DNA of 64,000 bases from Herbaspirillum robiniae (GTDB taxonomy: Bacteria; Pseudomonadota; Gammaproteobacteria; Burkholderiales; Burkholderiaceae_D), in contig NZ_NJGU01000009.1 of assembly GCF_002213415.1 (NCBI RefSeq), forward strand, positions 124,001 through 188,000, written 5' to 3'. The position numbers were made by a program, and so were the translations under genes. The notes under the pieces were generated by a model, which ran no database searches, was not told where the DNA came from, and worked only from the letters and a program-made list of their open reading frames with translations. Each line of letters begins with the position of its first letter. The first letter of the stretch is position 1. This document shows positions 1-64,000 of the stretch, one piece after another.

Positions 1-80
1 GTTCCGTCCAGGTTGATCGCAACGCGGATCTGCGTCTCGTTGGTATTGCGGACGACTTCCGCGGTTCTCGGTGTAGACAT
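1..80 (-). CDS. hisB: Imidazoleglycerol-phosphate dehydratase, N-terminal fragment
   Basis: Only the first 26 codons lie in the window; the rest runs off the left edge. The start ATG is at 80 and the peptide begins MSTPRTAEVVRNTNETQIRV, the conserved HisB opening (RxAxVxRNTxETxIxVxxxLDG). HisB dehydrates imidazole glycerol phosphate in histidine biosynthesis and supplies the substrate for HisC. It is the next gene after hisC in the same orientation, 61 bp away, so it is very probably in the same operon. The catalytic part is not visible. Confidence 0.88.
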   Translation of the reverse strand, partial: MSTPRTAEVVRNTNETQIRVAINLDG

Positions 81-141
81 GGTCAGGGTGAGGCGGGGTT
101 CAAACGGTTGGGTTTTACCTAGGTGGTGCTCGGACGCGGCT

Positions 142-1254
142 TTACAACTCTTGCAGCGCCGCTCGCAGGGCCGCCAGGAAGGCGGTGTTTTCTTCTTCTG
201 TGCTGACGGTTACGCGCAAACAGTTTCGCAGCAATACATGCATTTTACCGGCATTTTTGACCAGCACCTTACGCGCGAACATCGCGGCGAAGACTTTATC
301 GGCATCCGGGACCCGGATCAACACGAAATTGGCAGCCGACGGGAACACCGTCACCCCGTCCAGCGCCGCCAGCTGCGCCATCAGGCGGGTGCGCGCCTGG
401 CGCAGCGCCGCGGCCTGCGCCTCCAGCACCTCGAGATGCTCCAGCACGAACAGGGCGGCCGCCTCGGTCAGCACATTGATGTTGTACGGCGGGCGCACCT
501 TGTCGAATTCGCGCAACAAGGCCGGTGCGGCCGACATGTAGCCCAGGCGGATGCCGGCCAGGCCCAGCTTGGAGACGGTGCGCATCACCACCAGGTTGTT
601 GAAGCGCGGCAACTCGCGCATCAGGCTGGTCTCGGCGAACGGCTGGTAGGCCTCGTCCACCACCACCAGCCCATAGGGCGCGGCGGCCTCGACGATCTTC
701 AGCACCTGCTCTTCGGAGAACAGGGTGCCGGTGGGATTGTTCGGATACGACAGGTAGGTGATGACCGGGCGATGCGCGTCCATCGCCGCCAGCATGGCCG
801 GCAGGTCCAGCGTGAAATCCGCGCGCAGCGGCACGCCGACGTATTCCAGCCCGGCCGCCAGCGCCGAGACCTGGTACATCACGAAGCTCGGCTCCGGCGC
901 CAGCACCTTGGCGCCCGGCACCGCGCAGGCGACCGAGAGCATCGAGATCAGTTCGTCGGAGCCGTTGCCCAGCAGCACGTCGTAGCCCTCGGGCACGCCC
1001 AGCCGGCGGCAGATCTCCTGCTTCAGGCGCGTATAGCCGGGCACCGGGTAGCGGTTCAGCCCGGTGGCCGCCAGGCGCTGCGCCAGTGCGGCGTGCAGCT
1101 CGGGCGGCAGGGTGTAGGGGTTCTCCATCGCGTCCAGCTTGAGCAGGCCCTCGGCCGGCGGCACATGGTAGGCCTGCCAGCCGCGCACCATCGGACGGAT
1201 CACGCCGGCAATCAGTTGTTCGCAGGAAGCAGGATCAGCCGGTGACTTGTTCAT
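142..1254 (-). CDS. hisC: Histidinol-phosphate aminotransferase
   Basis: A 370-residue class II PLP-dependent aminotransferase that converts imidazole acetol phosphate and glutamate to histidinol phosphate. Visible fold-type I motifs are YPNNPTG (about 170-176), [10 protein letters not shown] (Asp200, Tyr203) and the PLP lysine in [14 protein letters not shown] (Lys229). The length is normal for HisC. The ATG start at 1254 lies inside the 3' end of the preceding methyltransferase gene, a 20-bp overlap that implies translational coupling. hisB follows in the same direction. Position within a his operon separates it from other HisC-like aminotransferases. Confidence 0.95.
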
Positions 1255-2050
1255 CTTGTTGGTTCGATGGGGCCAGCGCGGCCAGGCGCTGGCGGATCAG
1301 TTCGCAGTAGTCGGGATTGAGTTCGAAGCCGGCGAAGCGCCGGCCGCAGCGGCGCGCCGCCACCGCGGTGGTGCCGCTGCCCATGAAGGGGTCCAGCACC
1401 ACGCCGCCCGGCGGGCAGGAGGCCTTCACCATGCGCTCCACCACTTCCAGCGGCTTTTGCGTGGGGTGGTCGGCGCGTTCCTTGTGTTCGCGGTGCAGGC
1501 GCGACACGCTCCACACATCCTTGGGGTTGTAGCCCATCTCCAGCCACTTGGCGCCGACGAAGATGGCGCGCGAGCGGGCCTTCTTGGTCTGTTCGTCGTA
1601 GGGAATGCGGATGGCGTCGAGGTCGAAGAAGTAGTCGCGCGCGGCGGCGAAGAAACCGATGGTGTCGTGCACCGACGAATAGCGCCGGGTGCTGCCGCCC
1701 ATGGAGGGCACGCGGCGATCCCAGACGATCTCGTTGATCATGGTCATGCGCTGCTTGAGCATGACGAAGATTTCCGGCGAATACCGCCAGGTGAGGAAGA
1801 TATAGAGGCTGCCGTTGGCCTTGAGCTTGGGCAGCGCGGCGTCGATCCACTGCTCGGTCCAGCGCAGGTACTCGACGGTGTCGAGCTTGTCGGAGTCGTT
1901 GCCGTAGTCCTTGCCCAGCCCGTAGGGCGGGTCGGCGATCAGCAGGTCGATGCTGCCGTCGGGAATGCGCTGCAAGCCCTGCAGCGCATCCTCGCAATGC
2001 ACGCGATCCAGCCAGCCTTCGCCTGCCAGGGGGTCGGAGGCTGCCGTCAT
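1235..2050 (-). CDS. Orphan beta-class DNA (adenine-N6 type) methyltransferase
   Basis: A 271-residue S-adenosylmethionine-dependent DNA methyltransferase. The catalytic motif [12 protein letters not shown] (40-51) precedes the middle target-recognition region, and the AdoMet-binding motif DPFMGSGTT (220-228) comes last with HPTQKP (195-200) before it. This order defines the beta class of N6-adenine/N4-cytosine enzymes, and DPPY favours adenine. No restriction endonuclease or specificity gene is adjacent, so it looks solitary. It sits 4 bp after hisD and overlaps hisC by 20 bp, so it should be co-transcribed with histidine genes. Orphan beta-class methyltransferases with regulatory roles are known in proteobacteria, but the target site here cannot be read from sequence. 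Confidence 0.9.
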
Positions 2051-2054
2051 CGCA

Positions 2055-3377
2055 TCACTTCAGCCGCAGTTCGGCGGAGCGGGCGTGAGCCTGCAAGCCC
2101 TCGCCATAGGCCAGCTCGGCGGCGACCCGGCCCAGGGTCTGGGCGCCCGCTTCGGACACGCGGATCACGCTGGAGCGCTTCTGGAAGTCGTACACGCCCA
2201 GCGGCGACGAGAAACGCGCGGTGCGCGAGGTCGGCAGCACGTGGTTGGGACCGGCGCAGTAGTCGCCCAGCGATTCGGAGGAGTAGCGGCCGAGGAACAT
2301 GGCGCCGGCGTGGCGGATCTTGTCGGCCCACTGCTGCGGTTCTTCCGCGGAGATTTCCAGGTGCTCGGCGGCGATGGCGTTGGCGATCTCGCAGGCCTCA
2401 TCCATGTCGCGCACCTTCACCAGCGCGCCGCGGTCGGTCAGCGAGGTACGGATCACTTCCTTGCGCGGCATGGCGTCGAGCAATTTGTTGATCGAGGCCT
2501 CGACTTTGGCGATGTACGCGGCGTCCGGGCACAGCAGGATGGATTGCGCCAGCTCGTCGTGCTCAGCCTGGGAGAACAGGTCCATGGCGATCCAGTCGGG
2601 ATCGGTAGTGCCGTCGCAGATCACCAGGATCTCGGAGGGGCCGGCGATCATGTCGATGCCGACGATGCCGAACACGCGGCGCTTGGCGGCGGCCACGTAG
2701 GCATTGCCCGGACCGACGATCTTGTCCACCTGCGGGATGGTAGCGGTGCCATAGGCCAGCGCGCCCACGGCTTGCGCGCCGCCGATGGTAAACACCCGGT
2801 CGACGCCGGCAATGGCGGCCGCGGCCAGCACCAGCTCGTTGTGCACGCCGTCAGGCGTGGGCACCACCATGATGACTTCCTGCACGCCGGCCACCTTGGC
2901 CGGGATCGCGTTCATCAGCACCGACGACGGATAGGCGGCCTTGCCGCCCGGCACGTAGATGCCCACGCGGTCCAGCGGCGTGACCTTCTGGCCCAGCTCG
3001 GTGCCGTCCGCTTCGGTGTACAGGAAACCGTCCGAGCCGCATTCCTTCTTCTGCCGCTCGTGATAGGCGCGCACGCGGTCGGCCGCGGTCTGCAGCGCCG
3101 CGCGGCGCGCTTCGGGCAGGCTGGCCAGTGCGGCCTGCAAGGCCTGCTGGCCGATTTCCAGCGCCGCCAGCGATGCGGCCGGCTGGCCCGGCAGGCGGTC
3201 GAAGCGCCATGTGTACTCCAGCACCGCGGCGTCGCCGCGCGCCTTCACATCCGCCAGGATGGTCGCCGCGGCGCGGTCGATGGCTTCGTCCTCGCTGGCC
3301 TCGAAGGCCAGCACGGCCGACAGCTTGTCACGGAAGCCGGCGTCGGCGGAATCGAGTTTTCGGATGGCAATGCTCAT
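2055..3377 (-). CDS. hisD: Histidinol dehydrogenase
   Basis: A 440-residue zinc- and NAD-dependent enzyme that catalyses the last two steps of histidine synthesis, oxidising histidinol to histidine. Conserved segments include [26 protein letters not shown], the Gln/His pair of [10 protein letters not shown] that contributes zinc and substrate contacts, the catalytic Glu-His of AEHLEIS, and GPNHVLPTS near the C terminus. The length is typical. It lies 36 bp downstream of hisG and 4 bp upstream of the methyltransferase gene in the same orientation, and I place it in the murA-hisG-hisD-hisC-hisB transcription unit. Confidence 0.96.
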
Positions 3378-3413
3378 GGGGTCACCTGCAAATACAGCGA
3401 AATCTGAATGGTC

Positions 3414-4064
3414 TTACTTGGCCTGCGAGGCCTTCTCGAACGCGTCGAGGATGGGCTGCAGGCGCTCGCGCTTCAACTTCAGCGCGGCCTGGTTCACCAC
3501 CAGGCGCGAGGAGATGTCGATGATGTGCTCGACTTCCACCAGCTTGTTGGCGCGCAGCGTGCCGCCGGTGCTGACCAGGTCGACGATGGCGTCCGACAGG
3601 CCCACCAGCGGGCCCAGCTCCATCGAGCCGTACAGCTTGATCAGGTCGACGTGCACGCCCTTGGCGGCGAAGTGCTCGCGCGCGGTCTTGACGTACTTGG
3701 TCACCACGCGCAGGCGCGCGCCCTGGCGCACCGCGTTGGCGTAGTCGAAGCCCTCTTGCACCGCCACCGACAGGCGGCACTTGGCGATGTTCAGGTCGAT
3801 CGGCTGGTACAGGCCTTCGCCGCCGTGCTCCAGCAGCACGTCCTTGCCGGCCACGCCGAAATCGGCGGCGCCGTATTGCACGTAGGTCGGCACGTCGGAG
3901 GCGCGCACGATGATCACGCGCACGTTGGGGTCGTTGGTCGGCAGGATCAGCTTGCGCGAGGACTCCGGATCCTCGGACACGGTGATGCCGGCGGCTTTGA
4001 GCAGCGGCAGGGTTTCTTCGAAAATGCGGCCCTTGGAGAGCGCCAGCGTCAGTTGTTGGGTCAT
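3414..4064 (-). CDS. hisG: ATP phosphoribosyltransferase, short-form catalytic subunit
   Basis: This protein catalyses the first committed step of histidine synthesis, condensing ATP with PRPP. At 216 residues it is the short form (HisGS), which lacks the C-terminal ACT-like regulatory domain. The family rule is that short HisG works with a HisZ regulatory subunit; no hisZ is in this window. The opening [19 protein letters not shown] and the PRPP-loop region [14 protein letters not shown] are diagnostic. The gene lies 21 bp after murA and 36 bp before hisD. Confidence 0.96.
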
Positions 4065-4085
4065 GTCGTTTGCTTCTTCAGGTGC

Positions 4086-5336
4086 TTATTTGACGCGCTG
4101 GATGTCGGCGCCGATGGCCGACAGTTTCGCTTCCATGCGGTCGTAACCGCGGTCGAGGTGGTAGATGCGCTCGACCACGGTCTCGCCTTCGGCGGCCAGG
4201 CCGGCGATCACCAGCGAGGCCGACGCGCGCAGGTCGGTGGCCATCACCGGGGCGCCGTGGAACTTGTCCACGCCCTTGACGATGGCGGTGTTGCCCTCGA
4301 TGTCGATGGCCGCGCCCAGGCGGTTCAACTCCTGCACGTGCATGAAACGGTTTTCGAAGATGGTTTCGGTGACGTGGCTGGTGCCTTCGGCGATGCAGTT
4401 CAGCGCCATGAACTGCGCCTGCATGTCGGTCGGGAAGCCCGGATATTCGGTGGTGCGGAAGCTGATCGCCTTGGGGCGGCGCGCCATCTGGATGCGGATC
4501 CAGTCCTCGCCCGAGGTGAGGATGGCGCCGGCTTCGCGCAGCTTGTCCAGCGCCGCGTCCAGCAGGCCCGAACGGGTGCGGCGCAGCGTGACGTCGCCGC
4601 CGGCGGCCGCCACCGCGCACAGGAAGGTGCCGGTCTCGATGCGGTCGGCGATCACTTCATGGGTGGCGCCGTGCAGCTTGTCGACGCCCTGGATCACCAG
4701 GCGGTCGGTGCCGATGCCTTCGATCTTGGCGCCCATCTTCACCAGCAGATTGGCCAGGTCGCCCACTTCCGGCTCGCGCGCGGCGTTTTCCAGGATGGTC
4801 TCGCCCTCGGCCAGCACCGCCGCCATCAGCAGGTTCTCGGTGCCGGTCACGGTGATCATGTCGGTGACGATGCGCGCGCCCTTCAGGCGCTTGGCCTTGG
4901 CGTAAATGTAGCCGCCGTCGATGTGGATCTCGGCGCCCATGGCCTGCATGCCCTTGATGTGCTGGTCCACCGGACGCGAGCCGATGGCGCAGCCGCCCGG
5001 CAGCGACACCTTGGCTTCGCCGAAGCGCGCCAGCAGCGGGCCCAGCACCAGGATCGAGGCGCGCATGGTCTTGACCAGCTCATAGGGCGCTTCCAGTCTG
5101 GTGATGTCGTTGCCGTTGAGGATCATCGCATCGCCCTCTTCCTGCACGCGCAGGCCCATCTGCTTCATCAGCTTGGTGATGGTGAGCACGTCCTGCAGGT
5201 GCGGGACGTTGCTCAGGCGCAGGTCGTCGGCCGTCAGCAGGCCGGCGCACAGGATGGGCAGCGCGGCGTTCTTGGCGCCGGAGATGGTGACGTCGCCGGA
5301 GAGGCGCTTGCCGCCGCGGATCAGGAGCTTGTCCAT
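4086..5336 (-). CDS. murA: UDP-N-acetylglucosamine 1-carboxyvinyltransferase
   Basis: This cytoplasmic enzyme transfers enolpyruvate from PEP to UDP-GlcNAc, the first committed step of peptidoglycan precursor synthesis. The 416-residue protein has the MurA opening [20 protein letters not shown] with the catalytic Lys22/Asn23 region. The fosfomycin-target cysteine is intact at Cys116 in [15 protein letters not shown]. It lies between a BolA-family gene (9 bp upstream) and hisG (21 bp downstream), a murA-his linkage common in beta- and gammaproteobacteria. EPSP synthase is the related fold but lacks this cysteine loop. Confidence 0.97.
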
Positions 5337-5345
5337 GTTATTGCC

Positions 5346-5582
5346 TTATTTCTGGAATTCTTCGGGAGTCAGGGTCTTCATCGACAGCGCGTGGATCTCT
5401 TCGCGCATGCGGTCGCCCAGCGCGGCGTAGACCAGCTGGTGGCGCTGGATCAGGCGCTTGCCGGCGAAGGCGTCGGAGACGATGACGGCGGTGAAGTGCT
5501 GGCCGTCGCCTTCGACTTCGATATGGCGGCATTCGAGGCCGGCGACGATGTAGCTTTTGACGAGTTCGGGTGTGGGTAGCAT
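5346..5582 (-). CDS. BolA/IbaG-family protein
   Basis: A small 78-residue protein of the BolA/IbaG (YrbA) family. These proteins partner with monothiol glutaredoxins and are linked to iron-sulfur trafficking and envelope stress. The BolA core is visible: VEGDGQHFTAVIVSDAFAGK followed by RHQLVYAALGDRM. I chose the ATG at 5582 because an AAGAG element lies seven bases before it; the frame can be extended five codons to a GTG at 5597 with no ribosome site. It sits directly before murA, as IbaG does in many proteobacteria (the mla-ibaG-murA arrangement). Confidence 0.85.
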   Translation of the reverse strand: MLPTPELVKSYIVAGLECRHIEVEGDGQHFTAVIVSDAFAGKRLIQRHQLVYAALGDRMREEIHALSMKTLTPEEFQK

Positions 5583-5633
5583 GGTTCGGCTCTTCACAAG
5601 GGTGGATGGCGGCGCAGGATCAGCGGCTCGATG

Positions 5634-6398
5634 TCAGTGGGAGCCGGCGCGCAGCTTGTAGCCGCTCTTCAGCATTCGCACCGCCAGGGTGGACAGCGCC
5701 AGCAGGAAGACGGCGACGATGCCCAGGCTGATCATGGGATTGATGTCGGACTGGCCGAAGAACCCGTAGCGAAAGCCATCGATCATATAAAAAAACGGGT
5801 TGAAATGCGACACCGCCTGCCAGAACGGCGGCAGCGAGTGTATCGAATAGAACACGCCGGCCAGGAAAGTCAGCGGCACGATCAGGAAATTCTGGAACGC
5901 CGCCAGCTGGTCGAACTTCTCGGCCCAGATGCCGGCGATCAGCCCCATGGTGCCCAGGATGCCCGCGCCCAGGATCGCAAAGACCGCAATCCACAGCGGC
6001 GCGACGAAGTCCAGGTGGCCGAACCAGGCGGTCACCACGAACACGCCGGCGCCCACGATCAGGCCGCGCACCACCGCCGCCAGCACGTAGCCGCCGAACA
6101 GCTCCCAGTGCGACAAGGGCGTGAGCAGCACGAACACCAGGTTGCCGGTGATCTTGGACTGGATCAGCGAGGACGAGCTGTTGGCGAAGGCGTTCTGCAG
6201 CACGCTCATCATCACCAGGCCCGGCACCAGGAAGCCGGTGTATTGCACGCCCGGATAGACCTGCACGCGATCCTGCAGCACATGGCCGAAGATCAGCAGG
6301 TACAGCAGCGCGGTCACGATGGGGGCCGTCACGGTTTGCGTGGCGACCTTCCAGAAGCGCAGGATTTCCTTGTAGAACAGGGTCTGGAATCCGGTCAT
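5634..6398 (-). CDS. ABC-2 type transporter permease (YadH-like)
   Basis: A 254-residue integral membrane protein of the ABC-2 permease family. The sequence shows about six hydrophobic segments and the family signature region LIVPLTFLAGVFYSIHSLP before the last helices. The start codon overlaps the stop of the upstream ATPase gene by 4 bp, so the two form an exporter pair. The pair resembles E. coli YadG/YadH, whose substrate is not established. The position between mlaB and ibaG/murA suggests an envelope role, but that is inference. Confidence 0.85.
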   Translation of the reverse strand: MTGFQTLFYKEILRFWKVATQTVTAPIVTALLYLLIFGHVLQDRVQVYPGVQYTGFLVPGLVMMSVLQNAFANSSSSLIQSKITGNLVFVLLTPLSHWELFGGYVLAAVVRGLIVGAGVFVVTAWFGHLDFVAPLWIAVFAILGAGILGTMGLIAGIWAEKFDQLAAFQNFLIVPLTFLAGVFYSIHSLPPFWQAVSHFNPFFYMIDGFRYGFFGQSDINPMISLGIVAVFLLALSTLAVRMLKSGYKLRAGSH

Positions 6399-7306
6399 TT
6401 TTCATCTCCCATGATCTGGATGAAGACGTCTTCCAGGTCGGCCTGCTGCAGCTGCAGATCGTCGATCTCGGCGCCGGCGGCGCGCAACGTGGCCAGGATG
6501 GGTTCGACTTCCTTGTAATCGGTCACGCGCAGCGTGAACTTGTTGCCCGAGAGCAGTTCCTCGGGGTGGGTCACCAGCGCCTTCAGGCCGTCCGGCAGGC
6601 TGCCGCTCTTCAGGCGCAGCACCATCTGCGAGCCGGAAATGCGGCGGATCAGGCCTTCGGTCGAGTCCAGCGCCACCACCTTGCCGAATTTCAGCATGGC
6701 GATGCGGTTGCACAGCGCCTGCGCCTCTTCCAGGTAGTGGGTGGTCAGCACGATGGTGTGACCTTCGCGGTTCAGGCGGCCGATGAAATGCCACAGCGTC
6801 TGGCGCAGCTCGACGTCCACGCCGGCGGTGGGTTCGTCCAGCACGATCACCGGCGGCTTGTGCACCAGCGCCTGCGCCACCAGCACGCGGCGCTTCATGC
6901 CGCCCGACAGCGCGCGCATGTTGGTGTCGGCCTTGTTGGTGAGGTCGAGGTTCTCCATCACCTCGTCGATCCACTTGTCGTTGTTCTTCAGGCCGAAATA
7001 GCCCGATTGCATGCGCAAGGTCTCGCGTACGGTGAAGAAGGGATCGAACACCAGTTCCTGCGGCACCACGCCCAGCTTCATGCGCGCTGCGCGATAGTCG
7101 CTGACCACGTCGTGGCCATGGATGGTGACGTTGCCGGAATCGGCCCGGTTCAGGCCGGCGATGATGGAGATCAGCGTGGTCTTGCCGGCCCCGTTGGGGC
7201 CCAGCAGACCGAAGAACTCGCCTTCTTCGATCGCCAGCGAAACGCCGCCCAGCGCTTGCAGCGACTGGTAGCGTTTCTTGATGTCATTGATTTGCAGAGC
7301 GGCCAT
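6395..7306 (-). CDS. ABC transporter ATP-binding protein (YadG-like)
   Basis: A 303-residue nucleotide-binding subunit. The Walker A motif GLLGPNGAGKTT is near residues 34-45, the ABC signature LSGGMKRRVLVAQAL about 134-148, and Walker B IVLDEPTAGVD about 155-165, followed by the H-loop region TIVLTTHYLEEA. It pairs with the ABC-2 permease downstream (4-bp ATGA overlap). About 350 bp separate it from mlaB, so it may have its own promoter even though the orientation matches the mla genes. Confidence 0.9.
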   Translation of the reverse strand: MAALQINDIKKRYQSLQALGGVSLAIEEGEFFGLLGPNGAGKTTLISIIAGLNRADSGNVTIHGHDVVSDYRAARMKLGVVPQELVFDPFFTVRETLRMQSGYFGLKNNDKWIDEVMENLDLTNKADTNMRALSGGMKRRVLVAQALVHKPPVIVLDEPTAGVDVELRQTLWHFIGRLNREGHTIVLTTHYLEEAQALCNRIAMLKFGKVVALDSTEGLIRRISGSQMVLRLKSGSLPDGLKALVTHPEELLSGNKFTLRVTDYKEVEPILATLRAAGAEIDDLQLQQADLEDVFIQIMGDEK

Positions 7307-7659
7307 TGCCTATCGCCCGTTCAATTCGTTGCTTGCCAGAAAAATAAGGAAACAGGAAAACTCGCTGTCTGCCTCGCCCCGGCATCGCGGCCTCTTGCGC
7401 CGCCGGGGCGGGAAAGGCTGGGCGCGATGCCGCTTTGTTGTCGTTGGATTAACCGGATTGGCGGCCTGTGCCGCGATCAATCGCTTAAATCGCTTTGCCC
7501 GGCCCGGGGGCCGCGTTCAGGGGAAGGAAGTCCGGTGGACGAACGCCGCGAAGCGCCTGCAAAAACCGATGATTATAGGGGAATTCGATTTTCCGGGCGG
7601 CGGCGCCGGCGAAAGGCGGCGGCCGGGAACGCAATACCGGGAAGATCGGGAAGACCGGA
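7307..7659. other. Intergenic region between mlaB and the YadG-like gene
   Basis: About 350 bp with no convincing gene. On the minus strand a TATAAT hexamer (plus positions 7572-7577) could be a -10 element for the ABC exporter, but I see no good -35 at 16-18 bp. The stretch 7330-7400 is less GC-rich than its flanks. No clear terminator follows mlaB. Confidence 0.4.
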
Positions 7660-7953
7660 TCAGTGTCGGTCGGTGGCGGAGGTGGGTGCGGCGGGAGCGC
7701 CGTGCAGCAGCGCCGATACGCCGTAGAGGTCGGCCAGGCTCTGCAGGTTGGCCGGCAGGACGCCGAAGTCCAGCGCCGCGCCGCGCTGTTGCGCAGCCCG
7801 GCGCCAGGCCAGCAGCGTGGCCACGGCCGAGGAATCGACCACCGCCACCGCGCTGACGTCGATGCCGGACTGGCCGGCGGCGATCGCCGCCAGGCCGTCG
7901 CGCAGGACGGCGGTGGCGTTGTTGACGGTCAGCTGTGAGCCCGGCTTGAACAT
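7660..7953 (-). CDS. mlaB: STAS-domain protein, MlaB-like
   Basis: A 97-residue STAS-domain protein. MlaB binds the MlaF ATPase in the inner-membrane MlaFEDB complex and is needed for its stability and activity. The STAS core is VSAVAVVDSSAVATLLAWRR, containing the conserved Asp-Ser-Ser loop after a beta strand. The family is short and variable, so the name rests largely on context: it is the last gene after mlaF-E-D-A-C in the same direction. The ATG at 7953 is chosen over an in-frame TTG two codons earlier. Confidence 0.8.
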   Translation of the reverse strand: MFKPGSQLTVNNATAVLRDGLAAIAAGQSGIDVSAVAVVDSSAVATLLAWRRAAQQRGAALDFGVLPANLQSLADLYGVSALLHGAPAAPTSATDRH

Positions 7954-7978
7954 GATCAACTTTCGGTCGCAGGTCGGC

Positions 7979-8611
7979 TTACTTCTTGGCGGCGCGGGCC
8001 GCCAGCTGCTTGTTCTTGTCCGACAGGGCCTTGATCAGGCCGTCGATGCCGCCCTTGTTGATCTCGCTGGCGAAGGTGCCCTTGTAGGCTTCCACCAGCC
8101 ACGCGCCCAGCACGTTGACGTCATACAGCTTCCAGCCGTCGGCCTTCTTTTCCAGGCGATAGCTGAGCTGGATCGGCTCGCCGCCGCGCGAGGAGATCAC
8201 CTGCGAATTGACTTCGACTTCGGTGTCGGTCGGCGCGGCGCGCAGCGGCTTGAATTCGATCTTCTGGTCGCGCACTTGCGACAGCGCGCCCGAGTAGGTG
8301 TAGACCAGCAGGCTGCGGAATTCGGTGATCAGCTGCTTTTGCTGCTCAGGCGTGGCCTGGCGCCAGAAACGGCCGGCCGCCAACTGGGTCATGCGTTCGA
8401 AGTCCACATACGGCAGGATCTTTTGCTCGACCAGCTGCATGATGCGGTTGTTGTTGCCGGACTGGATGTCCTTGTCGCTCTTGGCGGTGTCCAGCACTTC
8501 GGAACTGATGCGCTTGACCAGCGCGTCGGGCGCTTCCTGGGCGGAGGCGGTGCCGGAGAACGCCAGCGCGGAGAAGGCGGCGATTGCGAAAATTTTGCTG
8601 AGCATCTTCAT
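7979..8611 (-). CDS. mlaC: Periplasmic phospholipid-binding protein MlaC
   Basis: A 210-residue periplasmic protein that shuttles phospholipids between outer-membrane MlaA and inner-membrane MlaFEDB. A signal peptide is clear (MKMLSKIFAIAAFSALAFSG, cleaving near ASAQE). The mature part matches the MlaC/Ttg2D family, with PYVDFERMTQLAAGRFWR and a C-terminal region around YDVNVLGAWLVEAYK. The frame is open 30 codons further upstream, but the ATG at 8611 gives the proper signal peptide. mlaC lies between mlaA (186 bp upstream) and mlaB (25 bp downstream). Confidence 0.93.
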   Translation of the reverse strand: MKMLSKIFAIAAFSALAFSGTASAQEAPDALVKRISSEVLDTAKSDKDIQSGNNNRIMQLVEQKILPYVDFERMTQLAAGRFWRQATPEQQKQLITEFRSLLVYTYSGALSQVRDQKIEFKPLRAAPTDTEVEVNSQVISSRGGEPIQLSYRLEKKADGWKLYDVNVLGAWLVEAYKGTFASEINKGGIDGLIKALSDKNKQLAARAAKK

Positions 8612-8797
8612 AGGTCTTGGTCCATTTGATTGAAGGGGTCGCCCGCCAGCGGCCGACATTCCTTCGAAGCCCATGGAAGGGCCGGGTTCCTGCGCCGTCA
8701 CAGATGGGCACAGGAGTTACAGATTGTGCGATTTGCGCGGATTTCAAGATCGCCGCGCGCAGCCTGCGCGACGGCCAATCTTTTCAGGCCATCAGCA

Positions 8798-9511
8798 TCA
8801 GGGCTTGATGGCGTCTTCCTTGCGCTCCTTGCCGGAGCTGCCGCCGGAGATCTGCGACTGGCGGCGCTGCAGGTAGGCATCGCGCACGAAGTCGTACTTG
8901 TCCAGCGCGGCGTCTTCCAGCAGGGTCGATGCGTCCAGCAGCTGGGCGCGGCGATCCACGATGCGGATCACGGTGCCCACGTTGCGCCAGCGGGTCGGGC
9001 GCTTGTAGGTCCACAGGTCGCCATACATGTCGACCGGCAGGCCGGCGGTGTCGCGCACGGTGGACGGGCCGAAGAACGGCAGCACCACGTAAGGACCGGA
9101 GCCTACGCCCCACTTGCCCAGGGTCTGGCCGAAATCGGACTTCTCGCGCGGCAGGCGGGCTTCGGTCGCCACGTCCAGCACGCCGCCCAGGCCGAAGGTG
9201 GTGTTGATCGCCACGCGCATGAAGGTCGACACGCCCTGTTCGACGCGGCCCTGCAGCAGCTGGTTGATCGACGACCACAGGTCGCCGATGTTGCCGAAGA
9301 AGTTGCCCACGCCGGTCTGGACCGGATCCGGCACTACGGTGTCGTAGGCCTGGGCGACCGGCTTGAGCGCATAGGTGTCAACCGTGTCGTTGAAGCTGAA
9401 CATGGTCCGGTTGAAGCCTTCCAGCGGATCATTGGGATTGTTGGTGGTGGCGCAGCCGGTCAGGGCTGCTGCTGCCAGCGCCAGAGCGCCGATGCGTGCG
9501 GTGTTTTTCAT
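8798..9511 (-). CDS. mlaA: Outer-membrane lipoprotein MlaA (VacJ)
   Basis: A 237-residue VacJ-family lipoprotein that removes mislocalised phospholipid from the outer leaflet of the outer membrane and passes it to MlaC. The N terminus has a signal peptide with lipobox LTGC (Cys19). The family core follows: DPLEGFNRTMFSFNDTVD, VGNFFGNIGDLWSSINQLLQG and GPYVVLPFFGPSTVRD. The start codon shares its first base with the mlaD stop (TAATG), showing coupling. mlaA inside the mlaFED operon is usual for betaproteobacteria, whereas E. coli keeps it elsewhere. Confidence 0.95.
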   Translation of the reverse strand: MKNTARIGALALAAAALTGCATTNNPNDPLEGFNRTMFSFNDTVDTYALKPVAQAYDTVVPDPVQTGVGNFFGNIGDLWSSINQLLQGRVEQGVSTFMRVAINTTFGLGGVLDVATEARLPREKSDFGQTLGKWGVGSGPYVVLPFFGPSTVRDTAGLPVDMYGDLWTYKRPTRWRNVGTVIRIVDRRAQLLDASTLLEDAALDKYDFVRDAYLQRRQSQISGGSSGKERKEDAIKP

Positions 9512-9990
9512 TATTTATCGTCCTTTCCCTCTGCCGCCTTGCTGTAGAGGAACTGACCGATCAGGTTCTCCAGCACAATCGCGGATTGTGTCATCTTAAT
9601 GGTATCTCCGGCTGCCAGGTTGGCAGTATCGCCACCCGGCTCGATGCCGATGTATTGTTCTCCCAACAGTCCCGAGGTCAGGATCTTGGCGGAGCTGTCC
9701 TTGGGAAACTTGTAGCCGTCGTCCATGTTGATGGTGACCACGGCACGGAAGGTCTGGTCGTCGAAGCGGATCGAATCCACGCGGCCGACCACCACGCCGG
9801 CGCTCTTGACCGCGGCGCGCGACTTCAGGCCGCCGATGTTGTCGAAGTTGGCCTTCACCGCATAGGTCTTCTGGCCGAACGACAGCGAGCTCATGTTGCC
9901 GGCCTTGAGCGCCAGGAATGCCAGCGCGGCCACGCCCAGCAGCACGAAGATTCCAACCCAGGCGTCCAGTGATTTACGTTGCATAGTCAT
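9511..9990 (-). CDS. mlaD: MCE-domain phospholipid-binding protein MlaD
   Basis: A 159-residue protein with one N-terminal membrane anchor (about residues 12-30) and one MCE domain, the substrate-binding hexamer-forming subunit of MlaFEDB. Family features are the opening RKSLDAWVGIFVLLG, the strand YAVKANFDNIGGLKSRAAVK, and LGEQYIGIEPGGD. A second in-frame ATG two codons downstream is also possible. mlaE is upstream (44 bp) and mlaA overlaps the stop codon. Confidence 0.95.
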   Translation of the reverse strand: MTMQRKSLDAWVGIFVLLGVAALAFLALKAGNMSSLSFGQKTYAVKANFDNIGGLKSRAAVKSAGVVVGRVDSIRFDDQTFRAVVTINMDDGYKFPKDSSAKILTSGLLGEQYIGIEPGGDTANLAAGDTIKMTQSAIVLENLIGQFLYSKAAEGKDDK

Positions 9991-10034
9991 ACCTTTTTAT
10001 TCATCGTCGCCCCCCGGCGGGACGCACATCATTC

Positions 10035-10802
10035 TCAGCTGAACATCAGCGCGGTCAGGAGGAAGTCCAGGCCCAGCACCATCAGGGACGCGATCACCAC
10101 GGTGCGGGTGGTGGCGCGCGCCACGCCTTCGGGCGTCGGCTGGGCCTCGTAGCCCTGGAACAGCGCCACGAAGGTCACCGCGATGCCGAACACGACGCTC
10201 TTGAGCACGCCGTTGGCGATGTCGTTCCAGACGTCCACGCCGCCCTGCATCTGCGACCAGAAGGCGCCTTCGTCGACGCCGATCAGCAGCACGCCGACCA
10301 CATAGCCGCCGATCACGCCCACCGCGGAAAAGATCGCCGCCAGCACCGGCATGGCGATCACGCCGGCCCAGAAGCGCGGCGCGACCACGCGCTGCAGCGG
10401 GTTGACGGCCATCATTTCCATCGCCGACAACTGCTCGCCGGCCTTCATCAGGCCGATTTCGGCGGTCAGCGATGTGCCGGCGCGGCCGGCGAACAGCAGC
10501 GCGGTCACCACCGGCCCCAGCTCGCGCGTCAGCGACAGCGCCACCAGCAGGCCGAGCGCCTGCTCGGAACCGTACTTGTTGAGGGTGTAATAGCCCTGCA
10601 GGCCCAGCACGAAGCCGACGAACAGGCCCGAGACGGCGATGATCACCAGCGAGTAATTGCCGATGAAGTGGATCTGGTCGGTGATCAGGCGCGGGCGGCG
10701 CAGCAGGCCGACCGATGCGCCCAGCATGTTGACGAACATGCGCGCCGCAAAACCGACGCCGACCACGAACTCGCGCACGGCGCGGCCAAGACCGGCGATC
10801 AT
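10035..10802 (-). CDS. mlaE: Phospholipid ABC transporter permease MlaE
   Basis: A 255-residue inner-membrane permease of the MlaE family with about five or six hydrophobic segments. Family landmarks are GLFVGFVLGLQGYYTL, LLVALSLTRELGPVVTALLFAGRAG with the conserved Glu-Leu-Gly-Pro element, and MKAGEQLSAMEMMAVNPLQR. It forms the transmembrane core of MlaFEDB. Its start overlaps the mlaF stop by 4 bp. Confidence 0.95.
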   Translation of the reverse strand: MIAGLGRAVREFVVGVGFAARMFVNMLGASVGLLRRPRLITDQIHFIGNYSLVIIAVSGLFVGFVLGLQGYYTLNKYGSEQALGLLVALSLTRELGPVVTALLFAGRAGTSLTAEIGLMKAGEQLSAMEMMAVNPLQRVVAPRFWAGVIAMPVLAAIFSAVGVIGGYVVGVLLIGVDEGAFWSQMQGGVDVWNDIANGVLKSVVFGIAVTFVALFQGYEAQPTPEGVARATTRTVVIASLMVLGLDFLLTALMFS

Positions 10803-11602
10803 GGGCGACCTCCCAGTCCGAGATCGTCGGCCAGCGACTTGCCGGGATAGTGGAACGGCACCGGGCCGTCCGCCTCGGCGTGCACGAACTGCTTCACATA
10901 AGGATCGGTGGAGGTGCGCATCTCGTCGGGCGTGCCTTGCGCCACGATCTTGCCGGCCGACAGGAAATACACGTAGTCGGCGATCGAGAAGGATTCATTG
11001 ACGTCGTGCGACACCAGGATCGAGGTCGAGCCCAGCGCGTCGTTCAGGCGGCGGATCAGGTTGGCGGTCACGCCCATGGAAATCGGATCGAGGCCGGCGA
11101 AGGGCTCGTCATACATGATCAGCAAGGGGTCGAGCGCGATGGTGCGCGCCAGCGCCACGCGGCGCGCCATGCCGCCGGAGATCTCGGCCGGCTTCAGGGC
11201 CGCGGCGTTGCGCAGGCCGACGGCGTTGAGCTTCATCAGCACCAGGTCGCGAATCAGTTCTTCGTCCAGGTCGGTATGCTCGCGCAGGGGGAAGGCCACG
11301 TTGTCGAACACCGTCATGTCGGTGAACAGCGCGCCGTTCTGGAACAGCATGCCCATTTTGCGGCGCAGCACGTAGAGCTGCTTCGTGTTCAGTCCCGGGA
11401 CGTTCTCGCCATCCACCGCCAGCGTGCCCTGCTGCGGCTGCAGCTGGCCGCCGATCAGGCGCAGGATGGTGGTCTTGCCGGAGCCGGAGCCGCCCATCAC
11501 CGCCACCACCTTCCCGCGCGGGAAGTCCATATGGAGTCCGGTCAGGATAGGCCGGTCGCCATAGCGGAAGTGCAGATCGCGGATTTCTACGATATTAGGC
11601 AA
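10799..11602 (-). CDS. mlaF: Phospholipid ABC transporter ATPase MlaF
   Basis: The ATPase subunit of MlaFEDB, 267 residues from the start chosen. It carries Walker A GGSGSGKTT, signature ISGGMARRVALARTIALDP and Walker B LLIMYDEPFAGLDP. The frame contains no ATG before the conserved NIVEIRDLHFRYGD region. I chose the TTG at 11602, preceded by a GAAG element about nine bases upstream and giving a length close to E. coli MlaF. An alternative TTG at 11647 adds 15 residues. It is the first gene of the mla block, and a 4-bp overlap couples it to mlaE. Confidence 0.9.
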   Translation of the reverse strand: MPNIVEIRDLHFRYGDRPILTGLHMDFPRGKVVAVMGGSGSGKTTILRLIGGQLQPQQGTLAVDGENVPGLNTKQLYVLRRKMGMLFQNGALFTDMTVFDNVAFPLREHTDLDEELIRDLVLMKLNAVGLRNAAALKPAEISGGMARRVALARTIALDPLLIMYDEPFAGLDPISMGVTANLIRRLNDALGSTSILVSHDVNESFSIADYVYFLSAGKIVAQGTPDEMRTSTDPYVKQFVHAEADGPVPFHYPGKSLADDLGLGGRP

Positions 11603-11947
11603 AGGGAATTTCTTCGTTTTCTTTTGGAAGACGACATTGTAGAGCAAAATTTACAAATCGCTTTCAAGAAGGCAATACTGCGTGTAAATCGCCCACAAGG
11701 AAAAAGCCGGTTCTTTACAGCTTGCCTACAAGTTCGACGAAGATGCAAACCGTTGATTGCAACGGCCTTATTGACGAGATAGTCAGTTAATCCTCACAAA
11801 TCCAACCAATTTCCCATTCCGTGGCATTCGCGCAACGAAAAAGGGCCGTGCACAGCCTTGCGGCGACACGCATCGTCTCAACATCGCCCCGGGCCGCGAC
11901 AAGCCGTTGATGCGCTGCAGCCAGCCCTAGGGCATCGCCCTGCGGCT
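11603..11947. other. Divergent intergenic region between mlaF and ychF
   Basis: About 340 bp between oppositely oriented genes. The left part is relatively AT-rich and must hold the mla promoter. A weak minus-strand candidate is TTGCCT-N16-TAAATT centred near 11660. The ychF promoter is at the right end. No small gene is convincing here. Confidence 0.35.
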
Positions 11948-11956
11948 TGATACAAT
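11948..11956 (+). promoter_or_regulatory. Extended -10 promoter candidate for ychF
   Basis: TGATACAAT matches the extended -10 form TGnTATAAT with one mismatch, 28 bp before the ychF ATG. No good -35 is seen, which extended -10 promoters tolerate. Confidence 0.45.
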
Positions 11957-11984
11957 GGCGGTTTTGCTTTCGGAAGAATTTGTC

Positions 11985-13076
<1,092 letters not shown>

Positions 13077-13169
13077 GAGCCGCCCGATGCCGCGCCCGGC
13101 GCGGCATCCTGTCGTCAAGCAGTCATCGCCGGCGTTTATCATGCCGGCTTCACTTTTTACAGCAGCACC

Positions 13170-14078
13170 ATGAGCAAGCAAGCCATCCCGGAACCCGGCC
13201 GCAGCAACGCCAAGGGGAAGCGCGCGCCGCAAGTCGCCGACGCTGCGCCCCTGGCCAATGACATCCGCCCCGGCCAGTCCATCGAACTGCTCAAGGAGCT
13301 GCACATCCTCACGCGCGACGGCAAGCTGAACCAGGACAGCCGCCGCAAGCTCAAGCAGGTCTATCACCTCTACCAGTTCATCGAGCCGCTGCTGGCCGAA
13401 GTGCTGCAGCAGCACCCGGACGTGACGCTGGTCGACCACGGCGCGGGCAAGTCCTACCTCGGCTTCATCCTGTACGACCTGTTCTTCAAGGCGCTGCAGG
13501 GCGCGCCGCACATCTACGGCATCGAGACCCGCGAAGAGCTGGTCAAGAAGTCCGAGGAACTGGCCGCGCGCCTGGGTTTCGGCGGCATGTCCTTCGTCAA
13601 CCTGTCGGTGGCCGACTCCATCACCTCGGATCGCCTGCCGTCGCAGATCGACGTGGTGACCGCGCTGCACGCCTGCGACACCGCCACCGACGACGCCATC
13701 CATTTCGCGCTGGCCAAGCAGGCGCGCTTCATCGTGCTGGTGCCGTGCTGCCAGGCCGAGGTGGCCTCGGTGCTGAACCGTAACAAGGGCAAGTCGCTGG
13801 GCAATTCGCTCACCGAGATCTGGCGCCATCCGCTGCATACGCGCGAATTCGGCAGCCAGGTCACCAACGTGCTGCGCTGCCTGCAGCTGGAAGCGCACGG
13901 CTACAAGGTCAGCGTCACCGAACTGGTGGGCTGGGAGCATTCGATGAAGAACGAGCTGATCATCGCCCAGTACCGCGACCTGCCGCGCCGGCGCCCGACC
14001 GAGCGCCTGCAGGAGGTGCTGCGCACGCTGGGACTGGAAGAGATGGGGCAACGTTTCTTCACGCAGCAGGCGGCCTGA
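13170..14078 (+). CDS. Class I SAM-dependent methyltransferase, substrate unknown
   Basis: A 302-residue protein with a Rossmann-type methyltransferase core. The AdoMet loop is probably VDHGAGKSYLGFILYDLF (about 87-104), followed by IYGIETREELV, and the post-I region DVVTALHACDTATDDAI with a later VLVPCCQAEV motif. The LHACD...PCC pattern is characteristic of the Methyltransf_32 group, related to eukaryotic METTL25/RRNAD1-type proteins. I cannot name its substrate. It lies 93 bp after ychF; a GC-rich hairpin near 13089-13111 separates them without a T-tract. Confidence 0.75.
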   Translation: MSKQAIPEPGRSNAKGKRAPQVADAAPLANDIRPGQSIELLKELHILTRDGKLNQDSRRKLKQVYHLYQFIEPLLAEVLQQHPDVTLVDHGAGKSYLGFILYDLFFKALQGAPHIYGIETREELVKKSEELAARLGFGGMSFVNLSVADSITSDRLPSQIDVVTALHACDTATDDAIHFALAKQARFIVLVPCCQAEVASVLNRNKGKSLGNSLTEIWRHPLHTREFGSQVTNVLRCLQLEAHGYKVSVTELVGWEHSMKNELIIAQYRDLPRRRPTERLQEVLRTLGLEEMGQRFFTQQAA

Positions 14079-14333
14079 AACGGCAGCCTCAAGGCGGCCG
14101 GGAAGCCGCCGGGGACGCCCGCTTGCGGGAACGTTTCTTGCTGAAGATTCGGGTAAGATGGCGGCGCTTTGCGCGGCGGGACTTCAGACCGGGGTTGCCG
14201 CTGCCGATATAGCCGCCAGCAGGACCAGGCCGGGCGCCACCAGCGCCGGCGGTAAACGGTAAATGGGAAATGGGGATGCCGGGCAACCGGCTTGCGCAGC
14301 AATGGGGGGGCCGGCGAACGCCGGAGAACGCAT

Positions 14334-15455
14334 ATGACATCCGCCGTCGATACGGAAACGCTGATCGCCGACAACCAGCAGCTGCGGGCCGAGCTGCAGG
14401 ACCTGCTGCAGCAGGCGCACATCAACCAGTCCATCATCGAACGCCACCAGGCCTTCGACCTGAAGCTCATCGGCGCCAGCGAATTCCGCGAGCTGATCGA
14501 CGCCATGCTGTCGACCATGCCGGGCGTGTTCAACCTGGAGACGGTGACGCTGTCGCTGATCGACGATGACTACGCCATCCAGCGCATCCTGCGCGACCTG
14601 CAGATCGGCCTGAACGAATTCCCCAACCTGCTGTTCCTGAAGCGCCCGATCCACTTCCCCGACGAAGGCGGCCGCGCGCTGGCGCAGGAAAAGCCGCGCC
14701 TGGGCGAATACGCCACGGCGCTGCACCAGCCGCTGTTCCCCGGCTACCAGCCGGTCAGCGTGGCGGTGCTGCCGCTGGTGCGCCAGCACCGGCTGCTGGG
14801 CTACCTGGCGCTGGGCAGCGCCTACCGCGAACGCTTCACGCGCACGCTGGCGACCGACTTCATCCAGCGCCTGGCCACCGTGGCCGCGATCTGCCTGGAA
14901 AACGTCATCAACAACGAACGCCTGAAGCACATCGGCCTGACCGATCCGCTGACCGGCGTGAACAACCGCCGCTACATCGAACAGCGCATGCATGAGGAAG
15001 TGGCGCGCGGCCAGCGCGAGCGCTCGGCCCTGTCTTGCCTGTTCATCGACATCGACCATTTCAAGCGGGTCAACGACCAGTACGGCCACCAGAGCGGCGA
15101 CGACGTGCTGCGCGAAGTGGCCGCGCGCATCAAGAAGGAGCTGCGCCTGTCGGACGCGCTGGGCCGCTTCGGCGGCGAAGAGTTCGTGGTGCTGCTGACG
15201 CACGCCACGCGCGAGGACGCGGCGCGCATCGCCGAACGCATCCGCGCCGGCATCTCCAGCCGCGGCATCATGATCGAGGGGTCGCGTGATCCGCTGAAGA
15301 TCACCGCATCCATCGGCACCGCCTCGCTGATGCCGCCGGATCGCAGCCGCACGGCCGAAGAGGTCAAGCAGGCCATGCTCAAGGCGGCCGACCAGGCGCT
15401 TTACCAGGCCAAGGAAAGCGGCCGCAACCGCGTGGTGCTCTCGGCCGCTTACTGA
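14334..15455 (+). CDS. DUF484/GAF-like diguanylate cyclase
   Basis: A 373-residue cytoplasmic protein with two parts. Residues 1-190 have an N-terminal helix and a GAF-like fold of the DUF484 type. Residues about 200-373 form a GGDEF domain with TDPLTGVNNRRYIE, FIDIDHFKRVND and the active-site GGEEF at 280-284. An RLSD I-site at 271-274, five residues before GGEEF, suggests product inhibition by c-di-GMP. The motif is intact, so cyclase activity is expected. The ATG at 14334 follows GGAG; an upstream in-frame TTG at 14292 is not needed. The signal it senses is unknown. Confidence 0.88.
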   Translation: MTSAVDTETLIADNQQLRAELQDLLQQAHINQSIIERHQAFDLKLIGASEFRELIDAMLSTMPGVFNLETVTLSLIDDDYAIQRILRDLQIGLNEFPNLLFLKRPIHFPDEGGRALAQEKPRLGEYATALHQPLFPGYQPVSVAVLPLVRQHRLLGYLALGSAYRERFTRTLATDFIQRLATVAAICLENVINNERLKHIGLTDPLTGVNNRRYIEQRMHEEVARGQRERSALSCLFIDIDHFKRVNDQYGHQSGDDVLREVAARIKKELRLSDALGRFGGEEFVVLLTHATREDAARIAERIRAGISSRGIMIEGSRDPLKITASIGTASLMPPDRSRTAEEVKQAMLKAADQALYQAKESGRNRVVLSAAY

Positions 15456-15459
15456 TCGC

Positions 15460-16349
15460 TCAGGCTGCCGACGGCGCCGCCGCGCGACGGTCGCGAATCA
15501 GCCACGGCGCGGCGATGATCAGCGCGCCGCCGATCAGGTCTTGCGGGCGCAGCTCGGCCGCTCCCAGCAACCAGGCCGACAGGCTGGCGACCAGGATCTC
15601 CGCCAGCATCACCACCGCCGTGATGTTGGCCGGCAAGCGCGCCACGCCGTATTGCAGGCACAGGTTGGACACCAGGAACAGCACCGCCCACACGCCCACC
15701 AGCGGCCACGCCGCGCCCGGCACCGCGACCGGCCAGGCCACCAGCCCCGACAACGAGAAGACCACCCCCAGCAGGCAGGCCAGCGTGGCGCCGCCGGACA
15801 GCATGGCGATGGCGCGCGCGCCGTCGGACACGCCATGCTGGCGCCGCAGCAGCACATTGTTGATGGCGAAGGACAGCCCGCCCAGCACCGCCATCCAGTC
15901 CGGCAAGGTCTGCGGCAGCGGCAGGCCCAGACGCGGCTGGTACAGCACGATCACCGCGCCGCCCAGGCCCAGCGCCACCCGACCCAGCGAGCGCGGCGTG
16001 ATGGCCTCGTGCAGCACCACGCGCGCCAGCACCACGGTCCAGATCGGCATCAGGTAGAACAACAGGATCACCCGCACCACGTCGCCATAGGCGATGGCGA
16101 CATTGAAGGCGGCGTTAGTGAGGCCGGTGGCCAGCGCCACGCCCAGCAGCTCGGGATGGCGCAGCAGCTGCGGGATGTCGCGCCGCTTGAGCGCCAGCAG
16201 CATGGCCGCGCAGCCGACGAAGATGGCCGCCGTGGCCACAGCGGGTGCAGGCCCATGCCTTCGAGCGCGCGCATGCCGGTCCAGGACAGGCCCCAGATGG
16301 TGGTATTGAGGAGCAGCGCCGCGACGGCGTGCTTGGGGATGTGTTGCAT
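15460..16349 (-). pseudogene. EamA/DMT-family transporter with a frameshift
   Basis: The encoded protein is a ten-helix drug/metabolite transporter with two EamA domains, but the frame breaks near its N terminus. From the ATG at 16349, one frame reads MQHIPKHAVAALLLNTTIWG up to GMGLHPLW. The continuation ATAAIFVGCAAMLLALKRRD lies in the neighbouring frame. The switch is near 16233-16240, where one extra base in the GG of TGGCC would restore a continuous protein of about 296 residues. Everything after the break is intact. Either this is a recent inactivating deletion or a sequencing error. Its stop is only 4 bp from that of the convergent diguanylate cyclase gene. Confidence 0.8.
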
Positions 16350-16490
16350 CGTGGTGTCTTGTGATGGGAAGCGGCAAGGAAAACGGCAAGGCAAGCGCTT
16401 CAATCTATTGCGGCCGTGCGCTGCGCGGGCTGGCGCCGTTGATAAGGCTTATGCCGCGTCGCGCATATCGCCCCAGCGCCGAGCCCGGGC

Positions 16491-16516
16491 AAAAGAAAAG
16501 CCGGCAATGCCGGCTT
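16491..16516 (-). terminator. Rho-independent terminator after the ferredoxin gene
   Basis: A perfect 8-bp stem (16498-16505 with 16509-16516, loop AAT) is followed, on the minus strand, by a T-rich tract (TTTTCTTTT). It lies about 40 bp past the ferredoxin stop codon. Confidence 0.85.
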
Positions 16517-16555
16517 CCCGCAAACAGCCTCAGGATTCGGGCGAGCTTCCCCGCC

Positions 16556-16852
<297 letters not shown>

Positions 16853-16925
16853 TTACTGCCTGCAAACTTCCCTGCGACCAGCTTCATTGCCCTACCCTGC
16901 CTGACATTGGCTACCGCAAAAGGCC

Positions 16926-17423
<498 letters not shown>

Positions 17424-17450
17424 TCACCGGCAATTCAATCAGAACGCGCA

Positions 17451-18113
17451 TTATGCCTGAATTTGCGCGGCGCTTTTGCGTTGCAATAAATGATAGAACA
17501 CCATGCCCGCCTTATCCGAGCGCACGACCTCCCAGGCCGCCATCCACGCCGGCGCCTGCTCGCCGTCGAGCGCGAACTCGGCCTCGGCATAGACCAGCCC
17601 GGACGGCGCCAGCAGCGTCTCGCAGGACGGCAGCACCTTTTCCAGCCAGCCCTGGTGGTAGGGCGGATCGATGAAGACCAGGCCGAACGCGCCCGGCTCG
17701 CGCTGGGCGGCGTTGCGCACGGCGGCCAGCGCGTCGCCGCGCACGATGGCCACCGTATCGGCCTTGAGCTTGTCGCGGTTGGCCTCGAGCTGGCGCGCCG
17801 CCGGGCCGCCCTGCTCCACCATGACCACACGGCGCGCGCCGCGGCTGGCGGCCTCGAAGCCCAGCGCGCCGGAACCGGCGAACAGGTCGAGGCAGGCAAG
17901 CTGCTCCCAGGCGCCGTCCAGCAGGTGGGTGAGCCAGTTGAAGACGGTCTCACGCACGCGGTCCGGGGTCGGGCGCAGCCCTTCGGCCTCCAGCACCGGC
18001 AGCGGCGTGCGCTTCCACTGCCCGCCGATGATGCGCACCTGGTGCGGGCCGCGCGCGGCGGACTTGCCCTGGCTTGGGCGGGCCGGCTGGCGGCTCTTGC
18101 TGCTCTTGTTCAT
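17451..18113 (-). CDS. rsmD: 16S rRNA (guanine(966)-N2)-methyltransferase
   Basis: A 220-residue methyltransferase that modifies G966 of 16S rRNA. Key features are the N-terminal VRIIGGQWKRTPLPV, RPTPDRVRETVFNWL, the AdoMet loop DLFAGSGALGFEAASRGA, and the catalytic DPPY in LVFIDPPYHQG. The length is slightly above the E. coli protein because of a basic N-terminal tail of about 25 residues. The start is 10 bp from the stop of the upstream M16-family gene, and coaD follows, so the three are probably co-transcribed. Confidence 0.93.
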   Translation of the reverse strand: MNKSSKSRQPARPSQGKSAARGPHQVRIIGGQWKRTPLPVLEAEGLRPTPDRVRETVFNWLTHLLDGAWEQLACLDLFAGSGALGFEAASRGARRVVMVEQGGPAARQLEANRDKLKADTVAIVRGDALAAVRNAAQREPGAFGLVFIDPPYHQGWLEKVLPSCETLLAPSGLVYAEAEFALDGEQAPAWMAAWEVVRSDKAGMVFYHLLQRKSAAQIQA

Positions 18114-18123
18114 GCTGCCGCCC

Positions 18124-19488
18124 TTACTTCGATGTCGGCGCTGCCGGTGCTGGCGGTGCGGCAGGCGCGGCTTGCGCGTCCTCGCCGACGATCACGGTCG
18201 CCAGCTGCTCGGGATGCACATGCCTGCGGAAGGCCGCGCGCACGTCCGACACGCTGACGTTGCGGACCTGGTCGATCCAGCGGTCGAGATAATCCAGCGG
18301 CAGGCCGTAGAAGCCGATCACGGCGATGTTCTCCAGCAGCTTGGCGTTGCTGTCGATACGCAGGGCGAAACCGCCGGTGAGATTGTCCTTGGCGGCCTTC
18401 ATCTCGGCGGCGGTCGGGCCGTCCTTCAGGAACTTGTCCAGCGTGGCGCGCACCACCTGCAGCGCTTCGCCGGTCTGCTCCTTCTTGGTCTGCAGGCCGA
18501 TCTGGAACGGGCCGGGCTGCGCCAGCGGCGAGAAGCCGCTGTAGACGCTGTAGGTCAGGCCGCGCTTCTCTCGCACCTCGTCGGTCAGGCGCGAGACGAA
18601 ACCGCCGCCGCCCAGGATGTAGTTGCCCACGGTCAGCGCGAAGAAATCGTTGTCGCCGCGCCTGATCGCCGGCGCGCCGATCAGGATGTGCGACTGCGAG
18701 GCAGGATGGGCGATGCGGGTTTCGCCGCCCCGGGGCGCGGCGACCTCGGGCAGCGCCGGCAGGGCCGCGCCTTGCGGCAGGTCGCGCGTCAGGCCGGCGG
18801 CGATCTGTCGCGCCTGGTCGGGCGTGATGTCGCCGATCAGCACGATCACGGCGCGGTTGGCCACGTAGTGGGCGCGGTGGAAGGCCACGACATCGTCGCG
18901 GGTGATGGCCTGCACGCTGGCTTCGCCGGCGTCCTGCGCATAGGGGTGGCTGCCGTAGATGGCGGCCATGAAGGCTTTTTCGGCGATGGCTTCCGGCTTG
19001 GTCAGCTCCTCGCGGATGCCGGAGATGGCCAGCGCCTTGTCGCGCTCCAGGCCGGCCTGCGGGAAGCTGGGGTGGGCCAGCATGCGCGCCAGCAAGCCCA
19101 GCGCGACATCGCGCTCGGCCGGGGACGACAACGTGCGCAGCTTCACGCCCGCGCGATCCTGCCCCGCGCCCGCGTGCTGCTCGGCGGCGACGTCGGCAAA
19201 GCCGTCCAGTACCTGCGCTTCGCTCAGCTCGCCGCCCTGGCCGCCGGCCACGCCGCGCGTCAGGCTGGCGGCGGTCAGTTCGGCCAGACCGGCGCGGCCG
19301 GCCGGATCGCGCCGCTGGCCCGCGTCGAACTGCACGCTGACGTCGAGCATGGGAATGGAGTGGTTCGCCACGAACAGCACGCGCGCGCCGTCGGACTGGT
19401 TCCAGGACTGGATCTGCAGCGCGGCGGAGGCCGGCGCCGAGGCGAGAAAGCCCAGGGAAACAAACAGGATGCCGAAATATTTTTTCAT
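18124..19488 (-). CDS. M16-family peptidase homologue lacking the zinc motif
   Basis: A 454-residue secreted M16-fold protein. The ATG at 19488 gives a good signal peptide (MKKYFGILFVSLGFLASAPA, then ASA). The position where active M16 proteases carry HxxEH reads GRAGLAELTAASL here, so the zinc ligands are missing. C-terminal M16 features remain, such as GGGGFVSRLTDEVREKRGLTYSVYSGF with the conserved Arg/Tyr pair. In M16B heterodimers such a subunit pairs with an HxxEH-bearing partner; that partner is encoded two genes upstream. The gene is 61 bp after the ParA-like gene and 10 bp before rsmD. Confidence 0.88.
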   Translation of the reverse strand: MKKYFGILFVSLGFLASAPASAALQIQSWNQSDGARVLFVANHSIPMLDVSVQFDAGQRRDPAGRAGLAELTAASLTRGVAGGQGGELSEAQVLDGFADVAAEQHAGAGQDRAGVKLRTLSSPAERDVALGLLARMLAHPSFPQAGLERDKALAISGIREELTKPEAIAEKAFMAAIYGSHPYAQDAGEASVQAITRDDVVAFHRAHYVANRAVIVLIGDITPDQARQIAAGLTRDLPQGAALPALPEVAAPRGGETRIAHPASQSHILIGAPAIRRGDNDFFALTVGNYILGGGGFVSRLTDEVREKRGLTYSVYSGFSPLAQPGPFQIGLQTKKEQTGEALQVVRATLDKFLKDGPTAAEMKAAKDNLTGGFALRIDSNAKLLENIAVIGFYGLPLDYLDRWIDQVRNVSVSDVRAAFRRHVHPEQLATVIVGEDAQAAPAAPPAPAAPTSK

Positions 19489-19549
19489 AAAACCAGATGC
19501 CAATTGAAAGCGATGGACGCCGCCCAGGCCGGCGCGGCGCCCTGGCGGA

Positions 19550-20185
19550 TCATCCGCCGTTGTTCTTGCCGACCCACTCCAGCACCGGCTGCCACTGCTC
19601 CAGGTCGCGTTGCACGCGCGAAGGGGCGATATCCCACAGCGTGAGGCCATGCGCGGCCAGTTGCACGTAATTCTGCGTGTCGCGCAGATAGCCCAGCACC
19701 GGCAGTTTCAAACCCTCGATAAAACGATGCAGCTGCTCGGCCGAGCGGGTGCGCGCATCGACCCGCATGCCGACGATGCCGACATCGATCTCGCCGTTGC
19801 GCACCGCCTTCTCGTCGGCCAGCCGGCGCAGGAAATCCTGCGTGGCGAGGATGTCGAAGATCGAGGGCTGCAGCGGCACCAGCACCTTGTCGGCCATCTT
19901 CAGGGCGTCGTTCAGGCGCCAGCCGTGCAGGCCGGCCGGGGTATCCAGCACCACATGGCTGGTGCCCTTGGGCGGCTTGGCGACGTAGTCTTCGCTGACC
20001 TCCCAGGTCGCGATCGGCCGCGCCTCCGGCGGGCGGATGTTGAGCCAGGCGCGGGCCGACTGCTGGCGGTCGATATCGCCCAGCAGCACGCCATGCCCCT
20101 GGCTGGCGAAATAACCGGCGAGGTTGGTGGACAGCGTGCTCTTGCCGACTCCGCCCTTGGGATTGGCGACGACGATGACAGGCAT
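19550..20185 (-). CDS. ParA/MinD-family ATPase, orphan
   Basis: A 211-residue deviant Walker-type ATPase. The opening MPVIVVANPKGGVGKSTLST contains the ParA signature KGGVGKST with its first lysine (Lys10). A DIDRQQSARAW element and a Walker B-like HVVLDTPAGLHGW follow. The N-terminal DNA-binding region of plasmid ParA proteins is absent, which makes it short. No parB or parS-like partner is adjacent. It sits between two M16-family genes in the same orientation. Orphan ParA proteins often position cytoplasmic or envelope cargo, but the cargo here is unknown. Confidence 0.85.
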   Translation of the reverse strand: MPVIVVANPKGGVGKSTLSTNLAGYFASQGHGVLLGDIDRQQSARAWLNIRPPEARPIATWEVSEDYVAKPPKGTSHVVLDTPAGLHGWRLNDALKMADKVLVPLQPSIFDILATQDFLRRLADEKAVRNGEIDVGIVGMRVDARTRSAEQLHRFIEGLKLPVLGYLRDTQNYVQLAAHGLTLWDIAPSRVQRDLEQWQPVLEWVGKNNGG

Positions 20186-20255
20186 GTTTTTCCTCCGAGA
20201 AGAACAGCGAACCCGATCGACTACAACACCACCGACAACCGACGCAAACCCCGAA

Positions 20256-21626
20256 TCAATGCAGCATGCCCGGCGGCGGCGCGGCAGGCTTCTTGCCGTC
20301 CAGCGGCAGCGGCACCAGCGTGGCCACGGTCAGGTTGTCGTCCTTGAAGTATTTCTGCGCCACCGCCTGCACCTGCTCGGGGGTGACGCCCTTGAGCTTG
20401 TCGATGATGCGGTCGATGTTCTTCTGGCCGATGCCGGTGGTCTCCATCATGCCCATTTCCATGGCCTGGCCGAACACCGAGTCGCGCTTGTAGACCTGGG
20501 CCGCGATCAGCTGCGTCTTCACGCGCTGCAGCTCCTGCGGCGACACGCCTTCCCTGGCGATGCGCTCGACCTCGGCGCGCAGCAGGCCTTCCAGCTGCTC
20601 GGTGGTGACGCCTTCGGCGGGGCTACCTTCCAGCGTGAACAGCACCGGACCGCGCGCCACGCCGCTGTAGCTGGCGCCGACCGTGGTGGCCTTGTTGCCG
20701 GTGCGCACCAGGTTGGCGGTCAGGCGCGCGTTCTCATAGCCGTCCAGCACGGCCGACAGCACATCCAGCGCGTAGGCCTCCTGGTCCTTCTCGACGTCGC
20801 GCAGCGCCGGCACCTTGAAGCCCAGCACCACATAAGGGTTCTCGGCCGGCGCCTTGACCGTCACGCGGCGCAGCCCGAGCTGCTGCGGCTCGTTCTGCGG
20901 CTTCTCGCGCGGCAGCGCGTGGGAAGGGATCTTGCCGAAATACTTGTTGGCCAGGGCCAGCACGCGCTGTGCATCGACGTCGCCGGCCACCACCAGCGTG
21001 GCGTTGTTGGGCGCGTACCACTGGCGATACCAACCGGCGATGTCCTGCACGGTCATGTGCTGCAGGTCGTCCATCCAGCCCACCACCGGGTGATGGTAGG
21101 GATGCGCGGTCCAGGCGGCGGCGTTGAGCGCCTCGCTCAGCAGGCCCATGGGCTGGTCGTCGGTGCGCCAGCGGCGCTCTTCCATGACCACGCGGATTTC
21201 CTTGGAGAACTCTCCGGCGTCGAACTGCAGGTTGGCCATGCGGTCAGCTTCCAGCGCCATCACGGTTTCAAGATGGGACTTTTCGATCTGCTGGAAATAG
21301 GCGGTGTAATCGTTGGCGGTGAAGGCGTTTTCCTGGCCGCCCATCTCGGCCACCAGGCGACTGAATTCGCCGACCTTGTGCTTCCGGGTGCCCTTGAACA
21401 TCATGTGTTCCAGCGCGTGCGAGATGCCGGTGGTGCCGTTGAGCTCATCGATGGAGCCGACCTTGTACCAGACCATCTGCACCGCGGTCGGCGCCCGGCG
21501 GTCTTCCTTGACGACCACCTTCATCCCGTTCTTCAGCACGAATTCCTGGGCCGTCTGGGCATGCGCCAGCGCCGCGCAGATGCCGAAAAGACCGATGGAG
21601 AGGATTGCCCTTATCTTCAATTTCAT
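20256..21626 (-). CDS. M16-family zinc metallopeptidase
   Basis: A 456-residue secreted pitrilysin-like protease. The signal peptide is clear (LSIGLFGICAALAHAQ). The inverted zinc motif HALEH (His70, Glu73, His74) is intact in TTGISHALEHMMFKGT, and a downstream glutamate in the EADRMANL region probably supplies the third ligand. It is probably the active partner of the zinc-motif-less M16 protein encoded two genes downstream. It opens the M16-ParA-M16-rsmD-coaD run and is divergent from ftsY. Its substrate is not known. Confidence 0.93.
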   Translation of the reverse strand: MKLKIRAILSIGLFGICAALAHAQTAQEFVLKNGMKVVVKEDRRAPTAVQMVWYKVGSIDELNGTTGISHALEHMMFKGTRKHKVGEFSRLVAEMGGQENAFTANDYTAYFQQIEKSHLETVMALEADRMANLQFDAGEFSKEIRVVMEERRWRTDDQPMGLLSEALNAAAWTAHPYHHPVVGWMDDLQHMTVQDIAGWYRQWYAPNNATLVVAGDVDAQRVLALANKYFGKIPSHALPREKPQNEPQQLGLRRVTVKAPAENPYVVLGFKVPALRDVEKDQEAYALDVLSAVLDGYENARLTANLVRTGNKATTVGASYSGVARGPVLFTLEGSPAEGVTTEQLEGLLRAEVERIAREGVSPQELQRVKTQLIAAQVYKRDSVFGQAMEMGMMETTGIGQKNIDRIIDKLKGVTPEQVQAVAQKYFKDDNLTVATLVPLPLDGKKPAAPPPGMLH

Positions 21627-21637
21627 TGGCTGTGCTC

Positions 21638-21646
21638 TGATAAAAT
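21638..21646 (+). promoter_or_regulatory. Extended -10 promoter candidate for ftsY
   Basis: TGATAAAAT on the plus strand fits the extended -10 form. It would give a leader of about 175 bases before the ftsY ATG. No strong -35 is visible. Confidence 0.35.
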
Positions 21647-21695
21647 GCGGGATTCTTTGACCCAGGCGGTCGAGCGCGGGTCTTGTGGATGGGCA

Positions 21696-21723
21696 ATTGT
21701 AACCTGTCCCATACGCTTTTCAG
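21696..21723 (-). promoter_or_regulatory. Sigma70-like promoter candidate for the M16 protease operon
   Basis: On the minus strand CTGAAA (21718-21723) and TACAAT (21696-21701) are separated by 16 bp, about 70 bp before the protease start codon. Confidence 0.35.
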
Positions 21724-21828
21724 GGCATGTTCCGGCTTCCCGCCGCAACCCGATTAGCGCCGGATCCGCGCACAGCGTGCCTGCCGCCGCGCCCTGGCCG
21801 CCGCCAGAACCATTCCAAAGCGCCACCG

Positions 21829-22998
21829 ATGTTTAGTTTCTTCAAAAGAAAACCCAAGCCGGAAGTGCAGCCAGAACTGCCGCCGAGCCTGCCGCCAGAA
21901 GCGCAACCGGCCGCCAGCGAACCTGCAGCGCCAGCCCCTGCCACGCCCCCTGTCGAGATCGCGCCGCCTTCCGCGGCGGTCGTGCCGCCGCCTCAGCCCG
22001 AGGCCGCTCATGTCGCTCATGCCACTCATGCCGCCGACGAGGCCGTTGCGCCCGAGCCGGAGCCCGAGATCGTCGAAGCCCCCGCGCCGACGCCGGAAGC
22101 CAAGCGCTCTTGGCTGTCGCGCCTGAAGTCCGGGCTGTCCAAGACGTCCAGCAACCTGACCACGCTGTTCATCGGCGCGCGCATCGACGACGACCTCTAT
22201 GAGGAGCTGGAGTCGGCCCTGCTGGTGTCCGACGCCGGCGTCGAGGCGACCCAGTGGCTGCTGGACGAGCTGAAAAAGAAGGTCAAGGCCGAACGCCTGA
22301 CCGAGGCCGCCCAGGTGCGCACCGCCCTGCGTAGCCTGCTGATCGACCTGCTCACGCCGCTGCAGCGTCCGCTGGTGCTGGGCCGCGAGCAGCCGCTGGT
22401 GATGATGATCGCCGGCGTCAACGGCGCCGGCAAGACCACCACCATCGGCAAGCTGGCGTTGCACCTGCAGGCCCACGGCCAGTCGGTGCTGCTGGCCGCC
22501 GGCGACACCTTCCGCGCCGCCGCGCGCGAGCAGCTGGCGGTCTGGGGCGAACGCAACAACGTGTCGGTGATCGCGCAGGAGTCCGGCGACCCGGCCGCGG
22601 TCGCCTTCGACGCCGTGCATTCGGCCACCGCCCGCGGCACCAACGTGGTCATGGTGGACACGGCCGGCCGCCTGCCCACGCAACTGCACCTGATGGACGA
22701 GCTCAAGAAGATCAAGCGCGTCATCGCCAAAGGCATGGCCACGGCGCCGCACGAGGTGCTGCTGGTCATCGACGGCAACACCGGCCAGAACGCGCTGGCC
22801 CAGGTCAAGGCCTTCGACGACGCGCTGGGCCTGACCGGCCTGGTGGTGACCAAGCTGGACGGCACCGCCAAGGGCGGCATCCTGGCCGCCATCGCCAAGA
22901 CCCGCCCGGTGCCGCTGTATTTCATCGGCGTGGGCGAGAAGATCGAAGACCTGCAGCCCTTCAACGCCACCGAATTCGTCGACGCGCTGCTGTCCTGA
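21829..22998 (+). CDS. ftsY: Signal recognition particle receptor FtsY
   Basis: A 389-residue SRP-receptor GTPase that docks ribosome-nascent chain-SRP complexes at the inner membrane. Residues 1-90 form the variable acidic and Pro/Ala-rich A region after the membrane-targeting start [10 protein letters not shown]. The N domain follows ([17 protein letters not shown]). The G domain has [33 protein letters not shown] and [10 protein letters not shown]. The ATG at 21829 was chosen because it yields the usual FtsY start; the frame is open 34 codons further. A small gene follows 2 bp after the stop, then ftsE and ftsX. Confidence 0.97.
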
Positions 22999-23000
22999 CG

Positions 23001-23270
23001 ATGCAGGCGCACTTTTCCGAGGCCGAACGCGCGCTCCTGCGCGGCATTCCCGGCGTCGGCGAAGGACTGGTGCGGCGGCTTGAGCGCCTGGGCATCGCGA
23101 CGCTGGCGGAACTGGCCGGATCCGACGCGGTCGCCTTGACTGCCCGGCTGGCTCTGGCAAACTGCTCGCACTGCTCGGAAACCAGCCCCAAGGCGCGCCG
23201 GCTGGCAGAAGAAGTGACAGCGCTGGCGCGACGCCACGCGGCGGCCACATCCGCCGACTCCGCCCCATAA
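23001..23270 (+). CDS. Small helix-hairpin-helix protein
   Basis: An 89-residue protein that I cannot name. It contains one helix-hairpin-helix-like motif, LLRGIPGVGEGLVRRLERLG (about 13-32), followed by ATLAELAGSD, typical of non-specific DNA-binding or protein-contact HhH units. A CSHCSE element lies near residue 55. The ATG is 2 bp after the ftsY stop, so translation is probably coupled. ftsE starts 33 bp later. Codon usage matches the neighbours, so I regard it as real. Confidence 0.7.
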   Translation: MQAHFSEAERALLRGIPGVGEGLVRRLERLGIATLAELAGSDAVALTARLALANCSHCSETSPKARRLAEEVTALARRHAAATSADSAP

Positions 23271-23303
23271 CAAGAGACGTTCGGACAGGCGATTGCAGAT
23301 TCG

Positions 23304-23992
<689 letters not shown>

Positions 23993-23996
<4 letters not shown>

Positions 23997-24916
23997 ACTG
24001 GTTGCGCCAACACTTCGCCGCCGCCGCGGATGCGCTGCGCCACCTGCTGCGCTCGCCCGGCAATTTCCTGCTCAACGTGCTGGTGGTGTCGATCGCCCTG
24101 GCGCTGCCCTTCGCCGGGCTGTCCGCGCTGGAAAACGTGCGGCCGATCTCGGAGCAGATGTCGGTCGAGCCCGAAATCAGCATCTTCATGAAGATGGACG
24201 CCGGCCGCGACGCCTCGCAGGCCATGGGCAAGACCATCGCCCAGGTGCTCAAGGACAGCGATACCGTCGGCCGGGTCGAGTTCATCCCGCGCGAGAAGGC
24301 CTTCGACGCCCTGAAGAGCAAGACCGGCCTGGCCGACGTGCTGGCCACGCTGGGCAGCAACCCGCTGCCGGACAGCTTCGTGCTGCGCCTGCCGGGCTTC
24401 CAGAATGCCATGGACGCGAGCCGCGTCGACGACATCGCGCAAAAGCTGAAGAACCAGCCCGGCGTGGACACCGTGCAGATCGACTCCGAATGGGTCAAAC
24501 GCCTGGCCGCGCTGCTGCGCATCCTGCGGCTGGTGCTGCTGTTCCTGGGTATCACGCTGGGCGCGGTGGTGATCGCGGTGGTATTTAACACCATCCGCCT
24601 GCAGGTGATGACCCAGCGCGACGAGATCGAGGTCTCGCGCCTGTTCGGCGCCACCAACGCCTTCATCCACCGCCCGTTCTACTACACCGGCGCCCTGCTG
24701 GGACTGTGCGCCGGCGTGGTGGCGCTGGGCCTGGTGATCGCCGCCCAGCAGCCGCTCAACGAAGCCATCCTCGACTTCGCCCACCTTTACGCCTCCGAAT
24801 TCCAGCTGGCGCTGCCCAGCGCCATGGCGATCGGCCTGCTGCTGGCCATCAGCGCCCTGCTGGGCCTGTTCGGCGCGATGCTGTCGGTGCGCAGGCATCT
24901 GGCGCGCATGGGTTGA
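23993..24916 (+). CDS. ftsX: Cell-division permease-like protein FtsX
   Basis: A 307-residue inner-membrane protein with four hydrophobic segments: one near residues 22-45, then about 180-202, 225-250 and 280-300. The extracellular loop (about 50-170) between helices 1 and 2 is the part that contacts murein-hydrolase activators in studied species. It overlaps ftsE by 4 bp and ends just before a terminator, closing the ftsY-HhH-ftsE-ftsX cluster. Confidence 0.95.
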
Positions 24917-24940
24917 CGCAGGAAGTTTCAGCGCAACAAC

Positions 24941-24977
24941 AAAACGGCCGCCGGAGCAACCCGGCGGCCGTTTTTTT
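24941..24977 (+). terminator. Rho-independent terminator after ftsX
   Basis: Complementary arms AACGGCCGCCGG and CCGGCGGCCGTT enclose a six-base loop, and the right arm runs into seven T residues. Confidence 0.92.
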
Positions 24978-25075
24978 GACTGTATCCCCTTGAAATCGCG
25001 CCGGCTGCCTCTATTTTGGGAGCTCCCCCACTGCAAAAATTGTTACAGATTTTTGACCGCCTTTTGACCCGCGTC

Positions 25076-25103
25076 GCAACTTTACGTCTCGAATTCCTTC
25101 TAA
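25076..25103 (+). promoter_or_regulatory. Sigma-E-like promoter candidate upstream of rpoH
   Basis: GCAACTT (25076-25082), then 16 bp, then TCTAA (25099-25103). This matches the extracytoplasmic sigma-E pattern GAACTT-N16-TCTGA in both hexamer content and spacing; E. coli rpoH P3 has the same architecture. It lies about 185 bp before the rpoH start codon. This is a pattern match only, and no rpoE gene is in the window. Confidence 0.45.
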
Positions 25104-25176
25104 GATAGTAGGGACGAAAGCAATGATTATCAGAATTGCAATAGAGCAGTTCTATCGGGGTCTTCCAAACATGCAA

Positions 25177-25203
25177 TTAGCACTCTCAAATGACGAGTGC
25201 TAG
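25177..25203. promoter_or_regulatory. CIRCE operator (HrcA-binding site) upstream of rpoH
   Basis: TTAGCACTC (25177-25185), a 9-bp spacer and GAGTGCTAG (25195-25203) reproduce the CIRCE consensus TTAGCACTC-N9-GAGTGCTAA with one mismatch at the last base. CIRCE is the operator of the heat-shock repressor HrcA, best known in front of groESL and hrcA-dnaK operons. Here it lies 87 bp before the rpoH start and overlaps a possible TAGAAT -10 element (25201-25206). rpoH is the only downstream gene, so the inference is that HrcA represses sigma-32 synthesis. Confidence 0.82.
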
Positions 25204-25289
25204 AATACCTTATCGAAATGCTCCAGTTTTAGGTTTTAAAGCATTGCTTTAATTCAAACGTCTCTTCCGCAAGGAAACAAGGAGAATCA

Positions 25290-26189
<900 letters not shown>

Positions 26190-26231
26190 TTGGCGTAATC
26201 CGCGCAATCTTCGCGAATCAGGCAGCAAATG

Positions 26232-26258
26232 AAAAAGGCACCCTCGGGTGCCTTTTTT
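26232..26258. terminator. Bidirectional terminator between rpoH and SCO1
   Basis: GGCACC and GGTGCC arms around a short loop (CTCG) are flanked by A residues on the left and six T residues on the right, serving convergent rpoH and the SCO1 gene. Confidence 0.88.
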
Positions 26259-26303
26259 CTTGCCTGCGCGACCGGCCGCGAACGCGGCCTGGCGGCGACG
26301 ATA

Positions 26304-26897
26304 TCAGGACAGCAGCAGCTTGATGTCGTGCGCCAGCGTCTGCGGTCCCTGGCCGTGCTTGACGAACAGGCGGATATGGCCGGCCGGGTCGAACACATAG
26401 CTGCCGGCGGTATGGTCCATGGTGTAGCTGCCCGGCTGCTTGCCCGGCACCTTCTGGTAGAACACCTTGAATTCCTTGGCGACCTTCTCAGTCTGCGCCG
26501 CGTCGCCGCGCAGGCCCAGGAAGCGCTTGTCGAAGGCCGGCACGTATTGCGACAGGATTTCCTGCGTGTCGCGGTCGGGATCGACGGTGACGAACAGCAC
26601 CTGCACGCGGTCCGCGTCCGGGCCCAGCTCCTTCATCACGTTGGCCATCTCCACCATCGTGGTCGGGCACACGTCCGGGCACTGGGTATAACCGAAGAAG
26701 ATCACCACCGCCTTGCCCTTGAAGTCGGCCAGGGTGCGCGGCTTGCCGGTGTGGTCGGTCAGCGCGAAATCACGGGCGTAGTCCAGCCCGGTCACGTCGG
26801 TGTTGTTGAACTTCAGCTCGGGCTTGGACGGGCCGCAGGCTGCCAGCAGCCCCGCGCAGCCCGCCAGCAGCAGGGCGGAGAAAAGTCGTCGCTTCAT
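26304..26897 (-). CDS. SCO1/SenC-family copper chaperone lipoprotein
   Basis: A 197-residue lipoprotein of the SCO1/SenC family, which delivers copper to the CuA site of cytochrome oxidase and acts as a thiol reductant. The lipobox is LLAAC (Cys21). The copper ligands are intact: C73-PDV-C77 in GYTQCPDVCPTT and His162 in YTMDHTAGSY. The fold is thioredoxin-like (AVVIFFGYTQ). It is the last gene of the cta block, 4 bp after ctaB, consistent with a role in oxidase assembly. Confidence 0.94.
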   Translation of the reverse strand: MKRRLFSALLLAGCAGLLAACGPSKPELKFNNTDVTGLDYARDFALTDHTGKPRTLADFKGKAVVIFFGYTQCPDVCPTTMVEMANVMKELGPDADRVQVLFVTVDPDRDTQEILSQYVPAFDKRFLGLRGDAAQTEKVAKEFKVFYQKVPGKQPGSYTMDHTAGSYVFDPAGHIRLFVKHGQGPQTLAHDIKLLLS

Positions 26898-26901
26898 CGG
26901 G

Positions 26902-27795
26902 TCAGAAGGTCCGGAACAGGAAGTAGTGGTCCACCAGCAGCACCGCGAACAGGATCGACAGGTAGACGATCGAGAAGGCGAAGGCGCGGCGCGCGATCAG
27001 GTCGGTGTAGTGGCGGTAGATCTGCCACGAATACCAGAAGAAGATCGCACCCAGCACGATGGCGGTGCCCAGGTAGATCAGGCCGCTCATGCCGATGGCG
27101 AAAGGCAGCATGCTGGTGGCCAGCAGCGCGATCGTGTACATCAGGATGTGGAACTTGGTCACTTCCATGCCGTGCGTGATGGGCAGCATCGGCAGGCCGG
27201 ACTTGGCGTAGTCGTCGCGGCGGTACATGGCCAGCGCCCAGAAGTGCGGCGGGGTCCAGATGAAGATGATCATCACCAGCACCCAGGCCTGCATCGGCAC
27301 GTCGTTGGCGATGGCGGCCCAGCCCAGCGCCGGCGGCATCGCGCCGGCCAGGCCGCCGATGACGATGTTCTGCGGCGTGGCGGGCTTCAGGATGATGGTG
27401 TAGATGATGGCGTAGCCGACGAAGGTGGCGAAGGTCAGCCACATGGTCAGCGGATTGACCAGGTTGTAGAGGATCCACATGCCCATGCCGCCGATGACGC
27501 CGGAGAACACCAGCGTCTGCTTCACGGTGATCTCGCCGCGCGCCAGCGGACGGCGGGCGGTGCGCGCCATGCGCGAATCGACCTCGCGCTCGACCAGGCA
27601 GTTGATCGCGAACGCGGCGCCGGCCAGCAGCCAGATGCCCAGCGTACCGTAGACCACCTTGTGCCAGTCCGGCAGGTCCGGGGTCGACAGGAACATGCCG
27701 ATCACGGCGCAGAACACGGCCAGCTGCGTCACGCGCGGCTTGGTCAGTGCCCAGTACTGGGCGATGCGGTTGGGTTGGGCGGTCAATGTGGTCAT
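26902..27795 (-). CDS. ctaB: Protoheme IX farnesyltransferase (heme o synthase)
   Basis: A 297-residue polytopic membrane prenyltransferase of the UbiA family that attaches a farnesyl group to heme b. The hallmark Asp-rich motif is in [20 protein letters not shown], and a second conserved region is [21 protein letters not shown]. About eight or nine hydrophobic segments are visible. It starts 1 bp after ctaA ends, so heme o and heme a synthesis are coupled, and both feed the aa3-type oxidase encoded alongside. The symbol cyoE is equivalent. Confidence 0.96.
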
Positions 27796-27796
27796 G

Positions 27797-28927
27797 TCAG
27801 GTCACTGGCGATACGGCCGCCTGAGGAGAAGCGGCGGCAATGCCTGCGGGAGCGTAGCGAGCCTTGTAGTTTAACATGACCAGCAGCAGGACCAGCAGCG
27901 CGGCGCCGCCATTGTGCACCACAGCAATGGCCAGCGGCCAGTTCAGGTAGATGGTCGCCAGCCCGGTACAGAGCTGCAAAGCCACGATGATCAGCAGCCA
28001 GCGGCCGGTCTTGCGCAGGCCGGGGTCGCGCAGCGCCTTGTGTGCCAGCCATACAACATACAAGATCACGACAAAGGCGAAGCTGCGGTGCACCCAGTGG
28101 ATCGCGGTCAGGGCCTGGAACGGCAGGAAATCGCCGGCGGCCGTCATCCCCAGATGGCGCCAGAGCGTGAAACCGTGCGCGAAATCCATGTCCGGCACCA
28201 GCTTGCCGTCGCACAGCGGAAAATCGGTACAGGCCAGCGCCGCGTAGTTGGTGCTGACCCAGCCGCCCAGCGCGATCTGCAGCGTCAGCAACGCCAGGCC
28301 GATAGCGGCCGGCGTCGCCATGCCGCGTCCCGGCGACACCGCCAGGTGCGGATTGTGGCGTGCGTACAGCCACGCCAGCATGGCCAGCAAGGTCAGGCCC
28401 AGCAACAGGTGAATGGTGACGATGACCGGCTGCAGCTTCATGGTCACGGTCCAGGCTCCGAATGCGCCTTGCAGGCAGACGAAGCCCAGCAAGGCGGTGG
28501 CAAACCAGGGGCGGTACTGCGGCTCGGTCTTGCCGGAGCGGACCCAGCGCCGCCAGGCCAGCACCATCAGCGCGATGATCAGCACGCCCACGGCCATGGC
28601 GAAATAGCGGTGCGTCATCTCGATCCAGGCTTTGCTCCAGGTCACCGGGCCGGTCGGCATGGCCTGCTGCGCGGCATTGATGTGCTCGTGCGCCAGCAGC
28701 GGGTTGGAGCGGTTGTAGCAGCCCGGCCAGTCGGGGCAGCCGAGGCCGGAGTCGGTCAGCCGGGTAAAGGCTCCGAACATGATCAGGTCGAAGGTGAAGA
28801 ACATCGTCACCCCCACCAGCTTGCGGTATTTGTTGTCGAAGCCCTTGGCCCGCCATACGAAATAGAGCGGGACCAGCGCCACCAGCAGGCCGGTCAGGCC
28901 CAGTTCAATCAGCGTTATTGCATTCAC
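27797..28927 (-). CDS. ctaA: Heme A synthase, COX15/CtaA family
   Basis: A polytopic membrane enzyme that oxidises the C8 methyl of heme o to give heme a. From the start chosen it has 376 residues and about eight helices. Conserved heme-ligand regions are [28 protein letters not shown] and [14 protein letters not shown] with their histidines; a cysteine pair lies in the extracytoplasmic [14 protein letters not shown] chose the GTG at 28927 (MNAITLIEL); a TTG at 28951 would add eight residues. No ATG fits. It is followed by ctaB and SCO1. Confidence 0.92.
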
Positions 28928-28969
28928 GTTATTGCATTCGTCTTGTATCAAACATGCGCCGCCATGCGC

Positions 28970-29614
28970 TCAGCCGATGGCCGAGGCGCGCAGCAGCTTG
29001 GAAATATCCTTCTTCATCTTGCCGGGATCGGGCGACTTGGGGAAGCGCATCATCAGGTTGCCCAGCGGGTCGATCAGGTAGATATGGTCCTGCACCGACG
29101 TGCCCGGCTCCACCGGCAGCCAGGCCTTGAGCTTGGCCGCATCCACGCGCAGCATGTCGGTGCCGTCGTATTCGCGCATGAGCATGGTCTCCACCGGCGC
29201 CTTGTCGGTCACCAGCCAGACGCGCTCGACGCGCTCCATCTCCTTGCCTTGCATCAGCCGCAGCTGGCGCATGGTAAACAGTTTTTCGCGGCAAGGTGCG
29301 GCGCAGTCCGCGCCGTCCACCTGCAGCATGATCCACTTGCCCTTGTAATCCTCCAGCGCGGCCTTCGAGCCGTCCAGCGCGCTGCTGCCCAGATCCGGAA
29401 TCGGATACTGGCGCGGATCGATCAGCGCGCCGTAGTTGTTGCGGCTCTCCGGCTTGATCACGTAGTAGGTGAAATACGATGCGATCATCGGCGCCGCGCA
29501 TACCGCGACCACCGCCAACATCTTCCAGCGGCCGTTGCGGCGACGCCTGGCGTCGGCGGCAGCATTGGCTGCGGCACTGGGTTCGGCGGTCTTGCCTGCA
29601 TCAAGATTTGTCAT
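28970..29614 (-). CDS. Divergent SCO-like membrane-anchored protein
   Basis: A 214-residue protein usually left as hypothetical. A basic N terminus (RRRRNGRWK) precedes one membrane segment (about 32-48), leaving the rest in the periplasm. The periplasmic part contains C104-AAP-C108 in VDGADCAAPCREKL and His177 in VQDHIYLIDPLGNLMMRFP. This spacing and context mirror the CxxxC...DH...DPxG pattern of the SCO1 protein in the same locus, so I infer a diverged SCO/thioredoxin-like copper or redox factor. It overlaps the SURF1 gene by 14 bp. The ATG at 29614 is chosen over upstream in-frame starts. Confidence 0.8.
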   Translation of the reverse strand: MTNLDAGKTAEPSAAANAAADARRRRNGRWKMLAVVAVCAAPMIASYFTYYVIKPESRNNYGALIDPRQYPIPDLGSSALDGSKAALEDYKGKWIMLQVDGADCAAPCREKLFTMRQLRLMQGKEMERVERVWLVTDKAPVETMLMREYDGTDMLRVDAAKLKAWLPVEPGTSVQDHIYLIDPLGNLMMRFPKSPDPGKMKKDISKLLRASAIG

Positions 29615-30332
29615 TGCATCCACGTCTGAATCCCGTGACAAGGAAAAATACAATCGCCATCGCCGCCAGCGCATACCACTGCAGCGCATAGGCGCGGTGA
29701 CGGTCTATGCCCAGCGAGGGCGCCGGCCAGTCGCGCGCCAGGCCGTCGTCGACGCCGGGCGACGGCATGCGCTGCTCGACCACATAAGCCGACAGCGGCA
29801 AGCCGCTGGCCGCCGCCAGCGCGGCGACGTCGAGGTTTTGCAGGATCGCGCCGGGCCTGGGCGCATCGGCCTGGCCCAGCTGCAGCACATGGCCGGCGTC
29901 GCGCCGCAAGACGCCGTCGATGCGCATCGCCCCCTGCGCCAACGGCGGCTGCGGCACCCTGGCGCGATCGGTCGCGTCGCGCGGGGCCCAGCCGCGCGCC
30001 ACCATCACGGCGCGCTGCGAACCCGCTATTTTAAACGCCGTCAGCACATGGAAGCCGACCGCGCCTTCGTGGGGACGGTTTTCCAGGTAGATGGTCCACT
30101 GCGGGATGAACTCCCCTTCCAGCAGCACATGACGAAACTCCGCGACGTCGGCCTCGCCCTCGGGCGGCAAGGCCTGCAACGGCGCCTCCTTGGCGCGCGC
30201 CTCGATGCGGTGCTGGATCGCCAGCTTCTCTTCGGCGCGGCGCGTCTGCCACTGGCCCAGCGCGATGCCTGCGGCCGCCACCACCAGCGTGGCGCACAGG
30301 GGAACCCAGCGAATTCTGAATCTGATTGGCAT
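29601..30332 (-). CDS. SURF1-family cytochrome oxidase assembly protein
   Basis: A 243-residue SURF1/Shy1-family protein with one helix at each end (about 8-26 and 215-233) and a large periplasmic domain between them. SURF1 assists insertion of heme a into oxidase subunit I. Typical features are GIALGQWQTRRAEEK after the first helix, the ENRPHEGAVGFHVLTAFK strand and VMVARGWAPRD. The ATG at 30332 is preferred over an upstream extension that lacks a ribosome site. Its 3' end overlaps the SCO-like gene. Confidence 0.92.
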   Translation of the reverse strand: MPIRFRIRWVPLCATLVVAAAGIALGQWQTRRAEEKLAIQHRIEARAKEAPLQALPPEGEADVAEFRHVLLEGEFIPQWTIYLENRPHEGAVGFHVLTAFKIAGSQRAVMVARGWAPRDATDRARVPQPPLAQGAMRIDGVLRRDAGHVLQLGQADAPRPGAILQNLDVAALAAASGLPLSAYVVEQRMPSPGVDDGLARDWPAPSLGIDRHRAYALQWYALAAMAIVFFLVTGFRRGCNDKS

Positions 30333-30338
30333 TACAAT
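30333..30338 (+). promoter_or_regulatory. -10 candidate for the DUF2909 gene
   Basis: TACAAT on the plus strand directly beside the divergent SURF1 start codon, about 85 bp before the small membrane-protein gene. The -35 is weak. Confidence 0.3.
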
Positions 30339-30424
30339 GGAAGAAAACAATTTTTCAACAGCCGCGCTGCGCAAAGACATTGATGCGCATCGACCGCGGC
30401 AGGAGACACAGGAATTCTACCCGC

Positions 30425-30625
30425 ATGAAAATCGTCGTCGCGATCGCGTTCATCCTCATCCTCGCAAGCCTGGCTTCCGCACTGGTCTTCCTGATGCGCG
30501 ACAAGGGCAAGAGCAACCGTACCGTGCAGGCGCTGACCTTGCGCGTGGGCTTCTCGGTGGCGCTGTTCCTGCTGATCCTGCTGTGCTACAAGCTGGGCTG
30601 GATACAGCCCACCGGCATCCGCTGA
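30425..30625 (+). CDS. DUF2909 twin-transmembrane protein
   Basis: A 66-residue protein that is almost entirely two hydrophobic helices (about 2-23 and 40-58) linked by a basic loop, MRDKGKSNRT. It fits the DUF2909 family of small membrane proteins often encoded next to SURF1 and cytochrome oxidase genes. It is the only plus-strand gene inside the cta locus and is divergent from SURF1. Function is unknown; the neighbourhood suggests oxidase assembly or stability. The ATG at 30425 begins the first helix directly. Confidence 0.82.
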   Translation: MKIVVAIAFILILASLASALVFLMRDKGKSNRTVQALTLRVGFSVALFLLILLCYKLGWIQPTGIR

Positions 30626-30662
30626 AATCCGCCAAGCCCGCCAAACCCGCGCCGCCTGCATG

Positions 30663-30691
30663 AAAAAGCCGCACATTGGTGCGGCTTTTTT
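30663..30691. terminator. Bidirectional terminator between DUF2909 and ctaE
   Basis: A 12-bp stem (AAAAAGCCGCAC with GTGCGGCTTTTT, loop ATTG) with T-tracts on both strands, between the convergent DUF2909 gene and ctaE. Confidence 0.93.
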
Positions 30692-30711
30692 GTTGACGAT
30701 TCACTGCGGCC

Positions 30712-31572
30712 TTACAGCCAGTACACCACCACGTACAGGCCCAGCCACACCACGTCCACGAAGTGCCAGTACCATGCCGCGCCTTCGAAGGCGAAGTGAT
30801 GGGTCGGCGTGAAGTGGCCGCGCAGCAGGCGGTACAGCACCACCGACAGCATGATCGCGCCCATGGTCACGTGGAAACCGTGGAAGCCGGTCAGCATGAA
30901 GAAGGTGGAGCCGTAGATGCCCGAGGTCAGCTTCAGGTTCAGCTCGGTGTAGGCGTGGATGTATTCATAAGCCTGGAAGCCCATGAAGATCGCGCCCAGC
31001 AGGATGGTCAGGAACAGCCACACCGCGGTCTGCGTGCGGTGGCCGGCGCGCAGCGCGTGGTGCGAGATGGTCAGCGTCACGCCCGAGGTCAGCAGCAGCA
31101 GCGTGTTGATGGTCGGGATCGGGAACGGACCCATGGTGTTGAAGCTTTCCACCGTGCCGGCCGGTCCGACGTTGCCCCAGTGGGCGGCGAAGTTGGGCCA
31201 GATCACCTTGTGGTCGAGATCGGCCAGCCAGGGCATGGTGATGCTGCGGGCATAGAACAGCGCGCCGAAGAAGGCGGCGAAGAACATCACCTCGGAGAAG
31301 ATGAACCAGCTCATGCTCCAGCGGTAGGACAGGTCGATGTTCTCGCCGTAGAGGCCGGACTCGGACTCCTTGATGGCGTCGCCGAACCAGTAGTACAGCA
31401 CCACCAGCACCATCAGGATGCCGAAGATGTTGACATAGGGCGCCCACGAAGCGCCGTTGACCCATGCCGATGCGCCGATCATGGTGACCAGCATCGAAAT
31501 GCCCGCCAGCATCGGCCAGCGCGACGGTCCCGGTACGAAGTAGTGCGGCGCCTTGGCGTGTTGAGAACTCAT
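30712..31572 (-). CDS. ctaE: Cytochrome c oxidase subunit III
   Basis: A 286-residue membrane protein with seven hydrophobic segments, the third core subunit of the aa3-type oxidase. Conserved parts are the opening PHYFVPGPSRWPMLAGIS, MSWFIFSEVMFFAAFFGALF with the helix-III glutamate, LTGFHGFHVTMGAIML, and the C-terminal WYWHFVDVVWLGLYVVVYWL. The ATG at 31572 follows GGGAGATGGAA. It sits 121 bp after the DUF2970 gene and ends in a terminator, so SURF1 and the genes beyond it may be a separate transcript. Confidence 0.96.
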   Translation of the reverse strand: MSSQHAKAPHYFVPGPSRWPMLAGISMLVTMIGASAWVNGASWAPYVNIFGILMVLVVLYYWFGDAIKESESGLYGENIDLSYRWSMSWFIFSEVMFFAAFFGALFYARSITMPWLADLDHKVIWPNFAAHWGNVGPAGTVESFNTMGPFPIPTINTLLLLTSGVTLTISHHALRAGHRTQTAVWLFLTILLGAIFMGFQAYEYIHAYTELNLKLTSGIYGSTFFMLTGFHGFHVTMGAIMLSVVLYRLLRGHFTPTHHFAFEGAAWYWHFVDVVWLGLYVVVYWL

Positions 31573-31693
31573 TTCCATCTCCCGATACAAAATTCAGTGT
31601 TGGCCAGTGTTTGTTGTTGCTGCTTTTTTCGTGAGCTTTTTTGTGCGCCTCTTGCGCGCCTTTGTGCACTCTTCCTGACTGCAATTTCCCCTG

Positions 31694-31924
31694 CTAACCG
31701 CCGGCGGCGTTGGCCACCACCAGCCTGACGATGCTCACCAGCACCGCCACGAAGATCGCCGCGCCGATGACGCCGGCGATGATCACATGCACCGGGTTCA
31801 GCCGCGCCGCGTCCGACTCGTAGTCGCGTCGCTTGCGCACGCCGAAGAAGGACCAGAACACCGCCTTCATCGTCGCGCCGAACGAGGCCTTGCGCTGCGA
31901 CGCCTGCTTCAGGTCTTCGGTCAA
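31694..31924 (-). CDS. DUF2970 small membrane protein
   Basis: A 76-residue protein with a basic cytoplasmic N terminus (about 1-45, including SFGATMKAVFWSFFGVRKRR) and one C-terminal helix (about 47-70). This matches DUF2970, a family encoded between ctaG and ctaE in many betaproteobacteria. Its function is not established; co-location with oxidase assembly genes is the only clue. It is 28 bp downstream of ctaG. Confidence 0.85.
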   Translation of the reverse strand: MTEDLKQASQRKASFGATMKAVFWSFFGVRKRRDYESDAARLNPVHVIIAGVIGAAIFVAVLVSIVRLVVANAAGG

Positions 31925-31952
31925 AGCGTCCCTTTCACGGCATACGCCGGTT

Positions 31953-32516
31953 TCAGCCTTCCTTCTTGTCCTTGCCGCCGATCTCGAAGAAGGTGTACGA
32001 CAGCGTGATGGTCGTCACCTCCTTGGGCAGCTTGGGGTCGATGTAGAACACCACCGGCATCTGCTTGGCCTGGTTCGGGCCCAGCGTCTGCTGCGTGAAG
32101 CAGAAGCACTCGACCTTCTTGAAGAAGGCCGCCGACTGCTGCGGCGCATAGCTCGGGATGGCCTGGGCGTCGACATTGCGCGCCTGGGTGTTCACCACCT
32201 CGTAAGTCACCTGCGTCATCTCGCCCGGATGCACCTTCATGCTGGCCACCGTCGGCCGGAAGCGCCAGGGGCCCTGCGCGTTGCCGTCGAACTCGACAGT
32301 CACCGTGCGCGACTTGTCGACCTGGGTATTGGCCGGCGCCTCCACGGTCGCGTCCTTGGGCGTGAGGAAATTGACGCCGGTGACCTCGCAGATCTTGCGG
32401 TACACCGGAATCAACGCGTAGCCGAAGCCGAACATCAGCACCGCCACCACCACCAGCTTGCGCAGCATCACGCGGTTCAGGCCGCGGCCTTCGTCGGGGG
32501 TCTCTTCGGCGCTCAT
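31953..32516 (-). CDS. ctaG: Cytochrome c oxidase assembly copper chaperone CtaG/Cox11
   Basis: A 187-residue Cox11-family protein that delivers copper to the CuB centre of oxidase subunit I. It has one N-terminal membrane helix (about 18-37) and a periplasmic beta domain. The copper-binding motif is CFCFTQQTL, with a further conserved cysteine in RKICEVTGVNFL. The C terminus has the typical TLSYTFFEIGG. Its ATG overlaps the stop of the preceding 36-residue gene (ATGA), and ctaD lies upstream. Confidence 0.95.
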   Translation of the reverse strand: MSAEETPDEGRGLNRVMLRKLVVVAVLMFGFGYALIPVYRKICEVTGVNFLTPKDATVEAPANTQVDKSRTVTVEFDGNAQGPWRFRPTVASMKVHPGEMTQVTYEVVNTQARNVDAQAIPSYAPQQSAAFFKKVECFCFTQQTLGPNQAKQMPVVFYIDPKLPKEVTTITLSYTFFEIGGKDKKEG

Positions 32517-32623
32517 TTGGCGAACCAGATGCGGTTGATGAAGATGCCGACGAAGAAGGCCAGCGCCACCAGTCCCAGCAGCAGGCCGGTCCTGAGATTG
32601 TTCGGTTTCTTGCGTTCCGACAT
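32513..32623 (-). CDS. 36-residue cytochrome oxidase small assembly protein
   Basis: A very short gene: MSERKKPNNLRTG followed by one hydrophobic helix (about 14-30) and the end FINRIWFAK. The ATG is at 32623. Its TGA overlaps the ctaG ATG in an ATGA junction, which strongly supports translation. Proteins of this size and shape between ctaD and ctaG are known in Burkholderiales as small oxidase assembly proteins. It has one helix with a basic N-terminal side, so the N terminus is probably cytoplasmic. Confidence 0.85.
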   Translation of the reverse strand: MSERKKPNNLRTGLLLGLVALAFFVGIFINRIWFAK

Positions 32624-32695
32624 GGGGAATCCGTTTCTGTGGTGGACGACGGCCGGGCCGCCGTCCACGGGATCATTGAGCGATTGCCTGAGCTG

Positions 32696-34303
32696 TCACT
32701 TGAAGACGGGCGGCTCTTCGAAGGTGTGGAAGGGCGCCGGGCTGGGCACGGTCCATTCCAGGCCTTCGGCGCCGTCCCACGGTTTGGCTTCCGCCTGCTT
32801 GCCGCCCTTGATCGACGGGATCACCACGCAGAACAGGAAGTACACCTGCGACAGGCCGAAACCGAAGGCGCCGATGGAGGCGATCATGTTGAAGTCGGTG
32901 AACTGCGCCGGGTAGTCCGCATAGCGGCGCGGCATGCCGGCCAGGCCCAGGAAGTGCATCGGGAAGAAGGTCACGTTGAAGGTGATCAGCGAGGCCCAGA
33001 AGTGGAACTTGCCGCGCCATTCGTTGTACATGTAACCGGTCCACTTCGGGCCCCAGTAGTAGTAGCCGGCGAACAGCGCGAACAGGGAGCCCGCCACCAG
33101 CACGTAGTGGAAGTGCGCCACCACGTAGTAGGTGTCCTGCATCTGGATGTCGATCGGGGTCACCGCCAGGATCAGGCCGGTGAAGCCGCCCATGGTGAAC
33201 ACGAAGATGAAGCCCACCGAGAACAGCATCGGGGTCTCGAAGGTCATCGAGCCGCGCCACATGGTGGCGATCCAGTTGAAGATCTTCACGCCGGTCGGCA
33301 CCGCGATCAGCATCGTGGCGTACATGAAGAACAGCTGCGCCGTCACCGGCATGCCGGTAGTGAACATGTGGTGCGCCCAGACGATGAAGGACAGGATCGC
33401 GATCGAGGCGGTCGCGTACACCATCGACGCGTAGCCGAACAGCGGCTTGCGGGCGAAGGCCGGGATGATCTGCGAGACGATGCCGAAGGCCGGCAGGATC
33501 ATGATGTAGACCTCGGGGTGGCCGAAGAACCAGAAGATGTGCTGGTACATCACCGGGTCGCCGCCGCCGGCGGCGTTGAAGAACGAGGTGCCGAAGTGGC
33601 GGTCGGTCAGCGTCATGGTAATGGCGCCGGCCAGCACCGGCATCACGGCGATCAGCAGGTAGGCGGTGATCAGCCAGGTCCAGCAGAACATCGGCATCTT
33701 CATCAGCGTCATGCCGGGCGCGCGCATGTTGAGGATGGTGACGATGATGTTGATCGAGCCCATGATCGACGAGGCGCCCATGATGTGCATGGCGAAGATG
33801 CCCATGTCCATGCCCGGGCCCATCTGCGTGGACAGCGGCGCGTACAGCGTCCAGCCCGCGGCGGTCGCGCCGCCCGGCACCAGGAAGGAGCCGGCCAGCA
33901 GGAGCGCGGCCGGCGGCAGCAGCCAGAACGAGAAGTTGTTCATCCGCGCGAACGCCATGTCGGAGGCGCCGATCTGCAGCGGGATCATCCAGTTGGCGAA
34001 GCCGACGAAGGCCGGCATGATCGCGCCGAACACCATCACCAGGCCGTGCATGGTGGTGAGCTGGTTGAAGAACTCGGGCTTGAAGAACTGCAGGCCGGGA
34101 TGGAACAGCTCGGCGCGGATCAACAGCGCCAGCACGCCGCCCGAGAGCAGCATCGTGAACGAGAACCACAGGTAGAGCGTGCCGATGTCCTTGTGGTTGG
34201 TGGCGAACACCCAGCGGCGCCAGCCGTGCGGATGGTCGTGGGAATGATCGTGGTCGTGGCCGTGCGCGTGGTGATCAGGTGCGTGATCAACGGTGGTGGT
34301 CAT
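32696..34303 (-). CDS. ctaD: Cytochrome c oxidase subunit I
   Basis: A 535-residue, twelve-helix subunit holding heme a and the heme a3-CuB centre. The core begins HGWRRWVFATNHKDIGTLYL. The CuB/heme ligand regions are visible: FWFFGHPEVYIMILPAFG (His-Pro-Glu-Val-Tyr), SFIVWAHHMFTTGM (His-His) and QDTYYVVAHFHYVL (His-Phe-His). The N terminus is unusually rich in His and Asp (about residues 6-28), as in related betaproteobacterial subunits, possibly for metal binding. The ATG at 34303 follows CAGGAAT. It lies 19 bp after ctaC. Confidence 0.97.
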   Translation of the reverse strand: MTTTVDHAPDHHAHGHDHDHSHDHPHGWRRWVFATNHKDIGTLYLWFSFTMLLSGGVLALLIRAELFHPGLQFFKPEFFNQLTTMHGLVMVFGAIMPAFVGFANWMIPLQIGASDMAFARMNNFSFWLLPPAALLLAGSFLVPGGATAAGWTLYAPLSTQMGPGMDMGIFAMHIMGASSIMGSINIIVTILNMRAPGMTLMKMPMFCWTWLITAYLLIAVMPVLAGAITMTLTDRHFGTSFFNAAGGGDPVMYQHIFWFFGHPEVYIMILPAFGIVSQIIPAFARKPLFGYASMVYATASIAILSFIVWAHHMFTTGMPVTAQLFFMYATMLIAVPTGVKIFNWIATMWRGSMTFETPMLFSVGFIFVFTMGGFTGLILAVTPIDIQMQDTYYVVAHFHYVLVAGSLFALFAGYYYWGPKWTGYMYNEWRGKFHFWASLITFNVTFFPMHFLGLAGMPRRYADYPAQFTDFNMIASIGAFGFGLSQVYFLFCVVIPSIKGGKQAEAKPWDGAEGLEWTVPSPAPFHTFEEPPVFK

Positions 34304-34322
34304 ATTCCTGTTCTCCAATCGA

Positions 34323-35483
34323 TTACTTGCGGCCGGCCAGCACTTCTGCGGGCTGTACGATGTTTTCCTGCGCCTTGTTGGACCAGCTGTTGCGCGTGTA
34401 GGTGATCACGGCGGCGATCTCGGTGTCGTTGAGGACGCTCTTCCAGGCCGGCATGGCGTTCTTGCCGTTGAGGACCGTATGGATCTGTGCCGCCTTGGGG
34501 CCGTTGACCACCGGGTCGCCGTCCAGCGCCGGGAACGCGCCAGGCACGCCCTTGCCGTTGGCCTGGTGGCACACCGCGCAATTGGCGGTATAGACCTTTT
34601 CGCCGCGCTGCTTCAGCTCATCGATGGTCCAGGTCTTGTTCGGATCGTCGGCCTTGGCGGCCATTTCCTTCTTCTTCTCGTCGACCCACTTCTTGTAGTC
34701 GGCCTCGCTGACCACGTTCACCACGATGGGCATGAAGGCGTGGTCCTTGCCGCACAGCTCCACGCACTGGCCGCGGTAGGTGCCGATCTTCTCGGCGCGG
34801 AACCAGGTGTCGCGCACGAAGCCGGGGATCGCATCCTGCTTCACGCCGAAGGCCGGAATGGTCCAGGAGTGGATCACGTCGTTGGCGGTGGTGACGATGC
34901 GCACCTTCTTGTTGACCGGCACGACCACGGGGTTGTCGACTTCCAGCAGGTAGTTGTCGTTCTTGGTCAGCGCGGGGTTGGTGACCTGCTCGCGCGGCGT
35001 GGCCAGGTTGGAGAGGAAGGAGATGCCTTCACCCTCGCCCTTGAGGTAGTCATAGCCCCACTTCCACTGCATGCCGGTGACCTTGATGGTGAGGTCGGCG
35101 TTGGAGGTGTCCTTCATCGCCACCACGGTCTTGGTCGCGGGCAGCGCCATGCCGATGACGATCAGGAAAGGCACGATGGTCCAGGCGATTTCCACGGTCG
35201 TGCTTTCGTGGAAGGTCGCGGCCTTGTGGCCCAGCGATTTGCGGTGCTTGAGGATGGAATAGAACATCACGCCGAACACCGCCACGAAGATCACCAGGCA
35301 GATGATCAGCATCAGGATGTGCAGGTCGTAGATTTGTTCGGCGATCTTGGTGACGGGCGGCTGGAAGTTCATCTGCCTTACTGCGGGTCCCCCTGGACTG
35401 TCCACCACTGCCCAGGCCGGGATTCCGGCCGCCAGCAGCGATGCACCGAGGGTCAACGATTGAAGGCGCTTCGCAAGTTTCAT
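34323..35483 (-). CDS. ctaC: Cytochrome c oxidase subunit II with fused cytochrome c domain
   Basis: A 386-residue secreted, membrane-anchored subunit. A signal peptide ends near AWA (residue 25). Two helices (about 52-75 and 98-116) precede the CuA cupredoxin domain, whose ligands His205, Cys240, Cys244, His248 and Met251 are all present. A C-terminal cytochrome c domain carries CAVCH (302-306) and a likely axial Met344 in NAMPAW. This is a caa3-like arrangement in which electrons enter via the fused heme c. The gene leads the ctaC-ctaD run; a DUF2244 gene precedes it by 34 bp. Confidence 0.97.
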   Translation of the reverse strand: MKLAKRLQSLTLGASLLAAGIPAWAVVDSPGGPAVRQMNFQPPVTKIAEQIYDLHILMLIICLVIFVAVFGVMFYSILKHRKSLGHKAATFHESTTVEIAWTIVPFLIVIGMALPATKTVVAMKDTSNADLTIKVTGMQWKWGYDYLKGEGEGISFLSNLATPREQVTNPALTKNDNYLLEVDNPVVVPVNKKVRIVTTANDVIHSWTIPAFGVKQDAIPGFVRDTWFRAEKIGTYRGQCVELCGKDHAFMPIVVNVVSEADYKKWVDEKKKEMAAKADDPNKTWTIDELKQRGEKVYTANCAVCHQANGKGVPGAFPALDGDPVVNGPKAAQIHTVLNGKNAMPAWKSVLNDTEIAAVITYTRNSWSNKAQENIVQPAEVLAGRK

Positions 35484-35517
35484 GGATTTCCTCAAAAGCC
35501 CAAGAAGATTATAAGAA

Positions 35518-35979
35518 TTAGAATTTCGGCAACACACCTATCCTCACGGACAGTTCGCGTTCAAGCTCGCGCGCGAACTCGCGTCGTTTCCATTCGCTCA
35601 TAAAACGGCCCACTTCCACGCGCATGCCGGAGCTCTCCAGCCCCACCAGCGCCTGTCGGGCTCCGGGAAAATCGATGCGCGCGCGGCGCAGGTCCAGCCT
35701 GACCAGGTTTGCCTCGCCTGCCTGCGTCACCTCGACGATCAGGCAGTCGTCTTCCAGTACGACGTGTTCGCGATCAGTTGCATGGCGGGCGTACATCAGG
35801 AAAGCGATGCCGACCGCCGACAGTTCAATGACAGAAAATATCAGGATTGTCCATGCGCCATGGACGGTGAACGCCAACGCGATCGCCAGCGATACTGCAC
35901 AGAGGATTGCAAATACCCACGCCAGCTGGCGCGGCGCAATCGAACAATTGCGCTTCAATATCCATTCCCGCGTCTCCAT
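35518..35979 (-). CDS. DUF2244 membrane protein
   Basis: A 153-residue protein with two adjacent hydrophobic helices (about 17-37 and 42-62) and a soluble C-terminal domain containing HVVLEDDCLIVEVTQ and FMSEWKRREFARELERELS. This matches DUF2244, often found directly upstream of coxB/ctaC. Function is unknown. It is probably the first gene of the cta transcript; a promoter candidate lies about 165 bp upstream. Confidence 0.82.
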   Translation of the reverse strand: METREWILKRNCSIAPRQLAWVFAILCAVSLAIALAFTVHGAWTILIFSVIELSAVGIAFLMYARHATDREHVVLEDDCLIVEVTQAGEANLVRLDLRRARIDFPGARQALVGLESSGMRVEVGRFMSEWKRREFARELERELSVRIGVLPKF

Positions 35980-36365
35980 AGCACCTCGCCAGCATGATTG
36001 TCGGTCGAGTGTGTCTCTCCAGCCACTGGAGGCGGCGCTTGTCTCGTTGCGCCGGCGTCGCGGGGCCGGGATTGCCCTCCGTCGACGCGCCTGGCGCAGG
36101 CGCCGTCCGCATTGCGGCTCTTTATTTATTCTTAACCATTTGAGTATAAGGGGTAACGTCGCCGCTGATCAAGCGCGCGCCGCCGGCCCTTCTCCATCCT
36201 CGCTTTCGTCCTGTTTCCTGTCTTGCACCCTGGCTCGCCAAGCCGCCACGGGACTGGCTTTGCGGACTTCGGTGCGGTTCAGCAGGGCGTAACGATACAG
36301 CAACTATTACTTTGAACAGATGGGCATCGGCAACTAACCCATATATGCAATTTTCACTAAGCCGC
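35980..36365. other. Intergenic region upstream of the cta operon
   Basis: About 385 bp without a convincing gene. It contains an AT-rich patch near 36118-36150 with the promoter candidate for the cta operon, and a second AT-rich stretch at 36300-36360 just after the stop of the methyltransferase gene on the same strand. No terminator is obvious at that stop. Confidence 0.4.
36143..36172 (-). promoter_or_regulatory. Sigma70-like promoter candidate for the cta operon
   Basis: On the minus strand TTGATC (36167-36172) and TATACT (36143-36148) are 18 bp apart, in an AT-rich island about 165 bp before the DUF2244 start. Confidence 0.5.
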
Positions 36366-37313
36366 TTATTTGCGCGGCAAATCGAAACGAATAATGCTCT
36401 CGCCCGACGAGGTGGTCTTGGGCACCGGCCGGAAGGCGTGGCCGTACACCACTTCGAAGGTCAAGGGGATCTTGCCCTCGTGGTTGCGCATCGCCTCGAA
36501 GGCCGCCAGCAGCTGCGCATGCTGCGCGCGCGACAGCAGGCCGCGGCGGCGCGACTCCAGCGGATTGCCGCCCCAGGCGCGCACATCCTCCAGCAGGCGC
36601 TGCGGCGTCTCGTAGGTCACGGTGATGGTTTCCATGTCCATCACCGGGGTCGAGAAACCGGCGTTGACCAGCATGTCGCCGAAGTCGTGCATGTCGACGA
36701 ACGGCAGCGTGTGCGGTGCAATATCGATGCTCTCGAAGGCGTTGCGCACCTCGCGCAGGGTGTCGGGACCGAAACAGGAGAACATCAGCAGGCCCTCCAC
36801 CCGCAGCACGCGGCGCCATTCGGCGAACACGCGGTCGGGCTGGGGATGCCAGTGCAAGGCGAGATTGGACCAGACCAGGTCCAGCGAATTGGGGCCCAGC
36901 GGCAGCTGCGCGAAGTCGGCGCAGGCCAGCTCGGGGCCGTTGGCGCCGGCGCCGTTGGTGCCCAGCCACTTGTTGATCGAACCGAACAGGCGGTTGACCG
37001 CCGACTGCGCCCCGCGCTGGTGCTCGGCGGCGACGGCCAGCATGCCGTAGGCGCCGTCCAGGCCCAGCACCTGCGCCTCGGGATAGCGCTTCTGCAACAC
37101 CGGCAGGTCGGCGCCTTCGCCGCAGCCGGCGTCGAGCACTTCCCTGGGCGCGATCTTCACCAGCGCCAGCCGCTCCTGCATGCGCGCGGACACCTCGCGA
37201 CGCAGGAAGTCGGATTCGGCCACCAGCTGCGGCCGGCCGAAGCGGCGGCGCACCAGGGGCAGATCGATGGGAGCGCTGAGCTTGGCGCTGGCGGATGGCG
37301 GACTGGCGGACAT
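36366..37313 (-). CDS. BioC-like SAM-dependent methyltransferase
   Basis: A 315-residue class I methyltransferase. Motif I is VLDAGCGEGADLPVL, followed by VLGLDGAYGMLAVA. The post-motif region SLDLVWSNLALHWHPQPDRV closely resembles BioC, the malonyl-ACP O-methyltransferase that starts the pimeloyl moiety of biotin. Proteins of this type beside comF are often annotated as biotin-synthesis methyltransferases, but no other bio genes are here, so the substrate is uncertain. I use the ATG at 37313; a GTG three codons upstream is possible. It is divergent from comF. Confidence 0.78.
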   Translation of the reverse strand: MSASPPSASAKLSAPIDLPLVRRRFGRPQLVAESDFLRREVSARMQERLALVKIAPREVLDAGCGEGADLPVLQKRYPEAQVLGLDGAYGMLAVAAEHQRGAQSAVNRLFGSINKWLGTNGAGANGPELACADFAQLPLGPNSLDLVWSNLALHWHPQPDRVFAEWRRVLRVEGLLMFSCFGPDTLREVRNAFESIDIAPHTLPFVDMHDFGDMLVNAGFSTPVMDMETITVTYETPQRLLEDVRAWGGNPLESRRRGLLSRAQHAQLLAAFEAMRNHEGKIPLTFEVVYGHAFRPVPKTTSSGESIIRFDLPRK

Positions 37314-37329
37314 CGAAACCACGAACAGG

Positions 37330-37338
37330 TGAGATAAT
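37330..37338 (+). promoter_or_regulatory. Extended -10 promoter candidate for comF
   Basis: TGAGATAAT resembles the extended -10 form and lies 45 bp before the comF ATG. Confidence 0.35.
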
Positions 37339-37382
37339 GCGCGTAGTTTAGTCGAAATCCATATTTCCCGGGCGCACTACCG

Positions 37383-38216
37383 ATGGACGTCAAACCGCAG
37401 AAACCTGCGGCCGCGCAGGCCGCCCCCAAGCCCGCCGGCTACAGGCGCGTTGCCCCGGCCAAGCCGAAAAAGGACGGCTGGGTGCGCCGCATGCTGGCGC
37501 GCGTGCCGCCGCTGCTGCCGACCTCGTGCGCCCTGTGCGGCCACGCCGGGCGCGACATCCTCTGCTCGCCCTGCCACAAGCGCTTCTTCACCCGCCAGCA
37601 CCGCCGCTGCATCCAGTGCGCGCTGCCCATGCCCGTGACCGGCAAGGAGCTGCGCTGCGGCGCCTGCCTCAAGGACCGCCCGGCCTTTGACGCCACCATC
37701 GTCGCCACCGATTATTACGCCCCGTCCGACCAGCTCGCGCTGGCCCTGAAGTTCGGCGGCGACCTGCGCTTGTCGCCGCTGCTGGCGTCGCTGATCCGCG
37801 ATGCGGCCCTGCGCACGCCGGTGCCGGGCAGCGATGTGCAGCTAGCCTTGCCCACCATGCTGGCGCCGGTGCCGCTGGGCCTGCAGCGCCTGCAGGAACG
37901 CGGCTTCAACCAGGCGCTCGAGATCGCCCGCCCGCTGTCGGCGCTGCTGGACATCCCGCTGCACCCGCGCCTGCTCGAGCGCAAAAAGGAAACCCAGGCG
38001 CAATCGGCGCTGCCGATGCCCGCCCGCGTGCGCAACGTGCGCCAGGCCTTCGTCATTCCCTACGATGCGATGGACCAGGTGCGCGGGCGCCATGTGGGCG
38101 TGATCGACGACGTCATGACCACCGGCGCCACGCTCAACGAAGTCGCCATCGTGCTCAAGCGCCACGGCGCCAAGCGCGTGACCAACCTGGTCTTCGCGCG
38201 CACCCTGCCGGTCTGA
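37383..38216 (+). CDS. comF: ComF-family phosphoribosyltransferase-like protein
   Basis: A 277-residue ComF/GntX-family protein. After a basic, Ala/Pro-rich N terminus, a zinc-finger-like set of cysteines appears (CALCGHAGRDILCSPC and RRCIQCALPM, later RCGACL). The C-terminal phosphoribosyltransferase fold has the PRPP loop VGVIDDVMTTGATLNEVA. ComF proteins are needed for DNA uptake in several naturally competent bacteria and GntX is its E. coli relative; the biochemical reaction is not established. trmL follows 30 bp downstream. Confidence 0.9.
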   Translation: MDVKPQKPAAAQAAPKPAGYRRVAPAKPKKDGWVRRMLARVPPLLPTSCALCGHAGRDILCSPCHKRFFTRQHRRCIQCALPMPVTGKELRCGACLKDRPAFDATIVATDYYAPSDQLALALKFGGDLRLSPLLASLIRDAALRTPVPGSDVQLALPTMLAPVPLGLQRLQERGFNQALEIARPLSALLDIPLHPRLLERKKETQAQSALPMPARVRNVRQAFVIPYDAMDQVRGRHVGVIDDVMTTGATLNEVAIVLKRHGAKRVTNLVFARTLPV

Positions 38217-38246
38217 TCCCGGCTGTCATTTTTGCAGGAGAGTTTT

Positions 38247-38729
38247 TTGTTCCACGTAGTACTGGTCGAACCCGAGATCCCGCCCAACACGGGCAACGTC
38301 ATCCGCCTGTGCGCCAATACCGGCGCGCAGTTGCACCTGGTGGAGCCGCTCGGCTTCCCGCTGGACGATGCCAAGATGCGCCGCGCCGGCCTCGACTATC
38401 ACGATTACGCCACCATGCTGGTGCACGCCAGCTGGGACGCCTTCCTGGCGCGCCGCCGCGAGGATCCGCAATTCGACGAGACCCGCATGTTCGCCATGAC
38501 CACGCATGGCTCGACGCCTTTCGCCGGCCTGGCCTTCCGCCCTGGCGACACCTTCGTGTTCGGTTCCGAGACGCGCGGCCTGGCGCCGGATCTGCGCAAT
38601 GCCTTCCCGACCACGCAACGCATCCGGCTGCCGATGCGGCCGGACAACCGCAGCCTCAATCTCTCCAACACCGTGGCGGTGGTGGTCTATGAGGCGTGGC
38701 GACAGAACGGTTACGCGGGCGGCAGCTGA
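38247..38729 (+). CDS. trmL: tRNA (cytidine/uridine(34)-2'-O)-methyltransferase
   Basis: A 160-residue SPOUT-family enzyme that 2'-O-methylates the wobble base of certain leucine tRNAs. Diagnostic knot motifs are VLVEPEIPPNTGNVIRLCAN, FVFGSETRGL and LPMRPDNRSLNLSNTVAVVV. The TTG at 38247 is the likely start: an AGGAG element lies about six bases before it and the length then matches E. coli TrmL (157). An in-frame TTG five codons earlier has no such site. It ends before a bidirectional terminator. Confidence 0.93.
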   Translation: MFHVVLVEPEIPPNTGNVIRLCANTGAQLHLVEPLGFPLDDAKMRRAGLDYHDYATMLVHASWDAFLARRREDPQFDETRMFAMTTHGSTPFAGLAFRPGDTFVFGSETRGLAPDLRNAFPTTQRIRLPMRPDNRSLNLSNTVAVVVYEAWRQNGYAGGS

Positions 38730-38800
38730 CTTTTTCTGCGCGCGCCGGCTTCGATGCGCGGCGCTGCCGCCAACCGGCCCGCAGCGGCTCTCCAAAAACA

Positions 38801-38826
38801 AAAACGGCTCCTTGCGGAGCCGTTTT
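38801..38826. terminator. Bidirectional terminator between trmL and the ABC importer
   Basis: An 11-bp stem (AAAACGGCTCC with GGAGCCGTTTT, loop TTGC) between convergent genes, with terminal A and T runs on each side. Confidence 0.88.
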
Positions 38827-38846
38827 CCATTCAAGCGCGATGACGC

Positions 38847-39641
38847 TCATCCGAGCAGCAAGGCATCGTCCGACAGCTTCTCGCCGCGCGTCTGCTCGAA
38901 CATCTTGAGCAGGTCCGGCACATCCAGCCCGGCGCGCTCCTGGCCCGACACGTCCAGCACGACGCGGCCCTGGTGCAGCATCACGGTGCGGTCGCCGTAG
39001 TCCAGCGCCTGGCGCATGCTGTGCGTCACCATCATGGTGGTCAGCTTGCTCTCGGCCACGATCTTGGCGGTCAGCTCCAGCACGAAGGCGGCGGTCTTGG
39101 GGTCAAGCGCGGCGGTGTGCTCATCCAGCAGCAGGATGCGCGAAGGCTGCAGCGAGGCCATCAGCAGGCTCACCGCCTGGCGCTGGCCGCCGGACAGCAG
39201 GCCGATGCGGTCGGCCAGGCGATTTTCCAGGCCCAGATTGAGGATGGCGAGCTTCTCGCGGAACAGCTCGCGCATCTTGCCGCGGATGGCGAAGCTGAAG
39301 CCGCGGCGACGGCCGCGCGCCATCGCCAGCGCCATGTTCTCTTCGATGGTCAGCGCCTCGCAGGTGCCGGCCATCGGGTCCTGGAACACGCGCGCCACCA
39401 TGCCGGCGCGGTCCCATGCCTGCTTCCTGGTGACGTCGGTGCCGTCGATTTCGATCTTGCCCGAATCCATCAGCAGGTCGCCCGAGATGGCGTTCAGGAA
39501 GGTCGACTTGCCGGCGCCGTTGGAGCCGATCACGGCCACGAACTGGCCGGTCGGGATTTCCAGCGAGAGGCCGCGCAGCGCCGGGTTCTCGATCGGCGTG
39601 CCGGGATTGAAGGTGATCTTGAGATCGCTTGCTTTCAACAT
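38847..39641 (-). CDS. ABC transporter ATP-binding protein
   Basis: A 264-residue ATPase subunit. Walker A is IGSNGAGKSTFLNAI, the signature LSGGQRQAVSLLMASLQPS and Walker B ILLLDEHTAALDPKTA; the usual Glu-Pro after the Walker B aspartate is Glu-His here (DEHTAALD), a pattern seen in this subgroup. The gene starts 1 bp after the permease gene ends. With two upstream binding-protein genes it forms an importer of the TrpXYZ-like type, for which aromatic amino acid transport has been proposed in streptococci; the substrate here is unproven. Confidence 0.9.
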   Translation of the reverse strand: MLKASDLKITFNPGTPIENPALRGLSLEIPTGQFVAVIGSNGAGKSTFLNAISGDLLMDSGKIEIDGTDVTRKQAWDRAGMVARVFQDPMAGTCEALTIEENMALAMARGRRRGFSFAIRGKMRELFREKLAILNLGLENRLADRIGLLSGGQRQAVSLLMASLQPSRILLLDEHTAALDPKTAAFVLELTAKIVAESKLTTMMVTHSMRQALDYGDRTVMLHQGRVVLDVSGQERAGLDVPDLLKMFEQTRGEKLSDDALLLG

Positions 39642-39642
39642 C

Positions 39643-40536
39643 TCAGGCTCCCTTCTTCAGCAGTTTCAACTTGCGCTTGCCCATCGGCAGCACCAGCGCC
39701 AGCATCACCAGCACCGCGGTGACCAGGTTCAGGTCCTGCGCCTGCAGGCCGATGAAGTCGCTGTTCAAGGCCAGCGCGATGAAGAAGCGATACAGGATCG
39801 CCCCCAGGATCACGGCCAGCGTGGTCCACACCAGGCGGCGCGCCGGCAGGATGTTCTCGCCGATGATCACGGCGGCCAGGCCGATGACGATGGTGCCGAT
39901 GCCCATGGAAATGTCGGAGCCGCCCTGGGTCTGCGCAAACAGCGCGCCGGCCAGCGCCACCAGCGCATTGGCCAGCGCCATGCCGGCCAGCGTGGCGGTG
40001 CCGGTGGCGATGCCCTGGGCCCGCGCCATGCGGGCGTTGGCGCCGGTGGCGCGCATGGCCAGGCCGATTTCGGAAGAGAAGAACCAGTCCAGCAGCAGCT
40101 TGGCGGCAATCACCACCACCAGCAGGATCATCGGACGGCCGACGTAGTCGGGAATCCAGTCCGGCTGCAGGATGGTGAAGATGGTCGACTCCGAGATCAG
40201 CGGCACGTTGGGCTTGCCCATCACGCGCAGGTTGATCGAGTACAGCGCGATCATCATCAGGATACTGGCCAGCAGGTCCATGATCTTCAGGCGCACGTTC
40301 AGCCACGCGGTGGTGAAACCGGCGGCCGCACCCGCCAGGATGGCGACGAAGGTGGACAGGAAGGGGTTGTAACCGGCGGCGATCATGGTCGCGGCGACCG
40401 CGCCGCCCAGCGGGAAGCTGCCGTCGACGGTGAGGTCGGGGAAGGTGAGAATGCGGAAGGAAATCAGCACTCCGAGCGCCACGAGGCTGAAAATCAGGCC
40501 GATCTCCAGTGCGCCCAGCAGGGTATACAGCGACAT
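39643..40536 (-). CDS. ABC transporter permease
   Basis: A 297-residue membrane protein with about eight hydrophobic segments, in the branched-chain/ribose-type permease superfamily (BPD_transp_2). The opening MSLYTLLGALEIGLIFSLVA and internal FPDLTVDGSFPLGGAVAA are typical of the permeases paired with ABC_sub_bind (TrpX-like) proteins. It lies directly before the ATPase gene and 116 bp after the second binding-protein gene, an interval containing two strong hairpins. Confidence 0.9.
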   Translation of the reverse strand: MSLYTLLGALEIGLIFSLVALGVLISFRILTFPDLTVDGSFPLGGAVAATMIAAGYNPFLSTFVAILAGAAAGFTTAWLNVRLKIMDLLASILMMIALYSINLRVMGKPNVPLISESTIFTILQPDWIPDYVGRPMILLVVVIAAKLLLDWFFSSEIGLAMRATGANARMARAQGIATGTATLAGMALANALVALAGALFAQTQGGSDISMGIGTIVIGLAAVIIGENILPARRLVWTTLAVILGAILYRFFIALALNSDFIGLQAQDLNLVTAVLVMLALVLPMGKRKLKLLKKGA

Positions 40537-40558
40537 AAAAGGACTTTCTTAAAAAAAC

Positions 40559-40638
40559 ACATTCGGCACGAGCGCGATACGCCGGTGCCGAATGTCTTCT
40601 GCGTTCACCGGAAGCCGCAGGGGTGGCGCGGCTTCCGG
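40559..40638. repeat. Two tandem hairpins between binding protein and permease genes
   Basis: Two perfect 11-bp inverted repeats lie in tandem: 40559-40569 with 40585-40595, and 40608-40618 with 40628-40638. Neither has a T-tract on the minus strand, so they look like mRNA-stabilising or attenuating structures rather than full terminators. They separate the abundant binding-protein message from that of the membrane components. Confidence 0.7.
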
Positions 40639-40652
40639 CGATGCACGGCAGA

Positions 40653-41624
40653 TCAGTTCAGGACCTTGGTCGCCGACTTCAGGAAGTCGGGCGACAGGGT
40701 CACGCCCTGCTTCTGCGCGGCGGAGGTGTTGACGTACAGCTCGAGGTTCTTGCTCGGCGAAGAGGCGATATCGCCGGCCTTCTCGCCCTTCAGGATGCGC
40801 GCGACCATCTTGCCGGTCTGGCGGCCCAGGTCATAGAAATTCACGCCCAGCGCCGCCACCGCGCCGCGCTTGACGCTGCCGGTATCGGAAGCGATCAGCG
40901 GGATGTGGGCGTCGTTGCAGACCTTGGCCAGCGACTCGAACACCGACACCACGTTGTTGTCGGTGGTGGTGTACATCACGTCGATCTTGCCGATCAGGCT
41001 CTTGGCAGCGGGCGCGACGTCAACCGAACGGGGCGCGGCGGCTTCCACCAGCGTGATGCCGGCCTTTTGCAGCTCGCCCTTGATGTTGTTCAGGGCCGAG
41101 ACGGAATTGGCTTCGCCCGGATTGTAGACCACGCCGACGCGCTTGGCGTTGGGCACCACGCGCTTGATGATCTCGACCTGCTTGACCGGGTCGAGCATGT
41201 GCGACATGCCGGTCACGTTGGTGCCGGACGGCTTCCAGTCCTTGACCAGCTGCGCCGCCATCGGGTCGGCGATGGCCGAATACACGATGGGGATGGTCTT
41301 GGTGGCGGCCACCATCGGCTGCGCCGACGGCGTGCCGATCACGACGATGGCGTCAGGATTGTCGCCCACGAACTTCTTGGCGATCTGGCCGGCGGTGCCG
41401 GCATTGCCCTGCGCGCTCTGGAAATCCCACTTCAGGTTCTTGCCGGGCTCGAAGCCCTCGGCGATCAGCTCGTCCTTGGTGCCGTCGCGCACGGCATCCA
41501 GGGCCGGGTGCTCGACGAAGGACGTCACGGCCACCACCTTGTCGGCAGCCAGCGCGGATGCGCAAACGGCGCTCAGTGCCAGCGCGCCGGCGATGGCGCG
41601 CAACGATTTGGAAATTGCAAACAC
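40653..41624 (-). CDS. ABC transporter substrate-binding protein (TrpX-like), copy 2
   Basis: A 323-residue secreted binding protein of the ABC_sub_bind (PF04392) family. The GTG at 41624 is preferred because AGGAG lies seven bases before it and it starts a standard signal peptide ending ASALA. An ATG at 41639 would place that AGGAG inside the coding region. Sequence is very similar to the adjacent copy across the whole length, for example shared VVPNAKRVGxVYNPGEANS and GRQTGKxVARILKGEK, so the pair arose by tandem duplication. It lies upstream of the permease and ATPase genes. Confidence 0.92.
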   Translation of the reverse strand: MFAISKSLRAIAGALALSAVCASALAADKVVAVTSFVEHPALDAVRDGTKDELIAEGFEPGKNLKWDFQSAQGNAGTAGQIAKKFVGDNPDAIVVIGTPSAQPMVAATKTIPIVYSAIADPMAAQLVKDWKPSGTNVTGMSHMLDPVKQVEIIKRVVPNAKRVGVVYNPGEANSVSALNNIKGELQKAGITLVEAAAPRSVDVAPAAKSLIGKIDVMYTTTDNNVVSVFESLAKVCNDAHIPLIASDTGSVKRGAVAALGVNFYDLGRQTGKMVARILKGEKAGDIASSPSKNLELYVNTSAAQKQGVTLSPDFLKSATKVLN

Positions 41625-41735
41625 GGGTCCACTCCTCATTGATGGCGGTCGGCGCCTGGGCAGCTCCTGCTGCATGGGCCGTTATGCATTTATGACGACA
41701 AACGATACAGCTGGGCGGCCGGGGCCGGATAAGAC

Positions 41736-41766
41736 GATCCCGCTCGTCGACAGCACAAGCGGGATC
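41736..41766. repeat. Inverted repeat between the two binding-protein genes
   Basis: GATCCCGCT (41736-41744) pairs with AGCGGGATC (41758-41766) across a 13-base loop, just after the stop of the first copy. No strong T-tract follows, so it may be a weak terminator or a processing element. Confidence 0.5.
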
Positions 41767-41784
41767 GGCAGGCGTTACTTTAAC

Positions 41785-42765
41785 TTATTGCTTGATGACG
41801 GTCTTGGCCGAGCTCACCAGGTCCTGCGACAGGGTCACGCCCTGCTTTTGCGCGGCGGCGGTGTTGACGAACAGCTCCAGCTTGCTGCTGGTGGCCGACG
41901 CGATGTCGCCCGGCTTCTCGCCCTTCAGGATGCGCGCCACCACCTTGCCGGTCTGGCGGCCCAGGTCGTAGTAGTTCACGCCCAGGGCGGCGATGGCGCC
42001 GCGCTTGACGCTGTCGGTGTCAGATGCGACCAGCGGGATCTTGGCGTCGTTGCCGACCTTCACCAGCGACTCGTAGGCCGAGACCACGTTGTTGTCGGTG
42101 TTGGTGTAGATCACGTCGACCTTGCCGATCAGGCTCTTGGCGGCGGTGCCGACGTCAACCGAACGCGGCGCGGCGGCTTCCACCAGGGTCATGCCGGACT
42201 TGGTCAGCAGTTCCTTCAGGGCCTTCACGACCACGGCCGAGTTGGCTTCGCCCGGGTTGTAGACCATGCCCACGCGCTTGGCGTTGGGCACCACGCGCTT
42301 GATCAGGTCGACCTGCTTGTCCAGTTCCAGCACGTCAGACACGCCGGTCACGTTGGTCCCGGAGGCCTTCCAGTCCTTGACCAGCTGGGCCGCGACCGGA
42401 TCGGTCACGCCGGAGTAGACCACCGGGATGGACTTGGTGGCGGCCACCAGCGCCTGGGCCGACGGGGTGGCGATGGCCACGACCGCGTCAGGCTTGTCGC
42501 CGACGAACTTGCGGGCGATCTGGGCGGCGGTGCCGGTATTGCCCTGGGCGCTCTGGTAGTCCCACTTCAGGTTCTTGCCGGCTTCGAAGCCTTCGTCCTT
42601 CAACTCGTCCTTCACGCCGTCGCGGATCGCATCCAGCGCCGGGTGTTCGACGATGGCGGTGACCGACACCGCCTTGTCCGCCGCCATTGCGGGGGCCGCG
42701 CAAATCGCGGCCAGGGACAGGGCGCCGACCAGGGCGCGCAACGTCAGCTTGCTGTTGTAGGACAT
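41785..42765 (-). CDS. ABC transporter substrate-binding protein (TrpX-like), copy 1
   Basis: A 326-residue periplasmic protein with a clear signal peptide (LVGALSLAAICAAPAMA). The family pattern is VSVTAIVEHPALDAIRDG, KWDYQSAQGNTGTAAQIA and DTDSVKRGAIAALGVNYYDLG. It is the first gene of the importer operon and has its own promoter candidate upstream. It is a close paralogue of the next gene. Two binding proteins with one permease and one ATPase could widen ligand range; the ligands are unknown, though aromatic amino acids are proposed for related systems. Confidence 0.92.
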   Translation of the reverse strand: MSYNSKLTLRALVGALSLAAICAAPAMAADKAVSVTAIVEHPALDAIRDGVKDELKDEGFEAGKNLKWDYQSAQGNTGTAAQIARKFVGDKPDAVVAIATPSAQALVAATKSIPVVYSGVTDPVAAQLVKDWKASGTNVTGVSDVLELDKQVDLIKRVVPNAKRVGMVYNPGEANSAVVVKALKELLTKSGMTLVEAAAPRSVDVGTAAKSLIGKVDVIYTNTDNNVVSAYESLVKVGNDAKIPLVASDTDSVKRGAIAALGVNYYDLGRQTGKVVARILKGEKPGDIASATSSKLELFVNTAAAQKQGVTLSQDLVSSAKTVIKQ

Positions 42766-43112
42766 GAAGTCTCCCTTGGAAAAATTATTTGGAATACCCG
42801 AAAAGACGGTAAGTCTAGCCTAGCGCACCTCAACAATCAATTTGCACAGCGCCATCAGTGCACCCCGGCCCCGCAGGCCCGCGGATGGCCTCGCGTTGGG
42901 CGCGCGGGCTGTGCCGGGCGGCCGGATCGATGCTCACGGAACGCGAACGGCAACAGGCGGGAAAACAGGCGGGAGATCGCGGCCCCGAAGCCATGGCGGA
43001 ACCTCGCTCCGCCGCCCCTTAGTCGAAACGATTCGTATCGCAACCCTCCTCTGCTCGCATTCCGGGCCGATAGCGTCTATATGCAGGCCCGGCGCGGCGA
43101 CGCAACACCGGT
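42766..43112. other. Divergent intergenic region before the DUF2946 gene
   Basis: About 350 bp separating the ABC importer from the copper genes. The left end carries a sigma70-like promoter for the importer and the right end an extended -10 for the DUF2946 gene. The middle is GC-rich with no gene I can support. Confidence 0.4.
42812..42840 (-). promoter_or_regulatory. Sigma70-like promoter candidate for the ABC importer operon
   Basis: On the minus strand TTGATT (42835-42840) and TAGACT (42812-42817) are exactly 17 bp apart, about 47 bp before the first binding-protein start codon. Confidence 0.5.
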
Positions 43113-43121
43113 TGCTATAAT
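43113..43121 (+). promoter_or_regulatory. Extended -10 promoter of the DUF2946-PCuAC pair
   Basis: TGCTATAAT is a perfect extended -10 (TGnTATAAT). The predicted transcription start falls at or within two bases of the ATG at 43130, so the mRNA could be leaderless. Confidence 0.6.
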
Positions 43122-43129
43122 CTCCCGTC

Positions 43130-43519
43130 ATGCCTACCCGCCAGCCAGCCTCATATCGCCTCGCCGCACGCCGCCTCGCGCCGCGCGTGCTGCTGTGCCT
43201 GGCGCTGACATTGGCCATGGTGGCCGCCCCCTGGTGGCAACAGGCGTTCGCGCGCGGTGCGGCGGATACCTCGCCGATGGCCATCTGCAGCGTCGGCAGC
43301 GCCACCGGCGCCGGCGGCACACCGCTGCATGCGGCGTCGGGACATTGCCAGCTCTGCTGCGGCAACCCGGCATCGCCGGCGCTGCCGCCGGCCGAACTTG
43401 CCGGCGCCGCCGGCGGCATCAGCTATCCCCTGCCGCCGCAGGCCGCAGCCGGCCGCTCGTCCACGCCGGCCCCGGGCAGTCCGCAGGCGCGCGGCCCGCC
43501 GTCCACCCGATACGCCTGA
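43130..43519 (+). CDS. DUF2946 family protein
   Basis: A 129-residue protein with an N-terminal signal or anchor segment (about 17-41: VLLCLALTLAMVAAPWW, then QAFA). It has the GHCQLCC cysteine-rich motif (about 72-78) and a long Pro/Ala-rich tail, matching DUF2946. This family is found beside copper-handling genes, and here a PCuAC copper chaperone gene follows about 100 bp downstream. The Cys/His cluster may bind copper, but that is inferred. There is no room for a ribosome site between the -10 element and the ATG. Confidence 0.75.
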   Translation: MPTRQPASYRLAARRLAPRVLLCLALTLAMVAAPWWQQAFARGAADTSPMAICSVGSATGAGGTPLHAASGHCQLCCGNPASPALPPAELAGAAGGISYPLPPQAAAGRSSTPAPGSPQARGPPSTRYA

Positions 43520-43617
43520 TACGCCTTGCCGCAACACGCATCATCGACGGCGCGCGGCGCCGGTCAACACCCGCCGCGCCCGCCCCCCCCCCGGAACCAT
43601 CCAACAGGACAAACAAT

Positions 43618-44127
43618 ATGAAGCATTTCCTCCAACGCGCCGCCGGCATCGCCGCCGCTGCCGCCCTGCTCGCCGCCGCCCCGCTGTCGCAGGCCCATGA
43701 ATACAAGCTGGGCCAGCTGGAAATCGGCCATCCCTACGCACGCGCCACCGTCCCCGGCCAGCCGGCGGGCGGCGCCTATTTCAGCATCGAAAACAAGGGT
43801 TCGGCGCCGGACCGCCTGGTGGCGCTGTCCTCGCCGGTGGCCAAGTCGACCGAGATCCATACCATGGCCATGGAAGGCAACCTGATGAAAATGCGTGAAG
43901 TGGACGGCGGCCTGGAAGTCAAACCCGGCCAGAAGATCGCCATGCAACCGGGCAACGGCTACCACATCATGCTGATGGGCCTGTCCAAGCCGCTCAAGGC
44001 CGGCGAGAAGGTGCCGATGACCCTGACCTTCGAGAAGGCCGGCAAGGTCGACGTGACGGTGAACGTGGAAGACGCCGCGGCGGGCGCCGCCGGCAAGGAT
44101 GACATGAAGGGCCACATGCACCACTGA
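43618..44127 (+). CDS. Periplasmic copper chaperone PCuAC
   Basis: A 169-residue secreted protein of the PCuAC family, which binds Cu(I) in the periplasm and helps load the CuA site of cytochrome oxidase. A signal peptide ends near LSQAHE. The copper ligands follow the family pattern H-M-x10-M-x21-H-x-M, seen as EIHTMAMEG...MKM and GYHIMLMGL. A second Met/His-rich segment closes the protein (DDMKGHMHH). The ATG at 43618 follows AGGA. A run of ten C residues lies 26 bp upstream. Its likely client, the oxidase, is encoded about 8 kb away in this window. Confidence 0.93.
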   Translation: MKHFLQRAAGIAAAAALLAAAPLSQAHEYKLGQLEIGHPYARATVPGQPAGGAYFSIENKGSAPDRLVALSSPVAKSTEIHTMAMEGNLMKMREVDGGLEVKPGQKIAMQPGNGYHIMLMGLSKPLKAGEKVPMTLTFEKAGKVDVTVNVEDAAAGAAGKDDMKGHMHH

Positions 44128-44147
44128 TCCGCAATCAGCGGCATGTC

Positions 44148-44198
44148 AACGACAAGGCCGGCAGCGAGCGCAATGCTCCTGCCGGCCTTGTCGTTTCC
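44148..44198. terminator. Strong hairpin after the PCuAC gene
   Basis: A 17-bp perfect stem (44148-44164 with 44179-44195) with a 14-base loop follows the PCuAC stop by 21 bp. The T-tract is short (TTT), so termination strength is uncertain. It lies between convergent genes. Confidence 0.7.
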
Positions 44199-44255
44199 AG
44201 CGGTGCTCCGGCGTCATTGCCGGCGCCGGATTTAGTAACGAATGCGCCGCCGGGA

Positions 44256-44738
44256 TCAGCCCGACAGCTTGCGCACCTTGGCCAGGAGCTTGGTGGTCGA
44301 GCGGTCGTGCTCGAAGGCGATCGCCAGCACCTGGCCGCCGTAGGCCGCCACGGCACGTCCTTCGGGGATGGCGTGCATGTCGTAGTCGCCGCCCTTCACA
44401 TAGATCTCGGGCCGGGCTTCCTGCACCACTTCCAGCGCGGTGTCTTCGTCGAAGGGCACCACCAGCGCCACCGACTCCAGCGCCGCCAGCACGGCCATGC
44501 GGTCGTCGCAGGTGTTGATCGGGCGGTCGTCGCCCTTGCCCAGGCGCTTGACCGAGGCGTCGGTGTTGGCCGCAACCACCAGCGAAGCGCCCTGGGCGCG
44601 GGCCTGCGCCAGGTAGGTCACGTGACCGCGGTGCAGGATGTCGAACACGCCGTTGGTCAGCACCACCGGCTTGGGCAACTGGGCGACGCGCTCCTTCAGC
44701 TGGGCGCGGGTGCAAATCTTGTCTTCGAAATCGGCCAT
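44256..44738 (-). CDS. rfaE2: D-glycero-beta-D-manno-heptose 1-phosphate adenylyltransferase
   Basis: A 160-residue nucleotidyltransferase of the HldE C-terminal type, which activates heptose-1-phosphate to ADP-heptose for lipopolysaccharide core synthesis. The HxGH-type motif is VLTNGVFDILHRGHVTYL, followed by NTDASVKRLGKGDDRPIN and a C-terminal FEHDRSTTKLL. It is a stand-alone adenylyltransferase rather than the bifunctional E. coli HldE; the kinase part must be encoded elsewhere. A diiron-protein gene lies upstream beyond a terminator. Confidence 0.94.
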   Translation of the reverse strand: MADFEDKICTRAQLKERVAQLPKPVVLTNGVFDILHRGHVTYLAQARAQGASLVVAANTDASVKRLGKGDDRPINTCDDRMAVLAALESVALVVPFDEDTALEVVQEARPEIYVKGGDYDMHAIPEGRAVAAYGGQVLAIAFEHDRSTTKLLAKVRKLSG

Positions 44739-44805
44739 CTTGGTCCTGGTATTGAATCTGTCGAGTCGGTTGAATCTGTGGTCCGGCGGTCGCGGACCGC
44801 CAATG

Positions 44806-44832
44806 AAAAAAGCCGCAACTGCGTGCGGCTTT
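44806..44832 (-). terminator. Terminator after the ferritin-like gene
   Basis: A 9-bp stem (AAAGCCGCA with TGCGGCTTT) and, on the minus strand, a run of six T residues. It lies about 60 bp past the stop of the diiron-protein gene. Confidence 0.88.
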
Positions 44833-44891
44833 CGATTGTACTGCCCCGCGGGGCTTCCCGGCCGTCTTTACAGGCGGCCGGAATGCATTGC

Positions 44892-45746
44892 TTACGCCGT
44901 GGCGATCTCGCCCGGCATCAGGCGCTGCACCACTTCCTTGCGGTAGCGGTTCAGTTCCTGCACGTTGCCGAAGGTACGCTCGAACAGCAGCGACATGTTG
45001 TGCAGGATGCGGTCGACGACCTTCTTTTCCCACTCGCCGTCGAACTTGATCTGGTTGTCCAGCCAGCGCTCCAGCCACTCCGGATCCGGCAGGCGGCTCT
45101 GGACGGTGTCGTTGGGGAACAGCGCCTGGTTCACGTGCAGGTTGGTCGGGTGCAGCGGCTTCTCGGTGCGGCGGGCGGAGGCCATCAGCACGCCGATCTT
45201 GGCGAAGGCGGCGCGCGCCTTGTCGCCCACTTCGTTCAGGGCCTTCTTCATGTAGCGCAGGTAGGCGCCGCCGTGGCGGGCTTCGTCCTGGCTGATGATC
45301 TTGTAGATCTGCTTGATGACCGGCTCGGTGTGCCAGTCGGCGGCGCAGCGGTACCAGTGGTTCAGGCGGATCTCGCCGCAGAAGTGCATCATCAGGGTTT
45401 CCAGCGGCGGTGCGGGATCGAACTCGAAGCGCACGTTGTGCAGCTCCTCTTCGGTCGGCGCCAGCTCGGGGCGGAAACGACGCAGGTATTCCATCAGCAC
45501 CAGCGAGTGCTTCTGTTCTTCGAAGAACCATACCGACATGAATGCCGAAAAATCGCTGTCGCCGCGGTTATCGCGCAGGAACATTTCGGTCGCCGGCAGC
45601 GCGGACCATTCCGTGATCGCATTCATGCGAATGGTCTGGGCCTGTTCGTCGGTGAGCAGCGAAGCGTCGAACTTGTCCCAGGGAATATCCTTATCCATAT
45701 TCCATCGGACCTGCTCGAGCGATTTGAACAATTCAGGGTACAGCAT
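44892..45746 (-). CDS. Ferritin-like diiron protein, acyl-ACP desaturase-like
   Basis: A 284-residue helical protein. Diiron ligand motifs are visible: ATEMFLRD, then FFEEQKHSLVL (ExxH), then MMHFCGEIRLNHWY and IISQDEARHGGAY (DExRH). The EExxH...DExRH pattern is that of ferritin-like oxidases and soluble acyl-ACP desaturases. I cannot tell from sequence whether it desaturates fatty acids, and no partner ferredoxin gene is adjacent. It is monocistronic by appearance, with its own promoter candidate and terminator. Confidence 0.8.
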   Translation of the reverse strand: MLYPELFKSLEQVRWNMDKDIPWDKFDASLLTDEQAQTIRMNAITEWSALPATEMFLRDNRGDSDFSAFMSVWFFEEQKHSLVLMEYLRRFRPELAPTEEELHNVRFEFDPAPPLETLMMHFCGEIRLNHWYRCAADWHTEPVIKQIYKIISQDEARHGGAYLRYMKKALNEVGDKARAAFAKIGVLMASARRTEKPLHPTNLHVNQALFPNDTVQSRLPDPEWLERWLDNQIKFDGEWEKKVVDRILHNMSLLFERTFGNVQELNRYRKEVVQRLMPGEIATA

Positions 45747-45778
45747 CTCAGTGTTTGCCTATGTGCGTTAAGTGTTTG

Positions 45779-45787
45779 ATTTTAACA
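45779..45787 (-). promoter_or_regulatory. Extended -10 promoter candidate for the ferritin-like gene
   Basis: On the minus strand TGTTAAAAT resembles the extended -10 form and lies about 33 bp before the start codon, in an AT-rich patch. Confidence 0.42.
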
Positions 45788-45886
45788 AGATTTTTCCCTT
45801 ATCCATACTAAAACCCTCAGGTTTCAGGAATATGACAAGCGTTGCCGATCCAGGCTTTTCGACCTGGGCTCTGCCATGGCGTGGAT

Positions 45887-46813
45887 TCAGGGGGATGTTG
45901 GCTTGCGGGGGGCTGGCTTCTTGTTTTGCCGCGATTGTACAACAGCCGCCCGGGCCGACGCGCTCGTATTTGCCGCATTTTTGGGCACTTTCCCGGGCGC
46001 CGGCTTCGCCGAGGCGGGCTTGGCTGCAGGTTTGCCGCGGGCAACAGTGCCGGAAGCGCGTGCCGGCTTGGCTTTGGGCGCGGCGGGGCGAGCCGGCTTG
46101 GCGGCCGGGGCCACTGTCTTATTTCCGCTACGTTTGGTCGTCTTCTGCGGCTTGGCGGCCTTGGCCGCGGGCTTGCTGGGCTTGAGCAGCGGTTCTTCCT
46201 CAGTCCTGGCGCCGGCAATGGCGTTGCCGACGGCGTGCTTGAACTGCTCCTGCAGCACGTTCCACCAGGCGTTGGGATTGGCCATCGCGGACTGGAAATC
46301 CGGCGGCGGTACCGCTTGCGCGGCGCCGGGGGCCTCGACCGGCGGCTCATCTTCAACCGGCGGCTGCGGCTCCTCTTCCACTTCATCCTCTTCCTCGGCG
46401 GCCTGCGCCTGCGGTTCGGGATCGGACGCGCCGTCGCCGCCGGCGGGCGCGGCCGCCCCCGGCCACAAGGGGAAACCAAACGGGAAGGTTGGCGCGGCGT
46501 CTTCCGCGCTCGCGCCGGCACGCCCCTCCGGCTCAGCGCCCTCGCGCGAGGCCAGGATGGCGCTCATGGCCTGCAGCGTGGAGAGCGTGGCGCTTTGCAC
46601 CTCCAGCGTCTGGATGGTGGCCTTGAGCATGTTGAGGTTCAGTTCCAGCCAGGAAGCCACGGTCTTCAGGTCCGAGATCTTCTTGTTGATGTCGTCCACC
46701 GACAGCGACGGCGTCATCATGGACGGCGCGCCCATGCTGCCCCACATCTGCTTCATGAAATCGATCGTATCGGCCACCGAGCCCGCGCCCGGCATCTTTT
46801 CCTGGTTCAGCAT
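45887..46813 (-). CDS. phaM: PhaM-like polyhydroxybutyrate granule-associated protein
   Basis: A 308-residue protein in three parts. Residues 1-90 form the conserved PhaM-type domain (VADTIDFMKQMWGSMGAPSM, VASWLELNLNMLKATIQTLE). Residues about 120-165 are Pro-rich and strongly acidic. Residues about 210-308 form a histone-H1-like tail of Ala, Lys and Pro. In Ralstonia eutropha, PhaM activates PHB synthase and tethers granules to the nucleoid through its basic tail, which suggests the role here. No other pha gene is in the window. Confidence 0.82.
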   Translation of the reverse strand: MLNQEKMPGAGSVADTIDFMKQMWGSMGAPSMMTPSLSVDDINKKISDLKTVASWLELNLNMLKATIQTLEVQSATLSTLQAMSAILASREGAEPEGRAGASAEDAAPTFPFGFPLWPGAAAPAGGDGASDPEPQAQAAEEEDEVEEEPQPPVEDEPPVEAPGAAQAVPPPDFQSAMANPNAWWNVLQEQFKHAVGNAIAGARTEEEPLLKPSKPAAKAAKPQKTTKRSGNKTVAPAAKPARPAAPKAKPARASGTVARGKPAAKPASAKPAPGKVPKNAANTSASARAAVVQSRQNKKPAPRKPTSP

Positions 46814-46872
46814 TCAACACTCCTGTCATGGGGGGAACTGCCGGCATGCGCCGCACGCGCAAGAAACGTCGA

Positions 46873-48186
46873 TCAGCGCGGCGGCCGCTGCATCCTGCAC
46901 GAGGTCGGCAGCACCGTCTGCTCGGCCGGGATGAAACGTTCGGTACGGAAACCGTAACCACTGCCCTCGTTGTCGAAACGGATGCCGCCGCTGTCGGCGC
47001 GCTGCATCTGCATCAGGTACAGCGGCTGGATCAGCTGGTGGTCGTCCGCGCGCATCGTGGCATTGTGAAACGCGCTCTGATAATGCGCGCCTTCCAGGGC
47101 ATATGCAACCGCCCTGGGATCGGCGCTTTTCGCTTTTTCGATGGCTTTGGCCAGCATCTCGATCATCACCTGCATGCGCAGGTACATGTAATCGTCCTTG
47201 GGCTGCGGATAGCGCTTGCGATACTCCTGGTAGAACGCGTCGCTGGGCGAGCCGGGATTGCCGCCGGCGTTCGGATGCCACTCGGCCACCGCCCGCACCG
47301 TGCCCACGCCGGCGTCGGCGATCGCCGCCGGCGCGCCCAGGCTGTTGGCGTAGAAGGTGTAGAACTTGGCCTTGAAGCCGGCGTCCTTGGCGGCCTTCAC
47401 CAGCAGCGTCAGGTCGTTGCCCCAGTTGCCGGTGATGACCGCGTCGGCGCCTGCGCTCTTCATCTTGGCGATGTAGGGCGCGAAGTCCTTGATCTTGCCG
47501 ATCGGGTGCAGCTCGTCGCCGACGATGGCGATGTCGGGCCGCTTGGCCGTCAACTGCTCGCGCGCGGCCTTGGCCACCTGGCGGCCGAAGCTGTAGTCCT
47601 GGCCGATGATGTAGACGCGCCGGGTCTTGTCATCGGCCTTGATGGCCTCGGTCAGCGCCTGCATGCGCATGTCGGCGCTGGCGTCGAAGCGGAAGTGCCA
47701 GAAGCTGCACTTCTCGTTGGTCAGCGCCGGATCCACCGCCGAGTAGTTCAGGAACACCACGCGGTTGCCGGGCTCGCGCTGGTTGTGCTTGTTGACGGCG
47801 TCGATCAGGGCGGCCGCCACCGCCGAGCTGTTGCCCTCGATCAGGAAGGGAATGCGCTGGTCGGTCAGCTGGCGGAACTGCACCAGCGAATCCTCCACGC
47901 CCAGCTTGTTGTCGAAAGTGGAGAGCTGCAGCGGGTGCCTGCCGTCCGGCAGCGCCACGCCGCCGCGCGCATTGATGCGGTCGATGGCGTAGCCGATGTT
48001 GCGCACCACCGCCTCGCCGGCATTGGCGAAGGGGCCGGAGAGGCCGTCGATCATGCCGATGCGGATCGGCGCCAACGCTGGCGCTGGCGCCGGCGCTGGC
48101 GCGGCGGCATGGGCGACATGCAGGGAACAGGCCGCGAGGGCGGCGCAAAGCGAGGCGAGCAGTTTCGGTTGCAGCAGTTTCTTCAT
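46873..48186 (-). CDS. ABC transporter substrate-binding protein, Leu/Ile/Val type
   Basis: A 437-residue periplasmic binding protein of the branched-chain amino acid (Peripla_BP_6) group. The ATG at 48186 gives a good signal peptide (LLASLCAALAACSLHVAHA). An Ala-Pro repeat of about 12 residues follows, then IRIGMIDGLSGPFANAGEA, the typical start of the binding domain. VYIIGQDYSFGRQVAKAARE and ADAVITGNWGNDLTLLVKAA are also characteristic. No permease or ATPase genes are adjacent, so it is an orphan component here. The ligand cannot be inferred. Confidence 0.9.
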   Translation of the reverse strand: MKKLLQPKLLASLCAALAACSLHVAHAAAPAPAPAPALAPIRIGMIDGLSGPFANAGEAVVRNIGYAIDRINARGGVALPDGRHPLQLSTFDNKLGVEDSLVQFRQLTDQRIPFLIEGNSSAVAAALIDAVNKHNQREPGNRVVFLNYSAVDPALTNEKCSFWHFRFDASADMRMQALTEAIKADDKTRRVYIIGQDYSFGRQVAKAAREQLTAKRPDIAIVGDELHPIGKIKDFAPYIAKMKSAGADAVITGNWGNDLTLLVKAAKDAGFKAKFYTFYANSLGAPAAIADAGVGTVRAVAEWHPNAGGNPGSPSDAFYQEYRKRYPQPKDDYMYLRMQVMIEMLAKAIEKAKSADPRAVAYALEGAHYQSAFHNATMRADDHQLIQPLYLMQMQRADSGGIRFDNEGSGYGFRTERFIPAEQTVLPTSCRMQRPPR

Positions 48187-48305
48187 CGATATCCGGTCAG
48201 GCAAGGTGCGCCGCCATGGCGGCGCCGCGCGAAAGCCGCATTGTACGTTGTTTGAATTTGGCCTCCGCAATGCGCGGCGCAGGCGACGCTGCCGAAACGA
48301 TCCGA

Positions 48306-48311
48306 TAAACT
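48306..48311 (+). promoter_or_regulatory. -10 candidate immediately before the first DUF3108 gene
   Basis: TAAACT ends only 7 bp before the ATG at 48318. If it is used, the transcript would be leaderless or nearly so. No -35 is obvious. Confidence 0.35.
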
Positions 48312-48317
48312 GGCGGC

Positions 48318-49463
48318 ATGTCCGAAGCCTCCCGCGATCCATCCCGCACACCCCGACGCTGGCCGCGCGTGCTCGTGCTGGCCGCGCTCTCGCTGGCGCT
48401 GCACCTGCTGCTGGTGGACTGGGGCAAGCGCCATCTGGTGGCGCAAAGCGCGCAGCATGACCAGGTGTTTACCGTCGAACTGCACCCGGTGCCGCCACCG
48501 CAGGAGCCGGTATCGCTGCCGGCGGCCAGGCCGCCCGCCCCGAAAAAGACCGCCGACGCTCCCCGCAAGCGCGCTGCCGCGCCGGCGCGACAGCAATCCA
48601 TCGAACCACCCGACGAGCCCATCCGCGAAACCGTGGAAACCATCGCCGCCCCACCGGCGAACACGCCCGCCGTCACCGAGACCGCCGGCGCGGCTTCCGG
48701 CACGGGCGACGCCGCCAACGGCGACGGCAACGGCAGCAGCGCCCAGGCGTCAGCGCCGACGCAAGAGCCGACCGGCAACGCCGGCACCCACTACGAGACC
48801 GACCCGCCGCCCACCGCCCGCCTCGAGTACGACGTCCAGGCCACCTACAACCAGATGCCGGTGCACGGCTACGGCACGCTGGACTGGAAGACCGACGGCA
48901 AGACCTACCGCGTGGAGGGCAAGGCGGAAGATTTCCTGTTCACCTTCCTCAATTTCTCCAGCAGCGGCGACATCGACGGCTTCGGCGTCTCGCCTGAGCT
49001 CTACACCGAAAAACGCATGCGCAAGGCCGCCACCAACACGCATTTCAACCGCGAGCGCAACACCGTGAGCTTTTCCTCGTCCACCGAGAGCTACCCGCGC
49101 AACGGCGGCGAGCAGGACCGGGCCAGCCTGATCTGGCAGCTGTCGGCGATCGGCCGCGGCGACGCCGGCAAATTCAGGCCCGGCGCCGTGCTGGACTTCT
49201 TTGTCGCCGGCGTGCGCGATGGCGAGCTATGGCGCATCCAGGTGCTGGGCGAGGAAGACATCCGGCTGCCCATCGGCAACCTGCGCACCTGGCACGTGGT
49301 GCGCATGCCCAAGCCGGGCTCGTATGACCAGCGCATCGACATCTGGCTGGCGCCGCAGCACGAGTGGTATCCGGTGCGCCTGCGCTATACCGACCCGCGC
49401 AAGGACGGCGATTTCCTCGACATGGCGCTCTCGGAAGTGAAGCGCCAGCGCGCCGGAGAATGA
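48318..49463 (+). CDS. DUF3108 protein with membrane anchor and Pro-rich stalk
   Basis: A 381-residue protein with a TonB-like layout. It has one N-terminal hydrophobic helix (about 17-33), a Pro/Ala/Thr-rich stalk (about 55-165) and a C-terminal DUF3108 domain (about 168-381), recognised by LEYDVQATYNQMPVHGYGTL, FNRERNTVSFS and DIWLAPQHEWYPVRLRY. The domain probably faces the periplasm. DUF3108 function is unknown. A second DUF3108 gene without the stalk follows 225 bp downstream. Confidence 0.83.
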   Translation: MSEASRDPSRTPRRWPRVLVLAALSLALHLLLVDWGKRHLVAQSAQHDQVFTVELHPVPPPQEPVSLPAARPPAPKKTADAPRKRAAAPARQQSIEPPDEPIRETVETIAAPPANTPAVTETAGAASGTGDAANGDGNGSSAQASAPTQEPTGNAGTHYETDPPPTARLEYDVQATYNQMPVHGYGTLDWKTDGKTYRVEGKAEDFLFTFLNFSSSGDIDGFGVSPELYTEKRMRKAATNTHFNRERNTVSFSSSTESYPRNGGEQDRASLIWQLSAIGRGDAGKFRPGAVLDFFVAGVRDGELWRIQVLGEEDIRLPIGNLRTWHVVRMPKPGSYDQRIDIWLAPQHEWYPVRLRYTDPRKDGDFLDMALSEVKRQRAGE

Positions 49464-49688
49464 CGCCGGCCATGCCGCAGCTGGCAAGCCCTGTCAAAAT
49501 CGGAAACAATTGAGAACAATTCGAGAGGATATGCGGCAGAACCACGACCATCGCCTCGGGTCGTAACGAGAGGACGCACGGCGATGATGCACGGCGACGA
49601 CTTGAAAGCCGGGCATCCGTCCCGACCTCCCTGTCATCCTCCATACACCGACAGACACACCAACAGAGACCAACACGAAGAGCTCGCC

Positions 49689-50459
49689 ATGACAACTTTC
49701 CACCCTGCACGACTCCGCACCACCCTGGCCGCCGCCGCGCTGGCCGGCCTGCTCGCCGCCCCGGCGTTCGCCGCCGACGGCCCGCACCCGGTCGAAAAAC
49801 GCGCCTTCAACCTGCCGCCCTCGGCCGAGCTGAACTACTCCATCCAGGCCAAGCAGAGCGGCCTGGACGTCAAGGGCCAGGGCCTGGTCAAGTGGACCAA
49901 CGGCAAGACCTCCTACAGCGTCAGCACCGAAACGCGCGCGATGCTGCTGGGCAAGATCCTGGAAACCAGCAGCGAAGGCGCGGTCGACGCCTACGGCCTG
50001 GCGCCCGACCGCTTCGTCGAGAAGCGCCTGCGCCGCGATCCGTCCACCACCACCTTCAACCGCGAGCAGAACAAGATCACCTTCACCCAGTCGGCCGACA
50101 GCTTCCCGCTGCAGGGCGGCGAGCAGGACCGCACCAACATCACCTGGCAGCTGGTGGCCGTGGCGCGCGCCAACGCGGCGAAGATGACGCCGGGCTCGGA
50201 ATGGAAGTTCTTCGTGGCGGGACCGCGCGACGCCGAACAATGGAGCTTCAAGGTGGTCGGCCGCGAAAAGATCAGCACCCCGCAGGGCCAGACCGAGGCG
50301 GTGCACATCTTCCGCGCGCCGCCGCCTGACGACCAGGGCCAGAAGCTGGACATCTGGCTGGCGCCCAAGATGGAGTGGTACCCGGTGCGCCTGAAGTTCA
50401 CCGACCCGGATGGCGACTATATCGAGCAGACGCTGGATTCGGTCAAGAAAACCAACTAA
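49689..50459 (+). CDS. DUF3108 secreted protein
   Basis: A 256-residue periplasmic protein: a signal peptide ([17 protein letters not shown]) and then a DUF3108 domain. The domain parallels the upstream gene closely, with shared elements such as [33 protein letters not shown] and [18 protein letters not shown], so the two are paralogues. The ATG at 49689 is chosen because it begins the signal peptide; the frame extends 35 codons upstream without support. Function unknown. Confidence 0.85.
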
Positions 50460-50551
50460 GCTTCCATCCATCCCATCGCGCGGGGCCTGCGCCGGCATCG
50501 ATGCCGGCCAGGCCCCGCGCCGTTACACCTTCATCTTCGCAGGCAGGCAAC

Positions 50552-51298
50552 ATGTCCGACATTTCCCCCGACGCGGTCGCGCCGACCGTCAAGACCCAAA
50601 GCGCGCTGGTGCTGTTTTCCGGCGGCCAGGATTCCACCACCTGCCTGGCCTGGGCGCTGTCGCGCTACCAGCGCGTGGAGACCATCGGCTTCGACTACGG
50701 CCAGCGCCACGCCATCGAACTGGAAGTGCGTCCGGCGCTGCTGGAAAAGCTCAAGACCTTCTCGCCCGAATGGCAGGCGCGCCTGGGCGAGGACCACATG
50801 ATCGACCTCGGCCTGATCGGCGCCATCTCCGACACGGCCCTGACGCGCGACGTCGAGATCGCCATGAACGACAACGGCCTGCCGAACACCTTCGTGCCCG
50901 GCCGCAACCTGCTGTTCATGACGGTGGCCGCCACCCTGGCCTATCGCCGCGGCCTGAACGTACTGGTGGGCGGCATGTGCGAGACCGATTTCTCCGGCTA
51001 CCCCGACTGCCGCGATGACACCATGAAGGCGCTGCAGGTGGCGCTGAACCTGGGCATGGCGACCCAGCTGAAGGTAGAGACCCCGCTGATGTGGATCGAC
51101 AAGGCCGAGACCTGGGAGCTGGCCGAATCGCTGGGCGGCGCGCCGCTGGTGGACCTGGTCCGGGCCGATACCCACACCTGCTACCTGGGCGAGCGCGGCG
51201 CGCTGCACGACTGGGGCCACGGCTGCGGCAAATGCCCGGCCTGCGCGTTGCGCGCACGCGGCTACCAGCAGTACGCCGCTCGCAAAAAGACCGCCTGA
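50552..51298 (+). CDS. queC: 7-cyano-7-deazaguanine synthase
   Basis: A 248-residue ATP-dependent enzyme that makes preQ0 from 7-carboxy-7-deazaguanine in queuosine biosynthesis. The PP-loop [19 protein letters not shown] (about 26-44) binds [15 protein letters not shown] and [14 protein letters not shown] are conserved. Zinc-binding cysteines are present in DTHTCYLGE and [14 protein letters not shown]. The ATG at 50552 follows an AGGCAGG stretch and places the PP-loop at the usual distance. No other que genes are in the window. Confidence 0.96.
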
Positions 51299-51359
51299 TC
51301 CGGCACAATTGGGCTGCGCGCGGCAAGCGCCGCGCGTCCTTCGATCCAGCCCCTGCCTT

Positions 51360-52547
51360 ATGCCGACGACAAAAACATCCCGACTGTTCGCCTATGGCGC
51401 CGCCGCGCTGCTGGTGCTGCTGGCCGCCGCCGAGGCGGGTCGCCGCCTGACCGACCTGCCCAGCCTGCCCACGCTGGTCGACCTGCAATTCGACCTGACG
51501 CCGCGCAGCCAGAGCTACAAGGTATTCGACGCCAACCCGATCGCGCGCTCGGCCCATCCGGCGCCGCTGGCGACCGAACTCAAGCCGCTGGACATCGCGC
51601 TGCCATGGAAGGACGGCGGCACGCTGGGCGTGCTCGATTTCCTCAAGACCACCCACGCGCACGCCTTCGTCGTGGTGCAGGACGGCCGCGTGGTCTACGA
51701 GCGCTACATCGACGGCTACGACGCCAACTCCCGCTTCACCTCGTTCTCGGTGGCCAAGTCCTTCGTCGCCACGCTGACCGGCGCGGCGCTGGCCCAGGGC
51801 AAGATCAAGTCGCTGCAGGAACCCATCGGCCACTATCTCAAGGCGGGCGAGATCGCGCCGGCCTACGCCGGCATCACCATCGGCCAGCTGCTGGACATGC
51901 GCGGCGGCATCGATGTCGACGAGCGCTACGGCGGCTCGCTGACTTCGCCCGTGGTGCGCATGTTCGTCACCACCGACCTGAACAGCTTCATTGCCCGGCG
52001 CCACGGTCTGCGCTTCGAACCCGGTTCGCGCTTCGAATACCGCAGCGTCGACACGCTGGTGCTCTCGCGCGTGCTGGCGCGCGCGGCCGGCACCAGCCTG
52101 TCGGCCTATGCGCAGCAGACGCTGTGGGAACCGCTGGGCATGGAGCAGGACGCCAGCTGGAGCACCGACAGCACGCGCCACGGCGTGGAGAAAGCCTTCT
52201 GCTGCATCAACACTACCGCGCGCGACTTCGCCAAGCTGGGCCTGCTGTACCTGAACGAAGGCCGCGCCGGCGGCAAGCAAGTGGTCGCCCCGGACTGGAC
52301 CGCCGAGCCGCGCCTGCCGGTCAACAACGGCGACATCCTCGACTATCGCGACGGCTGGTGGATCCCGCCGGGTAACGCCGCCGACCGCGACTTCTCGGCC
52401 ATCGGCGTGTTCGGCCAGTACATCTACGTCAACCCGGCCACGCGCACGGTGATCGTCAAGCTCTCCGACCATGGCGTGGAGCAGGACGAAGTGCTGACGC
52501 TCTTGGCCATGCGCAGGATCAGCCATTACGTGTCCGGCAAGAACTGA
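51360..52547 (+). CDS. Serine beta-lactamase-fold hydrolase, class C-like
   Basis: A 395-residue protein of the penicillin-binding/class C beta-lactamase fold. An N-terminal hydrophobic segment (about 8-25) suggests export or anchoring. The nucleophile motif is SVAK in RFTSFSVAKSFVATLTG (about 141-144), and the second motif is probably YRS in FEYRSVDTLVLSRVLA. The C-terminal region has DGWWIPP and FGQYIYVNP. Members of this family include esterases and peptidases as well as beta-lactamases, so antibiotic hydrolysis should not be assumed. It ends in a terminator shared with mrcA. Confidence 0.82.
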   Translation: MPTTKTSRLFAYGAAALLVLLAAAEAGRRLTDLPSLPTLVDLQFDLTPRSQSYKVFDANPIARSAHPAPLATELKPLDIALPWKDGGTLGVLDFLKTTHAHAFVVVQDGRVVYERYIDGYDANSRFTSFSVAKSFVATLTGAALAQGKIKSLQEPIGHYLKAGEIAPAYAGITIGQLLDMRGGIDVDERYGGSLTSPVVRMFVTTDLNSFIARRHGLRFEPGSRFEYRSVDTLVLSRVLARAAGTSLSAYAQQTLWEPLGMEQDASWSTDSTRHGVEKAFCCINTTARDFAKLGLLYLNEGRAGGKQVVAPDWTAEPRLPVNNGDILDYRDGWWIPPGNAADRDFSAIGVFGQYIYVNPATRTVIVKLSDHGVEQDEVLTLLAMRRISHYVSGKN

Positions 52548-52610
52548 CGCCGCTCGCCTGCGGGTCGGCCAACACACCGGCAAGCCCACAGACCAACAGT
52601 CCCCACAATG

Positions 52611-52649
52611 AAAAAGCCGCCTGTCTCGCAACAGGCGGCTTTTTTGTTT
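52611..52649. terminator. Bidirectional terminator between the serine hydrolase and mrcA
   Basis: A 14-bp stem (52611-52624 with 52631-52644) with a six-base loop and T-tracts in both directions, between convergent genes. Confidence 0.94.
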
Positions 52650-52665
52650 GCGGCGGATCGCGGCG

Positions 52666-55071
52666 TCAGAACAGTTCGTTCTTCATCTGCGTCTTGGCCT
52701 TTTCCTCTTCCGGCGACAGCGCGCCATGGTCGCCCATGCCCAGGTCGCGCACCATGGCGCTGGGCGGATACTCGGCGTAGTAGTACTCGCCGCCGTTTTC
52801 GATCACGCCGTCAGGCACCTTGCGGTCGACGTTGGGCACATCCTTCAGGGCCTTGGACATGTAGCTGATCCACACCGGCAGGGCCAGGCCGCCGCCGGTT
52901 TCGCGGTCGCCCAGGCTCTTGGGCTGGTCGTAGCCGATCCAGGCGATCGCCGTCAGTCCCGGCTGGTAGCCGGCGAACCAGGCGTCCATCGAGTCGTTGG
53001 TGGTGCCGGTCTTGCCGGCCAGGTCGGTACGCTTCAACGACAGCGCCTTGACCGCGGTGCCGTGACGCACCACGTCGCGCAGCATGCTGTCCATGATGAA
53101 GGCGTTGCGCGCGTCGATCACGCGGTTGGCCTCGTCCTCGGCGGTGGCCGGCTTGGCCTGCGAGAGCACGTTGCCGTTGCTGTCGGTGACCTTGGTGATC
53201 AGGTAGGGGCTGATCTTGTAGCCGCCGTTGGCGAACACCGAATACGCGCCCACCATCTGCAGCGGCGTGACGTTGCCCGCGCCCAGCGCCAGCGTCAGGT
53301 AGGGCGGGTTCTTGTCGGCGTCGAAGCCGAAGCGGGTGATGTACTCCTGCGCGTACTTCACGCCCACGCGCTCCAGGATGCGGATCGAGACCAGGTTGAT
53401 CGATTTCTGCAACGCGCGGCGCATCGAGATCGGGCCCTCGAACTTGCCGCCGTAGTTCTTCGGCTGCCACACCTGGCCGCCGGTCTGGGTGAAGGTCAGC
53501 GGCGCATCGTTGATGATGGTGGCCGGCGACAACCCCTTCTCCAGCGACGAGGAGTAGATGAAAGGCTTGAACGACGAACCCGGCTGGCGCCATGCCTGGG
53601 TCACGTGGTTGAACTTGTTGCGGTTGAAGTCGAAGCCGCCCACCAGCGAGCGGATCGCGCCGTCGTTGGTGTTGACCGAGACGAAGGCCGATTCGACTTC
53701 CGGCATCTGCGTGATGATCCAGCTCTTGCCATCCTGGAACACGCGGATGATGGCGCCGCGGCGGATCTTCTTCTGCGGCGGCGCCTTGTCCGACAGCAGG
53801 TTGGCGCCGAAGCCCAGGCCGGAGCCGGAAATGCTGATCTCCTCGCCGGTGGCCAGCATGGCGGTGATTTCCTTGGGCTTGGCCTCCAGCACCACGGCCG
53901 AGACCATGTCGTCGCTGTCGGGATGGTCGGCCAGCTCGACTTCGACGGCGTCTTCCACGGCTTCCTTGGAGGCGTTGTCCGGCAGCTCCATGTAGCCTTC
54001 CGGACCGCGGTAGCCATGGCGGCGCTCGTAATCGATGATGCCGCGGCGCAGGGCGATGTAGGCGGCGTCCTGGTCGGTCTTGGTGATGGTGGTGAACACG
54101 TTCAGGCCGCGCGTGTAAGTCTCGTCCTTGTACTGCGTGTAGACCAGCTGGCGCGCCATTTCGGCGACGTACTCGGCGTGCATGCCGAAGGCCGAGCTGT
54201 CGCCCTTGACGCGCAGCTCCTCATCCCTGGCCACCAGGTATTGCGGCTCGCTGATGTAGCCCAGCTGGCGCATGCGCAGCAGGATGTACTGCTGGCGCGC
54301 GTGCGCGCGCTTGGGGTTGACCACCGGGTTGTAGGCCGACGGCGCCTTGGGCAGGCCGGCCAGCATCGCCGCCTCGGCGATGGTGATGTCCTTCAACTGC
54401 TTGCCGAAATAGATCTGGGCGGCCGAGGCGAAGCCGTAGGCGCGCTGGCCCAGATAGATCTGGTTCATGTAGACCTCGAGGATCTGGTCCTTGGTGAGGT
54501 TGTTCTCGATCTTCCAGGCCAGCGGGATCTCGTAGAAGAACTTGCGCGTGGCCTTCTGCAGGAAGGTCGGCTCGTTGCTGGTCAGGAAGAAGTTGCGCGC
54601 CACCTGCTGCGTGATGGTGGACGCGCCGCCGCCGCCGCCGGAGAGGTTGGAGAAGGTCGCGCGCGCGATGCCCTGGTAGTCGACGCCGCCGTGCTCATAG
54701 AAACGGTCATCCTCGATGGCCAGCACGGCCTTCTTCATGATGTCCGGGATGTCCTTGAAGTGCACCAGGTTGCGGCGCTCCTCGCCGAACTCGCCGATCA
54801 GCACGCCGTCGGCCGAGAAGATGCGCAGCGGGATCTTGGGACGATAGTCGGTCAGGGTGTCGAGGTCGGGCAGCTTGGGATAGGTCAGCGCGACGATGAA
54901 GGTCACGCCCAGCAGGGCCATGACGACCAGGCCGAAGACGGTGCCGAACAGGCCCAGGATGATGCGCAGGGACCAGTGCAGGCGCTTGCGCGGCGCTTTG
55001 CCCGGCGCCGGATCCGGCTTGCCGGACGGTTCCTGGGTCGGTTTGTCGCCAGCGTTGGAAGAAGAAGACAT
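52666..55071 (-). CDS. mrcA: Penicillin-binding protein 1A
   Basis: An 801-residue bifunctional peptidoglycan synthase. A cytoplasmic tail and one membrane helix (about 34-58) precede the GT51 glycosyltransferase domain, whose catalytic region AIEDDRFYEHGG is near residue 118. Further GT motifs are STITQQVARNFF and RKFFYEIPLAWKIE. The transpeptidase nucleophile SSFK is near residue 498 (QPGSSFKPFIYSS) and KTGTTND near 685. It is divergent from pilM, the usual ponA/mrcA-pilMNOPQ arrangement in proteobacteria. Confidence 0.97.
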   Translation of the reverse strand: MSSSSNAGDKPTQEPSGKPDPAPGKAPRKRLHWSLRIILGLFGTVFGLVVMALLGVTFIVALTYPKLPDLDTLTDYRPKIPLRIFSADGVLIGEFGEERRNLVHFKDIPDIMKKAVLAIEDDRFYEHGGVDYQGIARATFSNLSGGGGGASTITQQVARNFFLTSNEPTFLQKATRKFFYEIPLAWKIENNLTKDQILEVYMNQIYLGQRAYGFASAAQIYFGKQLKDITIAEAAMLAGLPKAPSAYNPVVNPKRAHARQQYILLRMRQLGYISEPQYLVARDEELRVKGDSSAFGMHAEYVAEMARQLVYTQYKDETYTRGLNVFTTITKTDQDAAYIALRRGIIDYERRHGYRGPEGYMELPDNASKEAVEDAVEVELADHPDSDDMVSAVVLEAKPKEITAMLATGEEISISGSGLGFGANLLSDKAPPQKKIRRGAIIRVFQDGKSWIITQMPEVESAFVSVNTNDGAIRSLVGGFDFNRNKFNHVTQAWRQPGSSFKPFIYSSSLEKGLSPATIINDAPLTFTQTGGQVWQPKNYGGKFEGPISMRRALQKSINLVSIRILERVGVKYAQEYITRFGFDADKNPPYLTLALGAGNVTPLQMVGAYSVFANGGYKISPYLITKVTDSNGNVLSQAKPATAEDEANRVIDARNAFIMDSMLRDVVRHGTAVKALSLKRTDLAGKTGTTNDSMDAWFAGYQPGLTAIAWIGYDQPKSLGDRETGGGLALPVWISYMSKALKDVPNVDRKVPDGVIENGGEYYYAEYPPSAMVRDLGMGDHGALSPEEEKAKTQMKNELF

Positions 55072-55520
55072 GCGAGATAAGCGAGTAAAGCTTTAAGTAA
55101 AGCGGGCCGTAGCCGGGTTTTGGAAACAAGGACGCATTATAGCGGCTCGCCCGCGCGCCCCGGGCGGCAGGCACCCCGGGCGTCGCCGCGCCGGAACGGG
55201 GCATGCCGGCGAAATGCCGGCCGCGGCCTGCGCCGGCCCCGATCCGCCTCGAACTGCCACGATCTTGCGGCCATCGGCAAGAATCGCCGCCCAATTGCAT
55301 CGCTGAAGGCTGTCCGGCCAAGTGTTGCAAATAGACCAAACAGCGTTTGACCGCCCGGGGCGCCGCGGTTCCCTCCGACGCCCGTTTTCATTTGACCGCC
55401 AATCCTCAAGTTTCATCTATTGCCCGCACGGACGCCCCTGCCGAACAATCGTCGGCTCATTCACAACGCATCCCGGACCGTCCACGACGTCGGGACCCCA
55501 TTCCAGCGAGGCTTTCCGGC
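55072..55520. other. Divergent intergenic region between mrcA and pilM
   Basis: About 450 bp. Near the left end a minus-strand TATAAT (55136-55141), 65 bp before the mrcA ATG, is a likely -10 element, though its -35 is poor. On the right, a weak plus-strand TTGACC-N18-TCTATT pair near 55390-55420 could serve pilM. The frame of pilM stays open leftward across much of this region, but codons there do not resemble a PilM N terminus. Confidence 0.4.
55136..55141 (-). promoter_or_regulatory. -10 candidate for mrcA
   Basis: A perfect TATAAT on the minus strand, 65 bp before the mrcA ATG. No convincing -35 partner is seen. Confidence 0.4.
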
Positions 55521-56435
55521 GTGGCATTGTTTCCGGCATCGAATCCCTTTCGTCATTGGCGCGGCAGCGAGGCGCGCGCGAGCTGCGCCGGCCTCGACAT
55601 CCGCGCCGATCGCGTCCGCCTGGCGCTGCTGCGCCGCCGGCGCCATCATCTGGAGCTGGAACTGCTGGCCGAACACGTCTTCGACTCGGCCGTCTGCGAG
55701 GGCGGGCAGATCGGCGACTTCGAATTGCTGGCGCAGGGCTGCCGCGAATTGCTCCGCAGTCGCCAGGTCGATGCCGGCGGCCTCGCCATCGCCGTCTCTA
55801 CCGAAACCGCGCCGATCCCCCTGGTGCTGCCGGCCGCCTCCGACGACGTCCAGCGGCTGGCGCAGGTGCGCTCGGCGCTGGCCGCCTACGGCTTTTCCGC
55901 CGATGAATATGCATTCGATTACATCGTCGCCGGCGCGGCCCCCGCCTCCCCCGCCGACGTGCAGGTGCTGGCCCTGGCAATCCCCGCGCTGATGGTGGAA
56001 GACCGGCTGGCGCTGGCCGAGGCGCTGCAGACGCCCCTGCGCGCCATGCCGCCGGAGAACTGGTGCACCGCCGGCTTCCTGCGCGGCAGCCGGGAAGACG
56101 CGGTGCTGCGCGTGGACGCCTCAGGCGCATGGCTGTCGCTGCAGCCCTGCGAATACCGGCCGCTGCGCCGGATGCCGTCCGCGTCCCCCATCGACCTGCT
56201 GCATGAACTGGCGCCGTTGCTGCGCCGGCCGCCGCGCCGCCTGCTGCTGACCGGCGACAGCGATGATCTTGACGCCGTCGCCGCGGCGATCAGCAAATAC
56301 GCCGGCATCACCACCGCCATCGCCGCCCTGCCCGCGCGCATCCGGCTGGCCGGAACGCTTGCCCGCAATGTCTTGCCGCTGGAGCTGCCGCCTTTCCATT
56401 GCGCGCTGGCGCTGGCCGCCGAAGGCTTGGCGTGA
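55521..56435 (+). CDS. pilM: Type IV pilus inner-membrane platform protein PilM
   Basis: A 304-residue actin-like protein that binds the cytoplasmic tail of PilN in the pilus alignment subcomplex. The GTG at 55521 gives MALFPASNPFRHWRG followed by CAGLDIRADRVRLALLRRR, the diverged form of the ATPase-fold opening (GxDIxxxxVKLxxL). A second fold element is RRLLLTGDSDDLDAVAAAI. It is shorter and more divergent than typical PilM (about 350 residues), so the name rests partly on its place at the head of pilNOPQ. Its TGA overlaps the pilN GTG. Confidence 0.78.
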   Translation: MALFPASNPFRHWRGSEARASCAGLDIRADRVRLALLRRRRHHLELELLAEHVFDSAVCEGGQIGDFELLAQGCRELLRSRQVDAGGLAIAVSTETAPIPLVLPAASDDVQRLAQVRSALAAYGFSADEYAFDYIVAGAAPASPADVQVLALAIPALMVEDRLALAEALQTPLRAMPPENWCTAGFLRGSREDAVLRVDASGAWLSLQPCEYRPLRRMPSASPIDLLHELAPLLRRPPRRLLLTGDSDDLDAVAAAISKYAGITTAIAALPARIRLAGTLARNVLPLELPPFHCALALAAEGLA

Positions 56436-57034
56436 GGACCGGTTTCGATTTTTGCCGACCGCCGGAACAGCGCCGCCGCGCGCGCGAACTCTCGTTCTAC
56501 CGGTGGCTGGCCTGCGCGGCGCTGCTCGGGGTCATGCCGGTGCTGGCGCTGGCCTGGCGCATCGACAGCCACACCGCCGGCATCGAGCGCGCCAACCGCC
56601 TGCTGGCGTCCGAATTGCAGGCGCTGCAGCCGCAACTGGCCAGCACGGCCCAAGCCCGCCTGCGCATTGCCGCCGCGCAGACGCGCCTGCAGGCGCTGGA
56701 GCAGCTGGCGGCCCGGCGCCGGCAGGCGGCGCGCCTGTTGCGGGCGACCGCGCGCGCATCCTCGCCCCATGCGAGGCTGCAGCGCATCGCCCTGCAGACG
56801 CAACGCGCCGAGTTGCGCGGCCACGCGAACCTGCCCGCGGAAGTGCAAGCCTTCACCGAAGCGCTGCTGCACGCCGGGCTCGACAACGTCAGCCTGCAAG
56901 ACATGCGCATGGCCGGCAAGAACGCTGCCGACGGGCGCTATGAATTCACCTTGTCGGCGCCATTGCCGTCCCCGATCCCCTCTGCGTCCACGACTTCGGC
57001 CCCAACGCCCGTATCGGCAACGGTCAAACCATGA
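56432..57034 (+). CDS. pilN: Type IV pilus assembly protein PilN
   Basis: A 200-residue protein with a short cytoplasmic N terminus, one membrane helix (about 27-45) and a periplasmic coiled-coil plus ferredoxin-like domain. The cytoplasmic tail normally holds the PilM-binding motif; here it reads FDFCRPPEQRRRAREL, a weak version. The GTG start overlaps the pilM stop (GTGA) and the stop overlaps pilO (ATGA). Ala/Arg/Gln-rich helices at 55-110 support the coiled coil. Confidence 0.8.
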   Translation: MRTGFDFCRPPEQRRRARELSFYRWLACAALLGVMPVLALAWRIDSHTAGIERANRLLASELQALQPQLASTAQARLRIAAAQTRLQALEQLAARRRQAARLLRATARASSPHARLQRIALQTQRAELRGHANLPAEVQAFTEALLHAGLDNVSLQDMRMAGKNAADGRYEFTLSAPLPSPIPSASTTSAPTPVSATVKP

Positions 57035-57627
57035 AAACCGTCCCGTTCCGACTCTCGCATCCGGCCCATTGGCCCCGCGCAGGGCGGGCATGCCTGCTGC
57101 TGTCGGCGACATTGGCATGCGCGGCGCTGGGCGCGCTGCTGTACGTGGAAGAACGCAACGCCATACGCACGATGGCGGCGAACCGACGCGCGCAATTGCA
57201 GGGGGAACTCAAGGCCGCGCTGACAAAGATCGCCGCATTGGCCCCGCTGCGGCAACAGGAGGGTGAGCTGGCCATGCGCATGGCGGCGGCCGAGGAGCAG
57301 CTGTGGCAGGAAGGCGGCGAGGCCGACGGCCTGCTGCAGGCCAAGCTGTCCCGGCGCGCGGAGGAATGCGGCCTGTCGATGGAGTCGTTCAAGCCGCTGG
57401 CCGCCGCCGGCGCGGTCCGTCCGCTTGCCGGCGACGCCGACATCAGCGTCAGCGGCAGCTACGCGCAGCTGCTGCGCTTCGTGGAGCTGGTCAGCACGCC
57501 GCCGCGTGCGGTGCTGATCGACGCCATGGAAATCACCCGCACCGAACGCGAAGGCAAACAGGCGCTGCTGATGAACGCCACCGTCAGCATCGTCCGGATC
57601 GCCGATAACAAGGAGGGCAAGCCATGA
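57031..57627 (+). CDS. pilO: Type IV pilus assembly protein PilO
   Basis: A 198-residue bitopic inner-membrane protein: one helix (about 18-40), a coiled coil (about 45-100, with ELKAALTKIAALAPLRQQEG), and a C-terminal ferredoxin-like fold containing ISVSGSYAQLLRFVELVSTP, a PilO hallmark. PilO heterodimerises with PilN. Four-base ATGA overlaps at both ends tie it to pilN and pilP. Confidence 0.85.
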   Translation: MKTVPFRLSHPAHWPRAGRACLLLSATLACAALGALLYVEERNAIRTMAANRRAQLQGELKAALTKIAALAPLRQQEGELAMRMAAAEEQLWQEGGEADGLLQAKLSRRAEECGLSMESFKPLAAAGAVRPLAGDADISVSGSYAQLLRFVELVSTPPRAVLIDAMEITRTEREGKQALLMNATVSIVRIADNKEGKP

Positions 57628-58235
57628 AAATCTCGATCGCCGCCGCAGCGGTTCTGGCGCCGCTGGCCGGCGCATTTGCCGCCGTGGCGGCCGGCGGCGC
57701 ACGTCCCGACGAGGCCTCCGCGGCCACCGCCTGGCTGGCCGAGGCGCGACGCCAGGCAAGGCCCGATCTTGCGCTCGCCGCGCCGGTACGGCAGGCGCCC
57801 GTCGACGAGCAGGAGGCGCCCGAGGAGCTGCTGCGCGATCCGTTCGGCCTGGATGAGGAAGCCGCCGCCGACCACACCGGCTCCCCGCCCAAGCGCCATG
57901 CGAACGCGCAAGAAGAAGATGATGAGCGGCCGGCCGCCCCGCATGAACCGGCGATCCGCCTGGTCGGCACGCTGGTGCAGGAGAGCGCCGCCTATGCGGT
58001 GCTGAAGATAGACGGCTCGACGCATCGCGTGCGCGTCGGCGATACCCTCCCCGGCGAACTCGGCCGCGTGCTGCAGATACGCGAGGACGCGGTGACGCTG
58101 TCAGGCCCGGGCCTGCCGCACCTGGTGGCGATGGACAGCGCTCCGGCGCTGCACCAGGCGAAACCGGCGTCGAGGCCCGGCAAAGCCGCCCGCCCGACAA
58201 AACGCCGACTGATCCGCCCGGGAGACGAGGCATGA
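57624..58235 (+). CDS. pilP: Type IV pilus assembly protein PilP
   Basis: A 203-residue PilP-family protein linking the PilN/PilO platform to the PilQ secretin. The conserved LLRDPFGLDE (DPF motif, about 71-80) is followed by a charged linker and the HQ-type beta domain (RLVGTLVQESAAYAVLKIDG, HRVRVGDTLPGELGRVLQI). PilP is normally a lipoprotein, but the N-terminal hydrophobic segment here has no lipobox cysteine. A basic tail (AARPTKRRLIRP) closes the protein. It overlaps pilO and pilQ by 4 bp each. Confidence 0.85.
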   Translation: MKISIAAAAVLAPLAGAFAAVAAGGARPDEASAATAWLAEARRQARPDLALAAPVRQAPVDEQEAPEELLRDPFGLDEEAAADHTGSPPKRHANAQEEDDERPAAPHEPAIRLVGTLVQESAAYAVLKIDGSTHRVRVGDTLPGELGRVLQIREDAVTLSGPGLPHLVAMDSAPALHQAKPASRPGKAARPTKRRLIRPGDEA

Positions 58236-60313
58236 AGCGATGGATCAGGTCTGCACAATATCTGCTGAAAGCCCTCGTCCCGGCGTTGGCGCTGTCCTTG
58301 CCACCGGCATGGGCGCAAGACAACCGGCTTGAAAGCTTGCAGCTCAGCAAGGGCGAAGACCACACCGTCGTCGAACTGGGTTTCAGCCATCCGCCGGATC
58401 CGGACCTGCTCAGCGAATTCGCCACGCTCAATCCGCCGCGCCTGATCGTCGACATCGCCCAGGCCGCACCGGGCCGCGACCTTCCCAGGTCCACGGCGTC
58501 CACCGGCATCCTGCGCCGGGCGCTGGTGGCCGGCGACAGCGAGCGCCTGCGCCTGCTGCTGGAGCTGCGGCGCAAGACCACGCACCGGCTGCGCTTCGAA
58601 GGCAGGTTCCTGCGCATCGAACTGCGAGAACAGGCCGAGCCGTCCGTCCAGCCCGACGCAACTCCCGCGCCTCCCGCACAGATCGCCGCCATCGACTTTC
58701 GCCGCGGCCCGCTGGGCGAAGGGCGGCTGTCGGTGGAACTGCCTTCCGCCCAGGCGGCAGTCAACGTGCGCCAGCAAGGCCAGAAGATCGTGGCCGACAT
58801 CCCGGGCGTCGAACTGCCGGCCGAGCTGCAGCGACGCCTGGACGTCGGCGAGTTCGCCACGCCGGTCACGCGCTACGTCGCCATGCGCCACGAGGGCGGC
58901 ACGCGACTGGTGATCGAACCGCAGGGCCTGTGGCGCTACAACGCCTACCAGAGCGGATCGCGCCTGTTGATCGACATCATCCCGATCGCGCAGCAGCCCA
59001 ACCGGATCGCTACCGGACGCGACTATCGCGGCGAGAAGCTCTCGCTCAACTTCCAGAACATCGAGGTGCGCTCGGCGCTGCAGGTGCTGGCTGACTTCAC
59101 CGGCCTGAACATCATCGCCAGCGACGCCGTGACCGGACAGTTGAGCCTGCGCCTGAAGGAGGTCCCGTGGGACCAGGCGCTGGACATCATCATGCAGGCG
59201 CGCGGGCTGGACATGCGGCGTAACGGCGACATCATCTGGATCGCCCCGCGCGAGGAGATGCTGGCGCGCGAGCGGCAGGAGCTGGAGCAAAAGGCCATGA
59301 TCGCCGACCTGGAGCCGCTGCACGCCGAGGTGTTCCAGCTGAACTACCAGCGCGCCGACGCCTTTCGCCGCGTGTTCGGCATCGGCGAGGACGGCGCGAC
59401 GCTGGCCGAGCGGCGCAACGCCCTGCTCTCGCGGCGCGGCAGCGCGGTGGTCGACGCCCGCACCAACCAGCTGTTCGTGACCGATACCGTGGCCGTGCTG
59501 GGCAACGTGCGCAAGCTGCTCGAGCGCATCGACATCGCCGCGCGCCAGGTGCTGATCGAGGCGCGCATCGTCGAGGCCGACGACAGCTTCGGCCGCAACC
59601 TGGGCGTGAAACTGGGCCTCTCGGCCAAGACCAACGGCCTGGCCCTCGGCAACTCCTACGCCGGCGTGGGCGAACTGACCGGGCAGACGCCGCCGGTTCC
59701 CGGCACCTTCCTGAAGGAGCCGGCGGTGAACTTGCCGGCCCAGGCGCTGGGCGGCTCGGCGCCGGGCAGCTTCGCCTTCACGCTGTTCAACGCCGCCGCC
59801 CGGCGCTTCCTCAACGTGGAATTGTCGGCGCTGGAATCCGAAGGGCGCGGCAAGATCGTCTCCAGCCCGCGCGTGGTCACCGCCGACCAGCAGGCGGCCC
59901 TGATCGAGCAGGGCGAGGAGATTCCCTACCAGCAATCCACCAGCAGCGGCGCCACCGCCACCGCGTTCAAGAAGGCCAACCTGAAGCTGGAAGTGACGCC
60001 GCAGATCACGCCCGACGGCAACGTGATCCTCGACGTCGACGTCAACAAGGACAGCCGCGGCACGGCCACGCCGGGCGGGCTGGCGATCAACACCAAGCAC
60101 GTCAGGACCCGCGTGCAGGTGGAGGATGGCGGCACCGTCGTCATCGGCGGCATCTACACGCAGACCGAGAACCGGCACGAGGCCAGGGTGCCGCTGCTGG
60201 GCGACATCCCGCTACTGGGTCACCTCTTCAGGCACAGCGCGCGGGTGCAGGACAAGACCGAGCTGCTGATCTTCCTCACGCCGCGCGTGGTCGCCGCGCC
60301 GCCCTCCCATTGA
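58232..60313 (+). CDS. pilQ: Type IV pilus secretin PilQ
   Basis: A 693-residue outer-membrane secretin. A signal peptide (ALVPALALSLPPAWA) is followed by two AMIN-type peptidoglycan-binding repeats (about 30-120 and 145-240), an STN/N0 domain (ISLNFQNIEVRSALQVLADF-like region near 270), an N1 domain, and the secretin core from about 440. The core has VLIEARIVEADDSFGRNLGV, SPRVVTADQQAALIEQGEEI and TVVIGGIYTQTENRHEARVP. It is complete and shares a 4-bp overlap with pilP. It ends the pilMNOPQ operon, about 195 bp before aroK. Confidence 0.95.
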   Translation: MKRWIRSAQYLLKALVPALALSLPPAWAQDNRLESLQLSKGEDHTVVELGFSHPPDPDLLSEFATLNPPRLIVDIAQAAPGRDLPRSTASTGILRRALVAGDSERLRLLLELRRKTTHRLRFEGRFLRIELREQAEPSVQPDATPAPPAQIAAIDFRRGPLGEGRLSVELPSAQAAVNVRQQGQKIVADIPGVELPAELQRRLDVGEFATPVTRYVAMRHEGGTRLVIEPQGLWRYNAYQSGSRLLIDIIPIAQQPNRIATGRDYRGEKLSLNFQNIEVRSALQVLADFTGLNIIASDAVTGQLSLRLKEVPWDQALDIIMQARGLDMRRNGDIIWIAPREEMLARERQELEQKAMIADLEPLHAEVFQLNYQRADAFRRVFGIGEDGATLAERRNALLSRRGSAVVDARTNQLFVTDTVAVLGNVRKLLERIDIAARQVLIEARIVEADDSFGRNLGVKLGLSAKTNGLALGNSYAGVGELTGQTPPVPGTFLKEPAVNLPAQALGGSAPGSFAFTLFNAAARRFLNVELSALESEGRGKIVSSPRVVTADQQAALIEQGEEIPYQQSTSSGATATAFKKANLKLEVTPQITPDGNVILDVDVNKDSRGTATPGGLAINTKHVRTRVQVEDGGTVVIGGIYTQTENRHEARVPLLGDIPLLGHLFRHSARVQDKTELLIFLTPRVVAAPPSH

Positions 60314-60507
60314 GCCGCCCGGGCGGCATCGGATCCAATTTTCCCCCGGCGAAGCGGCAAGGACGGTAAAATCGCCGTTTAGGCTCAGAAAGCTGCCGCA
60401 GGGCAATACCGCAGCGGCTTTCCGGCTTGACGCCCCGGGACTCGCGAACAACGACAAGCTCCCGGCCGCGCCAACGAACATTTGCCTGCAGTGCAGAATT
60501 CTTTGAT

Positions 60508-62310
60508 ATGACTGGAAGCATCTTCCTTGTCGGCCTGATGGGAGCCGGCAAGACCACCATAGGCCGCGCGCTGGCCAAAAAGCTTGGCAAGCGCTTCATC
60601 GATTCGGACCACGAGATCGAAGCGCGCACCGGCGCATCGATCCCGGTGATCTTTGAAATCGAGGGCGAGGAAAGCTTCCGCCGCCGCGAGGCCGAAGTCA
60701 TCCGCGAACTCAGTGCGCAACCCGACATCGTGCTGGCCACCGGCGGCGGCGCCGTGCTGCGCGCGGAAAACCGCGAGAACCTGAAAAAGGGCGGCACCGT
60801 CATCTACCTGCGCGCCAGCATCAACCAGATCCTCCAGCGCACCGGGCGCGACAAGAACCGCCCGCTGCTGCAGACGGCCGACCCGCGCCGCAAGCTGGAA
60901 GAACTCTCGCGCCAGCGCGAACCGCTGTACCGCGACGTGGCCGACTTCGTGGTCGAGACCAACCGCCCGAACGTGCAGTTCCTGGTGCAGACCATCATCA
61001 GCCACCTGGAGCTCTCGCCCAAGCAAGCCGACGAACGCCCCCTCGCCGAAGAAAACGCGGTCATCATCGAACGCGCCAGCGCGGCGATGGTCACAGGCGA
61101 AGACGGCCACACCGTCTTTGCCGCCGCATCGTCGACCGTCATCATTCACAACGCCGCCGCTATCGACGGCGCCAGCCAAGACACCCGCAGCATGAACCCA
61201 TCCGCCATCGCCACCGCCGCCCCGATCACCCTGGAAGTCGACCTGGGCGAGCGCAGCTATCCCATCATCATCGGCCGCGGCCTGCTGGACGACCCGGCGC
61301 TGCTGCCGCAGTTCGTCAAGGGCAAGCGCGCCGCCATCGTCACCAACGACAAGGTCGGCCCGCTCTATCTGGAAAAGCTCAGTTCGGCGCTGCGCGCGGC
61401 CGGCAAGCAGGTCACCGAGATCGTGCTGCCGGACGGCGAGGAGCACAAGAACTGGTCCAGCCTGATGAAGATCTTCGACGTGCTGCTGGCCGAGAAATGC
61501 GATCGCAAGACCACGCTGGTCGCCCTGGGCGGCGGCGTGATCGGCGACCTGACCGGCTTCGCCGCCGCGTCCTACATGCGCGGCGTGCCCTTCGTGCAGG
61601 TGCCGACCACGCTGCTGTCGCAGGTCGACTCCTCGGTGGGCGGCAAGACCGGCATCAACCATCCGCTGGGCAAGAACATGATCGGCGCGTTCTACCAGCC
61701 GCAGGCGGTGATCGCCGACACCGGCACGCTGCATACGTTGCCCCCGCGCGAGCTGGCCGCCGGCATCGCCGAGGTGATCAAGCACGGCGCCATCATCGAC
61801 GCCCCCTTCTTCGACTGGATCGAAGCCAACGTCGGCCAACTGGTGGCCAAGGACGACGCCGCGCTGGCCTACGCCATCCAGCGCTCCTGCGAAATCAAGG
61901 CCGACGTGGTGCGCCAGGACGAGCGCGAGGGCGGCCTGCGCGCCATCCTCAACTTCGGCCACACCTTCGGCCACGCCATCGAGAATGGCCTGGGTTACGG
62001 CCAATGGCTGCACGGCGAGGCGGTCGGCTGCGGCATGGTGATGGCGGCCGACCTGTCGCACCGCCTGGGCTACATCGACGCCGCCGCGCGCGAGCGCATC
62101 CGCGCGGTGACCGCCGCCGCCGGCCTGCCGGTCTCCGCGCCCGACCTGGGCGAGCAGCGCTGGCTGGAACTGATGGAAGTGGACAAGAAAAACGAAGGCG
62201 GACAGATCAAGTTCATCCTGATCCGGCCGCTGGGAACCCCGCTCATTACCAACGCGCCGCAGGAGTTGCTCATGCAGACCCTGGCGGCCTGCACCGATAC
62301 CGGAGAGTGA
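60508..62310 (+). CDS. aroKB: Fused shikimate kinase / 3-dehydroquinate synthase (AroK-AroB)
   Basis: One uninterrupted 600-residue frame encodes two shikimate-pathway enzymes. Residues 1-175 are a complete AroK: Walker A GLMGAGKT (9-16), [11 protein letters not shown], and substrate-binding [10 protein letters not shown]. Residues about 235-600 are a complete Aro[41 protein letters not shown], and metal-binding [11 protein letters not shown] with a C-terminal [10 protein letters not shown] linker of roughly 50 residues (about 178-228) joins them, with no stop codon. An internal ATG at 61192 could start a separate AroB but lacks a clear ribosome site. dgt starts 1 bp after the stop. Confidence 0.88.
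61192..62310 (+). other. aroB: AroB portion, possible independent start inside the fusion
   Basis: Marks where a stand-alone 3-dehydroquinate synthase would begin: [20 protein letters not shown], 372 residues, a normal AroB length. The bases before this ATG show no GGAG-like site, so I favour translation as the fused protein. Internal initiation cannot be excluded. Confidence 0.5.
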
Positions 62311-62311
62311 C

Positions 62312-63463
62312 ATGACACATGAAGCGCCGCCGCATCTCGCCCTCTACGCCGCCAACTCGGCAAACTCCAGGGGCCGGCGCTTCAGTGAAACGCCCCCGGG
62401 GTCGCGCAGCGAATTCCAGCGCGACCGCGACCGCATCGTCCACTCCACCGCCTTTCGCCGCCTCGAGTACAAGACCCAGGTCTTCGTCAACCACGAGGGC
62501 GACCTGTTCCGCACCCGCCTCACCCACAGCATCGAAGTCGCGCAGATCGCCCGCTCCTGCGCGCGCAACCTGCAGTTGAACGAAGACCTGGTGGAAGCCA
62601 TCTCGCTGGCCCACGACCTCGGCCATACGCCATTCGGCCACGCAGGCCAGGACGAGCTCAACAACTGCATGAAGGACTACGGCGGCTTCGAGCACAACCT
62701 GCAAAGCCTGCGCGTGGTCGACGAGCTGGAGCAGCACTACGGCGCCTTCGACGGCCTGAACCTGACCTTCGAGACGCGCGAGGGCATCCTCAAGCACTGC
62801 TCGCTGAACAACGCGCGCCAGCTGGGCGACGTCGGCGTGCGCTTCATCGAGAAGAAGCAACCCTCGCTGGAGGCGCAGCTGGCCAACCTGGCCGACGAGA
62901 TCGCCTACAACAACCACGACATCGACGACGGCCTGCGCTCGGGCCTGCTGACGATGGCGCTGATGAGCGAGGTCGACTTCTTCGCGCGCCACCTGCGCGA
63001 GGTGGAAGCGACCTATCCCGGCATCACCGGCCGCCGCGTGATCCACGAGACCGTGCGCCGCATGATCAACGCGCTCATCGTCGACCTCATCCACACCTCG
63101 CAATCGCGTATCACCGAGCTCGCCCCGCGCGACATCGACGATGTGCGCAACGCGCCGCAGCTGATCGCCTTCTCCGACGCCATGGCGGCCGAGGCGGCAG
63201 TGCTCAAGAAATTCCTGCGCGAGAAGCTCTACCGCCATTACCAGGTCAACCGCATGACCGCCAAGGCGCGCCGCATCATCGGCGAGATGTTCGGCATCTT
63301 CGCCGGCCAGCCCAACCTGCTGCCGCCGGACTACCAGGTCAGGGACATCGCCGACGAGTCGCAACGTCTCCACAAGCAGGCGCGCAAGGTCGCCGACTAC
63401 ATCGCCGGCATGACCGACCGCTATGCCATCCGCGAGCATCGCCGGCTGTTCGTGATGGAATAG
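62312..63463 (+). CDS. dgt: Deoxyguanosinetriphosphate triphosphohydrolase-like protein
   Basis: A 383-residue HD-domain hydrolase of the dGTPase family, which cleaves dNTPs to deoxynucleoside and triphosphate. The metal-binding HD pattern is visible as the His of [19 protein letters not shown], then [20 protein letters not shown] (His-Asp), then a later Asp in [18 protein letters not shown]. The length fits the type-2 dGTPase-like subfamily rather than the 505-residue E. coli enzyme. The ATG is 1 bp after the aroKB stop with a GGAGAG ribosome site, so expression is coupled to that gene. Confidence 0.93.
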
Positions 63464-63930
63464 GCAAGCCGGGGCGAGACGCACCGCAACGCCGTCGCGC
63501 CTGGTTGAACGCAGCGTTCCGATACGCTGCGTTTTCCCTCAGCTCATCGCTGGTGGTTTTTTATTGCAACTGTGCAAATTCATTTGCGCGCGGGCAATCG
63601 CCGCACATTTCGTTACACTTTTTTCGCAAAATATTTTGGCTTCGCACCAGCTCTGCACTGTGCGTCTCGCCTTCGCGAAAACCCTTTTCCACATTGGGAT
63701 TGCGCCGGGTTGCGACGGTGAAACGGGTTGCTGCGCGCCATGATTTCCGCTGAAACCGGCAGATGTAAATTTCTGTCAATATTCAGATAGCGCGCCACCC
63801 GCCGTTATGAAGGAATGGATCGGCGCCTTGCTGTCGGGCTTATTGCCTGCAACTTGTGTTTGCCGCTCCAGCGGATCCGCCCCTCCCCCTTTCTTGATTC
63901 ACGGATCCCCTCTTTTCTCAGGAGACCGTC
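63464..63930. other. Long intergenic region after dgt
   Basis: About 465 bp. A terminator is at the left end. Positions 63540-63660 and 63750-63795 are clearly more AT-rich than the rest of the window and probably hold promoter or regulatory DNA for the gene starting at 63931. Short open frames on both strands here show no recognisable protein. Confidence 0.45.
63508..63535 (+). terminator. Rho-independent terminator after dgt
   Basis: A 9-bp stem AACGCAGCG / CGCTGCGTT with an eight-base loop, followed by further T residues, 45 bp past the dgt stop. Confidence 0.8.
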
Positions 63931-64000
63931 ATGGCCATCAGCACCACCAGCGGCGTCGACACCAAGTCGCTGCTGCCCAGCACCACTACTACCTCCACCA
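63931..64000 (+). CDS. Unidentified Ser/Thr-rich protein, N-terminal fragment
   Basis: The window ends 70 bases into this gene. An AGGAG site lies seven bases before the ATG, so it is a real start. The visible peptide begins MAISTTSGVDTKSLLPSTTT and is dominated by Ser and Thr. Flagellar hook-associated and similar secreted proteins often begin this way, but 23 residues are not enough to assign a function. A long upstream regulatory region suggests separate control. Confidence 0.6.
   Translation, partial: MAISTTSGVDTKSLLPSTTTTST

Follow-up and report, generated by a model that had tools for sequence, protein, structure and literature searches.

Why should an operator for the repressor HrcA stand directly before rpoH, the gene for the heat-shock sigma factor sigma-32? 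In the classical CIRCE operons, groESL and hrcA-grpE-dnaK-dnaJ, an operator of the same 9-9-9 form is read by the same repressor family, and the groESL operon of the genome considered here is one of these; the target at the present locus, by contrast, is itself a sigma factor, such that repression would reach the sigma-32 regulon. Here, we argue that the element at 25177-25203 is very probably a functional HrcA operator superimposed on the sigma-70 promoter of rpoH, forming a feed-forward loop together with groESL. The argument draws on what can be read directly from DNA, namely the operator itself, the promoter-like elements within it, an intact hrcA gene, the arrangement at groESL, the conservation of the site and its loss together with hrcA.

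A first-pass annotation of the window (the whole 64-kb stretch of DNA analysed) had placed a CIRCE at 25177..25203, upstream of rpoH, and this assignment is confirmed. The site consists of a left arm, TTAGCACTC (25177..25185, + strand), a 9-nt spacer, TCAAATGAC (25186..25194), and a right arm, GAGTGCTAG (25195..25203), and compared with the CIRCE consensus, TTAGCACTC-N9-GAGTGCTAA, it matches 17 of the 18 arm positions with a spacer of 9 nt, the sole mismatch being the last base, 25203. The operator ends 86 nt before the ATG of rpoH. No other match with up to three mismatches occurs in the 64-kb window, and dinucleotide-preserving shuffles of the window gave such a match in 1 of 100 cases, a mean of 0.01 per window.

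The genome encodes a single HrcA of 341 aa, which carries both Pfam domains and scores 324.4 bits against the TIGR00331 cut-off of 197.2. Across the 5.53 Mb of the assembly there are two CIRCEs with up to two mismatches, one before rpoH and one before groESL, the latter being perfect and lying 118 nt 5' of groES. Allowing three mismatches brings the number of places to three, and a reversed-pattern control gives none; the third place, on contig C26 and with three mismatches, lacks an ORF of at least 120 aa within 3 kb and was taken as a chance match, a 3-kb stretch (L003) without such an ORF being in itself unusual in a genome rich in G+C. The 3.7 kb surrounding hrcA contain no CIRCE with up to three mismatches, and unlike the hrcA-grpE-dnaK-dnaJ type of operon the hrcA of this genome thus has no such operator nearby. 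A Fur-like ORF, named by eye from its translation, is convergent to hrcA (L004, 2336-2761, - strand). In another genome of the genus (G101) a third CIRCE, perfect in sequence, is found at C17:92687-92713, besides those at rpoH and, presumably, groESL.

The first-pass annotation had also proposed, as a check, a motif scan of the regions upstream of rpoH in related genomes, and here the palindrome proved to be kept; the refuting outcome named by the annotation, lack of conservation before rpoH in close relatives, did not occur. Among 80 named RpoH loci, which are the best 80 of at least 563 relatives and so biased to near kin, a CIRCE with up to two mismatches precedes rpoH in all 80 (perfect in 41, with one mismatch in 36 and with two in 3), at 46-177 nt from the start of the RpoH match; these loci span Oxalobacteraceae, Cupriavidus, Ralstonia, Paraburkholderia, Caballeronia, Pandoraea and others. 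In the family sample all 145 genomes contain one or more CIRCEs with up to two mismatches. A more even draw of 150 genomes from the order returned an HrcA match in 136 and an RpoH match in 147 (G172, G187 and G262 being without the latter), and up to 600 nt before RpoH could be read in 146 of the 147, the match in G270 starting at a contig end and G222 offering only 122 nt. Absence of HrcA is defined here as no PF01628 match at E ≤0.001, E. coli, on the list of controls, giving no HrcA match, and some absences may be gaps in assemblies that were filtered for completeness at 90 % (order and class) or 95 % (phylum); one HrcA match, in G225, spans 132 residues, includes a stop and was counted as non-intact.

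With these definitions, a CIRCE with up to four mismatches precedes rpoH in 132/132 order genomes with an intact hrcA and in 0/14 without (Fisher 8e-20, ancestry ignored). Of the 132 sites, 125 have at most two mismatches and seven have three or four; the chance expectation for a match at four mismatches is about 0.0025 per upstream stretch, at even base composition. The 14 genomes without an intact hrcA have no CIRCE with up to two mismatches anywhere in the genome. They fall into seven families, and since three of these (f4, f23 and f33) also contain genomes with both hrcA and the site, more than one loss must have occurred. This comparison lends strong support to the proposal of the first-pass annotation that HrcA would regulate rpoH. 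One order genome, G189, has two RpoH matches (L193 and L199), each with its own CIRCE upstream, with one and two mismatches; the second of its rpoH sites, together with that of G029 from the family sample, was added to the 132 to give the set of 134 order sites used below.

The gene downstream of the operator (25290..26189, + strand) encodes a sigma-32 of 299 aa that scores 409.1 bits against the NCBIfam TIGR02392 cut-off of 323.1, and contains Pfam sigma-70 regions 1.2, 2 and 4. It shares 100 % identity with the RpoH of a MAG that bears the label Herbaspirillum frisingense, and 99 % with the one from Herbaspirillum sp. LeCh32-8, which suggests that the window comes from this genus. It is preceded by a ribosome-binding site, AAGGAG, read from the sequence at 25279..25284 (+). 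The locus comprises, in order, ftsY, a short ORF, ftsE, ftsX and rpoH, followed by SCO1, cyoE and ctaA on the opposite strand, where FtsX, RpoH and SCO1 were named by profile, FtsE was the best match slightly below its cut-off and the remaining neighbours were named from reading their translations. An intrinsic terminator lies 3' of ftsX (24941..24977, +), consisting of a 14-pair hairpin (24941-24974) and a T run, with a predicted fold of -28.3 kcal/mol (z -5.5), and was missed by a consensus scan of the + strand. Because so strong a terminator hairpin ends ftsX, rpoH probably needs a promoter of its own. The CIRCE palindrome was also considered as the ftsX terminator and ruled out, given the strong terminator at 24941-24977 and the lack of a T run after the CIRCE.

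A candidate for that promoter is found within the operator itself. The first six bases of the left arm, TTAGCA, form a -35-like element, which is followed after 18 bp by TAGAAT (25201-25206), a pair of sigma-70-type elements that is a modest match (9/12) with a TG before the -10. The extended -10, TGC and then TAGAAT, occupies 25198..25206 (+) and is indicated by both a promoter scan and conservation; from its position transcription would be expected to start at 25212..25214 (+). When 81 sites (the 80 named loci and the window) are aligned, conservation outside the arms is highest at two columns, A at +28 (79/81) and T at +29 (81/81), which lie just 3' of the CIRCE and, with the right arm, complete the extended -10; the hexamer is TAGAAT in the window and elsewhere most often TAAAAT or TAATAT. 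Across the order, TGnTA is present in 134/134 rpoH sites and the final T of the -10 in 132/134, as against 1/29 groESL sites, this base, +29, lying outside the CIRCE; the same T is found in 46/52 sites from the class outside the order.

Left position 2 is off CIRCE in 50/134 order sites, in 49 of them through an A to G change that gives TTGGCA or CTGGCA and brings that base closer to TTGACA, while its mirror, right position 24, which is the first base of the -10, is off CIRCE in 0/134. Recognition by a symmetric repressor alone should not leave a palindrome so lopsided, and the departures from CIRCE at rpoH sites appear mostly to obey promoter logic. Contrary to that logic, right position 18 is off CIRCE in 7/134 and its mirror in none, and position 0 is C in 31/134 sites, further from a -35, with 30 sites starting CTGGCA or CTAGCA.

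The single mismatch of the window site might be cited in favour of a palindrome that arose by chance or that survives from a lost circuit. We give this account almost no credence: chance would supply a mean of 0.01 such sites per window, hrcA is intact, the site is conserved and is lost together with hrcA, and the mismatch, which falls on the third -10 base, recurs in L005-L008, the four named Herbaspirillum loci whose RpoH is closest to that of the window.

A second possibility is that HrcA does bind, with the main rpoH promoter lying further upstream, such that the operator would be a minor brake acting as a roadblock and sigma-32 would be set mainly after transcription. The latter is how sigma-32 is chiefly controlled in E. 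coli, where rpoH encodes a member of the same sigma factor family as the window RpoH, and a suitable upstream element can be named: a sigma-32-like site, CTTGAAA-N13-CTCTATTT, at 24989..25016 (+), which matches at 12/14 positions and is a possible, if weak, second promoter, overlapped by a promoter-like site called at 24990-25017 by the promoter scan. Similar sites are present in loci L005, L006 and L009, and lineage-specific autoregulation of rpoH through 24989-25016 is possible. As a shared feature, sigma-32 autoregulation of rpoH was rejected, the best upstream score averaging 9.6 in the 80 relatives and 9.4 in shuffles, with scores of at least 12 in 4/80 relatives and 7/1600 shuffles. Since this site is not shared, and since the most conserved columns outside the CIRCE are those that complete the embedded -10, we think it unlikely that the main promoter lies upstream.

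Even less probable, in our view, is that the palindrome acts as RNA, in a leader that starts upstream and in which a CIRCE hairpin sets the stability or translation of the mRNA. An RNA-level role for CIRCE has reportedly been proposed from work in Bacillus subtilis, and the palindrome does fold well (-12.7 kcal/mol, z -4.7), as would any such palindrome, but with a start directly 3' of the embedded -10 the CIRCE would lie outside the mRNA altogether, and the leader expected from that start is no more stably folded than shuffles (z 0.16). The A to G changes at left position 2, with the mirror T kept in 134/134, turn A-U into G-U pairs that RNA pairing would tolerate, yet pairing leaves the T at +29 unexplained, and the loss of the site along with hrcA favours a protein as its reader. 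A search of the rpoH leader against Rfam for known RNA elements gave seven matches, all below their gathering scores and all within 24900-25043, around the ftsX terminator.

If the operator does overlie the rpoH promoter, its arrangement differs from that at groESL, where the CIRCE sits just 3' of a sigma-32-like promoter rather than having a sigma-70-like promoter inside it. In the family sample, 30 groES loci were recovered from 29 genomes, and a CIRCE is present at 29 of the 30, perfect in 27; the one locus without it in the 400 nt upstream is a second groES copy in G026, of the same genus (L398). Before all 29 of these CIRCEs there is a sigma-32-like site, which starts 29 bp before the operator in 28 cases and 28 bp before it in one, with a mean score of 12.1/14 compared with 7.9 in shuffles. 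It thus looks as though rpoH would be read by sigma-70 and groESL by sigma-32, with both blocked by HrcA.

For this species we infer HrcA binding, repression, the heat response, the use of sigma-70 and feedback by GroE, which together would operate as follows. At normal temperature, HrcA bound to both arms would deny RNA polymerase access to the -35 and the extended -10, and rpoH transcription would be low. Heat or misfolded protein would disable HrcA, either directly or through the diversion of GroE from it, upon which the rpoH promoter would be freed, rpoH transcribed and the level of sigma-32 raised, to drive groESL and the rest of the regulon. As groESL would also be repressed by HrcA, through the second CIRCE abutting its sigma-32-like promoter, its full expression would need both HrcA off and sigma-32 present, which amounts to a coherent feed-forward loop, and GroE acting back on HrcA would close it. 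In Campylobacter jejuni, HrcA has been shown to sense heat and GroE to enhance its DNA binding (PMC8533110), and we assume by analogy that the protein may behave in the same way here. The first-pass annotation had envisaged the negative and positive heat-shock circuits wired in series; the placing of HrcA upstream of rpoH stands, as judged from the comparison of genomes, but the wiring would not be in series only, because groESL has its own CIRCE as well as a sigma-32-like promoter and HrcA would thus have a direct effect on it besides the one exerted through rpoH.

How far does this arrangement reach? In the same class outside the order, 101 genomes with HrcA and RpoH matches were eligible and 86 were read, of which 78 have a CIRCE before rpoH (25/25 + 52/60 + 1/1); for G319 one of two rpoH copies was read, and for phylum-sample genomes with several RpoH matches only the best copy. 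Where no hrcA was found the site is present in 5/32 genomes, these being 25 of 36 from the class sample and seven from the phylum sample, and the co-occurrence in the class, 77/85 against 5/25, gives a Fisher value of 2e-11, with ancestry ignored. The five sites seen without an HrcA match are L258 (G370), L260 (G354), L327 (G399), L340 (G406) and L341 (G303). Such cases may be due to incomplete assembly, to recent loss or to a different reader of the operator; for G303 the missing hrcA may be a gap, because its congener G436 has the gene. Outside the class but within the phylum, the site was found before 0/15 rpoH loci even at five mismatches, with hrcA present in 14/15 genomes; these loci had the best RpoH scores among 45 genomes, which for the 15 concerned we take to be Alphaproteobacteria.

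A connection between HrcA and rpoH is already in print as a prediction: in 2004 a perfect CIRCE was predicted before rpoH of Geobacter sulfurreducens, at -51 (PMC545781), in a comparison that names groESL as the only constant HrcA target. Operator and target gene are the same as in the window, whereas the lineage is different, the rpoH CIRCE is listed there for one of the studied species and the portion of the account consulted mentions neither an overlaid promoter nor loss together with hrcA. The first-pass annotation had presented a CIRCE before rpoH as a departure from the usual groESL and dnaK targets, but the position is not unusual, given its presence in all 132 order genomes with intact hrcA and in 78 of the 86 from the rest of the class, and the Geobacter prediction. 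In the open-licence literature we found no report of the rpoH wiring in beta- or gamma-proteobacteria, of a promoter overlaid on the operator or of its joint loss with hrcA across the order, which is weak evidence of absence; the promoter architecture and the distribution of the rpoH CIRCE are worth testing. In line with patchy loss of the repressor, a 2011 genome paper counts one HrcA each for Laribacter and Chromobacterium and zero for two genomes of Neisseria (PMC3135505).

Both in this genome and in most of the relatives read that have hrcA, the heat-shock response appears to have its repressor branch superimposed on the activator branch, with the rpoH promoter within the operator. If so, deletion of hrcA should raise the whole sigma-32 regulon and not GroE alone. 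We suggest, tentatively and with slightly more doubt than conviction, that HrcA has from early on been the transcriptional thermostat of sigma-32 in the class uniting the beta- and gamma-proteobacteria, with rpoH fixed under a CIRCE-embedded promoter in feed-forward with groESL, and that the post-transcriptional control seen in E. coli is derived, having replaced it where hrcA and the operator were lost. The lineages without hrcA, mostly without the operator too, would then constitute a natural experiment on replacement control.

One of these lineages retains a decayed operator. Remnant CIRCEs with up to four mismatches were not found before rpoH in the other hrcA-less genomes of the order, and the case concerns a single genus represented by G176, G219 and G259, of which G219 and G259 have hrcA and perfect sites and G176 has no HrcA match. 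In G176 the sequence 73 nt upstream of the RpoH match, a spacing shared with the site in G259, reads ATAGCACAC-N9-CGGTGATAA, then AAT, such that five arm positions have been lost and a -10-like TAAAAT has been retained. This is the trace that loss of the repressor would be expected to leave, because the palindrome would be kept for HrcA and the -10 for the polymerase.
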